A stretch of DNA of 64,000 nt from Ignavibacteriota bacterium. GTDB taxonomy: Bacteria; Bacteroidota; Ignavibacteria; Tepidaquicellales; Tepidaquicellaceae. The position numbers were made by a program, and so were the translations under genes. The notes under the pieces were generated by a model. That model was not told the DNA's origin, did no database searches, and was given only the letters and a program-made list of their open reading frames with translations. Each line of letters opens with the position of its first letter. Positions within the stretch are counted from its first letter, which is position 1. Location of the stretch: assembly GCA_026390735.1 (NCBI GenBank), contig JAPLFJ010000037.1, positions 1-64,000 on the forward strand, in the 5' to 3' direction. Positions 1-64,000 of the stretch are shown piece by piece.

Positions 1-99
1 TTGTCTAAAAAGTGGAATATGCCTGTTCAAAAATGGGCTTTTATAATTGCACATTTATCTGTGATTTTTAAAGATAGAATTGCTAAATTAATATTGTGA
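1..99 (+). CDS. IS256 (Mutator)-type transposase, C-terminal end only
   Basis: Reading from base 1, the frame gives 32 residues before a TGA stop at 97-99. They include KKWNMPVQKWAFIIAHLSVI followed by FKDRI. This matches the very C-terminus of IS256/Mutator transposases, where a 'KKW.MPI..W......FAI.FE.R' pattern is usual. The catalytic DDE core lies before the window. A likely terminal inverted repeat follows 12 bases after the stop, so this appears to be the right-hand end of an insertion sequence. Intactness cannot be judged from here. Confidence 0.72.
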   Translation: MSKKWNMPVQKWAFIIAHLSVIFKDRIAKLIL

Positions 100-110
100 T
101 GTTTTTTTAT

Positions 111-136
111 ATTTACACAAAAAATTTTACACCCTC
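111..136 (-). mobile_element. Probable right terminal inverted repeat of the IS256-type element
   Basis: Read on the minus strand the sequence starts GAGGGTGTAAAATTTTTTGT and continues GTAAAT. The inner TTGTGTAAA resembles the ends of IS256-family elements. It sits just after the transposase stop and 11 bases before the stop of the next gene, as expected for an IS end. The matching left end and the target duplication are outside the window. Confidence 0.5.
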
Positions 137-146
137 TTTAATCTTA

Positions 147-1571
147 CTACTTCACGCACATCTGCTTCAGTTCCTCAGCTTTAATGACTATCCATCTTTT
201 CTGGAAGAAGGCCTGATCATTATTCAGTTTCTTCAGCAATCTATCAGCTCCCCTGCCATTTTTCCTTTTAGCGGTACACATCGAATTCAGATAATTAAGA
301 AATGTAAAAATGCTGTCTCTGTATGGTCCTTTAACTGAGATATGTCTGGACAAATAATGTTTAACAGTATCTATCAAAGGAAGGACAACCCTAAGTTCAT
401 TTAATTCATAAAGCGACTTAAGCAGAGTTACTTTCGAGAAAATATACATGGAAATGTTTTTCGTTTTATCCTTCATTAACAAGTTCCGTGTGTGTGTATA
501 TCTGCCTTTTGCAAACTCAATCATTGCCTGACAGATAGTAGTTACATTTTTCCTGTATTCAGCATTCATTTTATTGTTGTACTTATGCAGGAATGCATCT
601 GCAAAATCCACATCTCTGAAAGCGAGCGACACACTGATCGCGGTAAGAAAATTCAAGGGTTGTATATGCTGAATATTGGCAAACAAATCCTTCTTTTCGA
701 TTTCCTTAACAATATTGTACAAATCATTAAGGCTCTTTGAATTCCCTAAATTAACCTGAAGGATATAGAACCTTATAATAATTTCATAAACGAGCTGCAG
801 GAAATTTACAGTCAGATGATTAAAGTTTTTGCTGATATAATTTAATGTTTCGTGCGTCTCTTTTTCATCATTAATATTTTCAATCATATTACAGATAAGA
901 TAAAGGACATAAACGCCCTGATGGTCAGCCCTGATATAATCTGCATTTTGATTTACATAATCCAGAATATTATCTATGCTATTCAGTTCACCCTTTTTAA
1001 CCTCACAATTAAAGCAATAAAGTTTCTGATTAATATGTTCAAATAATTTTGACTGAATATATATGATTTCGGAAACAGAGGAAAGATTTACGGAAGTTTT
1101 GAACATAGACAAATCTTCATTTTGTGAATTATAGAGGAAATACTCTTCAAGGTTTAATCTGAAGTAATTTATATAATTCATATACCCTTTGCGTACATTA
1201 CTCTGATGGTATTGTTTTGTATCATCCAGCAAAGAATTAAACAGTTTGTAAAGTTGACGGTCTCTGAGTTCCCTTATCAGGTAGCCCTTCTCACCTAGTG
1301 AATCTTTTTCAAAAGCTTTCAGGGCGTAGAATTTCTCAAGAATCTTTACAAAGTCAGAAATTATTTTCCTTGAGAACTTTTCTTTACTGTCTGACAATTC
1401 AAAGGAACCCGAAAGCACTTTCTGCGAATGTCTGTACTCCCAGTATTTAAGTATATGTTCACCGCTTCCGCCAAGATAGTCAACGATAAACTTATTAAAC
1501 TTCTTTGTATCTTTATAGCTCAGACCCTCGAGTAAATTATCGGCTTTACTTTTTCTAAAATTTTCTTCCAT
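147..1571 (-). CDS. Unrecognised 474-aa helical protein
   Basis: I do not recognise this protein. It is 474 residues long, rich in Leu, Asn, Lys, Tyr and Phe, has no signal peptide or membrane span, and reads as an all-alpha solenoid. Helical pairs in the second half (around residues 230-440) resemble TPR-like packing but lack a clear consensus. The start ATG at 1571 is followed directly by a basic, charged N-terminus typical of a cytoplasmic protein. It is transcribed alone on the minus strand, away from the giant T9SS gene. An IS end lies 11 bases beyond its stop codon, which is intact. Upstream is a candidate promoter with a perfect palindrome near the expected transcription start. A structural or scaffold role is only a guess. 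Confidence 0.7.
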   Translation of the reverse strand: MEENFRKSKADNLLEGLSYKDTKKFNKFIVDYLGGSGEHILKYWEYRHSQKVLSGSFELSDSKEKFSRKIISDFVKILEKFYALKAFEKDSLGEKGYLIRELRDRQLYKLFNSLLDDTKQYHQSNVRKGYMNYINYFRLNLEEYFLYNSQNEDLSMFKTSVNLSSVSEIIYIQSKLFEHINQKLYCFNCEVKKGELNSIDNILDYVNQNADYIRADHQGVYVLYLICNMIENINDEKETHETLNYISKNFNHLTVNFLQLVYEIIIRFYILQVNLGNSKSLNDLYNIVKEIEKKDLFANIQHIQPLNFLTAISVSLAFRDVDFADAFLHKYNNKMNAEYRKNVTTICQAMIEFAKGRYTHTRNLLMKDKTKNISMYIFSKVTLLKSLYELNELRVVLPLIDTVKHYLSRHISVKGPYRDSIFTFLNYLNSMCTAKRKNGRGADRLLKKLNNDQAFFQKRWIVIKAEELKQMCVK

Positions 1572-1633
1572 AATACAACCCCTTTATGTTATCTTCAAAA
1601 AGACTTTGAAGGATGTAAATGCCTAATTGTAAC

Positions 1634-1685
1634 GGATATATTATATCCACACAAAAATATGTAAAATTTACTTAATATAAAACAA
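1634..1685 (-). promoter_or_regulatory. Candidate promoter and operator-like palindrome for the 474-aa gene
   Basis: On the minus strand TATTTTTG (1659-1652) fits the Bacteroidota -7 consensus TAnnTTTG, and a TTG lies 23 bases upstream (1685-1683). Just downstream, near the expected transcription start, is the perfect inverted repeat GGATATA-T-TATATCC (1634-1648). The layout suggests an operator overlapping the start site. The 23-base spacing is at the long end of the usual range. Confidence 0.35.
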
Positions 1686-1796
1686 TAAGTATTATGACTG
1701 ATAAGTGATAAATACATATCTGTAATAAAATGATGACCTGCTAAATGGTTATGTTGCAACAATAAAAACTTAGCAATAGAACTCACAGACCCGTAT

Positions 1797-1942
1797 ATAC
1801 AGTTACGAGTGAAAACGTGTGCAAAATGGCAAGAAAAGATAAAAGAAAAAATGGCACACTGATAAGAGCTGAAAGACGCTGATTCTCACTGATTGTTTTT
1901 TAGGGTTCGAGATTCAAGATATTTCTGGTTTACCAGCGTATG
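1797..1942 (+). repeat. Composite repeat element A (pair of element B at 20441)
   Basis: The left end ATACAGTTACGAGTGAAAAC and the right end around CTGGTTTACCAGCGTATG recur nearly unchanged at 20441-20574. The right end forms a small CTGG/CCAG hairpin. The interior differs: here it is the 'GGCACACTGAT...CTGATTCTCACTGATT...TTTTTTAGGGTT' word repeat, while element B holds the 'GGAACGCGGATGACGCTGAAAG' version. Confidence 0.6.
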
Positions 1943-2556
1943 TATTATAAATTCCTTTTAGGATTTATTATTTATTAATACAGAAGTGATATCATATCAG
2001 AGATTATAAACATAAGCGACATATAATTACGATTAGCGCAGAACACTAATGAATATAGTATTCGCGCTACTTTTATGTAAATATAAACTATGTTGACTAC
2101 GACAAAAGAAAAATAGAAACGACAAGAGTATCAGAATTACGGAATAATATTTGCTGCATTTATATTTGAATTTGCATCAATGATTATTCACGATATTCAA
2201 TTTAGCAGATAAACAGAAATGAAAAGTAATTTAGGGTTCTAAAACACAGTAGGGTTACTGTGAACAAGATTAAGTAAGGGCATTTAGAAGGGGTTCTGTT
2301 TCATCCATCGCGAAACATTTATCAAATCTGCCGGAATAAAGGGTTTAAATATTCCGCAGAAGTCCTTTTTAGCATCAAAAAAAGGATGAGCTCACCCAAA
2401 CGAAATGTCTTCATAATAAAGATTATTAACAACTTAAATAATAAACTTATGAAGAAGTGCATTACATCATTTGGTTTAAACACCTCAAACGGGATTCATC
2501 AATCCTATCAATATATACACACCGAGAACAATTTAATTAAATTAAATAATAAAACA

Positions 2557-5500
2557 ATGAAGAGACTCTTTACTTTTCTTTTTGCAATAACGCTATTTGT
2601 ACTATTTGTACAAGTTAGTAACGCACAAAACAAGGGGGAAATAAAAGTTGAAACCCTTTCAAAAACAATTGAAGATGATGCAACTTCAACTTTTACCAAA
2701 AAAATCACAAGAAACGAAAATAGTTCTGAGAGTTCAAAGAATATAATTGAATCTAAAAATATTAAATTAAATGGAGGATATTTATTCAGTCTTCTTGCAA
2801 TGAATAGTTATACAGTTGCGAGGACTACAGGAATATCTTTATCGTCTATTTCAGCTACGGGTACAAGTTTCGCCGGATGGAGAAATGCAAATAGCACAGA
2901 TGACAATCGTAGTATTGCTACCCCAATAGGATTTACTTATATTTACAATGGAATTCCATATACTTCTTTTAGTTTATCCACTAATGGTTATTTAGATTTC
3001 TCATCTTCTTCTGCAACAGGGAGTGGAGCAAGTGCTTATGGTTATGACAATACTTATTTTACTAATACTGCTGGTACTCTTAACACTCTTGCCCCTTTTT
3101 ATGATGACCAACAAACAGCAGGTAATTCTGGGACATTGGCCGATTTAAATAATAGTTATAAATACTTAACAACTGGCGTTGCTCCGAATAGAGTTCTTAC
3201 AGTTGAATGGGTATATAATCAGGATTTTAGCACAACATCAACCTCAAATTATCAATATCAAGTAAAGCTATATGAGGTTGATGGTCATATAGAATTTATT
3301 TATGGAACTATGACTTTGGCTAATTCCAGTACGCTTACTACAATGTCATATACTTTGGGCATTAATGCGGCTACACTTTCCGCTACTCCTACAGCAGCAG
3401 AATTATTAACTCAACAAACTGTAAACACTGCTACATTTAGTAATACTGTTTCAAATGCATTAGGAGGGGCAACACCTGGGAATATGCCTACTACTAATTC
3501 AAAGATTACTTTTACTCCCCCAGCGGCTTCAACTGCTCCAACTAATTTAACGTTTACTTTAATTACAGGTACTTCTTATACATTAAATTGGGTTGATAAT
3601 TCATCAAACGAAACTGGTTTTGGTATTTGGAAGTCAACAGATGGAATTAATTATAATTATATAGGAAATGTTGCAGCAAATACAACTACATATAATGCAA
3701 CTGGATTATCTTTTGGAACAACCTATTACTGGAAGGTTGCAGCTCTTAATGAGGGTCAGTTGAGTTCATATTTAAGTGGAAGTCAGATGACTACTGCAGG
3801 TTTATTAAGCGGGAATAAATACATAGGCACTGGAACATATACTATGGATTATGCCACTTTAACAGCTGCTTTCACTGCTATAAATACAAGTGGTCTTGCA
3901 GGTCCTATAAACCTTATACTTAATACAACTTACACGTCTACATCCGAAACCTTCCCTATATTACCCTCAACTATTGCGACAGCTACTAATACTATCAAAA
4001 TTTATCCCTCTGTTACAGGATTATCTATTACAAGCTCAAGCACAACTGGTACAATTAATATGAATGGTGCGAATTATGTAACTTTTGACGGAAGTGTTGG
4101 TGGTCTCGGCTCAGGAAAAAGCTTAACAATTGCAAATACAGCGACGGCCGGATATACATTTCAGTTTATTAATGATGCTACTTACAATATCTTAAAATAT
4201 TGCACTATTACAGGTGTAATTACTACTGCAGGTACAAGTGGCGTTGTATTATTTTCTACAACAACTGGGGCACTAGGCAGTAGTAACAATACTATTACAT
4301 ATTGTGATATTCGTGATGGTGCTTCAACTCCGGCAAATTTAATTTGTTCAAACGGTACTTCAACTGCTCCGAATAAAAACAACACAATTTCAAATAATAA
4401 TTTTTACAATTGGTTTCTAGCTGCAACAACAACACAAACAGGAGCATTAAATCTCGTTGCAGGATGTTCTGATTGGATTATAACAGGGAACAGTTTTTAT
4501 CAAACAGCCTCAAGAACTTTTACTAGTTCCGGTGTGGTTTCTTTTATTACAATCAGTAATACAACTAATTGCAATAATTTTACTATTTCCAATAACTATT
4601 TTGGTGGAACATTACCTAACTGTGGTGGAACAGCTCTAACATGGACAGCTACGACTGGAACGCCTGTTTACAGAACTATATACATTACACATACAACTGC
4701 ACTTGGCATTTCTTCTACATTTTCTGGTAACACTATTCAGAATATTGCTATGACAAGTGCAAGCACTTCTACATCTCAATCTATAATATCTCATTTGAAT
4801 GGTAACTTAAATATCACAAATAACACAATAGGGTCACAGTCAGCAACAGGTAATATTACATATACAAACTCTAGTACGTCAACTGCTCCCTATTTTGTAG
4901 TTATGAATACAGGAACTGGAGCGACAGCTTCGAATATCAGTATTACAGGCAATACAATTGGAGGTCTGACTGTTTCTACATCAAGTACTGGGACACTTCA
5001 GCTAAGGAATATCTATAACCAATCACTTATTGGCAGTAGTATTTTAATAAATAATAATACTATAGGTGGAACCGTAGCAAACAGTATTCAACAAACGACA
5101 AATAATCTTCATTTTGGGATATTGTCATTATCTGTCAGCACTGATCAAACTATTTCGAATAATACGATACAGAATCTAACCTTGAACAATACAGGTGCAT
5201 CAGGATACGTTCATGGAATAAATTGCCAAGGTGCAGCTGGCAAATATGTTATTACTGGAAACACTATAAAAAACTTAACAACTAATGGAACAAATGTATC
5301 CTTTGGGAATGGGGCATCTGCTATAGGAATAAATTTAACTACGACTGCAACAGTTGAAGGTAATTTGATTTCAGGGAATAGTATTTTTAACCTGGCTAAC
5401 ACGAATAGTACAGTTGCAGGATTAGTCGTTGGTATCACAGTAGTACCTACTACAGCAACACAGACATCATATACAGCTATCACAAAAAATAATATTCATA

Positions 5501-8500
5501 GTTTTTCTTCTGCATCGGTTTCATCTTCTCAAATTGGTATTTTCAATTTCAATTCTGTTGGTACCGGTCCTTCTAAATATTCAAATAATATGATTCGCCT
5601 TGGGATTGATGGATCCGGGACTAATATATCAAATTCAGTTGCGATTTATGGTTTTTACAAATCTAATACGTCAAATGTAGGTTTCTATCATAACTCAATT
5701 TACATAGGAGGTTCTGGAGTAACAAGCGGAGTTATAAACACGTATGCATATAAAAGAGGAACATCTGGTACTGCAGATACAGTTATGAATAATATTTTAT
5801 TTAATGCTCGTTCAAATTCAAGTGGAACCGGTAAACATTATGGGATGGCTTTAAACTCAAACACAGCAATTGTTTGTAATTATAATGATATTATGGTTTC
5901 AGGAACAGGTGGAGTTTATGGTATAAACGGTGCAACTGATTATACAAATTTATCAGCATGGCTGTTTGGTACATCATTGGATGTAAATTCCGGCGCAGGA
6001 ACGGGGAATCCGCAATTTATTAATTCAACAGGTAATTCATCAACAGTTGACTTGCATATAAATTCAGCAAATCCAACACCTATAGAAGCAACAGGATTCA
6101 ATCTATCACAAATATCGGATGATTATGATGGTAATCTACGCTCTTCTTTAACACCTGTAGATATAGGGGCTGATGCCGGCAATTTTACACCAGCAGATCT
6201 AAATCCACCAGCAATCACATATTCACAAATCCCAAATACGTCGAATACATCAAATTTCAATTTCGGTAGCATATCAATTACAGACTATAGCGGTGTCAAT
6301 ACAAATCCAGGAACAAAACCAAGATGCTATTATAAAAGGTCGACTGATGCTAATACATGGAATGATAACGGTAGTGGTTCTGACGGATGGAAATACGTAG
6401 AAGCAAATGGAAGCGACTCACCATTTGATTTTGATATAGACTATAATCTGTTAAACGGTGGGATGGGTGTTGCCGCGGGTAATATTCTTCAGTACTTCGT
6501 AATTGCACAGGATAATGCAGGTACAGCTAACGTGGGTATCAATAGCGGTACATTTGCAGACGTACCGGCAAGTGTAGATTTAAAGACAGCTTCTTTCCCT
6601 ATCGGCGGCAGTATAAACAGTTTTGTGATTACAAACCTTCCATTATCAGGGACGTACAATGTAGGTTTACTCGGATTCAATAAAGCGACAGGCAGAAATT
6701 TATATTATGAGAAGAAGACAAGAAAAGTGATGAAGGAAGTGACAGAATATGTTGATATAGTTGAAACCAGAAAAGAAACCGGCAAGGAAGAGAATATTAA
6801 GAGCAAAAAAGAAAGCGATAATTCTATAAAGAATACCGAACTGACATCATCTGATAAGGATGAGAGAGCGACAATTACAAAAACAGTTGAAGTAAGTGAA
6901 GAGTATTCCGAATTAATGGAAAATGGGAAACTTTACAAAGGTTCTTTAGTTACAAGACATTCAACTAAAAATCCGAAAACTAACAATATTAATTCTGACG
7001 GACCAAATGCCATAGATTATGCGACAATTACGGCAGCGATAACAGACTTAAATCTGCGCGGAGTAAGTGGTGCAGTTACATTTTTACTAACGGATGCATC
7101 ATATTCGTCAGAGACATATCCATTTATTATAAGTAATGTGAATGGAGTTTCGGCATCTAATACTGTGACCATTAAACCGGCTCCAGGCGTTTCACCGGTG
7201 ATTTCAGGTGCATCAGCGAGCGGACCAATATTTAAAATATACAGAACAAACTATGTAACGATTGACGGTTCAAATAACGGTACAACATCGCGGGACATGA
7301 GTATCACCAATACTTCTATAACATCACCTTCAGTAATCTGGATAGGATCTTATGCGACTACTCCGATTACAAACGTAACCGTAAAGAACTGTATTTTGAC
7401 AAATGGTGTTAATACAAGTACTGCATTAACCATATCAGACGGTACCACATCAGGTACTGCAGGATACTTTAATAATATCACAATCCAGAATAACAGTATA
7501 CAACTGGCATACATAGGTATTTATGCTATTGCAACAGCTTCATCAGGAAATGGAAGTGGTCTCAGCATAAGCAATAATACTTTGAATTCATCAGGTGCAA
7601 ATGCAATCAGGTTAGTTGGCACGTATGTACAAGGTGTAGATGGAGCAACTATTTCCGGGAATACTATAGGAAATATTACTTCCTCGATTGCCGAAACAAG
7701 CAGGGGTATTTGGTTTGCAACGGGGACTATTAATTCTTCAATATCTAATAATACAATTTCGACGCTTAGCAATACCAGTGCAGGGGCAACATATGGCGGA
7801 CCAGTTGGGATAAATATAACGAGCGCAGTTACAAATGCTAATATCAATATAAACGCTAACACGATTTCCGGAATAACGTCAAACATGAGTGCCAGCAACA
7901 TTGAATGCGGTATAAATATTGGCAGTACAACCTCCGGTATTACTATACAGAAAAATTCGATTAGCAATATCAAGAATACTAATACAGGTGGATATAGTGC
8001 CTCAGGAATAATTCTAGGGTCTTCACTAACATCGAATACTGCGACGCTTTTAAATAATTTAATTTATGATATTGCAGGTTATGGATGGAGTTCAACATCC
8101 ACAGATAACGGATACGGAATAAACATTCTAAACGGAGGTGGTTATAAGATTTATAGTAATTCAATATACTTAGCAACAAATCAAACTTCATCTACAGGTA
8201 ATCCTGCCTGCCTGATAATTAATTCTGCAGTGACAACTTCCAACACTCTGGATATCAGGAATAATATTTTTGCAATTCCAGCAACTGTAGGAACTAACAG
8301 ATATGCTGTTTTATGTAACGCTGCAAATACAGTTTTTTCCAATTTAGATTTCAATGACTATTTTACTTCAGGAAGTAATATAGGCTATATAGGTGCACTC
8401 AGCAGAACAACGTTAGCAGTATGGGCAACGGCAACAGGAAAAGACCAATACTCGGTGAGCGGAGATCCAGGGTTTACATCAGCCGCAAATTTAATTCCAG

Positions 8501-9672
8501 ACCCTGCAAATGCAAACAGCTGGGTATTAAGCGGAAACGGAACACATATTGCGACCGTAACAGATGACTTTGTGGGCGGAGTAAGACCTGCAGACGTAAC
8601 AGCGGGAGCACCTGATATCGGTGCTTATGAATTCACAGCAGGAAGTTCAACACCAAATTCATTTACAATTACACCAGCAGCAGGTTCAAATGATATTTTT
8701 GTGAACGGCAGAAAACTTGTCAATCTGAATTTTGGAGTACTTGGTGGAATTTCATCGATTGCAGTTCAGTACTATTCAGGTATTACACCTCCGGGAATGG
8801 ATGGATATCCTTCTGCAACATTTATGAACGGATATTTCAAGGTAACTCCAACAGGCGGAAGCGGATTTACATATGACATAACTTATTACTATTCACCATC
8901 ACAAAGAGGTACAGTAGTGAATGAGAATCTGATAACAATTTCGAAAAGCGATAATAGCGGAACCAACTGGGATTCATATACAGTTGCAGGCACTGGCTCG
9001 GGCAACTATGAACTGAATACAACAGCGAAGACTATAAAAATTTACGGATTAAGTTCATTCTCAATATTCACGAGCACAGGTTCTGATGGTCCATTACCAG
9101 TACAGTTGTCATCATTCTCGTCTGCTTTGAGCGGAAGAGATGTAAAATTAACATGGAAGACTGATAAGGAAACTAACAATGCAGGGTTTGATGTTGAAAG
9201 AAAATTAGTTGGAACGAATGAATGGAAAAAAGCGGGATTTGTTACAGGTAAAGGTTCTTCGAATTCACCTGTAAACTATACATTTGACGACAGGAAACTG
9301 AACAGCGGAAAATACAACTATCGTTTAAAACAGATTGATTACAATGGTAATTTCGCATACCATACTCTTGGGACAGCAGTTGATGTTGCATTACCGACTA
9401 AGTTCAGTTTAAGTCAGAATTATCCAAATCCGTTTAATCCAACGACGAAGATTGATTTTGATTTACCGTTCGACAGCAAGGTGAATATAGTTCTTTATGA
9501 TTTGACAGGCAGAGAAGTGAAAACACTTGTGAATGATTCAAGGACTGCAGGATTCCATACAGTTCAGTTTAATGCTTCGGATTTATCGAGCGGAACATAT
9601 TTCTACAGGATTATGACAAAGTCAGCCGGAGCAGATTATGTGATGACGAAGAAGATGATGCTGGTGAAGTAG
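2557..9672 (+). CDS. Giant secreted protein with two beta-helix regions and a T9SS sorting domain
   Basis: I chose the ATG at 2557 because it opens a signal peptide (MKRLFTFLFAITLFVLFVQV, then SNAQ); the frame is open back to 2386 but that part has no export signal. The mature protein is about 2,371 residues. In order: an N-terminal beta domain with the 'STNGYLDFSS' signature; a fibronectin-III domain (about 325-410); a first right-handed beta-helix (about 423-1200) ending in PVDIGADAG; a domain at about 1220-1370; a highly charged linker (about 1383-1478); a second beta-helix (about 1480-2030) homologous to the first; a beta domain; and a type A T9SS sorting domain (about 2281-2371) with SQNYPNPFNP and a basic end. 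It is probably exported by type IX secretion and anchored at or released from the cell surface. The ligand is unknown; an adhesin or glycan-binding role is inference. Confidence 0.85.
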   Translation: MKRLFTFLFAITLFVLFVQVSNAQNKGEIKVETLSKTIEDDATSTFTKKITRNENSSESSKNIIESKNIKLNGGYLFSLLAMNSYTVARTTGISLSSISATGTSFAGWRNANSTDDNRSIATPIGFTYIYNGIPYTSFSLSTNGYLDFSSSSATGSGASAYGYDNTYFTNTAGTLNTLAPFYDDQQTAGNSGTLADLNNSYKYLTTGVAPNRVLTVEWVYNQDFSTTSTSNYQYQVKLYEVDGHIEFIYGTMTLANSSTLTTMSYTLGINAATLSATPTAAELLTQQTVNTATFSNTVSNALGGATPGNMPTTNSKITFTPPAASTAPTNLTFTLITGTSYTLNWVDNSSNETGFGIWKSTDGINYNYIGNVAANTTTYNATGLSFGTTYYWKVAALNEGQLSSYLSGSQMTTAGLLSGNKYIGTGTYTMDYATLTAAFTAINTSGLAGPINLILNTTYTSTSETFPILPSTIATATNTIKIYPSVTGLSITSSSTTGTINMNGANYVTFDGSVGGLGSGKSLTIANTATAGYTFQFINDATYNILKYCTITGVITTAGTSGVVLFSTTTGALGSSNNTITYCDIRDGASTPANLICSNGTSTAPNKNNTISNNNFYNWFLAATTTQTGALNLVAGCSDWIITGNSFYQTASRTFTSSGVVSFITISNTTNCNNFTISNNYFGGTLPNCGGTALTWTATTGTPVYRTIYITHTTALGISSTFSGNTIQNIAMTSASTSTSQSIISHLNGNLNITNNTIGSQSATGNITYTNSSTSTAPYFVVMNTGTGATASNISITGNTIGGLTVSTSSTGTLQLRNIYNQSLIGSSILINNNTIGGTVANSIQQTTNNLHFGILSLSVSTDQTISNNTIQNLTLNNTGASGYVHGINCQGAAGKYVITGNTIKNLTTNGTNVSFGNGASAIGINLTTTATVEGNLISGNSIFNLANTNSTVAGLVVGITVVPTTATQTSYTAITKNNIHSFSSASVSSSQIGIFNFNSVGTGPSKYSNNMIRLGIDGSGTNISNSVAIYGFYKSNTSNVGFYHNSIYIGGSGVTSGVINTYAYKRGTSGTADTVMNNILFNARSNSSGTGKHYGMALNSNTAIVCNYNDIMVSGTGGVYGINGATDYTNLSAWLFGTSLDVNSGAGTGNPQFINSTGNSSTVDLHINSANPTPIEATGFNLSQISDDYDGNLRSSLTPVDIGADAGNFTPADLNPPAITYSQIPNTSNTSNFNFGSISITDYSGVNTNPGTKPRCYYKRSTDANTWNDNGSGSDGWKYVEANGSDSPFDFDIDYNLLNGGMGVAAGNILQYFVIAQDNAGTANVGINSGTFADVPASVDLKTASFPIGGSINSFVITNLPLSGTYNVGLLGFNKATGRNLYYEKKTRKVMKEVTEYVDIVETRKETGKEENIKSKKESDNSIKNTELTSSDKDERATITKTVEVSEEYSELMENGKLYKGSLVTRHSTKNPKTNNINSDGPNAIDYATITAAITDLNLRGVSGAVTFLLTDASYSSETYPFIISNVNGVSASNTVTIKPAPGVSPVISGASASGPIFKIYRTNYVTIDGSNNGTTSRDMSITNTSITSPSVIWIGSYATTPITNVTVKNCILTNGVNTSTALTISDGTTSGTAGYFNNITIQNNSIQLAYIGIYAIATASSGNGSGLSISNNTLNSSGANAIRLVGTYVQGVDGATISGNTIGNITSSIAETSRGIWFATGTINSSISNNTISTLSNTSAGATYGGPVGINITSAVTNANININANTISGITSNMSASNIECGINIGSTTSGITIQKNSISNIKNTNTGGYSASGIILGSSLTSNTATLLNNLIYDIAGYGWSSTSTDNGYGINILNGGGYKIYSNSIYLATNQTSSTGNPACLIINSAVTTSNTLDIRNNIFAIPATVGTNRYAVLCNAANTVFSNLDFNDYFTSGSNIGYIGALSRTTLAVWATATGKDQYSVSGDPGFTSAANLIPDPANANSWVLSGNGTHIATVTDDFVGGVRPADVTAGAPDIGAYEFTAGSSTPNSFTITPAAGSNDIFVNGRKLVNLNFGVLGGISSIAVQYYSGITPPGMDGYPSATFMNGYFKVTPTGGSGFTYDITYYYSPSQRGTVVNENLITISKSDNSGTNWDSYTVAGTGSGNYELNTTAKTIKIYGLSSFSIFTSTGSDGPLPVQLSSFSSALSGRDVKLTWKTDKETNNAGFDVERKLVGTNEWKKAGFVTGKGSSNSPVNYTFDDRKLNSGKYNYRLKQIDYNGNFAYHTLGTAVDVALPTKFSLSQNYPNPFNPTTKIDFDLPFDSKVNIVLYDLTGREVKTLVNDSRTAGFHTVQFNASDLSSGTYFYRIMTKSAGADYVMTKKMMLVK

Positions 9673-9729
9673 GGACTAGGCATTAGGCAACAGGCATTAG
9701 ATAGTTAGCAAAATGTAAAGAAAAAGAAT

Positions 9730-10140
9730 GGAACGCGGATGACGCTGAAAGGTCTGATTATCACAGATTAAAAGATTTTTTAGGGTTAAAGATAAGATGA
9801 AATACCGATGTATCGGAATTAGTAAAGTAAGAAACTTAAGAATGGAACGCGGATGACGCTGAAAGAGATGATTATCACAGATTAAAAGATTTTTGAGGGT
9901 TAAAGATAAGCAAAAATACCGATGTATCGGAATTAGTAAAGTGAGAAACTTAAAAATGGAACGCGGATGACGCTGAAAGATCTGATTATCACAGATTAAA
10001 AGATTTTTTAGGGTTAAAGATAAGCAAAAATACCGATGTATCGGAATTAGTAAAGTAAGAAACTTAAAATTGGAACGCGGATGACGCTGAAAGAGCTGAT
10101 TATCACAGATTAAAAGATTTTTTAGGGTTAAAGATAAGAT
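9730..10140 (+). repeat. 114-bp tandem repeat, three full copies plus a partial fourth
   Basis: Copies start at 9730, 9844, 9958 and 10072, an exact 114-base period. Each begins GGAACGCGGATGACGCTGAA, passes through CTGATTATCACAGATTAAAA and TTTTTTAGGGTTAAAGATAA, and (in the first three) carries the inverted repeat CCGAT-gt-ATCGG. The fourth copy stops after AAGATAAGAT. Copies differ by only a few substitutions, so amplification looks recent. The same unit occurs singly elsewhere in the window. Confidence 0.9.
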
Positions 10141-10370
10141 GATAGATAAAGATTTTTCATGGTTTTAGGGAATATGGATAGATTGATAAGAATAATAGCG
10201 GATAGGGTTAGATGATTATGTAGTGGGGTAAAAGGGATACCGGGGTGATGAAGAAATTGAGATTGATCACCCCCCTTCCCCTCTTAAAAGGGAATGAGAG
10301 TGTTAAGGACTGGGAAGAGAAGAGGCTTTGGATGGTTTCTTCACTTCTCATAAACCTATACTTAACAAGG

Positions 10371-10401
10371 GAGCTTTAGCGTGATGAACTAAAGCTCTTT
10401 T
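10371..10401 (+). terminator. Rho-independent terminator, copy 1 of a duplicated cassette
   Basis: GAGCTTTAG (10371-10379) and CTAAAGCTC (10389-10397) form a 9-bp stem around a 9-base loop, followed by TTTT. The preceding AACAAGG and the flanking 'AAGAGAAGAGGC...CTTCTCA' text are repeated in front of an identical hairpin at 13249. It probably ends transcripts from the giant gene. Confidence 0.6.
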
Positions 10402-10457
10402 AAAAACAGGATTTATTATGTGACTTTCATCGTTTAAACATTAAAGATTTAAAAATT

Positions 10458-13094
10458 ATGGGGATAATTCAAAGATATGTAAATATATTATTTACTTTTC
10501 TGTTAATCATAGGAAGTTTAATATTATTTTCAGCGGATAACAAGAAAAGTGCACCAGATAGAGTTAATCCCAGCATAAGGAATACGTTATTTGAGACGAA
10601 AGCAGATACTCTTTTCCCGGTTTCAAAAAATGGGTTAATAGGATTTCCTGAGACAGTTGAACAGATAATGGCCAGGAATAAATACTTTAAAATTGATTCG
10701 ACTGACAGAAAATTTGCATTAAAGAATGAGATAGAGGTTGACAGAGATAACCTTCCGCAGAATCCTGAATCACCAAATATATCCAGGTATCCAAAATCTG
10801 ATTCAGTTACAGTACATGCTGACAAATCACCACAAATAATTTCCACAAGTTTCACTGCTGCAACATTATCAGGTACTAATTCTACTTTAGCCTACCCTGC
10901 CGATGATATGGGAGCGGTTGGCCCGACACAGTTTATCGTTGCGGTTAACGGCAGGATTGTTTCTTTCGATAAATCGACAGGTACAGCAGACGGGGTAATA
11001 AATACGACAACTAATGTTTTCTTTAATTCCGTAAGGAACGGTTCCGGGACAAGCGACCCTAGAATCAGGTATGACAGACAAACACAAAAATGGTATTTAG
11101 TTATAATAAACGTAAGTACACCTAACAGGATTCTGATTGCCGTAAGTAATACTTCTACAATAACTGCTTCTACGGTATGGACATTCTTTTATATTCCGAT
11201 TGATACAACAGTCCCAACAATTTCAAATACATGTCTGGCAGATTATCCAACTCTTGGGATTGACAACAATGCACTTTATATAGGGACGAATAATTTCTGC
11301 GGAAGTCCTAAACAGACATTTAATTCAACTGACGGGTATGTGATAAGAAAATCATCTGTAACTGGTGCAGGTCCTTTGGTTGTAACAGTTTTCAGGGGAT
11401 TAATGACTAATGCGACATATGCTGGACCATACACTCCACAGGGCGTAGATAATTTTGATGCGAGTTCAACAGAGGGATATTTTATTGGTGTTGATGGTGC
11501 TGCATACGGGACACTACAGATAAGAAGAGTATCAAATCCAGGGAGCACACCTACAATTTCTTCAAATATCAGTTTAACAGTTCCAACGACATCAGCACCT
11601 ATAACAGTAAGACACAAAGGTAACACAGGCGGAGCGACAAAATACCTTGATGCTTTGGATGACAGATTGTTTGCGGCACAAATGAGAAACGGAAGATTAT
11701 GGACTGCACATAACATAGGAGTAATTAATACAGGAGTTCCTTCAACAACGAATACGCGGGACGGATGTCGCTGGTACGAGATTCAGAATCTAAGTACAAC
11801 ACCTACGCTTGTACAATCGGGTACGGTATATACATCGAATACAACGAATACTTTAAATGACAGGAATTACTGGATTCCTACATTGAATGTATCAGGACAA
11901 GGACACGTAGCTATGGTATTTACTACTGCCGGAACGAATGAATACGTAAATGTCGGGACTGTTGGGAGATTAAGTACAGATGCAGCAGGTACAATGCAAA
12001 CGCCTGCATTAATAACCACAAGCACAACAGCTTATAATGCGACGTATAACAGATGGGGTGATTATTCATACGTATCGGTTGACCCTGATGATGATATGAC
12101 GATGTGGTGTGTACATCAGTTTTGCGACGCAACAAATTCTTATGGAGTAAGGGCAACAAAACTTAAAGCACCACCACCTGCAACACCGAGTACATCACTA
12201 CCGGCAATCGTAAACAGCGGTCTTGCTTCGACAACTGTAGTAATTACAGGAATATCTGTATCAGGTTCAGGTTGGTTTGACCCGGGTGCAGGATTTAGTA
12301 ACAGGATAAATGCAACACTCAGTAACGGGGCAACACTTAACAGTATAACTTATACAGACCCGACACATGTAACACTTGATATTAACACAACAAACGTAGC
12401 CGGACCATTTTCTCCGAATGCAGATGTGCCGATATTTGTAACCATAGTAAACCCAGACGGACAATCCATGATATCTTCAACAGCAATCATTTCTGTGCAG
12501 GGAGCATTACCGGTTGAGTTATCATCTTTCAATTTTTCAGTTACAGAAAGGGATGCAAAGTTAAAATGGGTAACGGCATCAGAGAATAATAATAAGGGGT
12601 TTGAGATTCAAAGAGTTAAGAGTTCAGAGTTAAGAGTTCAGAGTTGGGAAAAGATTGGATTCGTGCAGGGAAAAGGAACAGTAAACACATCAACGGAATA
12701 TTCGTTCGACGACAAGAACTTACAGGCGGGAAAATATAATTACAGATTAAAGCAGATTGACGTTAACGGAAATTTTGAATACTTCAATTTAAACGGAGAA
12801 GTAGAGATTGGGATGCCAAAGAAATTTGACCTGAGCCAGAACTATCCGAATCCGTTTAATCCAAATACAGTTATCAGTTATCAGTTGCCCGTTGACAGTA
12901 AGGTTAGTTTAGTGATTTATGATATGACAGGCAGAGAAGTGAAGACGCTGGTGAATGAAAGAAGAACTGCGGGGTATTATACTATAAGTTTTGATGGTTC
13001 GGGTTTAGCAAGTGGGATATATTTGTACAGGATATACGTAAAGACAGATGGAAGTGATTTTACAGCGACTAAGAAGATGATGATGGTGAAATAG
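10458..13094 (+). CDS. T9SS-secreted beta-rich protein, 878 aa
   Basis: The protein opens with an export signal (a hydrophobic stretch at about residues 9-25) and ends with a type A T9SS sorting domain (about 790-878) carrying SQNYPNPFNP and TGREVKTLV. The long central region (about 120-600) is beta-rich and Ser/Thr/Asn-rich with repeated Trp/Tyr-containing strands, and may be a propeller-like fold. An IPT/TIG-like Ig domain follows (about 605-690), then the standard 'LPVELSSF' Ig-like module before the sorting tail. I see no catalytic motif. A word repeat is inserted in frame at 12612-12645. Identical hairpin cassettes lie on both sides of the gene (10371 and 13249). Probably surface-exposed or released; specific role unknown. 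Confidence 0.83.
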   Translation: MGIIQRYVNILFTFLLIIGSLILFSADNKKSAPDRVNPSIRNTLFETKADTLFPVSKNGLIGFPETVEQIMARNKYFKIDSTDRKFALKNEIEVDRDNLPQNPESPNISRYPKSDSVTVHADKSPQIISTSFTAATLSGTNSTLAYPADDMGAVGPTQFIVAVNGRIVSFDKSTGTADGVINTTTNVFFNSVRNGSGTSDPRIRYDRQTQKWYLVIINVSTPNRILIAVSNTSTITASTVWTFFYIPIDTTVPTISNTCLADYPTLGIDNNALYIGTNNFCGSPKQTFNSTDGYVIRKSSVTGAGPLVVTVFRGLMTNATYAGPYTPQGVDNFDASSTEGYFIGVDGAAYGTLQIRRVSNPGSTPTISSNISLTVPTTSAPITVRHKGNTGGATKYLDALDDRLFAAQMRNGRLWTAHNIGVINTGVPSTTNTRDGCRWYEIQNLSTTPTLVQSGTVYTSNTTNTLNDRNYWIPTLNVSGQGHVAMVFTTAGTNEYVNVGTVGRLSTDAAGTMQTPALITTSTTAYNATYNRWGDYSYVSVDPDDDMTMWCVHQFCDATNSYGVRATKLKAPPPATPSTSLPAIVNSGLASTTVVITGISVSGSGWFDPGAGFSNRINATLSNGATLNSITYTDPTHVTLDINTTNVAGPFSPNADVPIFVTIVNPDGQSMISSTAIISVQGALPVELSSFNFSVTERDAKLKWVTASENNNKGFEIQRVKSSELRVQSWEKIGFVQGKGTVNTSTEYSFDDKNLQAGKYNYRLKQIDVNGNFEYFNLNGEVEIGMPKKFDLSQNYPNPFNPNTVISYQLPVDSKVSLVIYDMTGREVKTLVNERRTAGYYTISFDGSGLASGIYLYRIYVKTDGSDFTATKKMMMVK
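12612..12645 (+). repeat. Intergenic-type 'GAGTTAAGAGTTCA' repeat inside the T9SS coding sequence
   Basis: AGAGTTAAGAGTTCAGAGTT is continued by the same 10-base word. It is translated in frame as part of QRVKSSELRVQSW. The same word lies in noncoding DNA at about 13820-13850 and 21657-21690. The paralogous module in the giant protein reads directly from ERKLVGTNEW into the next strand without this text, so this looks like an insertion. Confidence 0.75.
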
Positions 13095-13126
13095 TTGTTC
13101 GTTGTTCGTTGTTCGTTTAATAATGG

Positions 13127-13151
13127 ATTCCAGCTAGAAACATGCTGGAAT
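13127..13151. repeat. REP-like hairpin ATTCCAGC/GCTGGAAT
   Basis: An 8-bp perfect stem with a 9-base loop, followed by GACAAGAAAGC. It resembles the 'ATTCC...GGAATGAC' palindromic intergenic repeats found in many bacteria. It lies downstream of a gene and has no T-run, so it is more likely a repeat or mRNA-stabilising element than a terminator. Confidence 0.45.
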
Positions 13152-13248
13152 GACAAGAAAGCAAATAGAGTGAAGGGCGGGAAGAGAAGAGGCCTTAGAT
13201 AGTCTCTTCCCTTCTCAGTAACATTTACTTATCCTTTACTTAACAAGG

Positions 13249-13282
13249 GAGCTTTAGCGTGATGAACTAAAGCTCTTTTTTT
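13249..13282 (+). terminator. Rho-independent terminator, copy 2 of the duplicated cassette
   Basis: The same GAGCTTTAG/CTAAAGCTC stem and CGTGATGAA loop as at 10371, here followed by seven T residues. It sits 155 bases downstream of the T9SS gene stop. Confidence 0.7.
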
Positions 13283-13488
13283 ATGGAGATCATTGGTAGG
13301 TTCACAGAGACCATCCGCCTAACAAGATGGCGGACGCAAAAAGCGCGCAGAGGAGTCACAGAGAGAGAAAAACAAAATTGATTTAAAACCAGATTATTAG
13401 GGAACTTTGATATGTTTGAACTACCGTTATATATTGTTTCAAGCAGGAATGCTTGAACTACAGAAATATTGTGAGAATGGATTCTTCT

Positions 13489-13519
13489 TTGTTTGTTGGA
13501 TGGAGATTGAGTAATTTTG
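13489..13519 (+). promoter_or_regulatory. Promoter TTG-N20-TAATTTTG for the small lipoprotein
   Basis: TTG at 13489-13491 and TAATTTTG at 13512-13519 match the Bacteroidota -33 and -7 boxes with exactly 20 bases between them. The lipoprotein ATG follows 32 bases later. The same arrangement is seen at 21050, 32146 and 57586. Confidence 0.6.
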
Positions 13520-13551
13520 TTTAATTATTAACTTAAAACATATTATAGTTT

Positions 13552-13806
13552 ATGAAGTACTTATATTTTCTGGTTATTCCGCTGATGGTTTTGATTGGGT
13601 GTTCTTCTTCTGATTCTGAGAAGATGGATAAAGATATAAAGAGTATGAGGAAGACTCTGGATAGTCTGAAGGCGATAAATAGTTCGTATGATAAGTCGCT
13701 GGACAGTTTAAAGGGAAGTACGAAGACGAAGGAAGATAATCTGAAGATGATTCAGATGTCGCTGGATTCGCTGAATAAGAATCTGAAGGAAATGGAAGAG
13801 AAGTGA
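13552..13806 (+). CDS. Small coiled-coil lipoprotein, 84 aa
   Basis: The N-terminus is a lipoprotein signal with lipobox LIGC (Cys17), so the mature protein should be lipid-anchored. The remaining 67 residues are charged and helical. The motif LDSL occurs at residues 36, 50 and 71, spaced 14 and 21, both multiples of seven, as expected for a heptad coiled coil. The protein ends in Lys. The size, lipid anchor, coiled coil and terminal Lys recall Lpp-type envelope lipoproteins, but sequence homology is not evident and the comparison is inference. It has its own promoter at 13489. No operon partner is apparent: the next gene is 209 bases away across repeats. Confidence 0.75.
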   Translation: MKYLYFLVIPLMVLIGCSSSDSEKMDKDIKSMRKTLDSLKAINSSYDKSLDSLKGSTKTKEDNLKMIQMSLDSLNKNLKEMEEK

Positions 13807-13889
13807 TGTTCCAGTTATGAGTTATGAGTTAAGAGTTAAGAGTTATGAATTGAAAAAATATATCCTATAACTACCCCACCCTCCGGGCA

Positions 13890-13906
13890 CCCCTCCAAAG
13901 GAGGGG
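13890..13906. repeat. REP-like palindrome CCCCTCC-AAA-GGAGGGG
   Basis: A perfect 7-bp G/C stem with a 3-base loop in otherwise AT-rich DNA, preceded by a CACCCTCCGGGCA tract. Related C-rich/G-rich tracts occur at about 10268-10290 and 53884-53940. There is no T-run, so it is probably a dispersed palindromic repeat. Confidence 0.5.
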
Positions 13907-14015
13907 AATGTTTTAGAACACTAGCCAGTGCGGGCATACTTTCCGCCAAGCGGATTAAGACAGTTGGAAAAACTTGTGATGGAATTATTTGTGAGGGAGA
14001 TTCGTTTTAGGGAGT

Positions 14016-14978
14016 ATGAGAAAGAATATATATTTAAGTGTGTTAATACTTGTGATAGTATTAATAGGGTGTTCACAGATTAAACCTGTTTCAAATCAAA
14101 CGAATAATAACGGAATGGATTCAACGAAGAACTATAATAAGCTTACTTCTGAAGAGGAAAGAGTGATTGTCAACAAAGGGACTGAGATGGCTTTTACGGG
14201 CGAGTATTACAAGAATAAAGCTAAGGGTACTTATTACTGCAAGAGGTGCAATGCTGCTTTGTATAAATCGGACAGCAAATTCGATTCGGGCTGCGGATGG
14301 CCGAGTTTTGACGATGAGATAAAGGGAGCGGTTACACGTATACCTGATAAAGACGGAATGAGGACTGAGATTGTTTGTAATAACTGTAAGGCACATCTGG
14401 GTCACGTGTTTCTGGGAGAAGGTTTTACGGATAAGAATACGAGACATTGTGTGAATTCAATTTCATTAATTTTTAAGGCTGATATGGATAATACTACGGA
14501 TACTGCTTATTTTGCGGGCGGTTGCTTCTGGGGCGTGGAATACCTGATGAAGAAACAGGCAGGAGTGATTGCTACTACTGTTGGATACATTGGCGGACAT
14601 AAAGATAATCCGACTTATAAGGAAGTTTGTTCGGGAAATACAGGACACGCTGAAGCGTTGGAAGTAGTTTTTGACCCGAATAAGGTTTCGTTTGAAAAAT
14701 TAGCAAAGTTGTTCTTTGAGATTCATGATTTTACGCAGGTGAACAGGCAGGGACCGGATATCGGCGAACAGTACAGGTCAGGGGTGTTTTATCTGAATGA
14801 TGCACAGAAGAAAACGACTGAGGGTATTATTAAGATATTGTCGGATAAGGGGTATAAGGTGGCGACGGAGGTGACGAAGGCTAATAAGTTCTGGAAGGCG
14901 GAGGATTATCATCAGGATTATTACGAGGTGACGGGGAAGCAGCCGTATTGTCATGTGTATAAGAAGATATTTGATTAG
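14016..14978 (+). CDS. msrAB: Bifunctional methionine sulfoxide reductase MsrB-MsrA lipoprotein
   Basis: The protein repairs oxidised methionine: MsrB reduces the R-sulfoxide and MsrA the S-sulfoxide. The order here is MsrB then MsrA. The MsrB domain (about 45-155) has the zinc cysteines C75, C78, C121 and C124, the SGCGWPSF segment with C93, and the catalytic RHCVNS (C145). The MsrA domain (about 163-318) has GGCFWG (catalytic C170) and the expected GYxGG and E-H motifs. A lipobox LIGC (C19) shows it is exported and lipid-anchored, so it protects envelope proteins rather than cytosolic ones. Reducing power must come from an exported thioredoxin or similar, which is not in the window. It is a single gene flanked by repeats; no clear promoter. 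Confidence 0.92.
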   Translation: MRKNIYLSVLILVIVLIGCSQIKPVSNQTNNNGMDSTKNYNKLTSEEERVIVNKGTEMAFTGEYYKNKAKGTYYCKRCNAALYKSDSKFDSGCGWPSFDDEIKGAVTRIPDKDGMRTEIVCNNCKAHLGHVFLGEGFTDKNTRHCVNSISLIFKADMDNTTDTAYFAGGCFWGVEYLMKKQAGVIATTVGYIGGHKDNPTYKEVCSGNTGHAEALEVVFDPNKVSFEKLAKLFFEIHDFTQVNRQGPDIGEQYRSGVFYLNDAQKKTTEGIIKILSDKGYKVATEVTKANKFWKAEDYHQDYYEVTGKQPYCHVYKKIFD

Positions 14979-15686
14979 GACTTTTAGGAGTTGGTTCACA
15001 GAGGGCACAGAGAAGACACAGAGAGAACAGAGAAAAGATTTGGCACACTGATAAAAAATGATGGAACTGATTTTCACTGAACAAGAAAAGAAATAGAACG
15101 CGGATAAAAGACGATAAGAACCGATTCTCACGGATAGATTTTTTAGGGTTAGAAAAAAGATTAGAGAAAGATATTTTTTAGGATTAGAAATAAGAAAAGA
15201 TAATTTTGGTTTAATAGTGTATGGATAAAGAGAGAAGATATCCACGAATTAAACGAATTAGACTAATTTTCACGAATTAGAGATAGAGCAATATATTTCC
15301 CGCGAAATACACGAAATCCACTAAAGAAGAGATAGGTGTCCTCTGATTACGCAGATTAAAAAGATTTTTTAGGGTTAGAGATACACGGTGGTAAATGGGA
15401 GACTAATTAGAGACTAATCAATGACTAATTGGAGACCAAGATAAGAAACTTAAAAAAATGAATAGTTCTGAATAGATAATTTGTTTTAAATGTGTTTGAT
15501 ACCAGATGGCAAAATCGGGAGAAATAATAGTATTATAAGTGAGAGGGTGAGACAGTGACAAAGTAACAAAGTATCAAGGTGACAAAATTAAGAAGATTCT
15601 TAATACTTCGAAACAGAATAACGAAACCTTTTGTATGATTTTTCGTCTAAATAATTAATATTGCTATAATTAAATCAGATTTTGCA
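14979..15686. other. Repeat-rich spacer, about 700 bp, no gene seen
   Basis: It is built almost entirely of word repeats, all in plus orientation: CACAGAG-type (14994-15032), ACTGATAAAAAATGA-type (15041-15075), GAACGCGGATAAAAGACGAT (15095-15155), CACGAATTA-type (15240-15288), CCGCGAAATACACGAAAT (15299-15325), ACGCAGATTAAAAAGATTTT (15345-15378), GAGACTAATTAGAGACTAAT (15399-15440) and GTGACAAAGTAACAAAGTAT (15552-15585). A weak promoter-like TTG-N22-TAATATTG (15631-15663, one mismatch) precedes the next gene. Confidence 0.65.
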
Positions 15687-16562
15687 ATGAAAAACTTATT
15701 ATTTGTGTTATTAGGGTTACTTTTTATATCATCATACACATATTCTCAGGATACTAAAGGAAACGGGAATATAGTTAAAAAGGACTTTCCTGTAAGCAAT
15801 GTATACAAGGTAAGCAACATTTCACAAGCGAATATTATCATAACCCAAGGCGAAAGCGAAAACCTTTCAGTAGAAATCGATGAGAATATACTTCCCTATT
15901 TTGAGTATAAAGAAAATGGAGGAATCGAGATTCGATTAACCGGCGGCAATATATCCCCTACTAAGTTCAATGTTTATGTAACCGTAAAAGATTTAAGAAA
16001 GATTGAGAATACAGGTTCAGGTAATATTACTTCAACAAATACAATAAGCGGGAAATCATTTAAGATGGAGCAAACGGGGTCGGGTAATGTTGATTTAAGT
16101 TTAAGTGCAAAGGAATTTAAAGTTGAGGTTACAGGGTCCGGTAATTCAATTATAAAAACAGATGCTGAATTCTGCAAAGTGGAGCATACCGGGTCAGGCA
16201 ATGTATTATTAAAGAATGATAATGTAAAATCAAACCTTAAGTTTGAACAAACAGGTTCAGGGAATGCGGATATAGATGTAAAAGGAATTAACTTTGCTTT
16301 TTCGAATTCCGGTTCGGGTGACGGAAAGATTTCAGGAACTGCAACTAATTTTAAACTTGAGAATAAAGGTTCAGGTGATATTAAAGGAAATTCCTTTGTA
16401 ACAGATAACTGCAGCGTGGGTTTATCCGGGTCAGGTGATGCAGAGTTTACATGCAATAAAGAAGCGATTATAGAATTGAATGGTTCAGGAGATTTAAAGT
16501 TAAAAGGTGAATATAAGATTAATAAGATTGAAATGAACGGCTCGGGGAAGCTGATAAAGTAA
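15687..16562 (+). CDS. GIN-domain (DUF2807) exported protein
   Basis: After a signal peptide (MKNLLFVLLGLLFISSYTYS) comes a DUF2807/GIN domain, a right-handed parallel beta-helix known mainly from Bacteroidota envelope proteins. The sequence shows about ten rungs, each of about 20-22 residues and each marked by a GSG turn (TGSGN five times, then SGSGD, KGSGD, SGSGD, NGSGD, NGSGK). There is no lipobox and no T9SS tail, so it is periplasmic or outer-membrane associated. Function of the family is not established; the 'autotransporter adhesin head' label is historical. It is a single gene between two repeat regions. Confidence 0.85.
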   Translation: MKNLLFVLLGLLFISSYTYSQDTKGNGNIVKKDFPVSNVYKVSNISQANIIITQGESENLSVEIDENILPYFEYKENGGIEIRLTGGNISPTKFNVYVTVKDLRKIENTGSGNITSTNTISGKSFKMEQTGSGNVDLSLSAKEFKVEVTGSGNSIIKTDAEFCKVEHTGSGNVLLKNDNVKSNLKFEQTGSGNADIDVKGINFAFSNSGSGDGKISGTATNFKLENKGSGDIKGNSFVTDNCSVGLSGSGDAEFTCNKEAIIELNGSGDLKLKGEYKINKIEMNGSGKLIK

Positions 16563-16673
16563 TGAGAATAAGAAAAAGAATTGGCACACTGATTTAAGAC
16601 GATAAAAGACTGATTTTCACTGATATTTATATTCACATAAAGATTATTTATAATACAAAGATTCAATTTAAGA

Positions 16674-16759
16674 TGCTTGCGTTACTCTGGTGTGAATGCT
16701 ATAAAGAATTAGGTATTGATTTTCCCGCAAGCAAGATGTCCCGATAAAAAGAATCGGGA
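16674..16759. repeat. Two hairpins between convergent genes
   Basis: TCCCGAT/ATCGGGA (16739-16759) is a compact 7-bp stem. A wider stem TGCTTGCG (16674-16681) and CGCAAGCA (16726-16733) precedes it. They lie between the convergent DUF2807 and pyrE genes but lack T-runs. A degraded 'GGCACACTGATTTAAGACGA' word repeat lies at 16582-16625. Confidence 0.4.
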
Positions 16760-16789
16760 TGAAAAATCTCACTTGAAATATTCTTTATG

Positions 16790-17362
16790 TTACTTTCGGC
16801 TGCCCGGTTTATAGACAGGGATTGCAGATAGCCATTCTGGAATTTCCGTTTCAGGATATTTGATTACATCGAACTTTGCGAGAGACGTTTGCTTTGTTTT
16901 GAAATTAACTTTTCCGTTTGACCTGTCTATTATGAAACCGACACCTGAGATTTCACATTCATATTCTTTTACGATTTCGATAAGTTCGAATACACTTCCG
17001 CCTGTTGTGACAACATCTTCAACACAGAGAACACGCATACCTTTTTCAAGGCTGAATCCCCTCCTGAGTGTAAGTTTGCCGTTTTCTCTTTCAGCAAATA
17101 TTGTTCGTTTGTTCATAATTCTGCCAACTTCAGTACCTAAAACGATGCCTCCGATGGCCGGACTGATAACCACATCTATTTCATCATCTTTGAAGAAGTC
17201 TGCAATTGCCTGAGAGAACTTTGTGAGATATTCAGGATACTGCAGTACTTTTGCACACTGGAAATAATGCGGACTGTGGTATCCAGAAGTTAGTACGAAA
17301 TGTCCTTCGAGTAAGGCGCCTGTCTTTTTGAATATATCTATTACTTCTTCCTGTTTAATCAA
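16790..17362 (-). CDS. pyrE: Orotate phosphoribosyltransferase
   Basis: PyrE transfers phosphoribose from PRPP to orotate to give OMP in pyrimidine synthesis (cytosol). The PRPP-binding motif VLCVEDVVTTGGS is at residues 111-123, and the catalytic flexible loop appears in the ERENGKLTLRRGF segment (91-103). SGYHSPHYF near residue 26 is typical of the family. Length (190 aa) is normal. Its ATG overlaps the murI stop by 4 bases, so the two are translationally coupled; why a pyrimidine gene is paired with a cell-wall gene is unclear. No other pyr gene is in the window. Confidence 0.95.
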   Translation of the reverse strand: MIKQEEVIDIFKKTGALLEGHFVLTSGYHSPHYFQCAKVLQYPEYLTKFSQAIADFFKDDEIDVVISPAIGGIVLGTEVGRIMNKRTIFAERENGKLTLRRGFSLEKGMRVLCVEDVVTTGGSVFELIEIVKEYECEISGVGFIIDRSNGKVNFKTKQTSLAKFDVIKYPETEIPEWLSAIPVYKPGSRK

Positions 17363-18183
17363 TGTAGTTTTGCGAGTTTAATGTTTTTAATCTTTGTTCC
17401 GAGAAATCTTTCAGCAATCTGGTGGAAGTTATTCGGGAAGTCTGTTACAAAGTATTTGTGTTCACCTTTTCTCTTCTGAGTGTTAAGAAGTTTCTTACCA
17501 GATAATATTAGTTTAACTTCCTTAGCGGTTTCTTCACCTGAATCGATAAGGTTTATTTTATTACCGATAACTTTCCGTATAGTCTTTTTCAGAATAGGAT
17601 AGTGTGTACATCCGAGAATCATGGTATCAATCCCCTCTTGCTTGATATCGCTGAGGTATTCTTTGGCAGTAAGTTCGGCTATTTTATTGTCTGTCCATCC
17701 GTCTTCAGCAAGTTGAACAAAAAGACTGCAGGCCTGAGAGTATACTTTTACACTTTTATTGATTCTGTGAATCTGATTTTTGTAAGCACCGGAATTAACT
17801 GTTCCTCTGGTTCCTATAATTCCGACTTTATTATTCTTAGTCTTATTTACTGCGGCTTCAGAGCCGGGGATTAATACTCCAATGACAGGAACTTTAGTGA
17901 TTTTCTGAAGGAAAGGTACTGCCACTGATGATGCAGTGTTACAGGCAACGACAACCATTTTAACTTTTTTGGATAAAAGAAACTTGAGACATTCTATGGA
18001 ATAGAGTATTACTGTTTCCTTTGATTTTGTACCGTATGGCAATCTTGCAGAATCACCTAAATAAATAATGTCTTCATTAGGAAGTAATTCATAAAGGGCA
18101 CGGGCAACGGTTAATCCGCCAATACCTGAATCGAACACACCAATTGGTCTTTTATGTAAATTCTTTGTTTGTAATGTATGCAT
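17359..18183 (-). CDS. murI: Glutamate racemase
   Basis: MurI converts L- to D-glutamate for peptidoglycan. GVFDSGIGGLTV opens the protein (15-26), and the two catalytic cysteines are in ACNTAS (C81) and GCTHYPI (C192). Length (274 aa) is typical. It is the first gene of a two-gene minus-strand operon with pyrE. The group II intron ends about 120 bases upstream of its start codon, on the same strand, so intron transcripts could run into this operon. Confidence 0.95.
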   Translation of the reverse strand: MHTLQTKNLHKRPIGVFDSGIGGLTVARALYELLPNEDIIYLGDSARLPYGTKSKETVILYSIECLKFLLSKKVKMVVVACNTASSVAVPFLQKITKVPVIGVLIPGSEAAVNKTKNNKVGIIGTRGTVNSGAYKNQIHRINKSVKVYSQACSLFVQLAEDGWTDNKIAELTAKEYLSDIKQEGIDTMILGCTHYPILKKTIRKVIGNKINLIDSGEETAKEVKLILSGKKLLNTQKRKGEHKYFVTDFPNNFHQIAERFLGTKIKNIKLAKLH

Positions 18184-18305
18184 TATATAAGTTAGACATT
18201 TTCTGCAATTATATAAATGTAAATAATTAGACGAGAATTAATAATGAGAGAAAAGAATGACATCCGCTTCGACGAGCAAAGAAAAGTTAAGAGATAAGAT
18301 ATCCA

Positions 18306-20265
18306 GTAGAGTAGATTCAGGTTGCAAAGAATATGCAACCTGAACCCCTCGTCAAACCGTGCATGCGATTTTCCCGCACACGGCTTTCCTGTAATTTTCG
18401 TCTCAAGCATTCACAAGTGTCGGGAGTTTGAGCATTTTTGTCGGGTCTATCAGCTTGTACTTGCTTACTAACTTACCGAAGGCGTTTTGGCGATAAAGCC
18501 TGCTCTTTCTCTGACTTTTCCTATTGTAGTATCTCCACAGCTTTGTACTCAAATAGAATCTTAATCTCCTTTGAGACATTGCGGGATAACTGACTTTTGG
18601 GATTGTGTAGTAATTTAGCCATCCTCGTATTTTGGCGTTTAACTCTTTTACGAGTTTCTCAGGTTGATAGTGATTTCCTTTGTGTAGGAGTTCGCTTATG
18701 TTTTCTCTTATCTTCTTCTCCGCTTTCTTGCTTGGCATAATGTTCCAGTATTTCATATTTCTTCCATACATATCTTTATCGTATCTTATCGTAAATCCGA
18801 GAAATTCTGCCGGGTCTTCTTTTGCTTTTATCTTTTTGCTCTTTGTTTCGTTTAGTTCCAGTTCCATATTTTCAAGTATTGCTTTTAGCCTTTGTATTAT
18901 TTCTTTTGGGATTTCTTTGCCCATTAATACAAAGTCATCTGCGTATCTGATTATCTTTATTCCTATTCGCTTGAATGACCCGCCTACTTTGTTCACTATT
19001 TTATCTACCAGATTCAAGTATATATTTGCAAGCAGAGGTGATATTACTCCGCCCTGTGGTGTTCCAACTTTGTTTTTCTTTCCACCGCTTATCTTTCCGT
19101 TTTCTACTTTCGGACTCTTTAACCACATTTTTATCAGATGTAATATATTTCTATCTGATATTCTTTTTGATATTACTATCATTAATTTGTCATGTGGTAT
19201 TGTATCAAAGTATGACTTTATATCTGCGTCATATATTTCTGTTAGTCCTTCCTGTAGATTTTCTTTTATCTTCGTTATTGCTTGAGAGGCTGACTTTTTC
19301 GGACGAAAACCATAGCTCGTGTCTTCGAAGTCTGCCTCAAATATCGGCTCTATTACCATTTTACACGACATCTGGACTATTCTGTCCTTTATTGTTGGTA
19401 TCCCTAATGGACGTTTACCTCCGTTTGCTTTTGGTATATACACCTTTAGTACGGGAGATGGTTTGTAACTACGGGTTTCCAGTTCTTTCTGTATTGTTTG
19501 TAAGTATTGCTCTGTTCCCTCTTTTTCTATTGCTTCGAAGGTTGTTCCGTCTATCCCCGCACTTCCTTTTTTGGCTTTTACTCGCCTGTAGGATTCTCGA
19601 AGAAATGACATTGAGCGTACTTTATCGTACAATACATAAAACCGAAAGCCTTTTTCTTGTTTGGCTTTTTGATATAGTTTTCTCTGAAAGTCTTGTACTT
19701 TTTCCATATCAGTTTGTTGTGAGATTTTCTCACTATCTTCTGACTTTGTTCCGTTTGTAGATTTTTCAATCAATCTGGAATTACTCCTTTCTTTGATAAC
19801 TTTTAAATTTACAGTAATGCCCCTTCGCTACTGATGAGTTATGTTGTCTCATCTATCTGCACTACTATGGGCATATCCGACTTCTTAACTGCCTACTTAC
19901 GCGTTTCGTTTTCACTTATAGCGTTGTATTTATAACTGCCATTGCTATTAACAGCTAAGACCTCTCACGTTCATTCAAGTACATTTTATAAGCACGCCAT
20001 CAGCTTTGACCCCGACAGTCCTGTAAGCTACGTATTGTCGTTGCTTCACTTACAATTGCAGGTTTCATCATTTTAGAGAGACTAACCGACTGTATTTTAG
20101 TGTAACGAGGCTCATTTCTGTTCACTTTCGTTACGGCTTACTTACTGTTTCAAAGAGCTTCAACATGTTCATCGCTAAACATGTTGTCTTTGTCACTTAT
20201 AACTGAACGACAAATTAGTTATGTCAGACTTTCACTGACTTGCACTTCAACGCTTCGTGACGCAC
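18306..20265 (-). ncRNA. Group II intron (about 1.96 kb) carrying its maturase
   Basis: On the minus strand the intron begins GTGCGTCACGAAGCGTTGAA at 20265, followed by AAGTGCAAGTCAGTGAAAGT, the standard group II 5' end. Domain V lies at 18351-18386 (GCCGTGTGCGGGAAAATCGC, then ATGCACGGTT). It is followed by a domain VI hairpin (TTCAGGTTGCATATT.../GCAACCTGAA) and the end TCTACTCTAC at about 18306. The 3' boundary may be off by a few bases. The maturase ORF occupies domain IV. The 5' flank is 'CCAAAGCACCAAAACAC', a copy of an intergenic word repeat, so the intron has landed in repeat DNA without hitting a gene. Confidence 0.9.
18403..19773 (-). CDS. ltrA: Group II intron reverse transcriptase/maturase
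   Basis: This protein splices its host intron and copies it into new sites. The RT domain (about 55-330) has the conserved GIDG, YIPKANGGKRPLGIPTIKDR, DIKSYFDTI and TPQGGVISPLLANIYL blocks and the catalytic YADD at 277-280. A maturase (GIIM-type) region follows with ELNAKIRGWLNYY (about 383-400). At 456 residues there is no HNH endonuclease domain, as in endonuclease-lacking groups of introns. The frame is intact and so are the recognisable RNA ends, so the element may be active. The start at 19773 is preceded by AGGAGTAATTCC. Confidence 0.95.
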   Translation of the reverse strand: MIEKSTNGTKSEDSEKISQQTDMEKVQDFQRKLYQKAKQEKGFRFYVLYDKVRSMSFLRESYRRVKAKKGSAGIDGTTFEAIEKEGTEQYLQTIQKELETRSYKPSPVLKVYIPKANGGKRPLGIPTIKDRIVQMSCKMVIEPIFEADFEDTSYGFRPKKSASQAITKIKENLQEGLTEIYDADIKSYFDTIPHDKLMIVISKRISDRNILHLIKMWLKSPKVENGKISGGKKNKVGTPQGGVISPLLANIYLNLVDKIVNKVGGSFKRIGIKIIRYADDFVLMGKEIPKEIIQRLKAILENMELELNETKSKKIKAKEDPAEFLGFTIRYDKDMYGRNMKYWNIMPSKKAEKKIRENISELLHKGNHYQPEKLVKELNAKIRGWLNYYTIPKVSYPAMSQRRLRFYLSTKLWRYYNRKSQRKSRLYRQNAFGKLVSKYKLIDPTKMLKLPTLVNA

Positions 20266-20440
20266 CCAAAGCACCAAAACACGTTAGAGGAAGGAAATGG
20301 AACGCGGATGACGCTGAAAGAGCGGATTTACGCAGATTGTTTTTAGACAGAAAGATAAGATGAGAAAAAGATGTCCGCGAATTAGACTAATTAGACTAAT
20401 TACACGAATTAGAGATAGAGATTAAGAGCAATTCAGAATT

Positions 20441-20574
20441 ATACAGTTACGAGTGAAAACGTGCACAAGATGGCAAAGAAAGGATTGGAACGCGGATGAC
20501 GCTGAAAGAGCGGATTTTCGCAGATAGAGATTTTTTCAGGGTTAGAGATTAAAATTCTGGCTTACCAGCGTATG
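20441..20574 (+). repeat. Composite repeat element B (pair of element A at 1797)
   Basis: It starts ATACAGTTACGAGTGAAAAC and ends CTGGCTTACCAGCGTATG, both shared with 1797-1942. The inside holds GGAACGCGGATGACGCTGAA and TTTTTTCAGGGTTAGAGATT instead of element A's text. The outer parts are better conserved than the inside. Confidence 0.6.
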
Positions 20575-21049
20575 AATTAAGAATTTAAAGAGTTTACCAC
20601 CAAAGCACTAAAGCACCAAAACACAAAAGAGCGAAGGAATGGAACGCGGCTAAGAACGGATTGGGCGGATTTACACGGATGTTTTTTTAGGGTAAGAGAT
20701 TTAAGAGCAATTTAGAATTTAGAATTAAGAATTAAGATATAGAGATATTACCACCAAAACATCCTCCCAGCAAGACGGCGGATCTACGACGAAAACACCA
20801 AAGAGGAAGAGATTATTTTCCCGCGAAAGTCACGAAATGATTGTGTTGAAGAACTGAAAGAGGCTGATTTGCACTGATTTGTTTTTAGACAGAAAGATAA
20901 GAAAAGAATTTTTCCGCTAAATACACGAAAGGCACGAAAAGGAAATTGAAATCGGATTTTTACTGATTGGAGAGGGGATTCATGAAAAAGGGGGGATTTT
21001 TGGGGGAAATGGGCGGAATTTATTTTTAGGGGAAAGATAGAGAATAGAA

Positions 21050-21080
21050 TTGAATAAAGTGCTGAAATTTATTATATTTG
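21050..21080 (+). promoter_or_regulatory. Promoter TTG-N20-TATATTTG for gcvH
   Basis: TTG at 21050-21052 and TATATTTG at 21073-21080 are separated by exactly 20 bases and fit the Bacteroidota -33/-7 consensus. This leaves a leader of about 105 bases before gcvH. The leader includes an AGGAGG at 21135-21140 that is too far from the ATG at 21191 to serve it. Confidence 0.6.
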
Positions 21081-21190
21081 CAGTTGTAGTATAAATAATT
21101 GATTTAAGTTTATTGGGTTTTAACCGATTTCCATAGGAGGAATCATATAACCTGTTAGACATTTTTGTATAAAAACAAACATTTAATATT

Positions 21191-21574
21191 ATGGTTATCC
21201 CTGAAAATTTAAAGTTTACGACCGACCACGAGTACGTGAAGGTTGAAGGTAATATTGCGATAGTAGGCGTTACAGACTATGCGCAGGGCGAGTTAGGTGA
21301 TATAATTTTTATAGATTTCAGTAAGTCAATTGATGATGCAGTTAAGTTGAGCGAAATCGTTTGTTCGATTGAAGCTGTAAAGACTGTGTCTGAAGCGTTC
21401 AGCCCGTTATCGGGTAAGGTAGTTGAAGTTAATTCTTCGATTAATGACCAGGCTTCAGTAGTAAATTCAGACCCTTACGGTGAGGGATGGCTGTTTAAGA
21501 TAGAGATGTCTGACCCGAAGGAACTGGATGCTTTGCTTGATGCGAAAGCTTATGGTGAGCTTGTTGGCGCGTAA
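21191..21574 (+). CDS. gcvH: Glycine cleavage system H protein
   Basis: GcvH shuttles the aminomethyl group of glycine on a lipoyl arm between the P, T and L proteins. Length (127 aa) is normal. The lipoylated lysine is K64 in SIEAVKTVSEAFSPLSG, and the family's DYAQGELGDI and GEGWLFKI blocks are present. No gcvP or gcvT is in the window, so it is an orphan H gene with its own promoter, as is common in this group. A second role as a lipoyl carrier in lipoate synthesis is possible but not shown. Confidence 0.95.
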   Translation: MVIPENLKFTTDHEYVKVEGNIAIVGVTDYAQGELGDIIFIDFSKSIDDAVKLSEIVCSIEAVKTVSEAFSPLSGKVVEVNSSINDQASVVNSDPYGEGWLFKIEMSDPKELDALLDAKAYGELVGA

Positions 21575-21584
21575 GAGATAGAGA

Positions 21585-21690
21585 TTGGCACACTGATTAA
21601 AGCTGATAGAGACTGATTCTCACTGATTGTTTTTTAGGCAAAGAGCTTAGAGGAAGTTAAGAGTTCAGAGTTAAGAGTTCAGAGCTAAGG
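21585..21690 (+). repeat. Word repeats between gcvH and yceD
   Basis: TTGGCACACTGATTAAAGCT is followed by ACTGATTCTCACTGATTGTT and TTTTTAGG (21585-21640), then the 10-base word GAGTTAAGAGTTCA repeated three to four times (21657-21690). These are the last copies before the repeat-poor housekeeping region. Confidence 0.7.
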
Positions 21691-21726
21691 GCTTTTAACA
21701 AAAATAATAACTAATAAAAGGATACG

Positions 21727-22224
21727 ATGAAGATAATAATATCGAATTTAGCGGACGGTGAACACGTTTATGAGTTTAAGGAAGAGCCGTCGTTTTTTGA
21801 GCTTGAGGATTTCAGGACGAAGGATGGATTGAACGTTAAGGTTAATCTGTCTAAGTCGAATATGCAGGTTCATGCGAAGGTGCATTTGTTTGCGGATTGT
21901 TTTTTCCCGTGCGACAGGTGCCTGGAGGAGTTTGACTTTAAGCTGGAGAATAAGTTTGATGTGGTGTTTGTGTACACGAGGGGAGATGAAGAGGTGGAGG
22001 CTGAGAGTGACGAGAATATGTTTTTTATAGGGCCTGAGACGAATAAGATTGATTTGAAGGAGGTGGTGAGAGAGTATGTGGTGCTTTCGGTTCCGATGAG
22101 GAAGGTGCCAAAGGAGAAAGACGGAGTTTGTACTTTCTGTAATAAGAATATAGAAGAGATTTTAAGAAAGAATAAGGAGCAGGAGATAAATCCTGTGTGG
22201 AATAAATTATTAAACAAAAACTAA
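21727..22224 (+). CDS. yceD: YceD/DUF177 family protein
   Basis: YceD-family proteins are nearly always encoded directly before rpmF and are linked to rRNA/ribosome metabolism. This copy (165 aa) has the family's FPCDRCLEEF motif and the later 'VDLKEVVREYVVLSVPM' helix (here IDLKEVVREYVVLSVPMRKV). A second CxxC (CTFC) near residue 135 may complete a metal site with the first. It opens a plus-strand operon with rpmF 12 bases downstream and plsX after that, the classic order. Confidence 0.88.
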   Translation: MKIIISNLADGEHVYEFKEEPSFFELEDFRTKDGLNVKVNLSKSNMQVHAKVHLFADCFFPCDRCLEEFDFKLENKFDVVFVYTRGDEEVEAESDENMFFIGPETNKIDLKEVVREYVVLSVPMRKVPKEKDGVCTFCNKNIEEILRKNKEQEINPVWNKLLNKN

Positions 22225-22236
22225 ATATAAGATAAA

Positions 22237-22416
22237 ATGCCAAATCCAAAAAGAAGACATTCGAAAACAAGAGGAAGAAAACGCAGAACACATTACAAGG
22301 CAGCAGCACCGACATTAGTAACGTGCTCGAACTGTAATGAAATGAAGCCAAGTCATCAGGTTTGTCCTGCATGCGGTTTCTACGATGGTAAAAGCGTAAT
22401 ACTTCCTAAGAAATAG
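22237..22416 (+). CDS. rpmF: 50S ribosomal protein L32
   Basis: A 59-aa basic protein starting MPNPKRRHSKTRGRKRRTHY, the hallmark N-terminus of L32. It also has a zinc-binding set CSNC...CPAC (C30, C33, C43, C46), so it is the zinc-containing form. It lies between yceD and plsX, the conserved position. The ATG follows AAGATAAA with no strong Shine-Dalgarno, as usual for this group. Confidence 0.96.
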   Translation: MPNPKRRHSKTRGRKRRTHYKAAAPTLVTCSNCNEMKPSHQVCPACGFYDGKSVILPKK

Positions 22417-22421
22417 TTTTA

Positions 22422-23453
22422 ATGTCTCAGGAGAATAACAATATCATCAGGATAGCAGTAGATGCTATGGGTGGGGATTTTGCTCCTGAATACCCTGTGT
22501 TAGGCGCGATTCAGGCGGCACAGGAAAACAAGGGAATCGAGGTGATACTCGTAGGTCCCGGGAAAGAGATTAATGAACTGATTGCGAAGCAGAACGTTTC
22601 GCTGAGTAATCTGAAGGTAGTGAATGCGGATGAATGGGTTACGATGGAAGATTCACCTGCAGAAGTTTTTAAGGCGAAGCCGAACTCTTCCCTGAATGTT
22701 GCACTGAAGATGCAAAGGGAAAAAGAAGCTGATGCTTTAGTAAGTGCCGGTAATACGGGTGCTGTTCTTTCACATTCTACGTTAAGGCTTGGAAGGATTC
22801 AGGGAATCGGTCGTGCAACGATTGGTGCTGAGTTACCTTCCATAAAAGGTTCTACATTAGTATTCGACGTTGGTACGACGGTTGATTGCAGGCCTAATCA
22901 CCTGGTTGAATACGCGATTATGGGAAGTATATTTTCGAAGAATATATACAAGAAAGATAATCCGAAGGTAGGACTGCTGAGTATTGGTGAAGAAAAGACG
23001 AAGGGAAATGAACTTACTTTATCGGCTTTTGAGATGCTTGAGAAGGCACCGATAAATTTTGTGGGTAATGTAGAGGGCGGAGATATACTGAGAGGGACTG
23101 TGGATGTGGTAATATGCGACGGGTTTGTGGGTAACATACTTCTGAAGATGGCTGAGAGTGTATTGGATTTATTCAGGTATAAGATGAAGGAATATTCCGA
23201 GAAGGGATTTTTCCAGAAGATATGGGCAGGTATGATGCGGGGAACGCTTAGGAAGATACTGAAAAAATTTGACTATCAGGAACAGGGCGGAACACCGCTG
23301 TTGGGTGTAAACGGGATTTCGATAATCGGACACGGTAAGTCGACTCCTTATGCGATAAAGGTAATGATATTCAGGGCTGAGGAAGTATCCAGACTGAAGA
23401 TTAACAATAAAATAGAATTGGCTTTAAAAGAAAATAAATTAATTAATAAATAA
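22422..23453 (+). CDS. plsX: Phosphate acyltransferase PlsX
   Basis: PlsX makes acyl-phosphate from acyl-ACP, the first step of phospholipid synthesis with PlsY. Family marks are RIAVDAMGGDFAPEYPVLGA at the N-terminus, SAGNTGAVL, and GVNGISIIGHGKSTPYAI near the C-terminus. Length (343 aa) is normal. It follows rpmF by 5 bases. The usual fabH partner is not next; a small unknown gene and rpmB follow instead. Confidence 0.95.
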   Translation: MSQENNNIIRIAVDAMGGDFAPEYPVLGAIQAAQENKGIEVILVGPGKEINELIAKQNVSLSNLKVVNADEWVTMEDSPAEVFKAKPNSSLNVALKMQREKEADALVSAGNTGAVLSHSTLRLGRIQGIGRATIGAELPSIKGSTLVFDVGTTVDCRPNHLVEYAIMGSIFSKNIYKKDNPKVGLLSIGEEKTKGNELTLSAFEMLEKAPINFVGNVEGGDILRGTVDVVICDGFVGNILLKMAESVLDLFRYKMKEYSEKGFFQKIWAGMMRGTLRKILKKFDYQEQGGTPLLGVNGISIIGHGKSTPYAIKVMIFRAEEVSRLKINNKIELALKENKLINK

Positions 23454-23457
23454 TAAA

Positions 23458-23664
23458 ATGGCAAAAGTACAATCGTTTGCGGACAAAGCGGCTAAGTTAG
23501 CCAAAAAGGCAGAAAACACCGTTATGTGTCCAGATACAAACCAGGAAACAAGGCTTATCAACGTCAGACTTGTTGAAGCAATAACCACAGAAAAAGGTTC
23601 AGTGAAATTTCTCGACAGAAACATGAGAGTTTACGAATCAACTTATAAACAATACAAAGGATAG
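23458..23664 (+). CDS. Small basic protein of unknown function, 68 aa
   Basis: I do not recognise this protein. It lies 4 bases after plsX and 10 bases before rpmB, inside a tight operon, so it is very likely a real gene. The first 20 residues ([20 protein letters not shown]) form a Lys/Ala-rich basic helix. The rest is beta-rich with a single Cys and '[11 protein letters not shown]'. In Bacteroidota, rpmB is often followed by rpmG and a small basic DUF4295 protein; size and position are similar, but the sequence does not clearly match L33 or DUF4295. A ribosome-associated role is inference. Confidence 0.75.
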
Positions 23665-23674
23665 GAGCACATCA

Positions 23675-23884
23675 ATGGCAAGAACATGTCAGGTAACAGG
23701 AAAAAAGCCTTTAACGGGTAACAACGTTTCTCACGCAAACAACAGAACAAAGAGAAGACAATTACCGAATTTACAGAAGAAGAGAATCTGGCTTGAAGAA
23801 GAGAAGAGATTCGTAACGCTGAAATTATCGACAGAGGCAATTAAGACAATCGACAAAAAGGGACTTAAAGATTCATTGAAATAG
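23675..23884 (+). CDS. rpmB: 50S ribosomal protein L28
   Basis: A 69-aa basic protein beginning [20 protein letters not shown], the conserved L28 start, then [19 protein letters not shown]. It lacks zinc cysteine pairs. An AGGAG sits 8 bases before the ATG, a stronger ribosome binding site than most genes here have. rpmG is not adjacent. Confidence 0.96.
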
Positions 23885-23889
23885 TCCTG

Positions 23890-24621
23890 ATGGCTTCAAC
23901 TATCAGCGTAATAATACCTTCGTTCAATGAAGAAAAACTGATAGGTCACACGATAAGCCAGTTTACGGATGAGATTAAGCACAGATACAATGTTGAGGTA
24001 ATAATAAGCGATGGCGGCAGTACAGATAAGACGGTTGAGATTGTTGAGTGTAAGGTTGACAAGGTTGTTAAGTATAATAAGAATGTAAAACAGAACATCT
24101 CCGAAGGAAGAAACAGAGGTTTTGAGGCTTCCACAGGTGATGTTCTGATTTTTTTTAATGCTGATACGTTCGTTGATGATGCGGGGGCGTTTTTTGAGAA
24201 GGCACTTGCAGCAATCAATACAGACGGAGTAGCAGCGATAGCGTGTCCGGTGAAAGTATTTCCTTCGGAGGAAAAGTTACAGGATAAGTTATTTCATTTT
24301 ACTTACAACAACTACGTCAGACTTCTGAACTTTGCGGTTATGGGAATGGGAAGAGGCGAGTGTCACATAATAAGAAGAGAAGCGTTTGTTGAAGCAAAGG
24401 GATACAATGAGATATTAGGAGCAGGTGAAGATTTTGAGTTGTACACGAAATTAAGGAAGATAGGTAAGATTAAGTTTTGCAGGGAACTGCTTGTTTATGA
24501 ATCACCAAGAAGGTACAGAAGGTACGGATACGTAAAGGTGTTTTATGACTGGTCAAAAAATTCAATATGGATTACATTGTTTAAGAAATCTATATCGAAG
24601 GAATGGGAAGCAGTAAGGTGA
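23890..24621 (+). CDS. Family 2 glycosyltransferase
   Basis: An inverting GT-A enzyme that moves a sugar from an NDP-sugar. The fold's marks are SVIIPSFNEEKLIG at the start, IISDGGSTDKT (nucleotide site) and FNADTF as the metal-binding DxD (about residues 93-98). At 243 residues it is a minimal domain with no membrane span beyond a weakly hydrophobic C-terminal stretch. It ends 19 bases inside tgt. The acceptor is unknown; a glycolipid or polysaccharide is likely. Confidence 0.85.
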   Translation: MASTISVIIPSFNEEKLIGHTISQFTDEIKHRYNVEVIISDGGSTDKTVEIVECKVDKVVKYNKNVKQNISEGRNRGFEASTGDVLIFFNADTFVDDAGAFFEKALAAINTDGVAAIACPVKVFPSEEKLQDKLFHFTYNNYVRLLNFAVMGMGRGECHIIRREAFVEAKGYNEILGAGEDFELYTKLRKIGKIKFCRELLVYESPRRYRRYGYVKVFYDWSKNSIWITLFKKSISKEWEAVR

Positions 24622-25760
24622 AGTTTTTTAAAGTTCTTTCAAATAGCAGTGAAGCAGGAGTTAAGGCGAGGCTGGGTGTTGTTACGACAGACCATTCTGA
24701 GATAGAGACGCCTGTGTTTATGCCCGTTGGGACGATTGGTACAGTTAAGGCAGTAAAGAACTCAGAACTCGAAGACTTAGACGCACGTATAATACTTAGT
24801 AACACTTACCACTTGTATTTGCGTCCGGGGAACGAAGTGATGGGTGATGCAGGAGGTCTGCATAAGTTTATGAACTGGAACAGGAGTCTTCTTACGGACA
24901 GCGGCGGATTTCAGGTATTCAGTTTATCCTCACTGAAAAAGGTTGAGGATAAAGGAGTATGGTTCAGTTCGCATTACGACGGTTCAAAGCATTTCTTTTC
25001 ACCTGAGAGTGTTATAAACACACAAAGGATAATCGGTTCAGACATTATGATGCCGCTTGACGAGTGCATTGCAACACCAGCAGAAAAGAAGCAGGCGATA
25101 AAGGCACTTGAAAGGACGACACTCTGGGAGACGAAATGTTTTGAAGAGTATAAGAACACGGCACCGCATTACGGACACGACCAGAAGTTGTTCTGCATAG
25201 TACAGGGAGCGACGTTTAAGGACTTGAGGAAGAGAAGTATTGAAGAACTGATGGTGAATGATTTTGACGGATGTGCGATAGGCGGGCTTGCAGTTGGTGA
25301 AGAGAATGAAGTGATGTATGAAGTAACAGATTACTGTACGGACTATCTTCCGATGGAAAAGCCAAGGTATCTGATGGGAGTGGGAACTCCGGTAGATATT
25401 CTTGAATCGGTTGAAAGAGGAGTGGATATGTTTGACTGTGTGATGCCGACGAGGAATGCAAGGCACGGGAGGTTATTCACGACGTACGGAGAAATAAACA
25501 TAAGGAATGCAAAGTATGCGAATGATTTCAGACTGATAGATGATGAGTGTCTGACGTATGCATCGAAGAATTTTACGTTTGCTTACATAAGGCATTTATT
25601 TATGGCAAAGGAACTGCTCGGACCGCAGCTTACATCGATACACAACATAGGTTTTTATTTAAAACTGATGCGCGACATCAGGGAAGCAATTAAGCAAAAC
25701 AGGTACAAAGAATTTAAACAAACATTTTTACTAAAATATAATTCAAATAAAGAAAAATGA
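24603..25760 (+). CDS. tgt: Queuine/preQ1 tRNA-ribosyltransferase
   Basis: Tgt swaps guanine at position 34 of GUN-anticodon tRNAs (Asn, Asp, His, Tyr) for preQ1. Base Asp is D99 in LTDSGGFQVFSL, and the nucleophile region is GVDMFDCVMPTRNARHGRLF (D275/D278). The zinc site is eroded: the canonical CxCxxC is C316-L-T318-Y-A-S321, leaving only the first Cys and H347. From what I recall, some Bacteroidota Tgt proteins also lack these cysteines, so the enzyme may be active without the usual zinc. The start at 24603 overlaps the upstream gene by 19 bases; the conserved region (FKVLSNSSEAGVKARLGVV) begins soon after. Confidence 0.93.
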   Translation: MGSSKVKFFKVLSNSSEAGVKARLGVVTTDHSEIETPVFMPVGTIGTVKAVKNSELEDLDARIILSNTYHLYLRPGNEVMGDAGGLHKFMNWNRSLLTDSGGFQVFSLSSLKKVEDKGVWFSSHYDGSKHFFSPESVINTQRIIGSDIMMPLDECIATPAEKKQAIKALERTTLWETKCFEEYKNTAPHYGHDQKLFCIVQGATFKDLRKRSIEELMVNDFDGCAIGGLAVGEENEVMYEVTDYCTDYLPMEKPRYLMGVGTPVDILESVERGVDMFDCVMPTRNARHGRLFTTYGEINIRNAKYANDFRLIDDECLTYASKNFTFAYIRHLFMAKELLGPQLTSIHNIGFYLKLMRDIREAIKQNRYKEFKQTFLLKYNSNKEK

Positions 25761-26074
25761 GCAATTTAGGAATCATCTTACAGGGACAGCCAATGGACTT
25801 ATTGTCAACAATAGTTCCATTCTTATTAATCATCGTAGTTTTTTATTTCCTTATTTTAAGACCTCAGCAGAAGAGAGCAAAGGAAAGAACAAAGTTACTC
25901 GAAGGTGTTAAAAAAGGTGACAAGATTATTACAGCAGGCGGATTGCACGGAACAGTAGAAGGACTTGAAGACAAGACAGTACTGATAAAGATTGCAGACA
26001 ACGTGAAAGTGAAGATTGAAAAGACAGGCATTGCAACCATAGTAGGTTTAACAGAAACCTTAGAGAAAAAATAA
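25757..26074 (+). CDS. yajC: Preprotein translocase subunit YajC
   Basis: YajC is a small accessory of the SecDF-YajC complex. The 105-aa protein has one membrane span (about 16-37) ending in LILRPQQKRAKERTKLLEGV, the conserved YajC signature, then KKGDKIITAGGLHGTVEGLE. It overlaps tgt by 4 bases (ATGA). The tgt-yajC pairing is conserved in many bacteria. secD and secF do not follow here. Confidence 0.95.
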   Translation: MSNLGIILQGQPMDLLSTIVPFLLIIVVFYFLILRPQQKRAKERTKLLEGVKKGDKIITAGGLHGTVEGLEDKTVLIKIADNVKVKIEKTGIATIVGLTETLEKK

Positions 26075-26101
26075 GAACAGCGATTTCCAATATATATTTA
26101 T

Positions 26102-27343
26102 ATGGATAAGAAAAAGAAGACTAAGTTAGATTCGATTGAATCGGCAGTAGAAGATTTTAAGAAAGGCAAGATAATAATAGTAGTTGACGATGAGGACAGA
26201 GAGAATGAAGGAGATATGGTATTCTCCGCACAGAAGTCAACACCGCAGTTAGTTAATTTTCTTGTTAAGTATGCGAGGGGACTGATATGCGTCCCGATGC
26301 AAAAGAACAGGCTTGATGAACTCGGCATTGAGATGATGACGAGCGACAATACGGCGAGGCACGAAACAGCGTTTACAATCAGCGTAGATTATCTTTTAGG
26401 AACGACGACGGGAATATCAGCATCTGACAGGCACAAGACGATAAAGGCTTTGATAGACAAGAAGACTGTACCGTCAACGCTTGGGAAGCCGGGACATATT
26501 TTCCCACTGAAAGCAGAAGAAGGCGGAGTGCTGAAAAGAGCAGGCCACACGGAAGCGGCAGTGGACATAGCAAAACTTGCGGGGCACTATCCTGCGGGAG
26601 TTCTTTGCGAAGTGCTGAAAGAAAACGGCGAGATGGCAAGACTGCCCGAACTGCTTGAGATAGCGAAGAAGTTCAAACTGAAGATTATTTCGATAAGGGA
26701 TTTGATTCAGTACAGGTTGAGGCAGGACATACTTGTTCATCAGGTAGTTGATGCAAATTTACCGAGTAAGTTCGGAAGTTTTAACATAATAATTTACAAG
26801 AGCAACGTGGACGAGAAAGAGCATATTGCACTCGTTAAGGGAAATGTTAAAACAAAGAAACCTGTTTTAGTAAGAGTACATTCGGAATGCATGACGGGAG
26901 ACATTTTCGGTTCGATGAGATGCGACTGCAGAGAGCAGTTGACCAAGTCGATGGAGATGATAGAGAAGGAAGGCAACGGTGTGGTTTTATACATGAGGCA
27001 GGAAGGCAGAGGAATCGGGCTGGTCAACAAACTGAAGGCATACAACCTGCAGGAAAAAGGCAAGGACACAGTGGAAGCAAACGTTGAACTTGGTTTTAAG
27101 GCAGACTTGCGGGATTATGGCATAGGTGCACAGATACTGAGGGACCTTGGTTTAACGAAGATAAAATTGCTGACCAACAATCCGAAGAAGATAATCGGAT
27201 TAAACGGATACGGGCTTGAAGTAACAGAAAGAATGCCGATAGAGATAAAGGCAAATGATATTAACAAAAGATATTTAAAAACAAAAAGAGATAAATTAGG
27301 ACACCTAATTTTAATGGATAAATCTAAAAAGAAAATTAATTAA
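26102..27343 (+). CDS. ribBA: Bifunctional DHBP synthase / GTP cyclohydrolase II
   Basis: It supplies both precursors of riboflavin: 3,4-dihydroxy-2-butanone-4-phosphate from ribulose-5-phosphate (RibB, about 1-205) and the pyrimidine from GTP (RibA, about 206-413). RibB shows DDEDRENEGDMVF and the later HTEAAVD. RibA shows the zinc ligands in HSECMTGDIFGSMRCDCREQ and the catalytic RQEGRGIGLVNKL. Length is normal for the fused form. The upstream gap of 27 bases is too short for an FMN riboswitch. ribD and ribE are 12 kb away on the other strand. Confidence 0.96.
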   Translation: MDKKKKTKLDSIESAVEDFKKGKIIIVVDDEDRENEGDMVFSAQKSTPQLVNFLVKYARGLICVPMQKNRLDELGIEMMTSDNTARHETAFTISVDYLLGTTTGISASDRHKTIKALIDKKTVPSTLGKPGHIFPLKAEEGGVLKRAGHTEAAVDIAKLAGHYPAGVLCEVLKENGEMARLPELLEIAKKFKLKIISIRDLIQYRLRQDILVHQVVDANLPSKFGSFNIIIYKSNVDEKEHIALVKGNVKTKKPVLVRVHSECMTGDIFGSMRCDCREQLTKSMEMIEKEGNGVVLYMRQEGRGIGLVNKLKAYNLQEKGKDTVEANVELGFKADLRDYGIGAQILRDLGLTKIKLLTNNPKKIIGLNGYGLEVTERMPIEIKANDINKRYLKTKRDKLGHLILMDKSKKKIN

Positions 27344-27819
27344 TGGAACAGGGAATCGTTTATTTAAGAAGAAACAGACTCGTGGAATTAGAGAATCAGC
27401 TTATAACTCTGAAAACTGTTGCAAGAAAAGAAATTGCGGAAGCGATTTCTGAAGCACGTTCACACGGAGACCTGTCTGAAAATGCTGAATACGATGCAGC
27501 AAAAGAAGCACAATCGCATTTAGAGTTGAAGATTGGCAAACTGGAAAATTTACTTTCGAGAGTGAAGATACTCGAACCTGATGACATTCCTGACGGAGTT
27601 GTTTATGTACTGACGATAGTTAGAGTGTTTGATTTGAAGACGAAGGAAGAATCTACATATACATTGGTTTCTCCGGATGAGGCAGATTTTGAACTTGATA
27701 AAATATCGATAATATCGCCGCTTGGCAAGAGTTTGATTAACAAGAAAGTCGGAGAAGTTGCAAAGGTAGATGTACCTGCGGGTATAATAGAATATAAAAT
27801 TCTTGAAATAACTAAATAA
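27343..27819 (+). CDS. greA: Transcription elongation factor GreA
   Basis: GreA inserts its coiled coil into the RNA polymerase secondary channel and triggers cleavage of backtracked RNA. The N-terminal coiled coil (about 10-75) has the acidic tip GDLSENAEYDAAKEAQ. The C-terminal FKBP-like domain has the ISPLGKSLINKKVGEVAKVD block. The 158-aa length is standard. The ATG overlaps the ribBA stop (TAATG). Confidence 0.95.
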   Translation: MEQGIVYLRRNRLVELENQLITLKTVARKEIAEAISEARSHGDLSENAEYDAAKEAQSHLELKIGKLENLLSRVKILEPDDIPDGVVYVLTIVRVFDLKTKEESTYTLVSPDEADFELDKISIISPLGKSLINKKVGEVAKVDVPAGIIEYKILEITK

Positions 27820-27827
27820 TAAACGTT

Positions 27828-28739
27828 ATGTTTTACAAGAAGTTCTCAGAGATTAAAGTTGGATTATTTATATTTATCGCAATTCTGATTGTGACTGCTA
27901 CTGTATTCTGGGCTAAGGGTTTTATCGTAGGCAAGGATACAAGATCAATGACAGTTTACTTCCCTGCAATATCGAGCCTTAACTTCGGCGACCCTGTTGC
28001 GGTTAACGGTGTTTCGAAGGGTAAGGTAACGGGGATTGAACTTGAGGGAGATTCTGTAAAGGTTACATTCTCTCTCGTAAGGGACGTAAAGATAAAGACT
28101 GATTATAACATTGAGATAGCATCTCCGGAACTGATGGCAGGAAAGACGTTGTTCATCAGACCGGGTAAGGAAAAGGATGAGATTGATTACACGAAGCCGA
28201 TGTTCGGAAGTATAAGTGCGGATATTTCATCTATTATGAAAACTGCAGCTGAAATGACCGGAGACGTAAAGACATTAATAACCAAATTTAATAAAACAGC
28301 AGACAATCTGGATCTGGTACTTGTGAACATGAATGATATAATCGGTGACAAGAGAATGCAGGGAGACCTGAAGAGTACACTGTCGAACCTTTCGGTAACA
28401 TCGAGAAGCCTGAACGGACTTGTCGTAGACTCAAGGAAGAACGTAAACACACTTTCTGAAAGTGCTGATAAGACAATGAAGAGCGTGAATAATATGATCG
28501 ATGAAAGTTCACCTGAATTAAAGAATACATTTAAAGACGTTCAATCACTTACTACAAAGTTCGATTCGCTCGTTACGAATCTTAACATTATAGTATCTGA
28601 TATACATCAGCAGAAGAGCGGAGTAGGGAAGTTTCTTTACGACGATAAATTCTTCAATAACCTGAACAAGTTAGTGGAAGAAGTAGAAAAATTAACAACG
28701 AAAATCAGAAAAGACGGCGTGAAGATAAACCTGTTCTGA
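27828..28739 (+). CDS. MCE/MlaD-family lipid-transport protein
   Basis: MCE proteins form periplasmic rings that bind phospholipid and work with an ABC transporter. This one has an N-terminal membrane anchor (about 11-31), then an MCE domain (about 39-115) with FGDPVAVNGVSKGKVTGIE and SPELMAGKTLFIRPG. A long helical C-terminus (about 130-303) resembles the coil of PqiB/YebT-like or actinobacterial MCE proteins more than the short MlaD. No mlaE/mlaF lies in the window. It is the last gene of the yceD-to-here operon, closed by the terminator at 28757. Confidence 0.88.
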   Translation: MFYKKFSEIKVGLFIFIAILIVTATVFWAKGFIVGKDTRSMTVYFPAISSLNFGDPVAVNGVSKGKVTGIELEGDSVKVTFSLVRDVKIKTDYNIEIASPELMAGKTLFIRPGKEKDEIDYTKPMFGSISADISSIMKTAAEMTGDVKTLITKFNKTADNLDLVLVNMNDIIGDKRMQGDLKSTLSNLSVTSRSLNGLVVDSRKNVNTLSESADKTMKSVNNMIDESSPELKNTFKDVQSLTTKFDSLVTNLNIIVSDIHQQKSGVGKFLYDDKFFNNLNKLVEEVEKLTTKIRKDGVKINLF

Positions 28740-28756
28740 TAGTAGAGTATACAATA

Positions 28757-28795
28757 AAAAGCCCCGTATTCACAAGAGTACGGGGCTTTTTTATT
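28757..28795. terminator. Bidirectional rho-independent terminator
   Basis: AAAAGCCCCGTA (28757-28768) pairs with TACGGGGCTTTT (28779-28790) around a 10-base loop, followed on the plus strand by TTTT. A-rich on the left and T-rich on the right, it can serve both the MCE gene (plus) and the PorQ-like gene (minus). Confidence 0.88.
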
Positions 28796-28810
28796 ATAGT
28801 TAAAATTGTA

Positions 28811-29767
28811 TTACAGATTAAATCCGAGGTTAAACCTGTGTGCTGCTCCGATGTTGCCCAGAGAATTGAAAGCGTAATCCAGTTTATAATTGTCGCCGAT
28901 GATGATTCCGAAACCTGCGGAGAATCCGCTGATACCGATTGACGAGCCTGTCTTGAAATTCTTTCTTTCTACGTTATTATAACCAACCCTGAGGAGTACA
29001 TATTCGTTAAGTGTAAACTCACCGCCAACAATGATATTCTTGAATCTTTCGAAGAAATTATCGTATGTATCGGCAAGTCTGGCAAAACCTAAGTTAACTG
29101 TTAAAGGTAAGTGCTCGAGAGATTTTGTCATACCGAACCTAATATCGAGCGGTAAACTTTCGGTTGTGCTTGAGTATTTTTTCACCTGAGTTCCGAGATT
29201 AAGAACACTGAGTCCGAAATTAAGTTTTTGTTCGGGGAACATATACAGTGCTCCGAGGTCGAGTGCCAGTCCAACAGAACTGTATTCGTCAATGTTAGAA
29301 TATATAAACTTAACGTTGGCACCATACTTGAGGTTTTCTTTGTATGCATTTGCATAGCCCAGAGAAATAGCAAGGTCTGATGCGCCAAATGTACCCTGAC
29401 TCTGATAGTTCTCATCATACTTATCGAAAGTACCGTAATTAACGTAACGGACACCTGCAGCGAAATAACCAATGTCCTTGTATTTCTGTGAATAGGAAGC
29501 ATTACCTGCGTTAATATCCATCAGGTATTTAAAGAAACCGATACTTGCCTGTTTACCTTTTAGAGTAGCAAGACCAGCGGGATTGTAAAAGACAGCATTA
29601 ACGTCGTTATCGACAGAGACGAAACTGCCTGCCATAGCCGAAGAACGTGCGTCAACATTGAGGTTAAGAAAGTCATAGGTGTTCTGCTGCTGAGCTAACG
29701 AAATATTAGACACGAAAACAATCGCAACTACTAATGCTTTTACGAAATTACTTTTAACAATCATCAT
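28811..29767 (-). CDS. PorV/PorQ-family outer-membrane beta-barrel protein
   Basis: The protein has a signal peptide (about 1-25) and then the family's opening NTYDFLNLNVDARSSAMAGSFVSV and FYNPAGLATL. The rest is alternating beta-strands ending in a C-terminal Phe/Leu-rich strand (RFNLGFNL), as in FadL-like barrels. In Bacteroidota, PorV and PorQ are part of the type IX secretion machinery, PorV carrying cargo to the attachment complex. The length (318 aa) and pattern best fit PorQ or a PorV-like paralogue; I cannot separate them. Its presence fits the two T9SS cargo genes in this window. The gene stands alone on the minus strand. Confidence 0.85.
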   Translation of the reverse strand: MMIVKSNFVKALVVAIVFVSNISLAQQQNTYDFLNLNVDARSSAMAGSFVSVDNDVNAVFYNPAGLATLKGKQASIGFFKYLMDINAGNASYSQKYKDIGYFAAGVRYVNYGTFDKYDENYQSQGTFGASDLAISLGYANAYKENLKYGANVKFIYSNIDEYSSVGLALDLGALYMFPEQKLNFGLSVLNLGTQVKKYSSTTESLPLDIRFGMTKSLEHLPLTVNLGFARLADTYDNFFERFKNIIVGGEFTLNEYVLLRVGYNNVERKNFKTGSSIGISGFSAGFGIIIGDNYKLDYAFNSLGNIGAAHRFNLGFNL

Positions 29768-29860
29768 GATATATTTAGGTTAAAATTGAGTAGTTAACCG
29801 TTATTGCTCAACTCCTTTTTTCTTCAATAATATTTAATAAATTTAATATATACAAGGGTT

Positions 29861-30130
29861 TTAATAAATAGAAAAACTCGTGTATAAATTTTCATATTTT
29901 TCACTTTCTACTGATATAGAAGTTACTCTTGAGTGTTCGGGTCCTATCTTTACCAGATTAACAAATTCGTTAACAGGACCGTCATCACCCTCCACTTCAA
30001 GCTCAACATCTCCATTGTAGAGGTTTTTAGCATATCCAAGTAATCCCAAAGCCGTTGCCATTTTAAAACAATAATGGCGGAACCCCACACCCTGAACCAT
30101 ACCCTTTAAGATTATTTTTGTCTTTACCAT
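29861..30130 (-). CDS. acyP: Acylphosphatase
   Basis: A small (89-aa) enzyme that hydrolyses acyl-phosphates. GMVQGVGFRHYCFKMATALG holds the catalytic Arg in GFRH, and GYAKNLYNGDVELEVEG holds the catalytic Asn. All core residues are present. It lies 36 bases after the EamA transporter, probably in the same transcript. The link to PlsX acyl-phosphate chemistry elsewhere in the window is only a possible one. Confidence 0.95.
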   Translation of the reverse strand: MVKTKIILKGMVQGVGFRHYCFKMATALGLLGYAKNLYNGDVELEVEGDDGPVNEFVNLVKIGPEHSRVTSISVESEKYENLYTSFSIY

Positions 30131-30166
30131 TTCCGTAAATTAAGTTTTGTTAATGAATCCTGTTAA

Positions 30167-31099
30167 TTAAATTCTGACGCTGAACCTTCTTTTGATTTCA
30201 GAATAGAACTCGGAGAACAACAGTCCTCCTAAAATAATAAAAGCCCCGATAATCTGGTTCTTTGAGAGCATTTCTGAAATTAAGAAGAATGCGAATATGA
30301 CTGCGAAAACCTGTTCCATGTTGTAAATCAGACCTGCTCTGACGGGAGTAGTATATTTCTGGAATCTCATTGCAAGAAACAGTGCGATGAAGGTTGAGAA
30401 AATACCGTTAAACACTACAGAAAAGAGCAGGAAATTGTTGTACTCAAACTTAAACTGCCCGAGCCAGAGATGCTCAAAGAACAGCATAGAGAGAAAGCTA
30501 AGGACTGTCATTGCAAGGTACTGTCCGTAAATAAGCGGCATAGTATCGCTGATGTGTGAATATTTATCGAGGTATACAATATGAAAAGCGAATGCAACAG
30601 AGCAAATCATAGTGATAAAATCGCCGAAGTTCAATTGAGTGTTCTGAACGTCTGACAGTATGTATATTCCGAACATTACGATGATAATTCCGATGATATT
30701 TTCGAACTTAGGTTTTATTTTAATGATAACGATTTGAACTATGGGTATCAGAATAAGATTCGTCCCTGTGATAAACGCTGAATTTGCGGAAGATGTGTAT
30801 TTAAGGCCAACTGTCTGTGTGAGAAAACCCACAAACAGAAAACAACCGAGAATGATGCCTCTGTTTACTTCAACCTTTTTAAATGTCTTAATCCGTTTTC
30901 TGTAGACAGCAAGAAATATTGATAATGTAATGAAGAAACGGAAGAATATAAAAGCATTGGGCGACATATAATTCAATGCGAGTTTAACAGAAGGGAAGCT
31001 GAAGCCCCAAACTAACGAACAGAATAATAAAACAAACTCAGACTTATACGCCGTAGGATTAGATGTAAAATAATATCTTAATCTGCTGATGTAATTCAA
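30167..31099 (-). CDS. EamA/DMT-superfamily transporter
   Basis: A 310-aa membrane protein with about ten hydrophobic spans in two repeated halves, each an EamA domain: the first starts at LLFCSLVWGFSFPSVKLALN, the second near ICSVAFAFHIVYLDKYSH. DMT exporters move amino acids, nucleotide precursors or lipids. It lies 3 bases after the UbiA-type gene and before acyP. The pairing with a polyprenyl-phosphate enzyme is compatible with a lipid-linked substrate (inference). Confidence 0.9.
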   Translation of the reverse strand: MNYISRLRYYFTSNPTAYKSEFVLLFCSLVWGFSFPSVKLALNYMSPNAFIFFRFFITLSIFLAVYRKRIKTFKKVEVNRGIILGCFLFVGFLTQTVGLKYTSSANSAFITGTNLILIPIVQIVIIKIKPKFENIIGIIIVMFGIYILSDVQNTQLNFGDFITMICSVAFAFHIVYLDKYSHISDTMPLIYGQYLAMTVLSFLSMLFFEHLWLGQFKFEYNNFLLFSVVFNGIFSTFIALFLAMRFQKYTTPVRAGLIYNMEQVFAVIFAFFLISEMLSKNQIIGAFIILGGLLFSEFYSEIKRRFSVRI

Positions 31100-31102
31100 T
31101 GT

Positions 31103-31999
31103 TTATAATAAACCTGATAATTTCGATTTATAAATAATTCCAAATGCTGTTGCGAACCAGAGGAGAATGTTTATGATTAAAGAAATATCTTTGGTAACGA
31201 TTTGTTCCGGGCTTTCACCGAGGTTCTTTTTGTGAAGAAGGTATAAGTAGCGGAACATTCCGTATATAACGAAAGGAGTGGTGTATATTAGATTTTCTGT
31301 ATGGAATGTATTGACTGTCTTTTCGGAAACTGTGTATAAGGCATAACAGATAATAGTACCTGTAACTGCAACAGTGTTAATCTGGTCAGTGAATGTGATG
31401 TCGTAATGTCCGAGCACTTTTCTCTGGCTTTCTAAATTGTCGGATTCGGATGCGGACAATTCAGCACGTCTTTTTGAAATAGCAAGAAATAAAGAAAGAA
31501 ACATGGTAGTAAGAATCATCCAGCTTGAGATAGGAACTTCGATAGCAGAAGCGCCACCTTCGACACGAAGCATAAATCCAAGAGAAATAATAAACACATC
31601 GAGGATTACTATATGTTTCAGTCTGATAGTATACAGAATGTTAAGAACGAGATATACACTTACAACAATCGCAAAAACGTAGTTAAGTTTAAGAAGGATA
31701 AAAACTGTAACAACAGCAATGACTACGGCAAAGACAACTGCTTCTTTGACGTTAACTTCGCCCGAAGCAAGGGGTCGGAATCTTTTCTTTTTGTGAGCCC
31801 TGTCTGCTTCGCGGTCTACAATATCATTAATAATATATACAACACTTGAAGTGAAAGAAAAGGCGATGAAGGCAAGAATATTCTTCATCATCATATCGAA
31901 ATTCAGCAATTGTCCTGCAAAAAGAATAGGGGCAAAGACAAACAGATTCTTCATCCACTGTTTAGGTCTTGCCAGTGTTATTAGTTTTAGAATTTTCAT
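31103..31999 (-). CDS. UbiA-family prenyltransferase, decaprenyl-phosphate phosphoribosyltransferase-like
   Basis: I chose the ATG at 31999 (MKILKLITLARPKQWMKNLF); the frame is open further upstream but that part does not match the family. The protein has about nine membrane spans. The first Asp-rich motif is NDIVDREADRAH (58-69), followed by KKRFRPLASG, which is typical of the DPPR-synthase branch (phosphoribose from PRPP to polyprenyl phosphate) rather than quinone prenyltransferases. A second motif is DVFIISLGFMLRVEGG. The product would feed arabinose- or ribose-containing envelope polymers. The neighbour is an EamA transporter. No epimerase (DprE) is seen here, so the pathway is unproven. 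Confidence 0.85.
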   Translation of the reverse strand: MKILKLITLARPKQWMKNLFVFAPILFAGQLLNFDMMMKNILAFIAFSFTSSVVYIINDIVDREADRAHKKKRFRPLASGEVNVKEAVVFAVVIAVVTVFILLKLNYVFAIVVSVYLVLNILYTIRLKHIVILDVFIISLGFMLRVEGGASAIEVPISSWMILTTMFLSLFLAISKRRAELSASESDNLESQRKVLGHYDITFTDQINTVAVTGTIICYALYTVSEKTVNTFHTENLIYTTPFVIYGMFRYLYLLHKKNLGESPEQIVTKDISLIINILLWFATAFGIIYKSKLSGLL

Positions 32000-32145
32000 A
32001 TAGTTAGATAATATAATTAAGTTATAAATATAATTGTATGTAAAAAAATTACTATTGCGGGTTGACAGGAATACAGAAAACTGCGTCATTAATGAGTTTG
32101 AGGGCCGAAATATTGAAAATAGTGAAAAACGGAATACAAATATCA

Positions 32146-32176
32146 TTGACTATTTTAAAAAATAACGATATTTTTG
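32146..32176 (+). promoter_or_regulatory. Promoter TTG-N20-TATTTTTG for tRNA-Asn
   Basis: TTG at 32146-32148 and TATTTTTG at 32169-32176, with exactly 20 bases between. The mature tRNA begins 9 bases after the -7 box, which fits a very short leader. Confidence 0.7.
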
Positions 32177-32184
32177 TTAATGAT

Positions 32185-32256
32185 TCGAAGATAGCTCAAT
32201 GGTGGAGCATTCGGCTGTTAACCGAAGGGTTGGGGGTTCGAGTCCCCCTCTTCGAG
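32185..32256 (+). tRNA. tRNA-Asn (anticodon GTT)
   Basis: The acceptor arms TCGAAGA (32185-32191) and TCTTCGA (32249-32255) pair perfectly. The D arm begins GCTC (32194), and the anticodon arm TTCGG-CTGTTAA-CCGAA carries GTT at 32217-32219. The T arm is GGGGG-TTCGAGT-CCCCC. G at 32256 is the discriminator; CCA is not encoded (the next bases are CAAA). tRNA-Asn is a substrate of the Tgt encoded at 24603. Confidence 0.97.
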
Positions 32257-32257
32257 C

Positions 32258-32287
32258 AAAACCTCGCTGTTAATGCGAGGTTTTTTC
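32258..32287 (+). terminator. Terminator after tRNA-Asn
   Basis: AAACCTCGC and GCGAGGTTT form a 9-bp stem around TGTTAAT, followed by further T residues. It starts right after the tRNA and ends only about 23 bases before the xseA start codon. Confidence 0.85.
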
Positions 32288-32309
32288 ATTTAAAACAACA
32301 TTTTATAAT

Positions 32310-33587
32310 TTGGATAGTTTATTTCAAAATACCGAAGACGAACATCCTCTGACAGTCTCAGAACTTTCTGCATTTATCAAACAAACTCTTGAAACACAGC
32401 TTCGTGACATATACGTAATTGGTGAGATTTCAGGATACAAAAGGGCACAGCCTTCCGGGCATTCATATTTTACTATTAAAGATGACAAATCACAGATTTC
32501 GTGTAATTTATGGAGTTTCAGGCATACACATTTAAGGTTTCCTTTGAAGGATGGTAAGAAGGTATTAATCCGAGGAAGGATAACAGTTTATGAGCCAAGA
32601 GGAACGTATGCAATTGAAGTAAACACAATCACTGAAATAGGTATAGGTGAGTTACAGGCAGCATTTGAGAAGTTGAAAGAGAAGTTGAAAAGTGAGGGGT
32701 TGTTTGATGAAGAGAACAAGAAGAGTATACCTGAATTTCCTGAGAATGTAGCAATCATTACATCAGAGACCGGGGCAGTGATAGAAGATTTTATAAAGGT
32801 TTCGAGGAAAAGGTATCCGCATTTTAGTCTGTATTTATTTCCGTCGTTAGTACAGGGAAAAGGTTCGATTGAGAGTGTTTGCAGGGCTATAAGGGCTGCT
32901 AACGGTTACAAAGTAAAGTTTGACGTGATAGTAATAGCGAGGGGCGGAGGATCGATTGAGGATTTATGGACGTTTAACGAAGAAGCAGTTGCGAGAGCAG
33001 TATACGAATCAGAAATACCTGTAGTGAGTGCCGTAGGTCACGAAGTAGATTATACAATCTGTGATTTTGTGTCTGATTTAAGGGCACCAACGCCTTCTGC
33101 CGCTGCCGAGATGATACTTCCAGACAGGAGAGAACTGATAGAAATACTGAACGGCAATGAATCGGGGCTTGAATCGGTAGTGACTGACAGAATAGAATAT
33201 CTAAAGGACCAGTTGCACAGGATACAGAACAATTATTCGTTTAACAGGCCAAAGGATATATTAAACGATATGAAGATAAAACTTGATGACATAAGCGACG
33301 ACTTCAGGCGTATGCTTACGGATAAGATAACGTACTACACGAACGACATAAAAGAGAAGCAGAGAACACTCGTTAACCTGAGTGAAAACAGGATTACATA
33401 CATTAAGAATGATTTGAATTATAAAGAAAAGTTTCTGAAGAGCGTAAGTCCTGACAATACATTGAAGAGGGGATTCTCTTACGTGAAGAAGAACGGGAAG
33501 ATAGTGTCCAAGAAGAGTATACTAAAGAAAGATGATAAAATATGCGTGAAATTTTACGATGGCGATGTAAATGCCGTTGTAGATTGA
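32310..33587 (+). CDS. xseA: Exodeoxyribonuclease VII large subunit
   Basis: XseA with XseB degrades single-stranded DNA in both directions. The N-terminal OB fold (about 12-115) contains SGHSYFTIKDDKSQISCNLW. The catalytic domain has ITSETGAVIEDF, ARGGGSIEDLWTFNEE and SAVGHEVDYTICDF-VSDLRAPTPSAAAEM. A coiled-coil C-terminus binds XseB. The start is TTG at 32310; no ATG fits before the conserved PLTVSELSAFIK. There is no room for a promoter between the tRNA terminator and the start, so it may be read from the tRNA promoter or from within it. Confidence 0.95.
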   Translation: MDSLFQNTEDEHPLTVSELSAFIKQTLETQLRDIYVIGEISGYKRAQPSGHSYFTIKDDKSQISCNLWSFRHTHLRFPLKDGKKVLIRGRITVYEPRGTYAIEVNTITEIGIGELQAAFEKLKEKLKSEGLFDEENKKSIPEFPENVAIITSETGAVIEDFIKVSRKRYPHFSLYLFPSLVQGKGSIESVCRAIRAANGYKVKFDVIVIARGGGSIEDLWTFNEEAVARAVYESEIPVVSAVGHEVDYTICDFVSDLRAPTPSAAAEMILPDRRELIEILNGNESGLESVVTDRIEYLKDQLHRIQNNYSFNRPKDILNDMKIKLDDISDDFRRMLTDKITYYTNDIKEKQRTLVNLSENRITYIKNDLNYKEKFLKSVSPDNTLKRGFSYVKKNGKIVSKKSILKKDDKICVKFYDGDVNAVVD

Positions 33588-33605
33588 ATGTCAATAATTT
33601 ATCAA

Positions 33606-33636
33606 TTATTATTTAATTATATAAGTATTAAATTTG
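33606..33636 (+). promoter_or_regulatory. Possible promoter TTA-N20-TAAATTTG before xseB
   Basis: TAAATTTG at 33629-33636 fits the -7 box exactly, and 20 bases upstream is TTA instead of TTG. The xseB ATG follows 14 bases later. It may give xseB-dxs-miaB extra expression independent of xseA. Confidence 0.4.
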
Positions 33637-33649
33637 TTTTAAATAAGAT

Positions 33650-33859
33650 ATGGCTAAAGAAAAAGTAAACACAGAATCATTCGAGTATTCATTTAAGAAA
33701 CTTGAGAAGATATTGGGCGACCTTGAAGAGAACATAGAGGAAAGATCGCTTGACCAGATAATAGAAAATTATCAGGAAGGGCTAAAACTGCTCAAGGTAT
33801 GCAGGGATAAGCTTTCTGAAGCCGAATTAAAAATAGAAAAAATCAATCTGGATAAATAA
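33650..33859 (+). CDS. xseB: Exodeoxyribonuclease VII small subunit
   Basis: A 69-aa helical protein with the family core FEYSFKKLEKILGDLEENIE and a GLKLLKVCRDKLSEAELKI end. It binds the XseA coiled coil in several copies. It lies 62 bases after xseA and directly abuts dxs (TAA then ATG), the common xseB-dxs arrangement. Confidence 0.95.
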   Translation: MAKEKVNTESFEYSFKKLEKILGDLEENIEERSLDQIIENYQEGLKLLKVCRDKLSEAELKIEKINLDK

Positions 33860-35776
33860 ATGGAAGATAAAAAATTTGAAATGGGTAACACCAGGTTTCT
33901 GAAGGATATAGAATATCCTAAGGATTTAAAGAAACTGAAACTTCCTGATTTAAGGATACTCTCGGACGAATTACGGGATTTTCTGATGGATACTATTTCC
34001 CAGATTGGCGGGCATTTAGGAGCGTCTCTTGGTGTTGTTGAATTAACGATTGCATTGCAGTATGTGTTCAATGCACCGAAAGATAAGATGATATGGGACG
34101 TTGGACATCAGGGTTACATACATAAAATACTTACCGGAAGAAAGAATCAGTTAAAGACAATACGCCAGAAGGATGGAATAAGCGGATTTCTGAAACGTTC
34201 CGAGAGTGAATATGATGCATTCGGTGCAGGGCACGCGACTACATCGTTGTCTGCGGGGCTTGGAATAGCAACTGCGAGGGATTTTCAGAAGAAGAAATTC
34301 AAAGTGATTTCTATTATTGGTGATGGTTCTATGACTGGTGGTATGGCTTATGAAGCGATGAACAACATAGGGCTTTTGAAAAAGGATATGATAGTTGTGC
34401 TGAATGATAATAAAATGTCTATAGCACCAAACGTATGGTCGATACAGAATTATTTCACGGATTTGATGCTTAATGAATCATACAACAGATTACGCAATAA
34501 GATATGGAATCTAACGGGCAAAGTTGATAAGAAGAACAGTGATAGATTAAGAGCACTTGCTGCAAAGATAGAGGGCGGTTTAAAAGGTGTGCTTACGCCT
34601 GGAATGCTTTTTGAAGCGCTTGGCTTCAGGTATTTCGGACCTGTTAACGGGCATAATGTTGTTAACCTTGTGAAAACTTTTGAGGAGATAAAAGGATTCT
34701 CGGGACCTTTACTCGTCCACGTATTTACAGAAAAAGGAAAAGGTCCTTCGTATGCATCTGAGCACTTCCAGAAGTTACATGCATTGAATCCATTTGACAA
34801 AACCACAGGAGTTGAGCATAAGAAGGCAACAGTACCTGCATACACGAAAATATTCGGTGATGCACTTGTAGAACTTGCAAAGAAAGACGAAAAGATAATA
34901 GCAATAACTGCTGCGATGCCGGACGGTACAGGATTAAGCAAAATGCAGGAAGCAGTACCTGAGAGATATTTTGATGTCGGTATTGCAGAACAGCACGGAG
35001 TAACTTTTGCGGCGGGGCTGGCGACTGAAGGATTTACGCCGGTTGTTGCGATATACTCTACTTTTTTACAAAGAGCATTTGACCAGATAATCCACGATGT
35101 AGCAACACAGAGGTTAAGTGTTGTGTTTGTGCTTGACAGGGGCGGCCTTGTAGGAGCAGACGGTCCTACACATCACGGTTCGTTTGATTTATCGTATTTA
35201 AGATTAATACCTAATATGGTTATAATGGCACCGAAGGATGAGTGTGAATTAAGGAATATGCTTTATACAGCAACGCTGTATAAAAAGGGGCCGATTGCGA
35301 TGAGGTATCCCAGAGGAAATGCGTTAGGGGTTGAGGTTGGTGACTTTAAAAAGATGGAGATTGGAAAAGGTGAAGTTGCCAAAGAAGGAAAAGACATAGC
35401 AATACTTGCAATAGGAAACATGGTTCACAATTCTTTGAAGGCAGCAGAAATACTTTCTGCAAAAGGAATAGATGCAGAAATAATAAATATGAGGTTTGTA
35501 AAGCCGCTTGATGCGGAACTGCTAAAAGCAACGTTTGCAAAGTTTAAGAAAGTGATTACAATAGAAGACAACTCAATACTCGGTGGGTTCGGCGGAGCAG
35601 TATCAGAATTTGCAGAGCAATACGGTTTTAAGAATGATATACTCTTACACGGATTACCGGATAAATTTATTGAACACGGAAAGCCTGAAGAATTGCATCA
35701 TGATTTGAAACTCGATGATGCAGGAATAGCAGAAGTAGCGGAAGAATTTATTAATAAAAAGAAGGTAACGGCATAG
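33860..35776 (+). CDS. dxs: 1-Deoxy-D-xylulose-5-phosphate synthase
   Basis: Dxs condenses pyruvate and glyceraldehyde-3-phosphate, the first committed step of the MEP isoprenoid pathway; DXP also feeds thiamine and pyridoxal. The 638-aa length is normal. The thiamine-diphosphate motif GDGSMTGGMAYEAMNN...NDNKMS is present (about 152-180), with GAGHATTS, DVGIAEQH and LDRGGLVGADGPTHHG. It sits between xseB and miaB with no spacing. Confidence 0.96.
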   Translation: MEDKKFEMGNTRFLKDIEYPKDLKKLKLPDLRILSDELRDFLMDTISQIGGHLGASLGVVELTIALQYVFNAPKDKMIWDVGHQGYIHKILTGRKNQLKTIRQKDGISGFLKRSESEYDAFGAGHATTSLSAGLGIATARDFQKKKFKVISIIGDGSMTGGMAYEAMNNIGLLKKDMIVVLNDNKMSIAPNVWSIQNYFTDLMLNESYNRLRNKIWNLTGKVDKKNSDRLRALAAKIEGGLKGVLTPGMLFEALGFRYFGPVNGHNVVNLVKTFEEIKGFSGPLLVHVFTEKGKGPSYASEHFQKLHALNPFDKTTGVEHKKATVPAYTKIFGDALVELAKKDEKIIAITAAMPDGTGLSKMQEAVPERYFDVGIAEQHGVTFAAGLATEGFTPVVAIYSTFLQRAFDQIIHDVATQRLSVVFVLDRGGLVGADGPTHHGSFDLSYLRLIPNMVIMAPKDECELRNMLYTATLYKKGPIAMRYPRGNALGVEVGDFKKMEIGKGEVAKEGKDIAILAIGNMVHNSLKAAEILSAKGIDAEIINMRFVKPLDAELLKATFAKFKKVITIEDNSILGGFGGAVSEFAEQYGFKNDILLHGLPDKFIEHGKPEELHHDLKLDDAGIAEVAEEFINKKKVTA

Positions 35777-37141
35777 ATGTTTGAAGATTTAATATTAAGC
35801 AATAAAACGATAAAGAAACGTAAGAGTTTTAACAGAAAAGACAACGACAAGAAAGTATACATTGAGACTTACGGATGTGCGATGAATTTTTCCGATACGG
35901 AAATAGTATTAAGCGTTCTGAGTGATTTTGGGTATAACGAAACAGATGATATTAATAACTCGGACGTAATTCTTTTAAACACCTGTTCAATCCGCGAGAA
36001 CGCCGAAACAAGAATCTATAATAGATTAAAACATCTGTCCGCACACAAGAAGAAGAATCCATATAAAGTGATAGGAATACTTGGCTGTATGGCTGAGAGA
36101 CTGCGTAAAGATTTAATGGAAAAAGAGAAGTTTGTAGATTTAATTGTCGGCCCTGATGAATACAGGAAGATTCCTCATCTAATCGACAGTCTAATTGAAA
36201 CTGGTGAGAAGGGTGTTGCAGTACAGTTGTCAAAAGTAGAAACGTATGACGATATAATTCCAATAAGGAAAGAAGGAATCAATTCCTGGATTTCTGTAAT
36301 GAGGGGCTGTGACAAATTTTGTACGTTCTGTGTAGTTCCTTTCACGAGAGGGAGAGAGAGAAGCAGAAAAGTGGATAGCATTATTAAAGAGGCAAAGATG
36401 CTCTTTGATGAAGGTATCAAGGATGTAACGCTTCTTGGACAGAACGTAAACTCTTTTAATGATGACGGTAATGACTTTGCAGATTTATTAGGTAAGGCAG
36501 CCAAGGCAGTTCTTGGGATGAGATTCAGGTATTCAACATCACATCCTTACGATTGCTCTAAGAAGTTAATTGAAACGATGGCAGAGCACGATAATGTGTG
36601 TAATTATCTGCATTTACCTGTACAATCAGGTTCGGAAAGAGTTTTAAAGTTAATGAACAGGTTATATACTATGGAGCAGTATATGGGAATAATGAATTAT
36701 GCGAAGAAACTAATGCCCGGTATAGGTTTATCAACTGATATTATAACTGGTTTTCCGGCTGAAAGGGAGGAAGACCACAAAATGACGATTGATTTACTTG
36801 AGGAAGTAGAATATGACGGTGCATATACATTCGCTTACTCACCGAGGGAGAATACAAAATCTTACAGAATGACGGATGATGTGCCGATGGAAGTGAAGGT
36901 AAGAAGACTCGATGAAATAATACACGTTCAGAGAAAAGTATCTGCAAGGATATACAAGAATATGGTTGGCAGGACTGAGGAAGTGCTGATTGAAAGTAAT
37001 TCCAAAAAGTCAGATGATTATTTAATGGGTAGAACAGATTGCAATAAATCAGTAATTTTACCAAAAGGAAACAACAAGACAGGTGATTTAGTAAACGTTA
37101 AAATTGTGAAGTCAAATTCAGCGACTTTATTTGCTGAGTAG
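35777..37141 (+). CDS. miaB: tRNA-2-methylthio-N6-dimethylallyladenosine synthase
   Basis: MiaB adds the 2-methylthio group to i6A37 of tRNA and uses two 4Fe-4S clusters. The N-terminal UPF0004 domain has Cys34, Cys70 and Cys104 (TYGCAMN, NTCSIRENAE, GCMAER). The radical-SAM motif is C178xxxC182xxC185 (GCDKFCTFC). A TRAM domain ends the protein. It directly follows dxs, and the dimethylallyl group on its substrate derives from that pathway. Confidence 0.96.
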   Translation: MFEDLILSNKTIKKRKSFNRKDNDKKVYIETYGCAMNFSDTEIVLSVLSDFGYNETDDINNSDVILLNTCSIRENAETRIYNRLKHLSAHKKKNPYKVIGILGCMAERLRKDLMEKEKFVDLIVGPDEYRKIPHLIDSLIETGEKGVAVQLSKVETYDDIIPIRKEGINSWISVMRGCDKFCTFCVVPFTRGRERSRKVDSIIKEAKMLFDEGIKDVTLLGQNVNSFNDDGNDFADLLGKAAKAVLGMRFRYSTSHPYDCSKKLIETMAEHDNVCNYLHLPVQSGSERVLKLMNRLYTMEQYMGIMNYAKKLMPGIGLSTDIITGFPAEREEDHKMTIDLLEEVEYDGAYTFAYSPRENTKSYRMTDDVPMEVKVRRLDEIIHVQRKVSARIYKNMVGRTEEVLIESNSKKSDDYLMGRTDCNKSVILPKGNNKTGDLVNVKIVKSNSATLFAE

Positions 37142-37156
37142 AAAGAAATTATTGGA

Positions 37157-37273
37157 TTGGCAGATTTTCTAACATATTTATTCTTAATAACGATAGCATT
37201 TGTAATTCGAAGATTCCCATTAAGGGTGATGCAAAAAACAGGAAAGCTATTCGGCATGTTTTTTTTTACCTAA
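37157..37273 (+). pseudogene. Detached N-terminus of the LpxL-like acyltransferase (frameshift at T9 run)
   Basis: From TTG at 37157 the frame reads LADFLTYLFLITIAFVIRRF, then a Met-rich stretch, to KLFGMFFFT and a stop at 37271-37273. In the next frame, from 37267, translation continues YLIPSRKKIAFDNVTSCFPE into the downstream acyltransferase. Joined together these give the normal N-terminus of LpxL/HtrB enzymes (membrane span, then YxxPxRKxIAxxNV). The break lies in the run of nine T at 37259-37267; ten T would restore one frame. Confidence 0.75.
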
Positions 37274-37350
37274 TTCCTTCCAGAAAGAAAATTGCTTTTG
37301 ACAATGTAACATCATGTTTCCCAGAGAAAGACGAAAAATGGAGATGGAAT

Positions 37351-38040
37351 GTGGTTAAAGGCACATTCATAAACCTCGGTATAAACCTTTTTGAAATATT
37401 ATACTTCCCAAAACTTCGTAAAGAAACAATAGAGACTTTTGTTTCATTCCAGAATTATGATCTGATATTCGATGCATTGAAAGAGGGCAGGGGTATCTTT
37501 TTCCTCAGTGGACACATATCAAACTGGGAGCTTCAAGCATTTACATATGCAAAAGTTTTCAGAACACGTCTTAATATTGTTGTAAAAAGCCAGAGTAATA
37601 AAATGGTTAACAAGAAAATCAATCAGTACAGAGAGCTAAGCGGTAATGAAATCATTGAAATAGGCGGCTCGTTGCGGAATATCTATACATTAATCAAAAA
37701 AAACGAACTTGTGTGTTTTCTGATGGACCAGTCTGCACCTCCTGACTATTCAGTCTATGCAAATTTCTTCGGTAAGAAAGTTTCCACTTTTGCAGGTCCT
37801 GCAAAGATAGCGTTAAAGAATAATACTGAGTTAATATTTGTGTATCCTTACCGCAATAAGAATTATAAATACATTATTAAGATTTCTAAAATTGCTTATG
37901 ATGATTTAAAGGGTGGTGCTACTATAGAAAATGTTACCGAACTGACATCAAGAATAAATGAAAAACTGGAAAATGCTATAAGGGAACATCCTGAACAGTG
38001 GTTATGGGTTCACAGAAGATTCAAACATATACAAAAATGA
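37351..38040 (+). CDS. LpxL/HtrB-family lipid A acyltransferase, 5' truncated by a frameshift
   Basis: This is the larger part of a gene that should begin at about 37157. The family transfers acyl chains onto Kdo2-lipid A. The catalytic HX4E motif is present in SGHISNWELQ, together with LMDQSAPPDYS and FFGKKVSTFAGPA, the expected later blocks. Translation could start at GTG 37351, but this would lose the membrane anchor and the RKKIAFDN block. A frameshift in the T9 run separates the two parts. It may be a sequencing error, a pseudogene, or slippage-based on/off control. It overlaps the heptosyltransferase gene by 4 bases. Confidence 0.85.
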   Translation: MVKGTFINLGINLFEILYFPKLRKETIETFVSFQNYDLIFDALKEGRGIFFLSGHISNWELQAFTYAKVFRTRLNIVVKSQSNKMVNKKINQYRELSGNEIIEIGGSLRNIYTLIKKNELVCFLMDQSAPPDYSVYANFFGKKVSTFAGPAKIALKNNTELIFVYPYRNKNYKYIIKISKIAYDDLKGGATIENVTELTSRINEKLENAIREHPEQWLWVHRRFKHIQK

Positions 38041-39065
38041 AGATACTCATTATTCAGACTGCATTTTTGGGTGATGTGATACTTTCTTTACCATTAGTAC
38101 AGGTTTTGAAGGAAAAGATGTATGATTGTACAATCGATTACTTGTGTATACCAAAAACACAGGAAATACTTCACAATAATCCTCACATCGATAATATAAT
38201 TGTTTATGATAAGCACGGAGAAGGCAAAGGACTAAACGGATTAAACAAGATAGCTGATGAAGTAAAGAAGAATAAGTATGATGTTGTTATATCAGTGCAA
38301 AGGTTTCTGAGGTCTACCATAATCGCTAAACGTTCAGGTGCTAAGAAAACAATTTCCTACGATACCTCAACACTGTCATTTTTATACACCGATAAGGTAG
38401 AGTATAAAGAGAAACACGAAATACCAAGGGTCCTCGATTTACTTTCTCCTTTAGGAATAAAAGATTTAGCACTGATTAAACCTGAATTGTATCCTTCAGA
38501 AGAAGATAAAGCTGAAGTGACTAAGATATTTAAAGGATTGGGAGTATCGGATAAGAAAGATTTGATTTGTGTTGCACCGGGTTCAGTATGGTTTACTAAG
38601 AGATTTCCGAAGGATAAATTTGTTACGTTACTAAATATGATGGATAGGGATAAGGTTAAAGTTGTATTGGTTGGTGGAAAGGAAGACGAAAAATTATGTG
38701 ATTACATAATCAGCAGGACGACGCATAATGAAGTATACAGTTTTGCAGGAAAGTTACTGATATTGCAATCTGCAGAGTTAATAAAGCACAGTGCATTGCT
38801 GATAACGAATGATTCGGCTCCATTGCATTTAGCAAATTCTGTAGGAACAAAAGTAATTGCTTTGTTTGGTTCAACAACAAAGGATTTTGGTTTTTATCCG
38901 ACAGGGGGAAATGATAAAGTATTTGAAGTCACAGAACTGAAGTGCCGTCCATGTTCAAATCACGGGAAACAGGAATGCCCGATACATACATTTGACTGTA
39001 TGAATAATATTTCAGAAAAAGAAATTTATGAAGAAGTAAAGAGAAGTTTACTTTATCTTTCCTAA
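38037..39065 (+). CDS. waaF: Family 9 glycosyltransferase (ADP-heptose:LPS heptosyltransferase)
   Basis: I chose the ATG at 38037, overlapping the acyltransferase stop (ATGA), because MKILIIQTAFLGDVILSLPLV is the standard GT9 start; the frame is open a little further upstream. GT9 enzymes add heptose to the LPS inner core. Seen here are APGSVWFTKRFPKDKF and TNDSAPLHLANSVGTKVIALFGST, the donor-site motifs. A Cys-rich segment near the C-terminus (CRPCSNHGKQECP...C) resembles those of other heptosyltransferases. It ends 18 bases inside the convergent ribE gene. WaaF versus WaaC cannot be decided firmly. Confidence 0.88.
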   Translation: MKILIIQTAFLGDVILSLPLVQVLKEKMYDCTIDYLCIPKTQEILHNNPHIDNIIVYDKHGEGKGLNGLNKIADEVKKNKYDVVISVQRFLRSTIIAKRSGAKKTISYDTSTLSFLYTDKVEYKEKHEIPRVLDLLSPLGIKDLALIKPELYPSEEDKAEVTKIFKGLGVSDKKDLICVAPGSVWFTKRFPKDKFVTLLNMMDRDKVKVVLVGGKEDEKLCDYIISRTTHNEVYSFAGKLLILQSAELIKHSALLITNDSAPLHLANSVGTKVIALFGSTTKDFGFYPTGGNDKVFEVTELKCRPCSNHGKQECPIHTFDCMNNISEKEIYEEVKRSLLYLS

Positions 39066-39662
39066 AATCCTCATAACAAACTTACCGAGCATATCAAACT
39101 CAAGATTAATTCTATCACCCAGTTTTAAATACTGAAAGTTTGTAGCAGAATATGTATGAGGGATTATTGCTACTTTAATCACAATACTTTTAGGTGTTTC
39201 TTTAACAATTTCAGCAATCGTTAAACTGATTCCGTTTATTGATATTGAGCCTACGTAGATAATATTCTTTCTGAATTTAGCAGGAAACTCGAAGTAAAAC
39301 TCCCAGCTGTCTTTTAACTGCTTAACTTTAAATACTTTACCCGTAGCATCGACATGTCCCTGAACTATATGACCGTCGAGGCTTTCATGCATTTTCATAG
39401 GTTTCTCGAGATTAACAAAGCTTCCTTTTATCAAATCACCGAGATTAGTTTTGCTTAGTGATTCGTTAACAGTTGTGAACTCGAATTTATTATCTTTGAT
39501 GTTTTCGATTGTCATACAAGCACCGTTAATTGCTATGCTGTCACCTTTCTTTCTGTCTTTAAGGTAATTCTTCTTAGATGGTGATATAGTGAATTTAATG
39601 CTATCGCCGCGTGGAGTTGTTTCTACTACTTTTCCTGTATCTGTTACTATTCCCGTGAACAT
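39048..39662 (-). CDS. ribE: Riboflavin synthase, alpha subunit
   Basis: It dismutates two lumazines to riboflavin. The 204-aa protein starts MFTGIV, as nearly all family members do, and has two repeated lumazine-binding barrels (about 1-97 and 98-195). The repeats align at DSIAINGACMTI and VGSISINGISLTI, and SLDGHIVQGHVD is in the second. It is the last gene of the long minus-strand operon and directly follows ribD (2-base gap). ribH is not in the window. Confidence 0.96.
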   Translation of the reverse strand: MFTGIVTDTGKVVETTPRGDSIKFTISPSKKNYLKDRKKGDSIAINGACMTIENIKDNKFEFTTVNESLSKTNLGDLIKGSFVNLEKPMKMHESLDGHIVQGHVDATGKVFKVKQLKDSWEFYFEFPAKFRKNIIYVGSISINGISLTIAEIVKETPKSIVIKVAIIPHTYSATNFQYLKLGDRINLEFDMLGKFVMRILGKIK

Positions 39663-39664
39663 AT

Positions 39665-40747
39665 TTAATAATTTTTATATTTTAAGACAATGTCTTTATC
39701 TAAGAGAGTTATTTCCTTCAAAAATAATTCTTTCGCCTTTGCAATTCTATCTATTTTAAAATCCTTAAAGGGTGATAGGCCGTCGCCGATGATTTTTGGT
39801 GCGACTATTACATTTAATTCGTCGAAAAGGTTTTCTTTTATGAACTGCGAATATACGAATGCACCACCTTCTATCAGAAGGGAGTTATATCCCAATTTGA
39901 ACAGATGTTTTACTACATCAGACATCTTAATAATACTCTTATCACTTTTTAATTTTACATATTTTAAATGAGGAAGGTCTTTAGTTATTTTTGAACTGCT
40001 GTGAAAAATTATAGTTAAAGGGGGTTTATTCTTTAGTAACTTGTATTTTGATGTCAATTTCAGGTCTTTGTCTATAACGATTCTAACCGGATGTTTAAGT
40101 GATTTCACTAGCCTGACAGTGAGTTCAGGATTATCCTGAATAACAGAGTTTTTACCGATTAATATACAGTCATTCTGGGCACGAAGTTCATGTGCAAACT
40201 CCCTTGAAAATATATCAGTTATCCACTTTGAGCTGAAATTGTTTAAAGCAATTTTACCGTCTATACTCTGAGCAATTTTAATAGTGATATAAGGCCGGTT
40301 TTGTGTAACGTTTACTATAAACTTTTCGTTTAGTTCAATACACTTATTAGTAAGGATTCCTGAGTTAACGATTATTCCTGCTTTTTTTAATCTGGCAATT
40401 CCTTTTCCATTAACGAGAGGATTGGGATCTTTTAAACCGATAACTACTCTCTTGAATTTGTGATTAATAATTAAATCAGAACATGGGGGAGTTTTCCCGA
40501 AGTGTGAGCACGGTTCGAGATTAACATAAAGAGTAGAGCCCTTGAGTTTCTTTGTTGTCTTTAAAGCATCATTAACCGCGTTGACTTCAGCATGATTTGC
40601 TCCGAATATTTTATGATACCCTTTGCCAATAACTTTATTGTTTTTAACAATGATACAACCCACGAGAGGATTAGGTTCTACGTGTCCTTTACCTTTAAGA
40701 GCCAAGTCAATACAGAGGTTCATATACTTTTCATCAATGTTTTTCAT
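39665..40747 (-). CDS. ribD: Bifunctional riboflavin deaminase/reductase RibD
   Basis: RibD deaminates and then reduces the pyrimidine intermediate made from GTP by RibA. The N-terminal deaminase (about 1-145) has the zinc site GANHAEVNAV and EPCSHFGKTPPCSDL. The C-terminal reductase (about 146-358) has SIDGKIAL and the LIEGGAFVYSQF motif. It overlaps the upstream GT2 gene by 14 bases. ribD-ribE here and ribBA at 26102 together cover most of the pathway. Confidence 0.96.
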   Translation of the reverse strand: MKNIDEKYMNLCIDLALKGKGHVEPNPLVGCIIVKNNKVIGKGYHKIFGANHAEVNAVNDALKTTKKLKGSTLYVNLEPCSHFGKTPPCSDLIINHKFKRVVIGLKDPNPLVNGKGIARLKKAGIIVNSGILTNKCIELNEKFIVNVTQNRPYITIKIAQSIDGKIALNNFSSKWITDIFSREFAHELRAQNDCILIGKNSVIQDNPELTVRLVKSLKHPVRIVIDKDLKLTSKYKLLKNKPPLTIIFHSSSKITKDLPHLKYVKLKSDKSIIKMSDVVKHLFKLGYNSLLIEGGAFVYSQFIKENLFDELNVIVAPKIIGDGLSPFKDFKIDRIAKAKELFLKEITLLDKDIVLKYKNY

Positions 40748-41396
40748 GTATAGTCATCTTTAGGTTAGTTAAAATGCTGTCTTTCGAGTTTCTATAGTAA
40801 ATGTATGTTTTCGATTCAAGTCTTGATACAGTGAAGACTTTCTCAGCTCTTTTTACAAAATCAGAATCATAGGAATACTTGTTCTTAAATCCTTTAAGTT
40901 TGAAGAACACTTCTCTCTTCCCGAATAAAGTCGCTCCAAGAACACAGTCCTTTAAATGTATAAGTTTCTTCGTATTTCGTGCATCGGGAACAAACATATC
41001 TTTCTCTTTACCGATAATGTTTGCAGGGCTGTGAATAAGGTCTGCATTCCTGTATTTCTTAAAGTACTTTATCCTTTCTGTTAAATGATTTATTTCGTAT
41101 TCATCATCCGAGTCCAGAAAGGTTATGTATTTCCCGTCTGCTAGTATTATACCTGTGTTTAAAGAAAGAGGCGTTTTACGGTTAGAATGTGTAATGAATT
41201 TAATCCTGTAATCGTATTTAATATAACTCAATAATTTATTATGAAAATTATCAGTACTGCCATCATCAACTACAATAATCTCAAAATTCCTGTAAGACTG
41301 GTTAAGGATTGAATCAAGTGCCCTGTAGAAAGTACGTTTACGGTTATAAACAGTAATTATAATACTTATCTCAGGTTTTTTAAGATTAATTTGCAT
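40734..41396 (-). CDS. Family 2 glycosyltransferase
   Basis: A 220-aa GT-A protein with ISIIITVYNRKRTFYRALDS at the start, VVDDGSTD, and FLDSDDE as the DxD-type metal site. It has no membrane span. The acceptor is unknown. It lies between the EnvC-like gene (12-base gap) and ribD in an envelope-rich operon, so LPS or another surface glycan is a reasonable guess. Confidence 0.88.
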   Translation of the reverse strand: MQINLKKPEISIIITVYNRKRTFYRALDSILNQSYRNFEIIVVDDGSTDNFHNKLLSYIKYDYRIKFITHSNRKTPLSLNTGIILADGKYITFLDSDDEYEINHLTERIKYFKKYRNADLIHSPANIIGKEKDMFVPDARNTKKLIHLKDCVLGATLFGKREVFFKLKGFKNKYSYDSDFVKRAEKVFTVSRLESKTYIYYRNSKDSILTNLKMTIHEKH

Positions 41397-41408
41397 GATT
41401 GAATGAAA

Positions 41409-42566
41409 TTATTGTATTCTTGCAACCCAATACTTAGGGTCTTCGGGAATTAAATTCTTTCTTATCTCGAAATGGAATAGCTGACCGTCTAAAGTCTGTG
41501 ATGAACGGGCAATCACCTGACCTGCTTTAACAACCGAACCTCTACTGACATATAAATTATTAACTACTCCATAAACAGAGCGGTACCCGTTGTTATGGCT
41601 TACTATGATAATTCTCCTGTACAGCGGAACATCAAAAACATTCTCTATAATACCATCGGCAACACATCTTACATCAGAATTTTCAGAAATGGAAACATCT
41701 ATTCCCTCGTTGTTTACCACCGTACCAGTGAGAGGACTAACAGATTTGCCAAAATCGTTTACAATGTCAGTGGAATTAACCGGAAAGATGAGTTTGCCTT
41801 TAAGTAATTCGAAATTATCGGAAGAGTAATTCGGCGTACTCATTATTTTGTAAACTGTGTTATCGTTATTAGTGGACAAATAATATTCCAGATCTAGCAG
41901 TCTTGAACGGAGTTTGTCAATCTGGTAGTTGTAATTATCAATGTTAGACCGAAGAAGTGACAAAGAATCTTCTATTGCAGATTTTTCCTCCAGTAACGAA
42001 GAGTGATCCTGCTTTTTCAGGCTGAGATATTTACCAAGTTCAGTTTTGTTAAGGCCAGAGATTTTCTTGCTTTCAAGAAACGCAAATTCTTCATACTTAA
42101 TCTTTTCGAAATCCACTTTACGCGTTTGTGATAGTTTTGTCAGATATTCAAGTCGTGCATAGAATTTAGAAGGGGATTCGGAAGAGAAAAGAATCTGGTA
42201 CTGATAATTTACACCTTTTTTATAGAGAGCAATGATTCGCTTTTTAAATTCATTTTTAAGTTTCTCAATGCTTTCCTTTCGCTGAATAAACTCTATTTCC
42301 TGTTTGATAGTCTTATTAGGAGATGCTCCTGACTTCATATCGGATATTAAATCGGATAAAACTTTAATCTGATTAATGATGTCTTTGAGTTTTAAATTCA
42401 GCGAGGAAATATTTTTGTTGCTAAGTACAGATGAAGCTTCGTATTTCTCAATCTGCAGTTTATAATTATAATATTGTTTCTGCTTATCTTCTCTGGGTAT
42501 ATAATCGGCATAAGAGAAAGAATACCCGAATACCATTAATAGCAATATTTGAATAAATATCTTCAT
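41409..42566 (-). CDS. EnvC-like murein hydrolase activator (degenerate LytM domain)
   Basis: The protein has a signal peptide (about 1-20), a long coiled coil (about 25-230) and a C-terminal LytM/M23 domain (about 258-380). The metal ligands of active M23 enzymes are partly lost: the HxGxD-type site reads N286-E-G-I-D290, and the HxH site reads L363-F-H365-FE. EnvC and NlpD of E. coli also carry degenerate LytM domains; they activate amidases at the division site instead of cutting peptidoglycan. The same role is likely here. It overlaps the upstream glutamine amidotransferase gene by 4 bases. Confidence 0.88.
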   Translation of the reverse strand: MKIFIQILLLMVFGYSFSYADYIPREDKQKQYYNYKLQIEKYEASSVLSNKNISSLNLKLKDIINQIKVLSDLISDMKSGASPNKTIKQEIEFIQRKESIEKLKNEFKKRIIALYKKGVNYQYQILFSSESPSKFYARLEYLTKLSQTRKVDFEKIKYEEFAFLESKKISGLNKTELGKYLSLKKQDHSSLLEEKSAIEDSLSLLRSNIDNYNYQIDKLRSRLLDLEYYLSTNNDNTVYKIMSTPNYSSDNFELLKGKLIFPVNSTDIVNDFGKSVSPLTGTVVNNEGIDVSISENSDVRCVADGIIENVFDVPLYRRIIIVSHNNGYRSVYGVVNNLYVSRGSVVKAGQVIARSSQTLDGQLFHFEIRKNLIPEDPKYWVARIQ

Positions 42567-43237
42567 TTACATGCTTTAATAAAAGATAACAAAATATTCT
42601 TTGAAAACGGATTATCCAAATCATCAAATCTTTCAGGGTGCCACTGAATGCCGAGTAAGAATGGTTTGTTGCCATTATCCCTGTATTCGATTCCTTCAAC
42701 AATCCCGTCTAGTGATTTAGCGTTAACAGACAGCCCTTCGCCTAGTCTGTCTACAGACTGATGATGAGAACTTGTTACATCACCTTCGGTTGAATTAACA
42801 ATATTGTGCAGAAGAGTCTCGGAAAAGACATTAACCTTATGCCATCTCATAACATCCTTACTAATTCTACTGTGATTGACATTCCTGATTGATGGTATAT
42901 CGTAAATTAATGAGCCGTTGAAGTAAACGTTTAGCATCTGACACCCTCTGCAAATGCCAAGAATTGGCATACCTTTGATTATTGATTTTTCTATGAGTTT
43001 GTATTCAAAACCGTCTCTGAAAGTATTATATTTACCTACATCTTCTTTAGTTTCCCAGTCATTATAGAGTTCAGGATAGATATCAACGCCGCCTGAAAGA
43101 ATCAGCCCATTGATATTATCAAATTTTGATAATGCATCTTTATCGTTATAATCGAGAACCACATTTTCAACGCCAAAATAATTGAGCCATCTAACATAAA
43201 GGTCGAAATTATTTTCGCATAACGAAATACCAATCAT
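42563..43237 (-). CDS. Class-I glutamine amidotransferase-like hydrolase (peptidase C26)
   Basis: The family includes PuuD (gamma-glutamyl-GABA hydrolase). The nucleophile Cys is in LGICRGCQMLNVYF, with an HHQSVDRLGEG loop and the catalytic His/Glu in GIQWHPERF. The 224-aa length fits. It overlaps lpxK and the EnvC-like gene by 4 bases each, so it is translationally coupled to lipid A synthesis. The natural substrate is unknown; a gamma-glutamyl amide, possibly a cell-wall peptide, is possible. Confidence 0.85.
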   Translation of the reverse strand: MIGISLCENNFDLYVRWLNYFGVENVVLDYNDKDALSKFDNINGLILSGGVDIYPELYNDWETKEDVGKYNTFRDGFEYKLIEKSIIKGMPILGICRGCQMLNVYFNGSLIYDIPSIRNVNHSRISKDVMRWHKVNVFSETLLHNIVNSTEGDVTSSHHQSVDRLGEGLSVNAKSLDGIVEGIEYRDNGNKPFLLGIQWHPERFDDLDNPFSKNILLSFIKACK

Positions 43238-44232
43238 ACGATATTCTTTTTAATTAATAAATTATCCAAAATACTATTTTTTAAAATTACATCAATTCTC
43301 AAATAATAAACAGGATAATTGGATACAAATTCCCTGAACTCTCTTATCTTGATGAAGTCCTTTTCGGTAGTCAGGAAAATAACATTGTTTGTATGTAAAG
43401 AGATGAATTTATTTATATCGTTTAATGTATAATCATAGTGATCGGAATATTGTATAGTCTTTTCTATGGGAATGTTTAAATTAGCTACTATATTGTGGAA
43501 ACTGCTGTTATTAGCAATTCCAGAGATTAATACAACATTCTTCTCTTTCGGAATTTCTAATTTGTTTTCGTTGTAATCATATAAACCGCTAATACTATAT
43601 TCAATAAAGTTTTCTATGGAAGAATCCTTAGCGGCAAACTTGTAATTATAAAGAACCAAGTCAGCCCGATTAAGAGCAGATCTTGTTTCCCTTAAATTCC
43701 CTGCTGGTAAAAGAAAACTGTTTAAGAATGAATTACTTTCTTTATCTTCAATAACAATATCGAGTATTTTTCTGATTTTCCTATTCTGGAAAGCATCGTC
43801 GAGAATGATAGCATCAGGTGAAAATCTCTCAATCATTTCCTTAATGGCCATACCTCTGTCATGATAAGCGATTGCAAAGAACTTACTATTTCCTGATAAC
43901 CTGTTAACTATCATAAATAATTCATCCCCGGTTGAATGCAGGTCGGAAGTGATGCATTTACCGTTATGAGCTACAACAAGGTTGCCCGATTTACTTTTAT
44001 AGCCCCTGGAAATAACGCCAACACTTTTGCCTTTAGATAATAAATATTCAGTAAGATAAATGACTAAAGGTGTTTTCCCAGTGCCTCCTACGGTTATATT
44101 TCCAACTGATATTACAGGTGTAGTGTAACCAACACTCTTCAGAATATCATAATTGAATAAGAAATTACGTACATATACAATAATGAAATAAAGAAACGAA
44201 AAGGGGACCAGTAGTAGTCGTAAGATATTCAT
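43234..44232 (-). CDS. lpxK: Tetraacyldisaccharide 4'-kinase
   Basis: LpxK phosphorylates the disaccharide to lipid IVA at the inner membrane. An N-terminal membrane helix (about 5-28) precedes the P-loop GNITVGGTGKT (44-54). VISRGYKSKSG and LDDAFQNRKI (the catalytic Asp motif) follow. Length (332 aa) is normal. It overlaps lpxB by 4 bases, the next-earlier enzyme of the pathway. Confidence 0.95.
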   Translation of the reverse strand: MNILRLLLVPFSFLYFIIVYVRNFLFNYDILKSVGYTTPVISVGNITVGGTGKTPLVIYLTEYLLSKGKSVGVISRGYKSKSGNLVVAHNGKCITSDLHSTGDELFMIVNRLSGNSKFFAIAYHDRGMAIKEMIERFSPDAIILDDAFQNRKIRKILDIVIEDKESNSFLNSFLLPAGNLRETRSALNRADLVLYNYKFAAKDSSIENFIEYSISGLYDYNENKLEIPKEKNVVLISGIANNSSFHNIVANLNIPIEKTIQYSDHYDYTLNDINKFISLHTNNVIFLTTEKDFIKIREFREFVSNYPVYYLRIDVILKNSILDNLLIKKNIV

Positions 44233-45338
44233 AGTTCGTTTAATACTATTTCCGCAATATTATCATCCGAAGAAGTCAGTAATTTTCTAAGCTCCGAAAA
44301 TTCATTCAGCATTTTATGCCTGTAATCATCATTACGCAATGATCTTTGCAATTCAAATATGACGTTCTCGGTAGTCAGTTCTTTCTGTATGTATTCCTTA
44401 GCGACTTCTTTGTTCATAACTATATTTACCAGTGAAACATATTTTATCCGTATTAAAAGTCTTGCAATAATATAATTTAAGAAACTTGCTTTATAGACTG
44501 CGGTAAAGGGAATGTTCAGCAAAGCACATTCCAGATTCGATGTCCCGAATTTTGTGATAACAAAATCGGAATTATAAATAGTATTCAGATTGCTTGAAAT
44601 ATCAGGCAGAACCATATTAAGTTTAGACTTACCTATAATCTGATTATAAAACTCCTGCGGAATGTTTTCGGAGCATATGAGATTAACTTTATATTTGTAC
44701 TTATCGATTAAGATATTACTGATTTCTATCAGCTTTGGAAGCATTCTCTGGACCTCTTCTCGCCTGCTTCCGGGCATAATGGAAATTTCTTTAGTGACAT
44801 TATCTCTTTTCACTGCGGTTACAAGAAAATCATCAACCTGTTTCAACACAGGATTTCCCACATAATAAGACTTAACACCTTCCTTGTCGAATAGTTGTTT
44901 CTCAAAAGGGAATATAACGAAGCATATATCTATAAGAGACTTTAGTTTGTTAATTCTGCTATGATGCCAGGCCCATACCTGAGGAGTTATGTAATAAAAT
45001 ATCTTACCTTTAAAGCGTGATTTGATTTTTTCAGCAATGCGAAGGTTGAAACCAGGAAAATCACAAAGGATTAAAATTTTAGGTGATAACTTCAGAATGT
45101 GATTGGCGGTATAATTTAGTTTTGATTTAAGATGAAAATAATTCTTTGCGATATTTACGAACCCGATATGATTGACTTCTGAATAATCGAATAGTATTTC
45201 AGCACCGGCATCTTTCATTCTGGAGCCGCCAATTCCCTGAATATTAACAGAAGGATTTAGAGAAAGGATTTTAGTTATCAGGTGTGATGAATGTAAATCA
45301 CCCGAAGATTCTCCGGCAATAATAAATATATCACACAT
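44229..45338 (-). CDS. lpxB: Lipid-A-disaccharide synthase
   Basis: LpxB joins lipid X to UDP-diacylglucosamine. The protein starts DIFIIAGESSGDLHSSHLI, the family's N-terminal signature, and has GIGGSRMKDAGAE, ITPQVWAWHHSRI and a PGSRREEVQRMLP motif in the C-terminal half. Length (369 aa) is normal. It is followed by lpxK with a 4-base overlap; lpxA, lpxC and lpxD are elsewhere. Confidence 0.96.
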   Translation of the reverse strand: MCDIFIIAGESSGDLHSSHLITKILSLNPSVNIQGIGGSRMKDAGAEILFDYSEVNHIGFVNIAKNYFHLKSKLNYTANHILKLSPKILILCDFPGFNLRIAEKIKSRFKGKIFYYITPQVWAWHHSRINKLKSLIDICFVIFPFEKQLFDKEGVKSYYVGNPVLKQVDDFLVTAVKRDNVTKEISIMPGSRREEVQRMLPKLIEISNILIDKYKYKVNLICSENIPQEFYNQIIGKSKLNMVLPDISSNLNTIYNSDFVITKFGTSNLECALLNIPFTAVYKASFLNYIIARLLIRIKYVSLVNIVMNKEVAKEYIQKELTTENVIFELQRSLRNDDYRHKMLNEFSELRKLLTSSDDNIAEIVLNEL

Positions 45339-45349
45339 TTATAGTATTC

Positions 45350-45955
45350 TTAAAATCTAATAGTGAAACCACCAATCCCACTAACAAAAGTAGTGGTACC
45401 TTTAGGTTCAAATACTGAGTTTATTTTACCTTTTAATGTAATAAATAAAGAGTTAGTTAGGACGAGTTCACCTCCGATGCCTGCATTGCCGCCAAATTTG
45501 AAAGATGTTTGCGACGCATAATTTGCAGTAGGTGTTGAACCAGAACTTTGCATAAATATATATGGACCGATACCTGCTTCCATGAAGAAACTTGAACGAT
45601 AACATTTAGGTCTGAAATAAAAACGAATACCCACTGTTGATTCAAAATAGCCAGGCGAAGGTGCCAGGGTATCTTTTGGTGAAAGCAAATCGTATTTAAT
45701 TTCTGTGTATAAAGCGACTTCTGTATTAACTCTGTATGAAAGATCAAACCCGAAACTTGAACACGTGAAATAATTATCCACAAAATAAGAACTTAAAGGA
45801 TTCATAAATCCACCCTGCAGTGTTAGCTGGAAAAAATTCTTCGTTTTGAATCCTTTTAGTTCCGGATTCCCGGTTTTCAATAAAGTATTATTCTGTGAAA
45901 ATGCATAATGTCCACAGAATATTATAAATATTAACAGAATTACTAATTTTTTCAT
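45350..45955 (-). CDS. Outer-membrane beta-barrel protein, 201 aa
   Basis: A signal peptide (MKKLVILLIFIIFCGHYAFS) is followed by about eight amphipathic beta-strands, with GFDLSYRVNTEVALYTEIKY, VGIRFYFRP and a final FVSGIGGFTIRF ending in an aromatic residue and Arg-Phe. This is the pattern of small OmpA/OmpW-like barrels. It lies 11 bases before lpxB in the operon. Family assignment is general only. Confidence 0.75.
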   Translation of the reverse strand: MKKLVILLIFIIFCGHYAFSQNNTLLKTGNPELKGFKTKNFFQLTLQGGFMNPLSSYFVDNYFTCSSFGFDLSYRVNTEVALYTEIKYDLLSPKDTLAPSPGYFESTVGIRFYFRPKCYRSSFFMEAGIGPYIFMQSSGSTPTANYASQTSFKFGGNAGIGGELVLTNSLFITLKGKINSVFEPKGTTTFVSGIGGFTIRF

Positions 45956-45990
45956 TAAATCGCTTTTTGTTTTTGTAATATAATCAAAAA

Positions 45991-46572
45991 TTAAAAGAAA
46001 ATAAATTTTAAAAGTATGATTATTGAAATTATAATCGCTGCCTGGATAGAACGTTTTTCTGATTTTAATCCATCTTTTAAGTCGAATAACAGATTCGATT
46101 TTATCCCAGAGGGTAATGTTTTTGGAAATGGAAAGAACCTGTGAACATGACTGCAGTAAGTTTCAAAATTATCTTTGTAAGTTATCCGTAAATAACCCTC
46201 TTCGTTAAAAATAATGAGATAATACTGAAATGTAAAATACAATACAGAAACTATTGTCAGAATTGGGAACAATGCATTACTCATAACACCGATACCAGCA
46301 TACATCATTATATTTCCCCAATATAATGGATTTCTGATTATGGCATAGGGTCCCTGAGTTACTAAATTAGAACCGCCTACTCCTGAAGTAGTTCTTGTTT
46401 CGCTACCGGCATAACTTACAGACCATATTCTGATAGATTCTCCGATTAACAATATTAAAAATCCTGTTATCATCGTCATTGGTGTAGGGTTCATGAACAA
46501 TATCATCAAGAATACAAATGGAAGGGGAGTATAGCTGCGATATTTGAACAATATATTACCAAGTTTTTCCAT
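45991..46572 (-). CDS. Isoprenylcysteine methyltransferase-like membrane protein
   Basis: A 193-aa protein with about five membrane spans and the ICMT/phospholipid-methyltransferase core GPYAIIRNPLYWGNIMMYAG, then FNEEGYLRITYKDNFETYCS near the C-terminus, the SAM-binding signature. Bacterial members methylate lipids or small molecules; the substrate is unknown. It is adjacent to the HAD phosphatase gene (1-base gap). Confidence 0.87.
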   Translation of the reverse strand: MEKLGNILFKYRSYTPLPFVFLMILFMNPTPMTMITGFLILLIGESIRIWSVSYAGSETRTTSGVGGSNLVTQGPYAIIRNPLYWGNIMMYAGIGVMSNALFPILTIVSVLYFTFQYYLIIFNEEGYLRITYKDNFETYCSHVHRFFPFPKTLPSGIKSNLLFDLKDGLKSEKRSIQAAIIISIIILLKFIFF

Positions 46573-46573
46573 A

Positions 46574-47311
46574 TTAACCTCCGAAGAGTACTTCCTTTCT
46601 TAATGTTTTAGCATTTTGTCTTTGCTTAATCTGACCTTTGGATATTAATTTAATAAGTTTGTTTTTTATGTCCGCAAAATCTTTGTAGTCATAATAAGTT
46701 ATGTTGTTTTTCCAGCAATAAGATGCGAGTGAGTGTTTCGCGAACACTATATCTGCATAATGACTGACACAAAAATCTGAAACTCCATCGCCAATGAATA
46801 CAGAAATTTCTTTATCGAAATCGTTTGTGTTAGAAATTAGGATATTCCTTTTGCTCATCCCGCAGGAGTTACAGTGTTCATCTGAATGGGGAAAATCGCA
46901 GGACAATTTTAAAGAGCCCTCGACTTCTTTGGTTGATAAAGTATTACAATAAAACGGTAAATCTATGTTAAACTTATTTAAGACATATTTGATATAATAA
47001 TCAAGTCCTTCGCTGAGCAGAAAGATTTCAAAATTATTATCTTTGCAATAGTTTACAAAGCCCAGAAAATAATCATCCAATTCCTGAAGTTCGATAAAAG
47101 TATCAAAAACCTTAAAATCAAAGTCTTCAACTAAATTAAGTTCGCGTTTTATGCATTCCCGTGAAGTAATTCTGCCGTTACTGAAGTCTTCGCACACATT
47201 ATCAAAAGATTTAGCATCTTTTATAAATCTTCCCAGTGCATCAACCCAAACATCTTTTTTTGTCACAGTGCCGTCAAAATCGCAGAATATTTTAAGTTTA
47301 GGGATTTTCAA
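46574..47311 (-). CDS. HAD-family phosphatase, MtnX/SerB-like
   Basis: The HAD nucleophile motif FCDFDGTVT is at residues 9-17, motif II is LLSEG, and motif III/IV is FIGDGVSDFC. A cysteine set C-N-S-C-G within EHCNSCGMSKR is typical of the MtnX-like HAD-IB branch (2-hydroxy-3-keto-5-methylthiopentenyl-1-P phosphatase and relatives). No methionine-salvage genes are near, so the substrate is undetermined. The gene is between smc and the methyltransferase in the minus operon. Confidence 0.85.
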   Translation of the reverse strand: MKIPKLKIFCDFDGTVTKKDVWVDALGRFIKDAKSFDNVCEDFSNGRITSRECIKRELNLVEDFDFKVFDTFIELQELDDYFLGFVNYCKDNNFEIFLLSEGLDYYIKYVLNKFNIDLPFYCNTLSTKEVEGSLKLSCDFPHSDEHCNSCGMSKRNILISNTNDFDKEISVFIGDGVSDFCVSHYADIVFAKHSLASYCWKNNITYYDYKDFADIKNKLIKLISKGQIKQRQNAKTLRKEVLFGG

Positions 47312-47317
47312 TTCAGG

Positions 47318-50300
47318 TTAGTTGTTTTTAAATCTTGTCTCAACGATAGTTGTAACGCCTGGTTCCTGCATAGTAACGCCATAAAGCGTATCTACGGTTT
47401 CCATTGTACGTTCATTATGTGTAATAAGAATAAACTGAGTCTTCTCAGAGAATTTTCTGATCATGTTATTAAACCTGCCAAGGTTAGCCACGTCTAACGG
47501 AGCATCAACTTCATCGAGGACACAGAAAGGAGACGGTTTCACGAGATAAATTGCAAAAAGTAATGCTATAGCGGTTAATGTTTTTTCTCCTCCGGATAAT
47601 AATTCAATTGATGTAGGTCTTTTGCCTCTTGGTTTTGCAGTGATTTCTATCTTCGCCTCAAGAGGGTCTTCACTAATCTTACCGTTTTCATCTTCATCAT
47701 AAACAAGTTTAAGGTTGGCTTCGTCGCCTTCCTGGAACAGTTCTTTGAATATTCTTATGAAATTCTGTCTTATTTCCTCGAATGTTTTAAGGAATCTTTC
47801 TTTGGCTTCATTATTAATCTTGTCGATAGTTTTATTAATATCCCTTTCAGACTCCAGTAAATCGTCTCTTTGTTCAACCATCCTTTCAAGTTCGTCTTTT
47901 TGACTTTGATAATCCTCCCAAAGTAATTGCTGGAACCCACCGCCTAATTTTTTAAACCTGTCAGAGAGGGAATCTATATCCTTATATGCTTTCGTTTCAT
48001 CAAAAGCACCGTCACTCATTAAATAATTTGTACGGGCTGAATCCAGATACGGTAATAATTCTTCAGGGATGCTTTCAATATCCATTTCATATTTCTTAAA
48101 GAGTATTTCCCTGAATTGTTCTGACTTGATTTCGTATTCACGAATTTTAATCTGTGAATCAACAAGCAGCTGAGAAACTTTATCGAACTCACGTCTCTTT
48201 ACTCTTTGTTCCTGTTCAATCTCTTCTTTTTCTGCCTTCTTTTTACTCAGGACTTCTTCGTTCTCATCGAGTTTCTTTTTTATTATATCTTTCTTGAACT
48301 GAAATTCTGTTATCCCTGATAAATTCTTTTCAATAATATTCTTATGCTCTTCTACCTGAACAGTATATTCATTTATCAGTCTTGCATTCTTCTTTGTCTG
48401 TTCAGTTTGAAATTCGAGTGTGTTCTTTAATCTTGAGAGATTATTCTCTTCATTCTTCAGTTCATTTTTTAGTCTGTTAAACTCTATAAGGAAAGTATTA
48501 TAATCGGCCTGGTTTTCGGTATGCTTAATATCAATTTCGGTAAACTCTTCGGATAGAAAAGCCAGTTCTCTCTCTAAGTTTGACTGTTCATTTTCTGACT
48601 TACTTAAATCCTTAATAAGTTCATTTATCAGTTCAGTGAGTTCAATATTATCAGTTTTTAACTTACTGTAAGCATCATCGTTTTCAGTAACGTTTTTATT
48701 AAGTTCTTTAAGTTTAAAAATTATCAGGGCGGAGCCATTATTCAGTTTCCCAAGGTTTTTATTAGAGGCATCAAGAGAAGACCTTAATTCGTTTTCGTTG
48801 ATAGTATCAAATGTATTGATAAGAGATTTCAGTTCTGAGTCTTTACTCTCGAGTGTTTCTTCAAGTTTATAAACATCGGCTCTAAGTTTTTCAATCTGAT
48901 TTTCTCTTCCTAATTTCAGGTTTTCCTCTTTTGTTCTGCCACCTGACCTTACAACACTGTGAGTAACAATATCACCGTCGAGTGTTATAAACTTATAATA
49001 ATTATCAGAGGAAAGTTTGAATGCTGTGTCTAAATCTTCAACGATTATATATTCATCAAGAATATACCTGAACAGAAACTCGTACTCTTTATTCTTTAAT
49101 TTAATGAATGAACCGGCGAATCCATAAACATTCTTATCTTTAAGCAAAGCAGGGTTGTAATAATCAAAGTCTATCGATAAAGGAATCTGGTTTTCCTGTA
49201 TAAGCTTGTCGTTAAGAATGAAAGTAACTTTTCCTTTGTCGTCTGCACTAAGTTTCTCTATTAATTTATTCAAATATCTTGAATCATTGATAATAAGATA
49301 ATTGGAAACTTCACCAAGTGCGGTTTCAATTGCAATCTTAAATTTATCATCAACATTAATGGAATCTATAACTGTACTAACATAATCTATATCAGAATCA
49401 CTCTTTATAGCCTTAATACCTTCCGCATAGTCTTCGAATGTATCCACCAGATGCTGCAGATAAGAAAGTTTACTTTTATTGTTTTCAAGAGTGATAGTTA
49501 ATTCAGTAAACTCGTTCTTCGATATTTCTATTTCTGAACTCAGTTTGTCTTTCCTGTCGAGTTCATCCCTTAGTCTCATCTCTAAAGATTTTTTAACTTC
49601 ATTTTCTTTATCGATTAATGATTCAATATCATTCTTCTCTCTCTCGAGTTTTGAAATATCCTCCAGGAATACCTGATTCGAAGAAGACAGTACAGTTAAC
49701 TGTTCTAAATTCTTTTCCTGTGTGTATTTATTTTTCTCGTAATCGGTTTTCTTTAGTGAGAGATTTTTGTTGCTTTCTTTTAATCTGACGCTGAGTTCAG
49801 ATATTTCAACTTTCTTCCCATTAATTAAAGAAATAGTTTTATCGACGTTAGATTTCTTTTCTACTAAAGACACTTCTGATATTTCCAAAGTACGTTTCAG
49901 AACAGAAATCTTCTGAGAAACTTCATCAGACTTCTCATTATTCTTACTTATACTTTCTGTGAGCGTATCATTTTCTTCGGAAAGTCTCTCGATATTAGTG
50001 TTAAAGCTCTTATTCTTTTCATTATTTACGAGATTATCTTTCTCAAGAGAGTTCAATTCATCCTTGACGTCTTCTAACTCATAATTAATGGACTCAGAAG
50101 TCTCTTCGAGAGAATTAATCTCCGGCTGGATTGAATCATATTTTTCGTTGCTGATAATTAATTCAGCTTCAAGGTTGGACTTTAAAGTCAGGTTTGCATT
50201 CTCATGGTCTTTAATATCCTTAATCTCTGAATGCATTTTATTGTATTCAAAAGTATAGTATATGATTTCGAGCAGCTTTAAATCATTGGCAACAATTTTC

Positions 50301-50944
50301 GCTTCTTCGTTTTTCTTTGCCTGTCTCTCAAGAGTTGCGACGTTCCTTTGTTTTTCACGGATTATATCATTAACTCTTTTAAGAGTTTCCTTAACAGATT
50401 CAAGCTTCTTGTATGTTAAGTCACGGTTTTGTTTGTATGAAACTATTCCCGAGGCCTCTTCAAACATCTTACGGCGTTCATTTTTGACGTGAGAGAGAAT
50501 AGTCTCAATCATCTTTAACTCAATAACTGAATAAGCATCAGGTCCGATACCAGTATCAACGAATAAAGTCTTAATGTCTTTTAATCTAACTTTAGTGCCA
50601 TTAAGGTAATATTCGGTTTCACCGCTTCTGTAGAATCTTCGGGCAATCTGAACTTCGGAATATTCAGTAGGAAGAATATTCCTGTTATTTTGAATAGTTA
50701 ATGCAACTTCTGCTACACTCAGTGGTTTTCTTTTGCTTGTACCGCTAAAAACGACATCATCTCGCCTTTCGCTTCTGAGAGCTTTGTCACCCTGTTCACC
50801 CAAAACCCAGCGTAATGCATCTACAATATTGGATTTACCTGAACCATTAGGACCAACGATGGCTGAAACTCCACCGCTAAATTCGATAGTGGTTTTTTCA
50901 GGAAACGATTTAAACCCAAATATTTCTAATTTTGATAGATACAA
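47318..50944 (-). CDS. smc: Chromosome segregation protein SMC
   Basis: SMC forms the ATP-driven condensin that compacts and separates chromosomes with ScpA and ScpB. The 1,208-aa protein has an N-terminal Walker A GPNGSGKS (31-38), two long coiled coils flanking a hinge (about 500-660), and a C-terminal LSGGEKTL signature with LDEVDAPLD Walker B. All are intact. ScpA/B are not in the window. Its start codon directly abuts the stop of the GH2-like membrane gene, a neighbour with no obvious chromosome role. Confidence 0.97.
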   Translation of the reverse strand: MYLSKLEIFGFKSFPEKTTIEFSGGVSAIVGPNGSGKSNIVDALRWVLGEQGDKALRSERRDDVVFSGTSKRKPLSVAEVALTIQNNRNILPTEYSEVQIARRFYRSGETEYYLNGTKVRLKDIKTLFVDTGIGPDAYSVIELKMIETILSHVKNERRKMFEEASGIVSYKQNRDLTYKKLESVKETLKRVNDIIREKQRNVATLERQAKKNEEAKIVANDLKLLEIIYYTFEYNKMHSEIKDIKDHENANLTLKSNLEAELIISNEKYDSIQPEINSLEETSESINYELEDVKDELNSLEKDNLVNNEKNKSFNTNIERLSEENDTLTESISKNNEKSDEVSQKISVLKRTLEISEVSLVEKKSNVDKTISLINGKKVEISELSVRLKESNKNLSLKKTDYEKNKYTQEKNLEQLTVLSSSNQVFLEDISKLEREKNDIESLIDKENEVKKSLEMRLRDELDRKDKLSSEIEISKNEFTELTITLENNKSKLSYLQHLVDTFEDYAEGIKAIKSDSDIDYVSTVIDSINVDDKFKIAIETALGEVSNYLIINDSRYLNKLIEKLSADDKGKVTFILNDKLIQENQIPLSIDFDYYNPALLKDKNVYGFAGSFIKLKNKEYEFLFRYILDEYIIVEDLDTAFKLSSDNYYKFITLDGDIVTHSVVRSGGRTKEENLKLGRENQIEKLRADVYKLEETLESKDSELKSLINTFDTINENELRSSLDASNKNLGKLNNGSALIIFKLKELNKNVTENDDAYSKLKTDNIELTELINELIKDLSKSENEQSNLERELAFLSEEFTEIDIKHTENQADYNTFLIEFNRLKNELKNEENNLSRLKNTLEFQTEQTKKNARLINEYTVQVEEHKNIIEKNLSGITEFQFKKDIIKKKLDENEEVLSKKKAEKEEIEQEQRVKRREFDKVSQLLVDSQIKIREYEIKSEQFREILFKKYEMDIESIPEELLPYLDSARTNYLMSDGAFDETKAYKDIDSLSDRFKKLGGGFQQLLWEDYQSQKDELERMVEQRDDLLESERDINKTIDKINNEAKERFLKTFEEIRQNFIRIFKELFQEGDEANLKLVYDEDENGKISEDPLEAKIEITAKPRGKRPTSIELLSGGEKTLTAIALLFAIYLVKPSPFCVLDEVDAPLDVANLGRFNNMIRKFSEKTQFILITHNERTMETVDTLYGVTMQEPGVTTIVETRFKNN

Positions 50945-53500
50945 TCAGTTATAACTTTTAATTAACGACACAAAAATGTTTAACGATTTATAGAAAACGA
51001 AGTAATAATAATTAATGCTAAATAAAATAAGGAATATAAATGTTCCATAAATAAACGATTTAATAATTCCTAAATCGAATACATACCTTAATCCATTTAA
51101 TAATTTAAACAAGCTGTATAACAGAACCGCAAAATATAAGTATATTGAAAGAGATATGAAAGATGAACTGCCCGTTAATAATTTACTGAAAATAATACCT
51201 ATTATAAGGAAAATCAGGAATCCGATAAATGACCAGGAGTAGACGGAAAGTGCCGGTCTGAGTTTTATGTTCTTTTTTACAATTTTCAGGCAAAAATTCA
51301 TAAATAAATATACAAAAGTAAACAACAAAACCCAGACTATAGAAAGAATAAAGAATAATAAAAACGGATTATTTATGAATGAATAGAAAATCAACAAGAG
51401 TCCGCTGCTGTCAATTGTTTTTGAAACAATGAAGTTGAAATCTGTATCAGTACGAAGGTGATAAATGATAGTGCTGAAAAACAGTCCGATAGAAGTAGAA
51501 AGATAAAAGAGCAATAGGAAATTCTGTAAACCCGAAATGGAGTTCTGTTCTTTAATGACGTAAAGGAAGTTCTTGGATGTAAATAAACTCTTCCATAGAT
51601 TATCTTTGAAATTCCTTATTTTACCCGATGTAAGTATTAAAAGTATTAAGAGTGATAATCCGATTACTATAAAAAAGTAAGATGAGTTCTGGTATGAGAA
51701 TGTTTCATTGCCCTCGGGTATTTTCTGGAAGCCCTGATTGTTTAACATCCGCTTCAAAATCCCTGAAGTATACTTAGGGTTTCTGTTGAAATCGAATATG
51801 CCGTTTGTGTTCAGAAAAGGGTTATCTGCTGAATGCTGGATAACAATTGGAGATTCTGCATTATAGTCAGCATAGGAATTCATAAATGTGCCTGACAGAT
51901 TCAAAGCGACTTTATACAAATCAGTAAGAAACTTAGCTTGGTACTCTATACTCCTGATATCACCAAATCCGTTTCTGTTGTTATTGTCAACGCTGACACC
52001 AAATCCGGAGATAAAGTTAAAAGAATTAGTCCCGATCTTTTCAATTTTAGATTTAGCCTCATTCAGATTATTATCGATGATATTAAATCCTTTGATACCA
52101 ATAATTTTAGATACTTTATCCTCATCTAAATTTCGGCTTGTATAATATAAGGGTCTGTTATCTAACTGGGAAGCCGATTCTTTAATTTTATTTGCATAAC
52201 TTTCTGATTCTGCAGAAGTGACATCAAAGTCATTGCCGATACCCCAGAAAAGTATTGCGGGGGAGTTTTTATCACGTTTTACAATATTCTCAAAATACTC
52301 AATAGCTTCTTTAACATATTTCTCATCCCCTAAGAGCGATTTAGGAATATTATTAAAAGGAAATTCCTGAAGAACAAACAATCCGATTCTTTGTGCAATC
52401 TTAATCACAATCGGGTTAGCAGATTTCCCAGGCACACGAATACAGTTGAACCCAATATCTTTAATCTTCAACAGATCTTTCTCGGTTTCGGCATAATCCA
52501 GAGCGGAAGCAAATTTAGGCTGATCCTCAGAATAATTGATGCCGTTTAATTTATACTTTGAATCATTAACATACAAATCACTTCCTGCAATTTTAATTTT
52601 TCTGAATCCAGTCTCGCAAATAATATCGTCTATAAGCACATCCTTGTGGAACAGATGAGTCCTGATGATATAGAGTTTCGGGTTATCAGGTTTCCATAAA
52701 TCAATTCCCTTTATTGCGATATTATTCACTGCTTTATAACTCTGATAACTCTTAACATCAAATCTGGATAAAGAACTTTCAAATACTTTAGCAGTATCGG
52801 ACTTCCTGAATATTTCAGTTTTGATATTAAACGAATTATCCTCGGCAATAATATTATCTATATTAAGAGTGTTAATGTTAATTCTGTTTGTCAGTTGAAT
52901 TACGTTATCATTCTCAAAAGTATAGTTAATAAGTGTTTCGCTGATATAAATTTTCGGTACGGCGATTAAATAAATGTCAGATATAACGCCTGCGTAGTTC
53001 TTCGCATAATTAACCTGGCTTGAAAGAGGGAAAGTAGAAGTATTGTTCAGTTCATTCTCAATTCTGATAGAAATAGAATTTTGTGAAAGGACAAGATTTT
53101 CCTGAATCTCGGATGAAATAAGTTTGCACCCGCCATTATTTCTTGATACGATTACATCATTAATCTTAACTTCGGAGTAATAATTAATCCCTTCGGCATA
53201 AAAGATAAAATTGTAATTATTTACTAATGAATCAGATAATTTTAAATCTCTTTTAAGCGAGATAGATGATTTGGTGTCTGCAGCAAAGGGGATATTCACG
53301 TTAGCAGAAGAACCATTATCGATTGAAATATTCCAGGCACCGTTTAAATCAATTTTCAGACGTTTTTCAGAATCTGTAATAGTCTCACTATTTCTTTTAT
53401 CAGAGTTACTTCTTTCATAAATCTTAACCTGTGAAAAGGAAATATTAGCAACTAATAACTGAACAAACAAAAGTATAAAAAGCGAAAACTTATTAATCAA
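50945..53500 (-). CDS. GH2-like protein fused to a multi-span membrane domain, probably not catalytic
   Basis: After a signal peptide (1-23) comes the architecture of glycoside hydrolase family 2: a jelly-roll (about 45-185), an Ig-like domain (about 186-300), and a TIM barrel (about 301-590). The catalytic sites look lost. The acid/base site 'WSxGNE' reads FWGIGND (N423-D424). The nucleophile segment 'sEfG' reads ISGFG, with Gly499 where Glu is expected. From about 607 there is a membrane anchor, then five to six further spans to the C-terminus (about 660-851), somewhat like Yip1/DUF1282 domains. The first part faces the periplasm. It is the first gene of the long minus operon and abuts smc. 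A sugar-binding or sensing role is inference. Confidence 0.8.
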   Translation of the reverse strand: MINKFSLFILLFVQLLVANISFSQVKIYERSNSDKRNSETITDSEKRLKIDLNGAWNISIDNGSSANVNIPFAADTKSSISLKRDLKLSDSLVNNYNFIFYAEGINYYSEVKINDVIVSRNNGGCKLISSEIQENLVLSQNSISIRIENELNNTSTFPLSSQVNYAKNYAGVISDIYLIAVPKIYISETLINYTFENDNVIQLTNRININTLNIDNIIAEDNSFNIKTEIFRKSDTAKVFESSLSRFDVKSYQSYKAVNNIAIKGIDLWKPDNPKLYIIRTHLFHKDVLIDDIICETGFRKIKIAGSDLYVNDSKYKLNGINYSEDQPKFASALDYAETEKDLLKIKDIGFNCIRVPGKSANPIVIKIAQRIGLFVLQEFPFNNIPKSLLGDEKYVKEAIEYFENIVKRDKNSPAILFWGIGNDFDVTSAESESYANKIKESASQLDNRPLYYTSRNLDEDKVSKIIGIKGFNIIDNNLNEAKSKIEKIGTNSFNFISGFGVSVDNNNRNGFGDIRSIEYQAKFLTDLYKVALNLSGTFMNSYADYNAESPIVIQHSADNPFLNTNGIFDFNRNPKYTSGILKRMLNNQGFQKIPEGNETFSYQNSSYFFIVIGLSLLILLILTSGKIRNFKDNLWKSLFTSKNFLYVIKEQNSISGLQNFLLLFYLSTSIGLFFSTIIYHLRTDTDFNFIVSKTIDSSGLLLIFYSFINNPFLLFFILSIVWVLLFTFVYLFMNFCLKIVKKNIKLRPALSVYSWSFIGFLIFLIIGIIFSKLLTGSSSFISLSIYLYFAVLLYSLFKLLNGLRYVFDLGIIKSFIYGTFIFLILFSINYYYFVFYKSLNIFVSLIKSYN

Positions 53501-53746
53501 AATGCTATTCGTCTGAATTTATTATAATTTTTATTAAAACACTTAATTTACTTATTTATATTTTAATAGAAAATGAAGAAAACACTTAAATTTTGAAATA
53601 ATTGATAATTCTCAATAATCAATCTGTGTTTTAAATATATCTTTTCAGCTTCATTTCTTTATGGAGTTATTCATCAGTCTATTTATGAAAATAAAGATTT
53701 TGAGATATGGGATTAAGAATATGGGTTGATAATCTGATTTAAAAAA

Positions 53747-53794
53747 GGAAACTAAAGTTTCCACCTAAAGAAACTAAAGTTTCCTTTCTAGGTG
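53747..53794. promoter_or_regulatory. Two tandem inverted repeats, operator-like
   Basis: GGAAACT-AA-AGTTTCC (53747-53762) is followed by CACCTA-AA-GAAACT-AA-AGTTTC...TAGGTG (53762-53794). Both share the core GAAACTAAAGTTTC, with centres 22 bases (about two helical turns) apart. The second is enclosed by outer arms CACCTA/TAGGTG. Two like palindromes two turns apart suggest cooperative binding by a dimeric regulator, though an RNA hairpin role is possible. Confidence 0.5.
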
Positions 53795-53883
53795 TTTACA
53801 AATGATAAAAGTGCTAGAACAGGGTAAAATGAGCATGTTACATCTGGCATGAAAATTGTTTGTATATTAGTGGTTTTGTCAAC

Positions 53884-53940
53884 CCTCCCTAATTGCCCCC
53901 TTGTCTTGACCCAATCCGAACAGGGGGGAAGTGAGGGAGG
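53884..53940. repeat. Large C-rich/G-rich hairpin upstream of the zinc-ribbon gene
   Basis: CCTCCCT (53884-53890) pairs with AGGGAGG (53934-53940), and inside CCCCCTTG (53096-offset within 53896-53903) pairs with CAGGGGGG (53921-53928). The loop is about 17 bases. It resembles the C/G-rich palindromic repeat at 13890. It ends 26 bases before the ATG at 53967 and would be in the leader of that gene if transcribed. Confidence 0.45.
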
Positions 53941-53966
53941 TAGCACAAACTAAGGAATATAATAAT

Positions 53967-54194
53967 ATGAATGTACAAATCAAAAAAATAAAGAGTGATT
54001 TTGAAGTAGTAAAGAGTACTTATAAGATATGTCCGAATTGTACCAACTTTCAACTGAAGTCACACAGAGATGAGCATTGTAATGTGTGCGGTTCTCTGTA
54101 TATAAGCAGTTGCCCTGCTTGTCTTGAACCGATTATTTATCCCATTTCCAGTTTTTGTCCTGTCTGTGGTACTAATTTAAAGAAAAAAGATTAA
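53967..54194 (+). CDS. Small double zinc-ribbon protein, 75 aa
   Basis: I placed the start at ATG 53967, which has AAGGA about 10 bases upstream; the frame is open to a GTG at 53931 but that lies in a hairpin. The protein has four CxxC knuckles: C22/C25, C38/C41, C49/C52 and C64/C67, in a two-ribbon (double zinc-ribbon) layout with CPNC, CNVC, CPAC and CPVCG. It has no other domain. Such proteins often bind nucleic acid or other proteins. It is 56 bases before rnhB on the same strand. Confidence 0.8.
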   Translation: MNVQIKKIKSDFEVVKSTYKICPNCTNFQLKSHRDEHCNVCGSLYISSCPACLEPIIYPISSFCPVCGTNLKKKD

Positions 54195-54250
54195 ATTTAA
54201 ACTTTCCTTACATTTTGCTATTTTCTTATTACAATAATTAAATAAGAGAA

Positions 54251-54817
54251 ATGGTTATATGTGGAATAGATGAAGCCGGAAGAGGACCTCTTGCGGGACC
54301 TGTAGTTATTTCCGGTGTGATAATGACGAAAGACAAGCCAATCGATGGAATCAGAGATTCCAAAAGACTAACATTTAACAAAAGGGAAGAACTATATCGC
54401 AAGATAATAGATAATGCTTCCCATTATGAAATTCAGGTAATAGATGAAACAGTAATTGATAGTATTAATATACTTAAATCATGTATGGTTGGGTTCGAAA
54501 ACATAATGAATAAGTTTAATGAATATTGTGAGATATTTCTGATAGACGGGAATTACTTAAAGTTTGAGGATAACAGGCAGGACAATTTTAAGTATGAGAC
54601 AATTGTCAAGGGTGACGACAAAATATATGAAATCTCATGTGCTTCAATTCTTGCAAAAGTGACCAGAGACAGGATGATGATTGAATATGACAAACTGTAT
54701 CCGAATTATGGATTTAAAAACCATAAGGGCTATGGTACAAAGAAACACATAGAAGCAATCTTAAATTACGGTCCGTGCAAAATACACCGTGCGACATTTT
54801 TGAAAAATATACTTTGA
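54251..54817 (+). CDS. rnhB: Ribonuclease HII
   Basis: RnhB cuts RNA in RNA-DNA hybrids and excises single ribonucleotides. The catalytic Asp-Glu are in CGIDEAGRGPLAGPVV (D7, E8), a further Asp is in FLIDGNY, and SILAKVTRDRMM and the C-terminal GYGTKKH motif are present. The 188-aa length is normal. yraN follows 4 bases later, a conserved pair. Confidence 0.96.
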   Translation: MVICGIDEAGRGPLAGPVVISGVIMTKDKPIDGIRDSKRLTFNKREELYRKIIDNASHYEIQVIDETVIDSINILKSCMVGFENIMNKFNEYCEIFLIDGNYLKFEDNRQDNFKYETIVKGDDKIYEISCASILAKVTRDRMMIEYDKLYPNYGFKNHKGYGTKKHIEAILNYGPCKIHRATFLKNIL

Positions 54818-54821
54818 ATTT

Positions 54822-55184
54822 ATGTCAGATTCCGGGGAATTAGGGAAATGGGGAGAGCAGTACGCAAAAGAAGAGTTACTTAAAAAGGGACTGAAATTTA
54901 TTGCGAGCAATTTCAGGTTTAAGAAACTTGAGATTGATTTAGTTTTCTTTGATAAAGTGAAGGATGAAATTATATTTGTAGAAGTTAAGACGAGAACTTC
55001 GGATTATTTCGGAGAACCAGAGGAAGCAATTAACAGTTTAAAGCAAAGAAAATTAAAGAACTGTGCATCAGTATTCCTGAAGATTAATAAGGAGTTTGAA
55101 AACTGTTCAGTCCGATATGATTCGTATGGAATCGTAAAACTTAAAGATGAAATTAAAGTAAGGCACACAGAAGATTCCTTCTGA
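54822..55184 (+). CDS. yraN: YraN/UPF0102 family protein
   Basis: A 120-aa protein with the Holliday-junction-resolvase-like fold of the UPF0102 family. GKWGEQYAKEELLKKGLKFI opens it, and the nuclease-like E-ID...VEVKTR pattern is present (EIDLVFFDK, FVEVKTRTSDYFG). Activity is unproven for most members. It converges with hemW, with only 10 bases between the stops. Confidence 0.92.
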   Translation: MSDSGELGKWGEQYAKEELLKKGLKFIASNFRFKKLEIDLVFFDKVKDEIIFVEVKTRTSDYFGEPEEAINSLKQRKLKNCASVFLKINKEFENCSVRYDSYGIVKLKDEIKVRHTEDSF

Positions 55185-55194
55185 AGTAAATCCA

Positions 55195-56325
55195 CTATTG
55201 CAGAAATCCGAGAGTGATTTCGTCTGCCAGTGCAAAACCTTTTTCGTTTAATTTTAGACTGTCGTTGTCTGCGACTGCTAAATTAAGTTTTAATATATTC
55301 TCTGCAACAATCTTAAAATCTTCCATAAATACACTACCGAACAATTGTTTATACTTCGCAAAATTTACTCCATTGCACCGCAATACAGAAATAAAGTAAT
55401 CATTTTTATGTTCAGTTGCTGAAAGTGTGTCATTCGTTTCAACAGGAAGAATACCTGCACTGAGTTTGTCGGTATATTGTTTTAAACTTTTCGGGTTTGA
55501 AAATCTATTGTTACCGATAAAGGAATGAGCAGACGGTCCAAGTCCAAGGTAGTAATCGAAATCCCAGTACTTCAGATTATGTTTTGAACGGAACCCATTC
55601 TTCGCATAATTTGAAACCTCATAATGATTGTAGCCATTACTATTTAAAATAGAATTAACAAACTCGTAAAACTGAGGGTTATCTGAATCGACAGTTTTCA
55701 GGAGGTTCTTTCTCTCGTATTCTTTATAAAGCAATGTTCCTTTCTCTAAAATCAAAGTATACGCGGAAATATGCTGTAAGCCGAGTTCAAGAAACTTATT
55801 TAAATTATATTTGACATCGCATAATTCCTGTCCGTTAAAAGAATAAATCAAATCAGCACTGACATTGTCAAATAAACTAACTGAGATTTCCAGTGATTTA
55901 ACGGCATCGCTGCCATTATGTAATCTTGTAAGGAATGATAATTCCTTATCGATGAATGACTGAACACCTACACTGATTCTGTTTGCACCTATACTTTTAA
56001 AATCGTAGAATTTAGATGTATCTCCAAGAATATCCTCGGGATTACATTCGATAGTTATTTCCGGAGAACTTAGAATTTTGAAATTATTATTAATGGATCT
56101 AATAATCTTATCAAATTGGTTTGTAGTTAATATACTGGGTGTGCCGCCTCCGAAAAAAACAGTATCAACAGTGCATCCGGGATATTTAAGTGAATACAGT
56201 TTAATCTCCTGTATTAATGCATCAACGAAATTGTCAATCAGACTAAGGTTAGTTGTGAGATAAAAATCACAATAAGTGCATCTTCTGTGACAGAAGGGAA
56301 TATGTATGTATAAGCCGAGGTTCAA
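55195..56325 (-). CDS. hemW: Radical SAM protein HemW
   Basis: HemW is a heme chaperone related to oxygen-independent coproporphyrinogen oxidase HemN. The radical-SAM cysteines are C12, C16 and C19 in FCHRRCTYCDFY. FFGGGTPS and the later ISVGVQSF and GHNLKYWDF-type (KHNLKYWDFDYYLGLGPSAH) segments are present. The start is TTG at 56325; no ATG is available before the conserved YIHIPFC. The fourth Cys used by HemN to bind a second cluster is absent (the motif is CxxxCxxC-D-F), which favours HemW over HemN. Confidence 0.93.
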   Translation of the reverse strand: MNLGLYIHIPFCHRRCTYCDFYLTTNLSLIDNFVDALIQEIKLYSLKYPGCTVDTVFFGGGTPSILTTNQFDKIIRSINNNFKILSSPEITIECNPEDILGDTSKFYDFKSIGANRISVGVQSFIDKELSFLTRLHNGSDAVKSLEISVSLFDNVSADLIYSFNGQELCDVKYNLNKFLELGLQHISAYTLILEKGTLLYKEYERKNLLKTVDSDNPQFYEFVNSILNSNGYNHYEVSNYAKNGFRSKHNLKYWDFDYYLGLGPSAHSFIGNNRFSNPKSLKQYTDKLSAGILPVETNDTLSATEHKNDYFISVLRCNGVNFAKYKQLFGSVFMEDFKIVAENILKLNLAVADNDSLKLNEKGFALADEITLGFLQ

Positions 56326-56396
56326 ATTGAATACTCTAAATATAATTTACTTTTACCTAAAAAATGAATAAATTAATAGCAAATTAAAAGAACATA

Positions 56397-57257
56397 ATGA
56401 AAAATATATTTTTACTGTTTTTTCTTACTTTGGGTGTATTAACATTCAGTAATTTGTATTCGCAAACAGAGGACACATTACAAACAAGCAATGACACAGT
56501 AATAACGGCAGTTGATACATTAAGCATAAAGGATTCAGTGCGAAATGCTTTTCTTAATTCTCCTGAGAGATTAAAAGTAGTTGCGCTTATAAATCAGGTA
56601 AATGAAACTTCAGCCAAAGTAGATTTAATACATTCTGAAAGTATAGTAAAGTTTAAAACTTCTTCGATTGACGAGACAGGTGAAATTGAGATTAAGATAA
56701 AGAAAAAAGATGATTTGTGGTTCAGGATATGGGGCAGTTTTGCTTTTGTGAGTAAGGATGCTTTCATAGCGCATTTCAACAGAAAGAAATTTATATATTT
56801 TAACAATTTAGATGAAAAAGTAATAGAAGGTACGACTACAGATAATAACATAGGTTATCTTGCAAGGATAAAATGTTCGTTTGATGATTTGATGAATGTG
56901 ATGTCAGGAACGGGAAGTGTAGTATACAGTAATACAGACACATTATCCACAGAGAATGAGAATGTGATAGTTGTAAAAGGAAAAGAAAGGGTTGTGAAAT
57001 ACACATTAGATGCGGGTAAGAAGTATGTTGAAAAATATTCCTACTACAATTCTAAGAAAAAAGAGTATTTGCGTGTTAATTTTGGCAATTTTATAAATGT
57101 AAACGGCGGTTATTTTGCTAAAAAAGTTGATATAACAAAGCCAATAACGAGTGAATATATTAAAATTGTGAATGAAAATTACACAACAAACAATCAAAAC
57201 ATGAATTTTACTGTTGATTTTCCATCTGATGTAAGAAGGGTAAAATGGGATAAATGA
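56397..57257 (+). CDS. DUF4292 (LolA-like) exported protein
   Basis: A signal peptide (about 1-22) is followed by a beta-rich domain with the LolA-like pattern seen in DUF4292 proteins of Bacteroidota: ALINQVNETSAKVDLIHSES, then repeated amphipathic strands and 'RIWGSFAFVSKDAFIAHF'. Such proteins are thought to bind lipid or lipoprotein in the periplasm. Length (286 aa) fits. It is divergent from hemW with 71 bases between. Function is not established. Confidence 0.8.
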   Translation: MKNIFLLFFLTLGVLTFSNLYSQTEDTLQTSNDTVITAVDTLSIKDSVRNAFLNSPERLKVVALINQVNETSAKVDLIHSESIVKFKTSSIDETGEIEIKIKKKDDLWFRIWGSFAFVSKDAFIAHFNRKKFIYFNNLDEKVIEGTTTDNNIGYLARIKCSFDDLMNVMSGTGSVVYSNTDTLSTENENVIVVKGKERVVKYTLDAGKKYVEKYSYYNSKKKEYLRVNFGNFINVNGGYFAKKVDITKPITSEYIKIVNENYTTNNQNMNFTVDFPSDVRRVKWDK

Positions 57258-57376
57258 CAGACTAATTATAGACCAATTTGAGTCTAATTAGAGACTAATT
57301 ATAGACCAATTAGAGACTAATTAGAGACCAAGATAAGACTAATTTAACCGACAACAGACCGACAGGAGACCGATGG
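57258..57376 (+). repeat. GAGACTAATT/GAGACCAATT short-period tandem repeat
   Basis: About nine degenerate words alternate between GACTAATT and GACCAATT, ending in GACAACAGACCGACAGGAGA. The same words in the same orientation occur at 15399-15445. It starts immediately after the DUF4292 stop codon. Confidence 0.75.
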
Positions 57377-57585
57377 GAAATTTATTGATTTAGAATTGCA
57401 AGATTTAAAAGACCAGCAAATTCAAACCTTTCTGTTTGAAAGAATAATACCTTATATATATACTTCTCTAATGTATGATTATTTTGCCATCGAAATCACA
57501 AATATTATTCAAAATAATGTTTAATATTAAATAAGTAAATAATCAAATCTATAATTCAGTACCCACCTGAGACAAGCATTTATCA

Positions 57586-57616
57586 TTGAGTTACAGGTTT
57601 ATAATAGATAATTTTG
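57586..57616 (+). promoter_or_regulatory. Promoter TTG-N20-TAATTTTG for the isocitrate dehydrogenase
   Basis: TTG at 57586-57588 and TAATTTTG at 57609-57616 are separated by exactly 20 bases. The leader is then about 35 bases and ends in a strong GGAGG six bases before the ATG. Confidence 0.65.
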
Positions 57617-57656
57617 TATACCCTAAAATTAAAAAATATACATTTCGGAGGAAAGT

Positions 57657-58775
57657 ATGGCAAAGTACAAAATAGCTTATCTACCCGGTGATGGCGTAGG
57701 TATAGAAGTATTAGAAGCTTCAAAGATAGTTTTAGATAAAGTAGGTTTTGATGCAGAGTATATACATGGTGATATTGGCTGGGAGTTCTGGTGTAAAGAA
57801 GGTGATGCATTTCCCGAGAGAACAATTGAGCTGTTAAAGAATGTTGATGCAGCATTGTTCGGTGCAATCACATCTAAGCCAGTGAAAGCCGCAGCGGCAG
57901 AGTTGGTTCCTGAACTTCAGGACAAAGGATTGATTTACCGTTCACCGATAGTAAGGATGAGACAGATGTTTGACCTTTATACCTGTTTAAGACCCTGCAA
58001 GGGATACGATGGTAATCCGTTAAATTTTAAAGATAATATTGATCTTGTAGTGTTCAGAGAAAATACTGAGGGTATGTATTCAGGGGTTGAGTTTAATCCT
58101 GTACCTGAAGAGCTTTCTGCTTTGCTGACAAAACTTTCAAAACCATTTGCACCATTCAAGGATTTAGCACCAGACCAGTATGCAATTTCCTGTAAGATAA
58201 ATACTAAGAAAGGTTCTGAGAGAATTATCAGAGCAGCATTTGAATTTGCAAGAAAATTCAACAGGAAAAAAGTTACTGTTGTACATAAATCAAATGTTGT
58301 AAGAGCCACCGACGGTTTATTCCTTGAGATGGCAAAAGAAGTTAAGAAAGATTTCCCTGAGATAGCGATGGATGATGCTAACATCGATGCAATAACGATG
58401 TGGCTTTTGAAGAATCCGCATAATTATGATGTACTTGTTGCGCCGAATTTATTTGGTGATATTATTTCAGATTTATGCGCACAGATGGTAGGCGGTCTTG
58501 GTTTTGGCTGTTCAGGAAACATCGGCGTAAAACTTGGTGTTTTTGAACCTACACACGGTTCAGCTCCAAAATACGTTGGTATGTACAAAGTTAATCCGAT
58601 TGCAACCATATTATCAGCAAAGATGATGCTTGACTGGTTAGGCGAAAAGGAACTTTGTGAGAAGATAGAAAATGCAACAAAGGCAGTAATAAAAGAAGGT
58701 AAAGTGAAAACTTATGATATGGGAGGTTCGAACACAACAATCGAAATGGCAAATGCAATCGCAGCAAAGATATAA
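57657..58775 (+). CDS. NAD-type isocitrate dehydrogenase (isocitrate/isopropylmalate family)
   Basis: A beta-decarboxylating dehydrogenase. The opening IAYLPGDGVGIEVLEAS, FRENTEGMYSGVEF and the metal/substrate segment APNLFGDIISDLCAQMVGGL with SGNIG are present. The ENTEGxYSG and GLGFGCSGNIG patterns fit NAD-dependent isocitrate dehydrogenase more than LeuB (which has GSLGMLPSA). It would convert isocitrate to 2-oxoglutarate in the TCA cycle. At 372 aa it is slightly longer than LeuB. Homoisocitrate or tartrate-type specificity cannot be excluded. It has a strong Shine-Dalgarno (GGAGG) and its own promoter and terminator, so it is a single-gene unit. Confidence 0.88.
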   Translation: MAKYKIAYLPGDGVGIEVLEASKIVLDKVGFDAEYIHGDIGWEFWCKEGDAFPERTIELLKNVDAALFGAITSKPVKAAAAELVPELQDKGLIYRSPIVRMRQMFDLYTCLRPCKGYDGNPLNFKDNIDLVVFRENTEGMYSGVEFNPVPEELSALLTKLSKPFAPFKDLAPDQYAISCKINTKKGSERIIRAAFEFARKFNRKKVTVVHKSNVVRATDGLFLEMAKEVKKDFPEIAMDDANIDAITMWLLKNPHNYDVLVAPNLFGDIISDLCAQMVGGLGFGCSGNIGVKLGVFEPTHGSAPKYVGMYKVNPIATILSAKMMLDWLGEKELCEKIENATKAVIKEGKVKTYDMGGSNTTIEMANAIAAKI

Positions 58776-58811
58776 TCAAGCATTAATAGAAATTAATAAT
58801 TTATAAAACGC

Positions 58812-58840
58812 AAAACCTCTCGCAGAAGCGGGAGGTTTTC
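58812..58840 (+). terminator. Rho-independent terminator after the isocitrate dehydrogenase
   Basis: AAAACCTCTCGC (58812-58823) pairs with GCGGGAGGTTTT (58828-58839) around AGAA, with one G-T wobble. It lies 37 bases after the stop and 17 bases before the next ATG. Confidence 0.85.
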
Positions 58841-58856
58841 TATTAATAAAAAATTT

Positions 58857-59762
58857 ATGAATAAAATATTTATTCACGAAGTCGGGATGAGGGATGGTTT
58901 ACAAGTTGAACAGCAGATTGTCCCAACCCAAACAAAGATTAACTGGATTAAAGAACTTATGGAAACAGGTGTTGATATAATACAGGTTGGTTCATTTGTA
59001 CATCCTGTTAAAGTACCGACAATGGCAGACACCGATGAACTCTTTAAGTACTTTTCCAAGCCTGAGAATAAAAAATCAAATACTATACTTGCAGGATTAG
59101 TGCTGAACGAAAAAGGACTTGAGAGAGGAATGGAGGCAGGAGTAGAGATGTTTTGCATGGGTGTATCGGCGAGTGAGACACACAGCAAGAAGAATACAGG
59201 CATGACGACCGATGAAGCTCTTGAAAGAATAATACCGATGGCAAAGAATGCAAAGGCGGCAGGTAAGGAAGTACAGGTATCGGTGCAGTCAGCATTTGGC
59301 TGCAGTTTTGAAGGAGAAATTCCAAGAGAAAGAGTATTTAACATCGTAGAAAAATACCTACAGAATGGAATTTTAAACATAAGTCTTGCGGATACGGCAG
59401 GGCATGCAAACCCGATACAGGTTGAAGATATAATTGCATCAATATACAGTATGAATCCTGATGCAAAACTATCCTGTCATTTCCACGATACGTACGGATT
59501 AGGAATCGCAAACTGCTTTATGGCTTTTAAACACGGTGTAAAATATTTTGAATCTGCGTTTGCAGGCCTTGGAGGTTGTCCTTTTACAGCGAAGGCAAGT
59601 GGAAATGTATGCACTGAAGATTTGGTAAATATGTTCAACAGGTTTGATTTAAGGAAAGATATTGATTTGAAAAAGATAGTAGGAATTGCGAAGAAAGCTG
59701 AAGCATTATTCGGCAGGGAGTTGCCGGGGAAGATTTTGAAAGTCGGATTATTAGAATATTAA
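58857..59762 (+). CDS. mvaB: Hydroxymethylglutaryl-CoA lyase
   Basis: It splits HMG-CoA into acetyl-CoA and acetoacetate, the last step of leucine degradation or ketone production. HEVGMRDGLQVEQ opens the TIM barrel; the metal ligands and the HFHDTYG-type CHFHDTYGLG motif are present, and the catalytic Cys is in GGCPFTAKASGN. Length (301 aa) is normal. It is followed 12 bases later by a class III CoA-transferase, suggesting a two-gene unit. The start codon sits 17 bases after a terminator. Confidence 0.92.
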   Translation: MNKIFIHEVGMRDGLQVEQQIVPTQTKINWIKELMETGVDIIQVGSFVHPVKVPTMADTDELFKYFSKPENKKSNTILAGLVLNEKGLERGMEAGVEMFCMGVSASETHSKKNTGMTTDEALERIIPMAKNAKAAGKEVQVSVQSAFGCSFEGEIPRERVFNIVEKYLQNGILNISLADTAGHANPIQVEDIIASIYSMNPDAKLSCHFHDTYGLGIANCFMAFKHGVKYFESAFAGLGGCPFTAKASGNVCTEDLVNMFNRFDLRKDIDLKKIVGIAKKAEALFGRELPGKILKVGLLEY

Positions 59763-59774
59763 AATTTTATTAAT

Positions 59775-60977
59775 ATGGAAAAAGAAAAATCGTTAAAAGG
59801 AGTAAGGGTATTAGACCTTACTAATGTATTAGCAGGACCTTTTGCTACTTTACATTTAGCGCTTTGCGGTGCTGAAGTTATAAAAATTGAAACTCCTGGT
59901 TCAGGAGATTTAGCAAGAAAACTGGGTAATGTTCCTGACTTTAACAAAAAGAATATGGGAACAAGTTTTCTTGCACAGAACTGCAGCAAGAAATCACTGA
60001 CATTAAATTTGAAGGATGATAAGGCAAAAGAGATTTTTAAGAAGTTAGTAAAGAACTCTGACGTTGTGGTTGAGAATTTCAGACCAGGTGTAATGAAAAG
60101 ATTAGGACTCTCGTATGAAGTTTTGAGCGAAATAAATCCTGGAATAGTTTATTGTGCAATTTCGGGATTCGGACAGACGGGCCCTGATGCGTTTAAACCT
60201 GCTTACGACCAGATAATACAGGGACTCAGTGGCGTGATGGCAATTAACGGTGATGAGACATTAAACCCATTGAGGACGGGTTTTCCTGTTTGCGATACGG
60301 TCGGCGGACTTAATGCTGCATTTGCAATAATGGTAGCTTTGTTTTATAAAGAGAAGACAGGTACCGGGCAGTTTATTGATATAGCGATGCTCGATTCTAT
60401 AATGCCATTTAACGGATGGGTTGCAGCTAATTTATTAATAGGTGGGAAGCAGCCTGTACTTATGGGAAATGATAATTTCACTGCAGCGCCATCGGGGACA
60501 TTTGTAACAAAAGACGGATACTTAAACATAGCAGCGAATAAGCAGGAGCAATGGGAAGATTTATGCGATGTGCTTGGAGTGCCTGAACTTAAAGAAGACG
60601 CGAGGTTTAAAGAAAGAGATACAAGAAAAGGAAACAGGAAAGCACTCACACCTTTGCTTGAGGCCAAATTAAAAGAAAATGATACAACATATTGGTCAGA
60701 AGCATTGAACGCAAAAGGAATCCCTTCCGGAGAAATACTGAGCCTTGATGATGCTTTGAATCAGCCACAGGTTAAACACCGAAATGCGATTGCAGAAGTT
60801 GAGACTCCTGAAGTAGGGAAGATAAAAGTGTTTAATTTAACAGCCAAGTTTGATAAAACCAACGGTGATGTAGACACACCTCCTCCTACACTATCACAGC
60901 ATACAGATGAAATCCTCAGCGGACTCGGGTATACGGAAAAAGAGATAGAAGAATTTAAAGAGAACAAAGTAGTATAA
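59775..60977 (+). CDS. Class III (CaiB/BaiF) CoA-transferase
   Basis: Family III enzymes move CoA between carboxylic acids through a bound Asp thioester. LKGVRVLDLTNVLAGPFATL opens the protein. CAISGFGQTGPDAFKPAYDQ carries the catalytic Asp in YDQIIQGLSG. Length (400 aa) is normal. Being paired with HMG-CoA lyase, it may activate hydroxymethylglutarate with succinyl-CoA, as the related eukaryotic enzyme does; this is inference. Other acceptors (glutarate, itaconate) fit too. Confidence 0.88.
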   Translation: MEKEKSLKGVRVLDLTNVLAGPFATLHLALCGAEVIKIETPGSGDLARKLGNVPDFNKKNMGTSFLAQNCSKKSLTLNLKDDKAKEIFKKLVKNSDVVVENFRPGVMKRLGLSYEVLSEINPGIVYCAISGFGQTGPDAFKPAYDQIIQGLSGVMAINGDETLNPLRTGFPVCDTVGGLNAAFAIMVALFYKEKTGTGQFIDIAMLDSIMPFNGWVAANLLIGGKQPVLMGNDNFTAAPSGTFVTKDGYLNIAANKQEQWEDLCDVLGVPELKEDARFKERDTRKGNRKALTPLLEAKLKENDTTYWSEALNAKGIPSGEILSLDDALNQPQVKHRNAIAEVETPEVGKIKVFNLTAKFDKTNGDVDTPPPTLSQHTDEILSGLGYTEKEIEEFKENKVV

Positions 60978-60998
60978 TCGGTTTTAGTTTAATAACGG

Positions 60999-61034
60999 AA
61001 GCCTGTATAAGAGAAAATTCTTATACAGGCTTTT
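60999..61034 (+). terminator. Rho-independent terminator after the CoA-transferase
   Basis: AAGCCTGTATAAGA and TCTTATACAGGCTT form a 14-bp stem with a 6-base loop, followed by TT. It lies about 21 bases after the CoA-transferase stop. Confidence 0.85.
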
Positions 61035-61131
61035 CATTTATCGCTGAAATTAGTCACTCAGATAATACTGAAATAAGTATGGAATAATTCATTAAAAAAC
61101 ATTATGTTCCCAATTAAGTTTAAAAAATATA

Positions 61132-61704
61132 ATGACACCAGAAACAGTTATAGAGAAAGTACAGAATAATAAACCTGAAAACGGATGGGCTATATTTAAG
61201 TATAATTTAAAATATGCTATCTCGAGAATTTTATTCAGGGGCCTCTTGTTTTGCGTTGTGCTTGTAATGGCTGCGGCATTTTCGGTCAGTGCTCTGAAGA
61301 CGCATCAAACTTCTTTTATACTGTTCACACTGATATCGGTTTTATTTATTCTTGTGTCCGTTTTATCTATTGTGATTGTTATATGGGAATTATTTTATTC
61401 TAAAAAGAGTATGATAGTCCTGACAAACGAGGGGGTAGTTAAAAACTTTAAGAACAGTCTTGAATATTTTCCGTTTGACTGCATAACTAATCTTAATGCA
61501 ACTAATCAGTATTCAGACAGCACACCCGCAATTACCAGACGAAGAGATCAGTATATAGATTTCAGGGATAAAAGGACCGGGAAATCAATAAATCTTGTTA
61601 AGAACAGAATATTCGGGAATCCAGAGCCAATTTTTAATATTCTCAAAAGCAGAATCACAGGTGATTCTTTTGTAAGTGTAAGAAACGATTTTTATAATAA
61701 CTAA
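61132..61704 (+). CDS. Membrane protein of unknown function, 190 aa, PH-like tail
   Basis: I do not recognise it by name. It has two membrane spans (about 37-53 and 61-87) and then a soluble C-terminal domain (about 95-190) whose strand pattern (SMIVLTNEGVVKNFKNS...YFPFDCITNL...IDFRDKRTGKSINL) looks like a bacterial PH-like domain. It is the first of three closely spaced genes (gaps of 11 bases and a 4-base overlap). No promoter of the N20 type was found. Confidence 0.7.
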   Translation: MTPETVIEKVQNNKPENGWAIFKYNLKYAISRILFRGLLFCVVLVMAAAFSVSALKTHQTSFILFTLISVLFILVSVLSIVIVIWELFYSKKSMIVLTNEGVVKNFKNSLEYFPFDCITNLNATNQYSDSTPAITRRRDQYIDFRDKRTGKSINLVKNRIFGNPEPIFNILKSRITGDSFVSVRNDFYNN

Positions 61705-61715
61705 ACCAAACTATT

Positions 61716-62459
61716 ATGCAAACTATTGTAAACTTCATAATACCCTTAGCGGTCTTAATTTTCTTTATAATAGTATTTACAAAATTCAGGAAGAAAACCC
61801 CTGGTGCTGCCAGTTCTCCGTATTCGTCAGGAGGAAACTCTTCTTCGGATTCTGGCGACACACAACTGCCAAAACTTGCAGAGATGATGGGACTAACATT
61901 CGAAGATGCAAGGATCCCAACTAACGATAAAATGTTAATGAACTCTGGCAGCAGACTGAAAGGTATTTACAGGGGGGTCAATGTAGATATTATTATGGGA
62001 GGTTATGCAAAAGAAGCTGAATTCACTCCGCTGACAGCAACGTATTCATACGAATACAAGATAACAAAGGAATTTAATTTTGAAGTAAGCAATCCCCAGA
62101 ATAAGAGTTTTGAAGTAATATTAAAGAATAAAAATATAGTTTCCCAGTCAACAGGAATCTCATCGTTTGACTCTTTGTTTTCCTTCTTAGGTGACCTAAG
62201 GATCCCTGATGAGTATCTTGAGTACTTCGGGACGATGGGGTGGATGAACCTGAAGTTGAGCGGAAATGTTTTAAAGTTTACTGATTCATTCTTTGAGGAT
62301 ACTATGGCAACGAAGGGAACGATGATAGCGATAGGTGCAATTAATCCTGTCTGGAAATGTTCAGCAAGGAGTTTTAATATAGATTATGATAATGTCATAA
62401 GCTTTGTGAATAAGCTGGTTGATCTGATAGAAGTTCTTAACATAAAAAAGCAGCAGTGA
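61716..62459 (+). CDS. Membrane-anchored protein of unknown function, 247 aa
   Basis: I do not recognise it. One N-terminal membrane span (about 5-23) is followed by a Ser/Gly-rich linker (about 30-50) and a soluble alpha/beta domain (about 55-247) that should be cytosolic given the basic FRKKTP after the span. The domain contains strand-turn repeats such as RLKGIYRGVNVDIIMGGYAK. It is the middle gene of the three-gene membrane set. Confidence 0.7.
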   Translation: MQTIVNFIIPLAVLIFFIIVFTKFRKKTPGAASSPYSSGGNSSSDSGDTQLPKLAEMMGLTFEDARIPTNDKMLMNSGSRLKGIYRGVNVDIIMGGYAKEAEFTPLTATYSYEYKITKEFNFEVSNPQNKSFEVILKNKNIVSQSTGISSFDSLFSFLGDLRIPDEYLEYFGTMGWMNLKLSGNVLKFTDSFFEDTMATKGTMIAIGAINPVWKCSARSFNIDYDNVISFVNKLVDLIEVLNIKKQQ

Positions 62460-62680
62460 ATTTATTAATTACCATATTAAACGGTATTGGATTTTTATCA
62501 CTTGCCGTTGCATTAATGGCTGTAATTAACACTATGTTTGATTTACATATGAAGTTTAAAGGGAGTTATCTGCCTAAAGACTATGTTTCGGCAATAATGA
62601 TAGGGGTTTTCGGGATTCTGGTTCTTGGTATAAATCTTATTATAACCAGATTCGGGAAAAAAAGCAAGACAGGCGGATAG
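62456..62680 (+). CDS. Small two-span membrane protein, 74 aa
   Basis: The start is GTG at 62456, overlapping the previous stop by 4 bases (GTGA), so it is translationally coupled. The two membrane spans are at about 4-26 and 45-65, with a short loop containing HMKFKGSYLPKDY. Ends in a basic GKKSKTGG. No known family recognised. Coupling suggests it works with the two proteins before it. Confidence 0.65.
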   Translation: MNLLITILNGIGFLSLAVALMAVINTMFDLHMKFKGSYLPKDYVSAIMIGVFGILVLGINLIITRFGKKSKTGG

Positions 62681-62712
62681 GGAAGTGCTTTTTAAAAATT
62701 TAAATTTAGGAC

Positions 62713-62743
62713 TTGAATTAATAGATTATTTCAATTAGTTTTA
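62713..62743 (+). promoter_or_regulatory. Promoter-like TTG-N20-TAGTTTTA before the NlpC/P60 gene
   Basis: TTG at 62713-62715 and TAGTTTTA at 62736-62743 have the same 20-base spacing as other promoters here; the -7 box has one mismatch (final A for G). The ATG follows 48 bases later with GGGAG upstream. Confidence 0.45.
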
Positions 62744-62791
62744 TGCTAATGTTCTTTTAAATAGTTAGTTTAATTAAAAAGGGAGTTAAAA

Positions 62792-63433
62792 ATGCTCAAA
62801 AACGGAAATTTACTGTTTTTATCATTGATTCTATTAGGGATTACGATGATTACAGGTTGTTCCGCAACGCGAGAACTCACCGATAATGACTCGGAATTAT
62901 CTTTAAAGATGAAGGGTGCCAATGTTTACAAAAATTCTAATGAATTAGTAGCCACCAGCACCTTAGTAAAGAAGTCTACCATCTCAAAGAGTAGTCTCGA
63001 ATCAATATCAAGTTCTCTTATCGGTTATACCCCTTCGTCAAACAACAAATCAGAAATGATTAGTGATGAAGTAATGTTTAAAGTAATCGAATATTTAAAC
63101 ACACCATATTTATGGGGTGGAACTTCGAAAAGAGGTATTGATTGTTCAGCATTCGTTCAAACAGTGATGTATCAATCAATCGGAGTTATGTTACCAAGAA
63201 CTTCATATGAACAGTCAAACGTTGGCGTTGACGTTTTAAGAAGCGAATTAAAGTTTGGTGACTTACTCTTTTTTGACACGATGAATAAAGGCAGAACCAC
63301 ACACGTTGGCATCTACTTAAGCGATGGATACTTTGTCCATTCCGGTTCAAGTACCGGTGTAGCAGTTGCATCATTGGATTCTGATTTTTATACAAGAGTG
63401 TTCTTAAAAGCAAAAAGAGTAATCTCTGAATAA
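62792..63433 (+). CDS. NlpC/P60-family peptidoglycan hydrolase lipoprotein
   Basis: A lipoprotein signal with lipobox ITGC (Cys23) is followed by a Ser-rich linker and an NlpC/P60 domain (about 95-213). The catalytic Cys is in RGIDCSAFVQ, the His in THVGIYL, and the third residue in FVHSG. Such enzymes cut the D-Glu-diamino acid bond of peptidoglycan peptides. Length (213 aa) is usual. It is probably anchored in the outer membrane. It carries a strong terminator (63453) and an N20-type promoter, so it is a single-gene unit. Confidence 0.92.
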   Translation: MLKNGNLLFLSLILLGITMITGCSATRELTDNDSELSLKMKGANVYKNSNELVATSTLVKKSTISKSSLESISSSLIGYTPSSNNKSEMISDEVMFKVIEYLNTPYLWGGTSKRGIDCSAFVQTVMYQSIGVMLPRTSYEQSNVGVDVLRSELKFGDLLFFDTMNKGRTTHVGIYLSDGYFVHSGSSTGVAVASLDSDFYTRVFLKAKRVISE

Positions 63434-63452
63434 TTGCTGAGGTTCAAAGTTT

Positions 63453-63491
63453 AAAAAGTCTCATTTCCATTTATGGATTTGAGACTTTTTT
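63453..63491 (+). terminator. Rho-independent terminator after the NlpC/P60 gene
   Basis: AAAAAGTCTCA (63453-63463) pairs with TGAGACTTTTT (63480-63490), and the loop contains a second short stem TCCAT/ATGGA. It is followed by a T-rich tract. It ends only 10 bases before the ATG of the next gene. Confidence 0.88.
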
Positions 63492-63500
63492 GTTTTTATT

Positions 63501-64000
63501 ATGTTAAAGTTCATACTAAAAAATCTTGTCAATTCAGTGCTGATAATATTTGGTGTATTATCGGTCTCCTTTGTATTAACTTTTTTGATCCCGGGTGATC
63601 CTGCAAAAATGATACTTGGTCAACGTGCAGATGAAGAATCAGTGAACTCTATCAGGGTGGAATTAGGTTTAGACAAGCCATTTGCTATCCAGTACATTAA
63701 TTTTATAGGACGAACAGCCAGAGGGAATTTGGGAAAATCGTACCTGACTGACAGAGATGTATCGCAGACAATTCTTGAGAAAATCCCTGCTACTGCTTTG
63801 TTGTCGTTTCTATCAATCCTGTTATCTGCTTTCTTCGGAATAATGGCTGGTGTTGTTTCATCTAAAAAACCTTATTCATTTAAAGACTACTTTTTTATAC
63901 TTATTTCATTATTAGGAATCTCAATTCCACAGTTTGTACTGGCGTTATTGCTGATATATATTTTTGGGGCAAAGTTAAACATCTTACCCATTGCAGGGTA
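63501..64000 (+). CDS. Dpp/Opp-type ABC transporter permease, N-terminal part
   Basis: The gene runs past the end of the window; 166 codons are visible. MLKFILKNLVNSVLIIFGVL and FLIPGDPAKMILGQRADEES are the DppB/OppB opening, and RGNLGKSYLTDRDV and the following spans (about 90-165) fit the BPD transport domain. It would import peptides, nickel or similar. ATG 63501 directly follows the NlpC terminator and has no Shine-Dalgarno of its own. The rest, and any partner permease or binding protein, lie outside. Confidence 0.9.
   Translation, partial: MLKFILKNLVNSVLIIFGVLSVSFVLTFLIPGDPAKMILGQRADEESVNSIRVELGLDKPFAIQYINFIGRTARGNLGKSYLTDRDVSQTILEKIPATALLSFLSILLSAFFGIMAGVVSSKKPYSFKDYFFILISLLGISIPQFVLALLLIYIFGAKLNILPIAG

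Follow-up and report, generated by a model that had tools for sequence, protein, structure and literature searches.

A widespread family of predicted pseudoglycosidases with a Yip1-like membrane module, encoded next to smc or, in short forms, next to ftsZ

Glycoside hydrolases of family GH2 (β-galactosidase, β-glucuronidase and the β-galacturonidase 6ncw) are formed by a jelly-roll, an immunoglobulin-like domain and a TIM barrel, in this order, and carry two canonical motifs, W-x-x-x-NE around the acid/base Glu and SE(Y/F)G around the nucleophile. Yip1 proteins (PF04893) are five-span bundles with a cytosolic N-terminal segment; Yip1 itself takes part in vesicle formation in yeast, and its archaeal relatives are predicted to act in membrane remodelling (PMC5898192). 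A third point of reference is provided by the EnvC/NlpD-type division pseudoenzymes, which two articles describe as degenerate LytM activators built on a dead periplasmic hydrolase fold (PMC7668044, PMC8416486). The protein described here, GH2M, has the three GH2 domains in the same order; unlike the GH2 enzymes, it lacks the catalytic Glu pair, is fused to a membrane module and falls in a clade apart from the soluble GH2s of its own phylum. GH2M is encoded in the window, by which we mean the whole 64,000-nucleotide stretch of the Ignavibacteriota bacterium contig analysed here, and comprises the following features.

50945..53500, minus strand: GH2M, 851 amino acids, TTG start and TGA stop; a predicted pseudoglycosidase and Yip1-like membrane protein
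53432..53500, minus strand: N-terminal signal peptide of GH2M (residues 1–23, hydrophobic segment 1–18), read from the sequence
52955..53365, minus strand: GH2 N-terminal jelly-roll of GH2M (residues 46–182)
52598..52954, minus strand: GH2 immunoglobulin-like domain of GH2M (residues 183–301; Pfam and model)
51731..52597, minus strand: GH2 TIM barrel of GH2M (residues 302–590; Pfam and model)
52229..52231, minus strand: codon of Asp424 (GAC), at the GH2 acid/base position in alignments
52004..52006, minus strand: codon of Gly499 (GGA), at the GH2 nucleophile position in alignments
50948..51691, minus strand: six-span Yip1-like membrane module (residues 604–851; hydropathy, model and Pfam matches in relatives)
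51533..51619, minus strand: basic, predicted cytosolic loop with amphipathic helices (residues 628–656), the best-conserved stretch across the family

An initial annotation, made from the sequence alone, had proposed that the three-domain GH2 layout is kept, and structure prediction agrees. Pfam places the TIM barrel (E 2.7e-15) and the immunoglobulin-like domain (E 1.6e-6) above their gathering scores, and an AlphaFold2 model (pLDDT 78.5) superimposes on β-galacturonidase 6ncw over 523 residues (Z 37.4, 2.6 Å); the jelly-roll is weak in GH2M itself (Pfam E 0.089) and was detected in 19 of 21 relatives. The same annotation had assigned the lost acid/base Glu to Asp424 and the lost nucleophile to Gly499, and both assignments are borne out by alignment. 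The two motifs read WGIGND and FISGFG. Residue 424 falls on the acid/base Glu of the solved enzymes, and when soluble GH2s from the phylum are aligned jointly with the family, 424 and 499 both come to lie in catalytic columns, with no sign of intact Glu residues displaced elsewhere. Nor do relatives with the same membrane part have a working site: none of 133 aligned full-length (long) forms has Glu at both columns (the NE motif is kept in 4 and a nucleophile-column Glu in 32), whereas soluble controls in the same type of alignment retain the nucleophile in 21 of 21 cases and the acid/base Glu in 20 of 21. The loss is therefore neither an alignment artefact nor specific to one genome. The replacements differ by lineage (G, S, A, N, R and others), with one or other Glu surviving singly in some. 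Because both of the catalytic features that define GH2 hydrolases are missing at these aligned positions, we file GH2M outside that group, as what its sequence predicts to be a pseudoenzyme on a GH2 fold.

Catalysis by a non-classical route, either substrate-assisted or using other carboxylates of the pocket, would be compatible with the complete GH2 fold, with the near-invariance of a further carboxylate (D545) and with those long forms that keep a nucleophile-position Glu or the NE motif. Against it stand the absence of the pair from every member and the variability of both sites, and a short form of the protein (below) has also dispensed with the jelly-roll and immunoglobulin-like domains. 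Within the family to which the window's protein belongs, conservation around the barrel mouth, examined as a test for a retained ligand, is higher than elsewhere in the barrel; phylum-wide the mouth has no such excess, unlike in the soluble GH2 controls, which makes a shared ligand less likely. We consider an active enzyme quite unlikely, and continue with GH2M as a predicted pseudoenzyme.

The five to seven membrane spans anticipated after the ectodomain resolve into six, with family-averaged hydropathy and a separate model of the membrane module (pLDDT 80.5) both giving a single span, then a basic loop that contains amphipathic helices, then five further spans. Since GH2M has a signal peptide and the loop is positively charged, the GH2 part is predicted to lie outside and the loop inside. 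The initial annotation did not include the resemblance to Yip1, the loop as best-conserved segment or the ftsZ-linked short relatives. Nine of 13 isolated membrane modules hit the Yip1 profile of Pfam (lowest E 1.2e-7), so membership of this family is likely on sequence grounds, with the window's own copy below significance (no match to PF04893 at E 0.1). The predicted five-span bundle, with a segment before it that would be cytosolic if the orientation deduced from charge is right, may correspond to that of Yip1; unlike Yip1, the module has one more span at its start and a large ectodomain attached. A search of the PDB with the module model returned no convincing relative (Foldseek best E 0.63, Z below 5), which is weak evidence and no sign of a new fold. 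The loop has the family consensus RRFRExxxRxLxRPxNFFxDxRDQ, and its mean Jensen–Shannon divergence of 0.58 compares with 0.29–0.42 in every other region of GH2M. In genome G052 the membrane module alone is left, with an ATG start and the family motifs (E 5.9e-79), 134 nucleotides before smc. The conservation peak in the loop, together with this survival of the module alone, suggests that the cytosolic and membrane part is the core of the protein.

Joined to a sugar-enzyme fold, a membrane part of several spans could also be a transporter or flippase to which the ectodomain hands over a glycan, and a glycan carrier was among the earlier suggestions; we found no support for it, and the fusion itself is as specific as the case for it becomes. 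The module resembles Yip1, which to our knowledge is not a transporter family; the conservation peak lies in the predicted cytosolic loop, with the spans lower; and the PDB search, weak as that evidence is, gave no convincing transporter match. We regard this reading as very unlikely.

Immediately beyond its stop codon, GH2M is followed on the same strand by smc and further genes.

47318..50944, minus strand: smc, TTG start immediately after the GH2M stop TGA
46574..47311, minus strand: HAD-family phosphatase, the next gene of the cluster after smc
45991..46572, minus strand: phospholipid/ICMT-type methyltransferase, the gene after the HAD phosphatase

Downstream on this strand the window also encodes lpxB, lpxK and an M23 (EnvC-like) protein, making the earlier description of lipid A and division-related genes a fair one; we describe the cluster from gene order, which does not alone imply a single transcript. 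The junction with smc had been noted from the window, and an orthologue search reveals that it is conserved rather than accidental: smc is the next gene downstream of the long form, in the same orientation, at 90 of the 119 loci of the family, and these 90 are spread over 20 family-level groups (counted from search tables). Linkage counts here and below are not independent events; they would be accounted for by two or three ancestral placements that selection has maintained. At the 84 loci with a placeable start, the distance from the GH2M stop to the smc start has a median of 9 nucleotides (62 within 20 nucleotides and five overlapping), a spacing that fits translational coupling. The linkage persists between proteins with as little as about 20% identity. 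The HAD phosphatase follows smc in 63 of 87 loci. About 29 long-form loci are without an smc neighbour, a few of them due to a contig end, and have hrcA, purC–ftsW/rodA, fmt or other genes alongside instead. A clear smc was found in 26 of 28 genomes searched, mostly genomes without the GH2M–smc link; dependence of smc on GH2M was rejected, as smc occurs where GH2M is absent (for example, in G108 and G257).

Several further observations concern these loci. The TTG start of smc (window positions 50942–50944) recurs in 44 of the 84 placeable loci and is kept across several groups; through coupling to GH2M, such a start may limit the amount of SMC. The region has 41 promoter-like sites, close to a shuffled background of 37.0 (sd 5.1). 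The M23 protein (41409–42566, minus strand) has a coiled-coil-like N-terminal half and a LytM site that appears degenerate by eye (NEGID for the usual HxGID, LFHFE for the usual HLHFE), and from these motifs it may be an EnvC-like activator and a second pseudoenzyme of the cluster. A small open reading frame with CxxC zinc-ribbon pairs (53967–54194, plus strand) lies between GH2M and rnhB. In groups f14 and f15, some ten genomes (loci L042, L102, L103, L106, L109, L112, L160, L161, L176 and L177) place the long form between hrcA and a divergent giant gene of about 1580–1950 amino acids, whose product in L177 has a confirmed SprA_N domain of T9SS/gliding type.

Searching with the membrane module alone, and again with the new hits, uncovered short forms of about 460–650 amino acids, in which the barrel and the same membrane module, loop motif included, are kept without the jelly-roll and immunoglobulin-like domains. 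The GH2 catalytic pair is absent from all 50 short forms checked, in an alignment that is loose at those columns. A short form directly follows ftsZ at the end of a murG–ftsQ–ftsA–ftsZ series in group f44 (order confirmed by Pfam) and lies directly behind ftsZ in f48, f54 and f57, with open frames that touch or overlap in f57; one open reading frame separates the two in f27. Group f33 has its short form directly upstream of smc, like the long form, and in f36, f45, f46 and f58 it adjoins neither gene. A 458-amino-acid neighbour of many f36 short forms was considered as a division gene and set aside, its N-terminus resembling a MiaB-type tRNA enzyme. The adjacency of short relatives to ftsZ suggests a role in division or segregation.

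The chief alternative is an envelope pseudoenzyme, a sensor or adaptor for lipid, lipid A or surface glycan, which is unrelated to chromosomes or division and shares only a promoter with smc for convenience of expression. The lpxB, lpxK and lipid-type genes of the downstream cluster fit such a protein, as do the roughly 29 relatives located elsewhere and the occurrence of smc without GH2M; a linkage to smc retained across deep divergence and the independent placement of the short form beside ftsZ in five groups speak against it. The envelope sensor envisaged in the initial annotation is a possible reading of GH2M, and we hold the wider rival to be a serious contender, if on balance a doubtful one.

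GH2M homologues are present across the phylum, to which our family searches were directed (the collection scan being seeded with an alignment narrower than class-wide). Those relatives of the window that carry a name are Ignavibacteria/Ignavibacteriae metagenome-assembled genomes, and 48 of 49 relatives of good quality have a homologue, nearly all full-length, in one open frame and joined to this membrane part. In a tree built from 100 family members and 20 controls, a branch with an SH-aLRT support of 100 separates the membrane family from the rest. Between the window and its nearest relative, dN/dS is about 0.04 in the GH2 half and about 0.08 in the membrane half; these are rough values, as dS is near saturation. 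Both halves are under purifying selection, which rules out a pseudogene. That GH2M might be a decaying, functionless relic is suggested by the dead active site and by three genomes: G257, a relative of G052, has lost the whole gene and kept smc, G052 is truncated and G095 has a split frame. Such decay is contradicted by the strength of selection and by the near-universal presence of an intact frame, and we judge it extremely improbable. The G095 case (L254, 5783–7115), a family member divided over two reading frames, is a frameshift or an assembly error. G207, a genome 99% complete, yielded no GH2M and no clear smc; a single assembly gap across the linked pair may be the reason.

NCBIfam matches to GH2M are confined to β-galactosidase/glucuronidase models far below their cut-off (best 124.6 bits against 900), and the literature searched, in which subscription journals are thinly covered, held no published account of the architecture; both are consistent with the original impression that it had not been described. 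The family is real and widespread, apparently uncharacterised, and offers a specific functional lead that is open to testing.

Gene context and conservation form the functional evidence. Since long forms are linked to smc and short forms to ftsZ or smc, our preferred reading, to which we give an even chance, is that GH2M serves cell division or chromosome segregation as an inner-membrane protein passed on by vertical descent, and is not a glycosidase. The cytosolic loop and membrane module would be the working core, contacting or organising division or segregation components at the membrane, and the dead barrel would be an ectodomain that either docks to septal glycan or to an envelope protein or senses one of them as a ligand. 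By analogy with other division pseudoenzymes, the dead hydrolase fold may regulate instead of cut. The likeness to EnvC and NlpD would extend to mode of working only, as a dead periplasmic hydrolase fold tied to a membrane system and to division (PMC7668044, PMC8416486); the folds are unrelated, and GH2M has no known amidase partner and no known FtsEX-like ATPase. A bolder form of the proposal, a phylum-wide, undescribed divisome or segregation membrane factor whose dead glycosidase reads the septal envelope while its conserved cytosolic loop acts on FtsZ- or SMC-associated machinery, we put forward tentatively and would sooner doubt than assert.

At minimum, these observations caution against annotating such genes as glycosidases. 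If the proposal is right, much of the Bacteroidota carries a division or segregation factor that sequence searches show as a β-galactosidase-type protein, a sugar-cutting enzyme has been converted into an envelope adaptor, and there would be a direct, testable link between the state of the envelope and the chromosome or Z-ring machinery.
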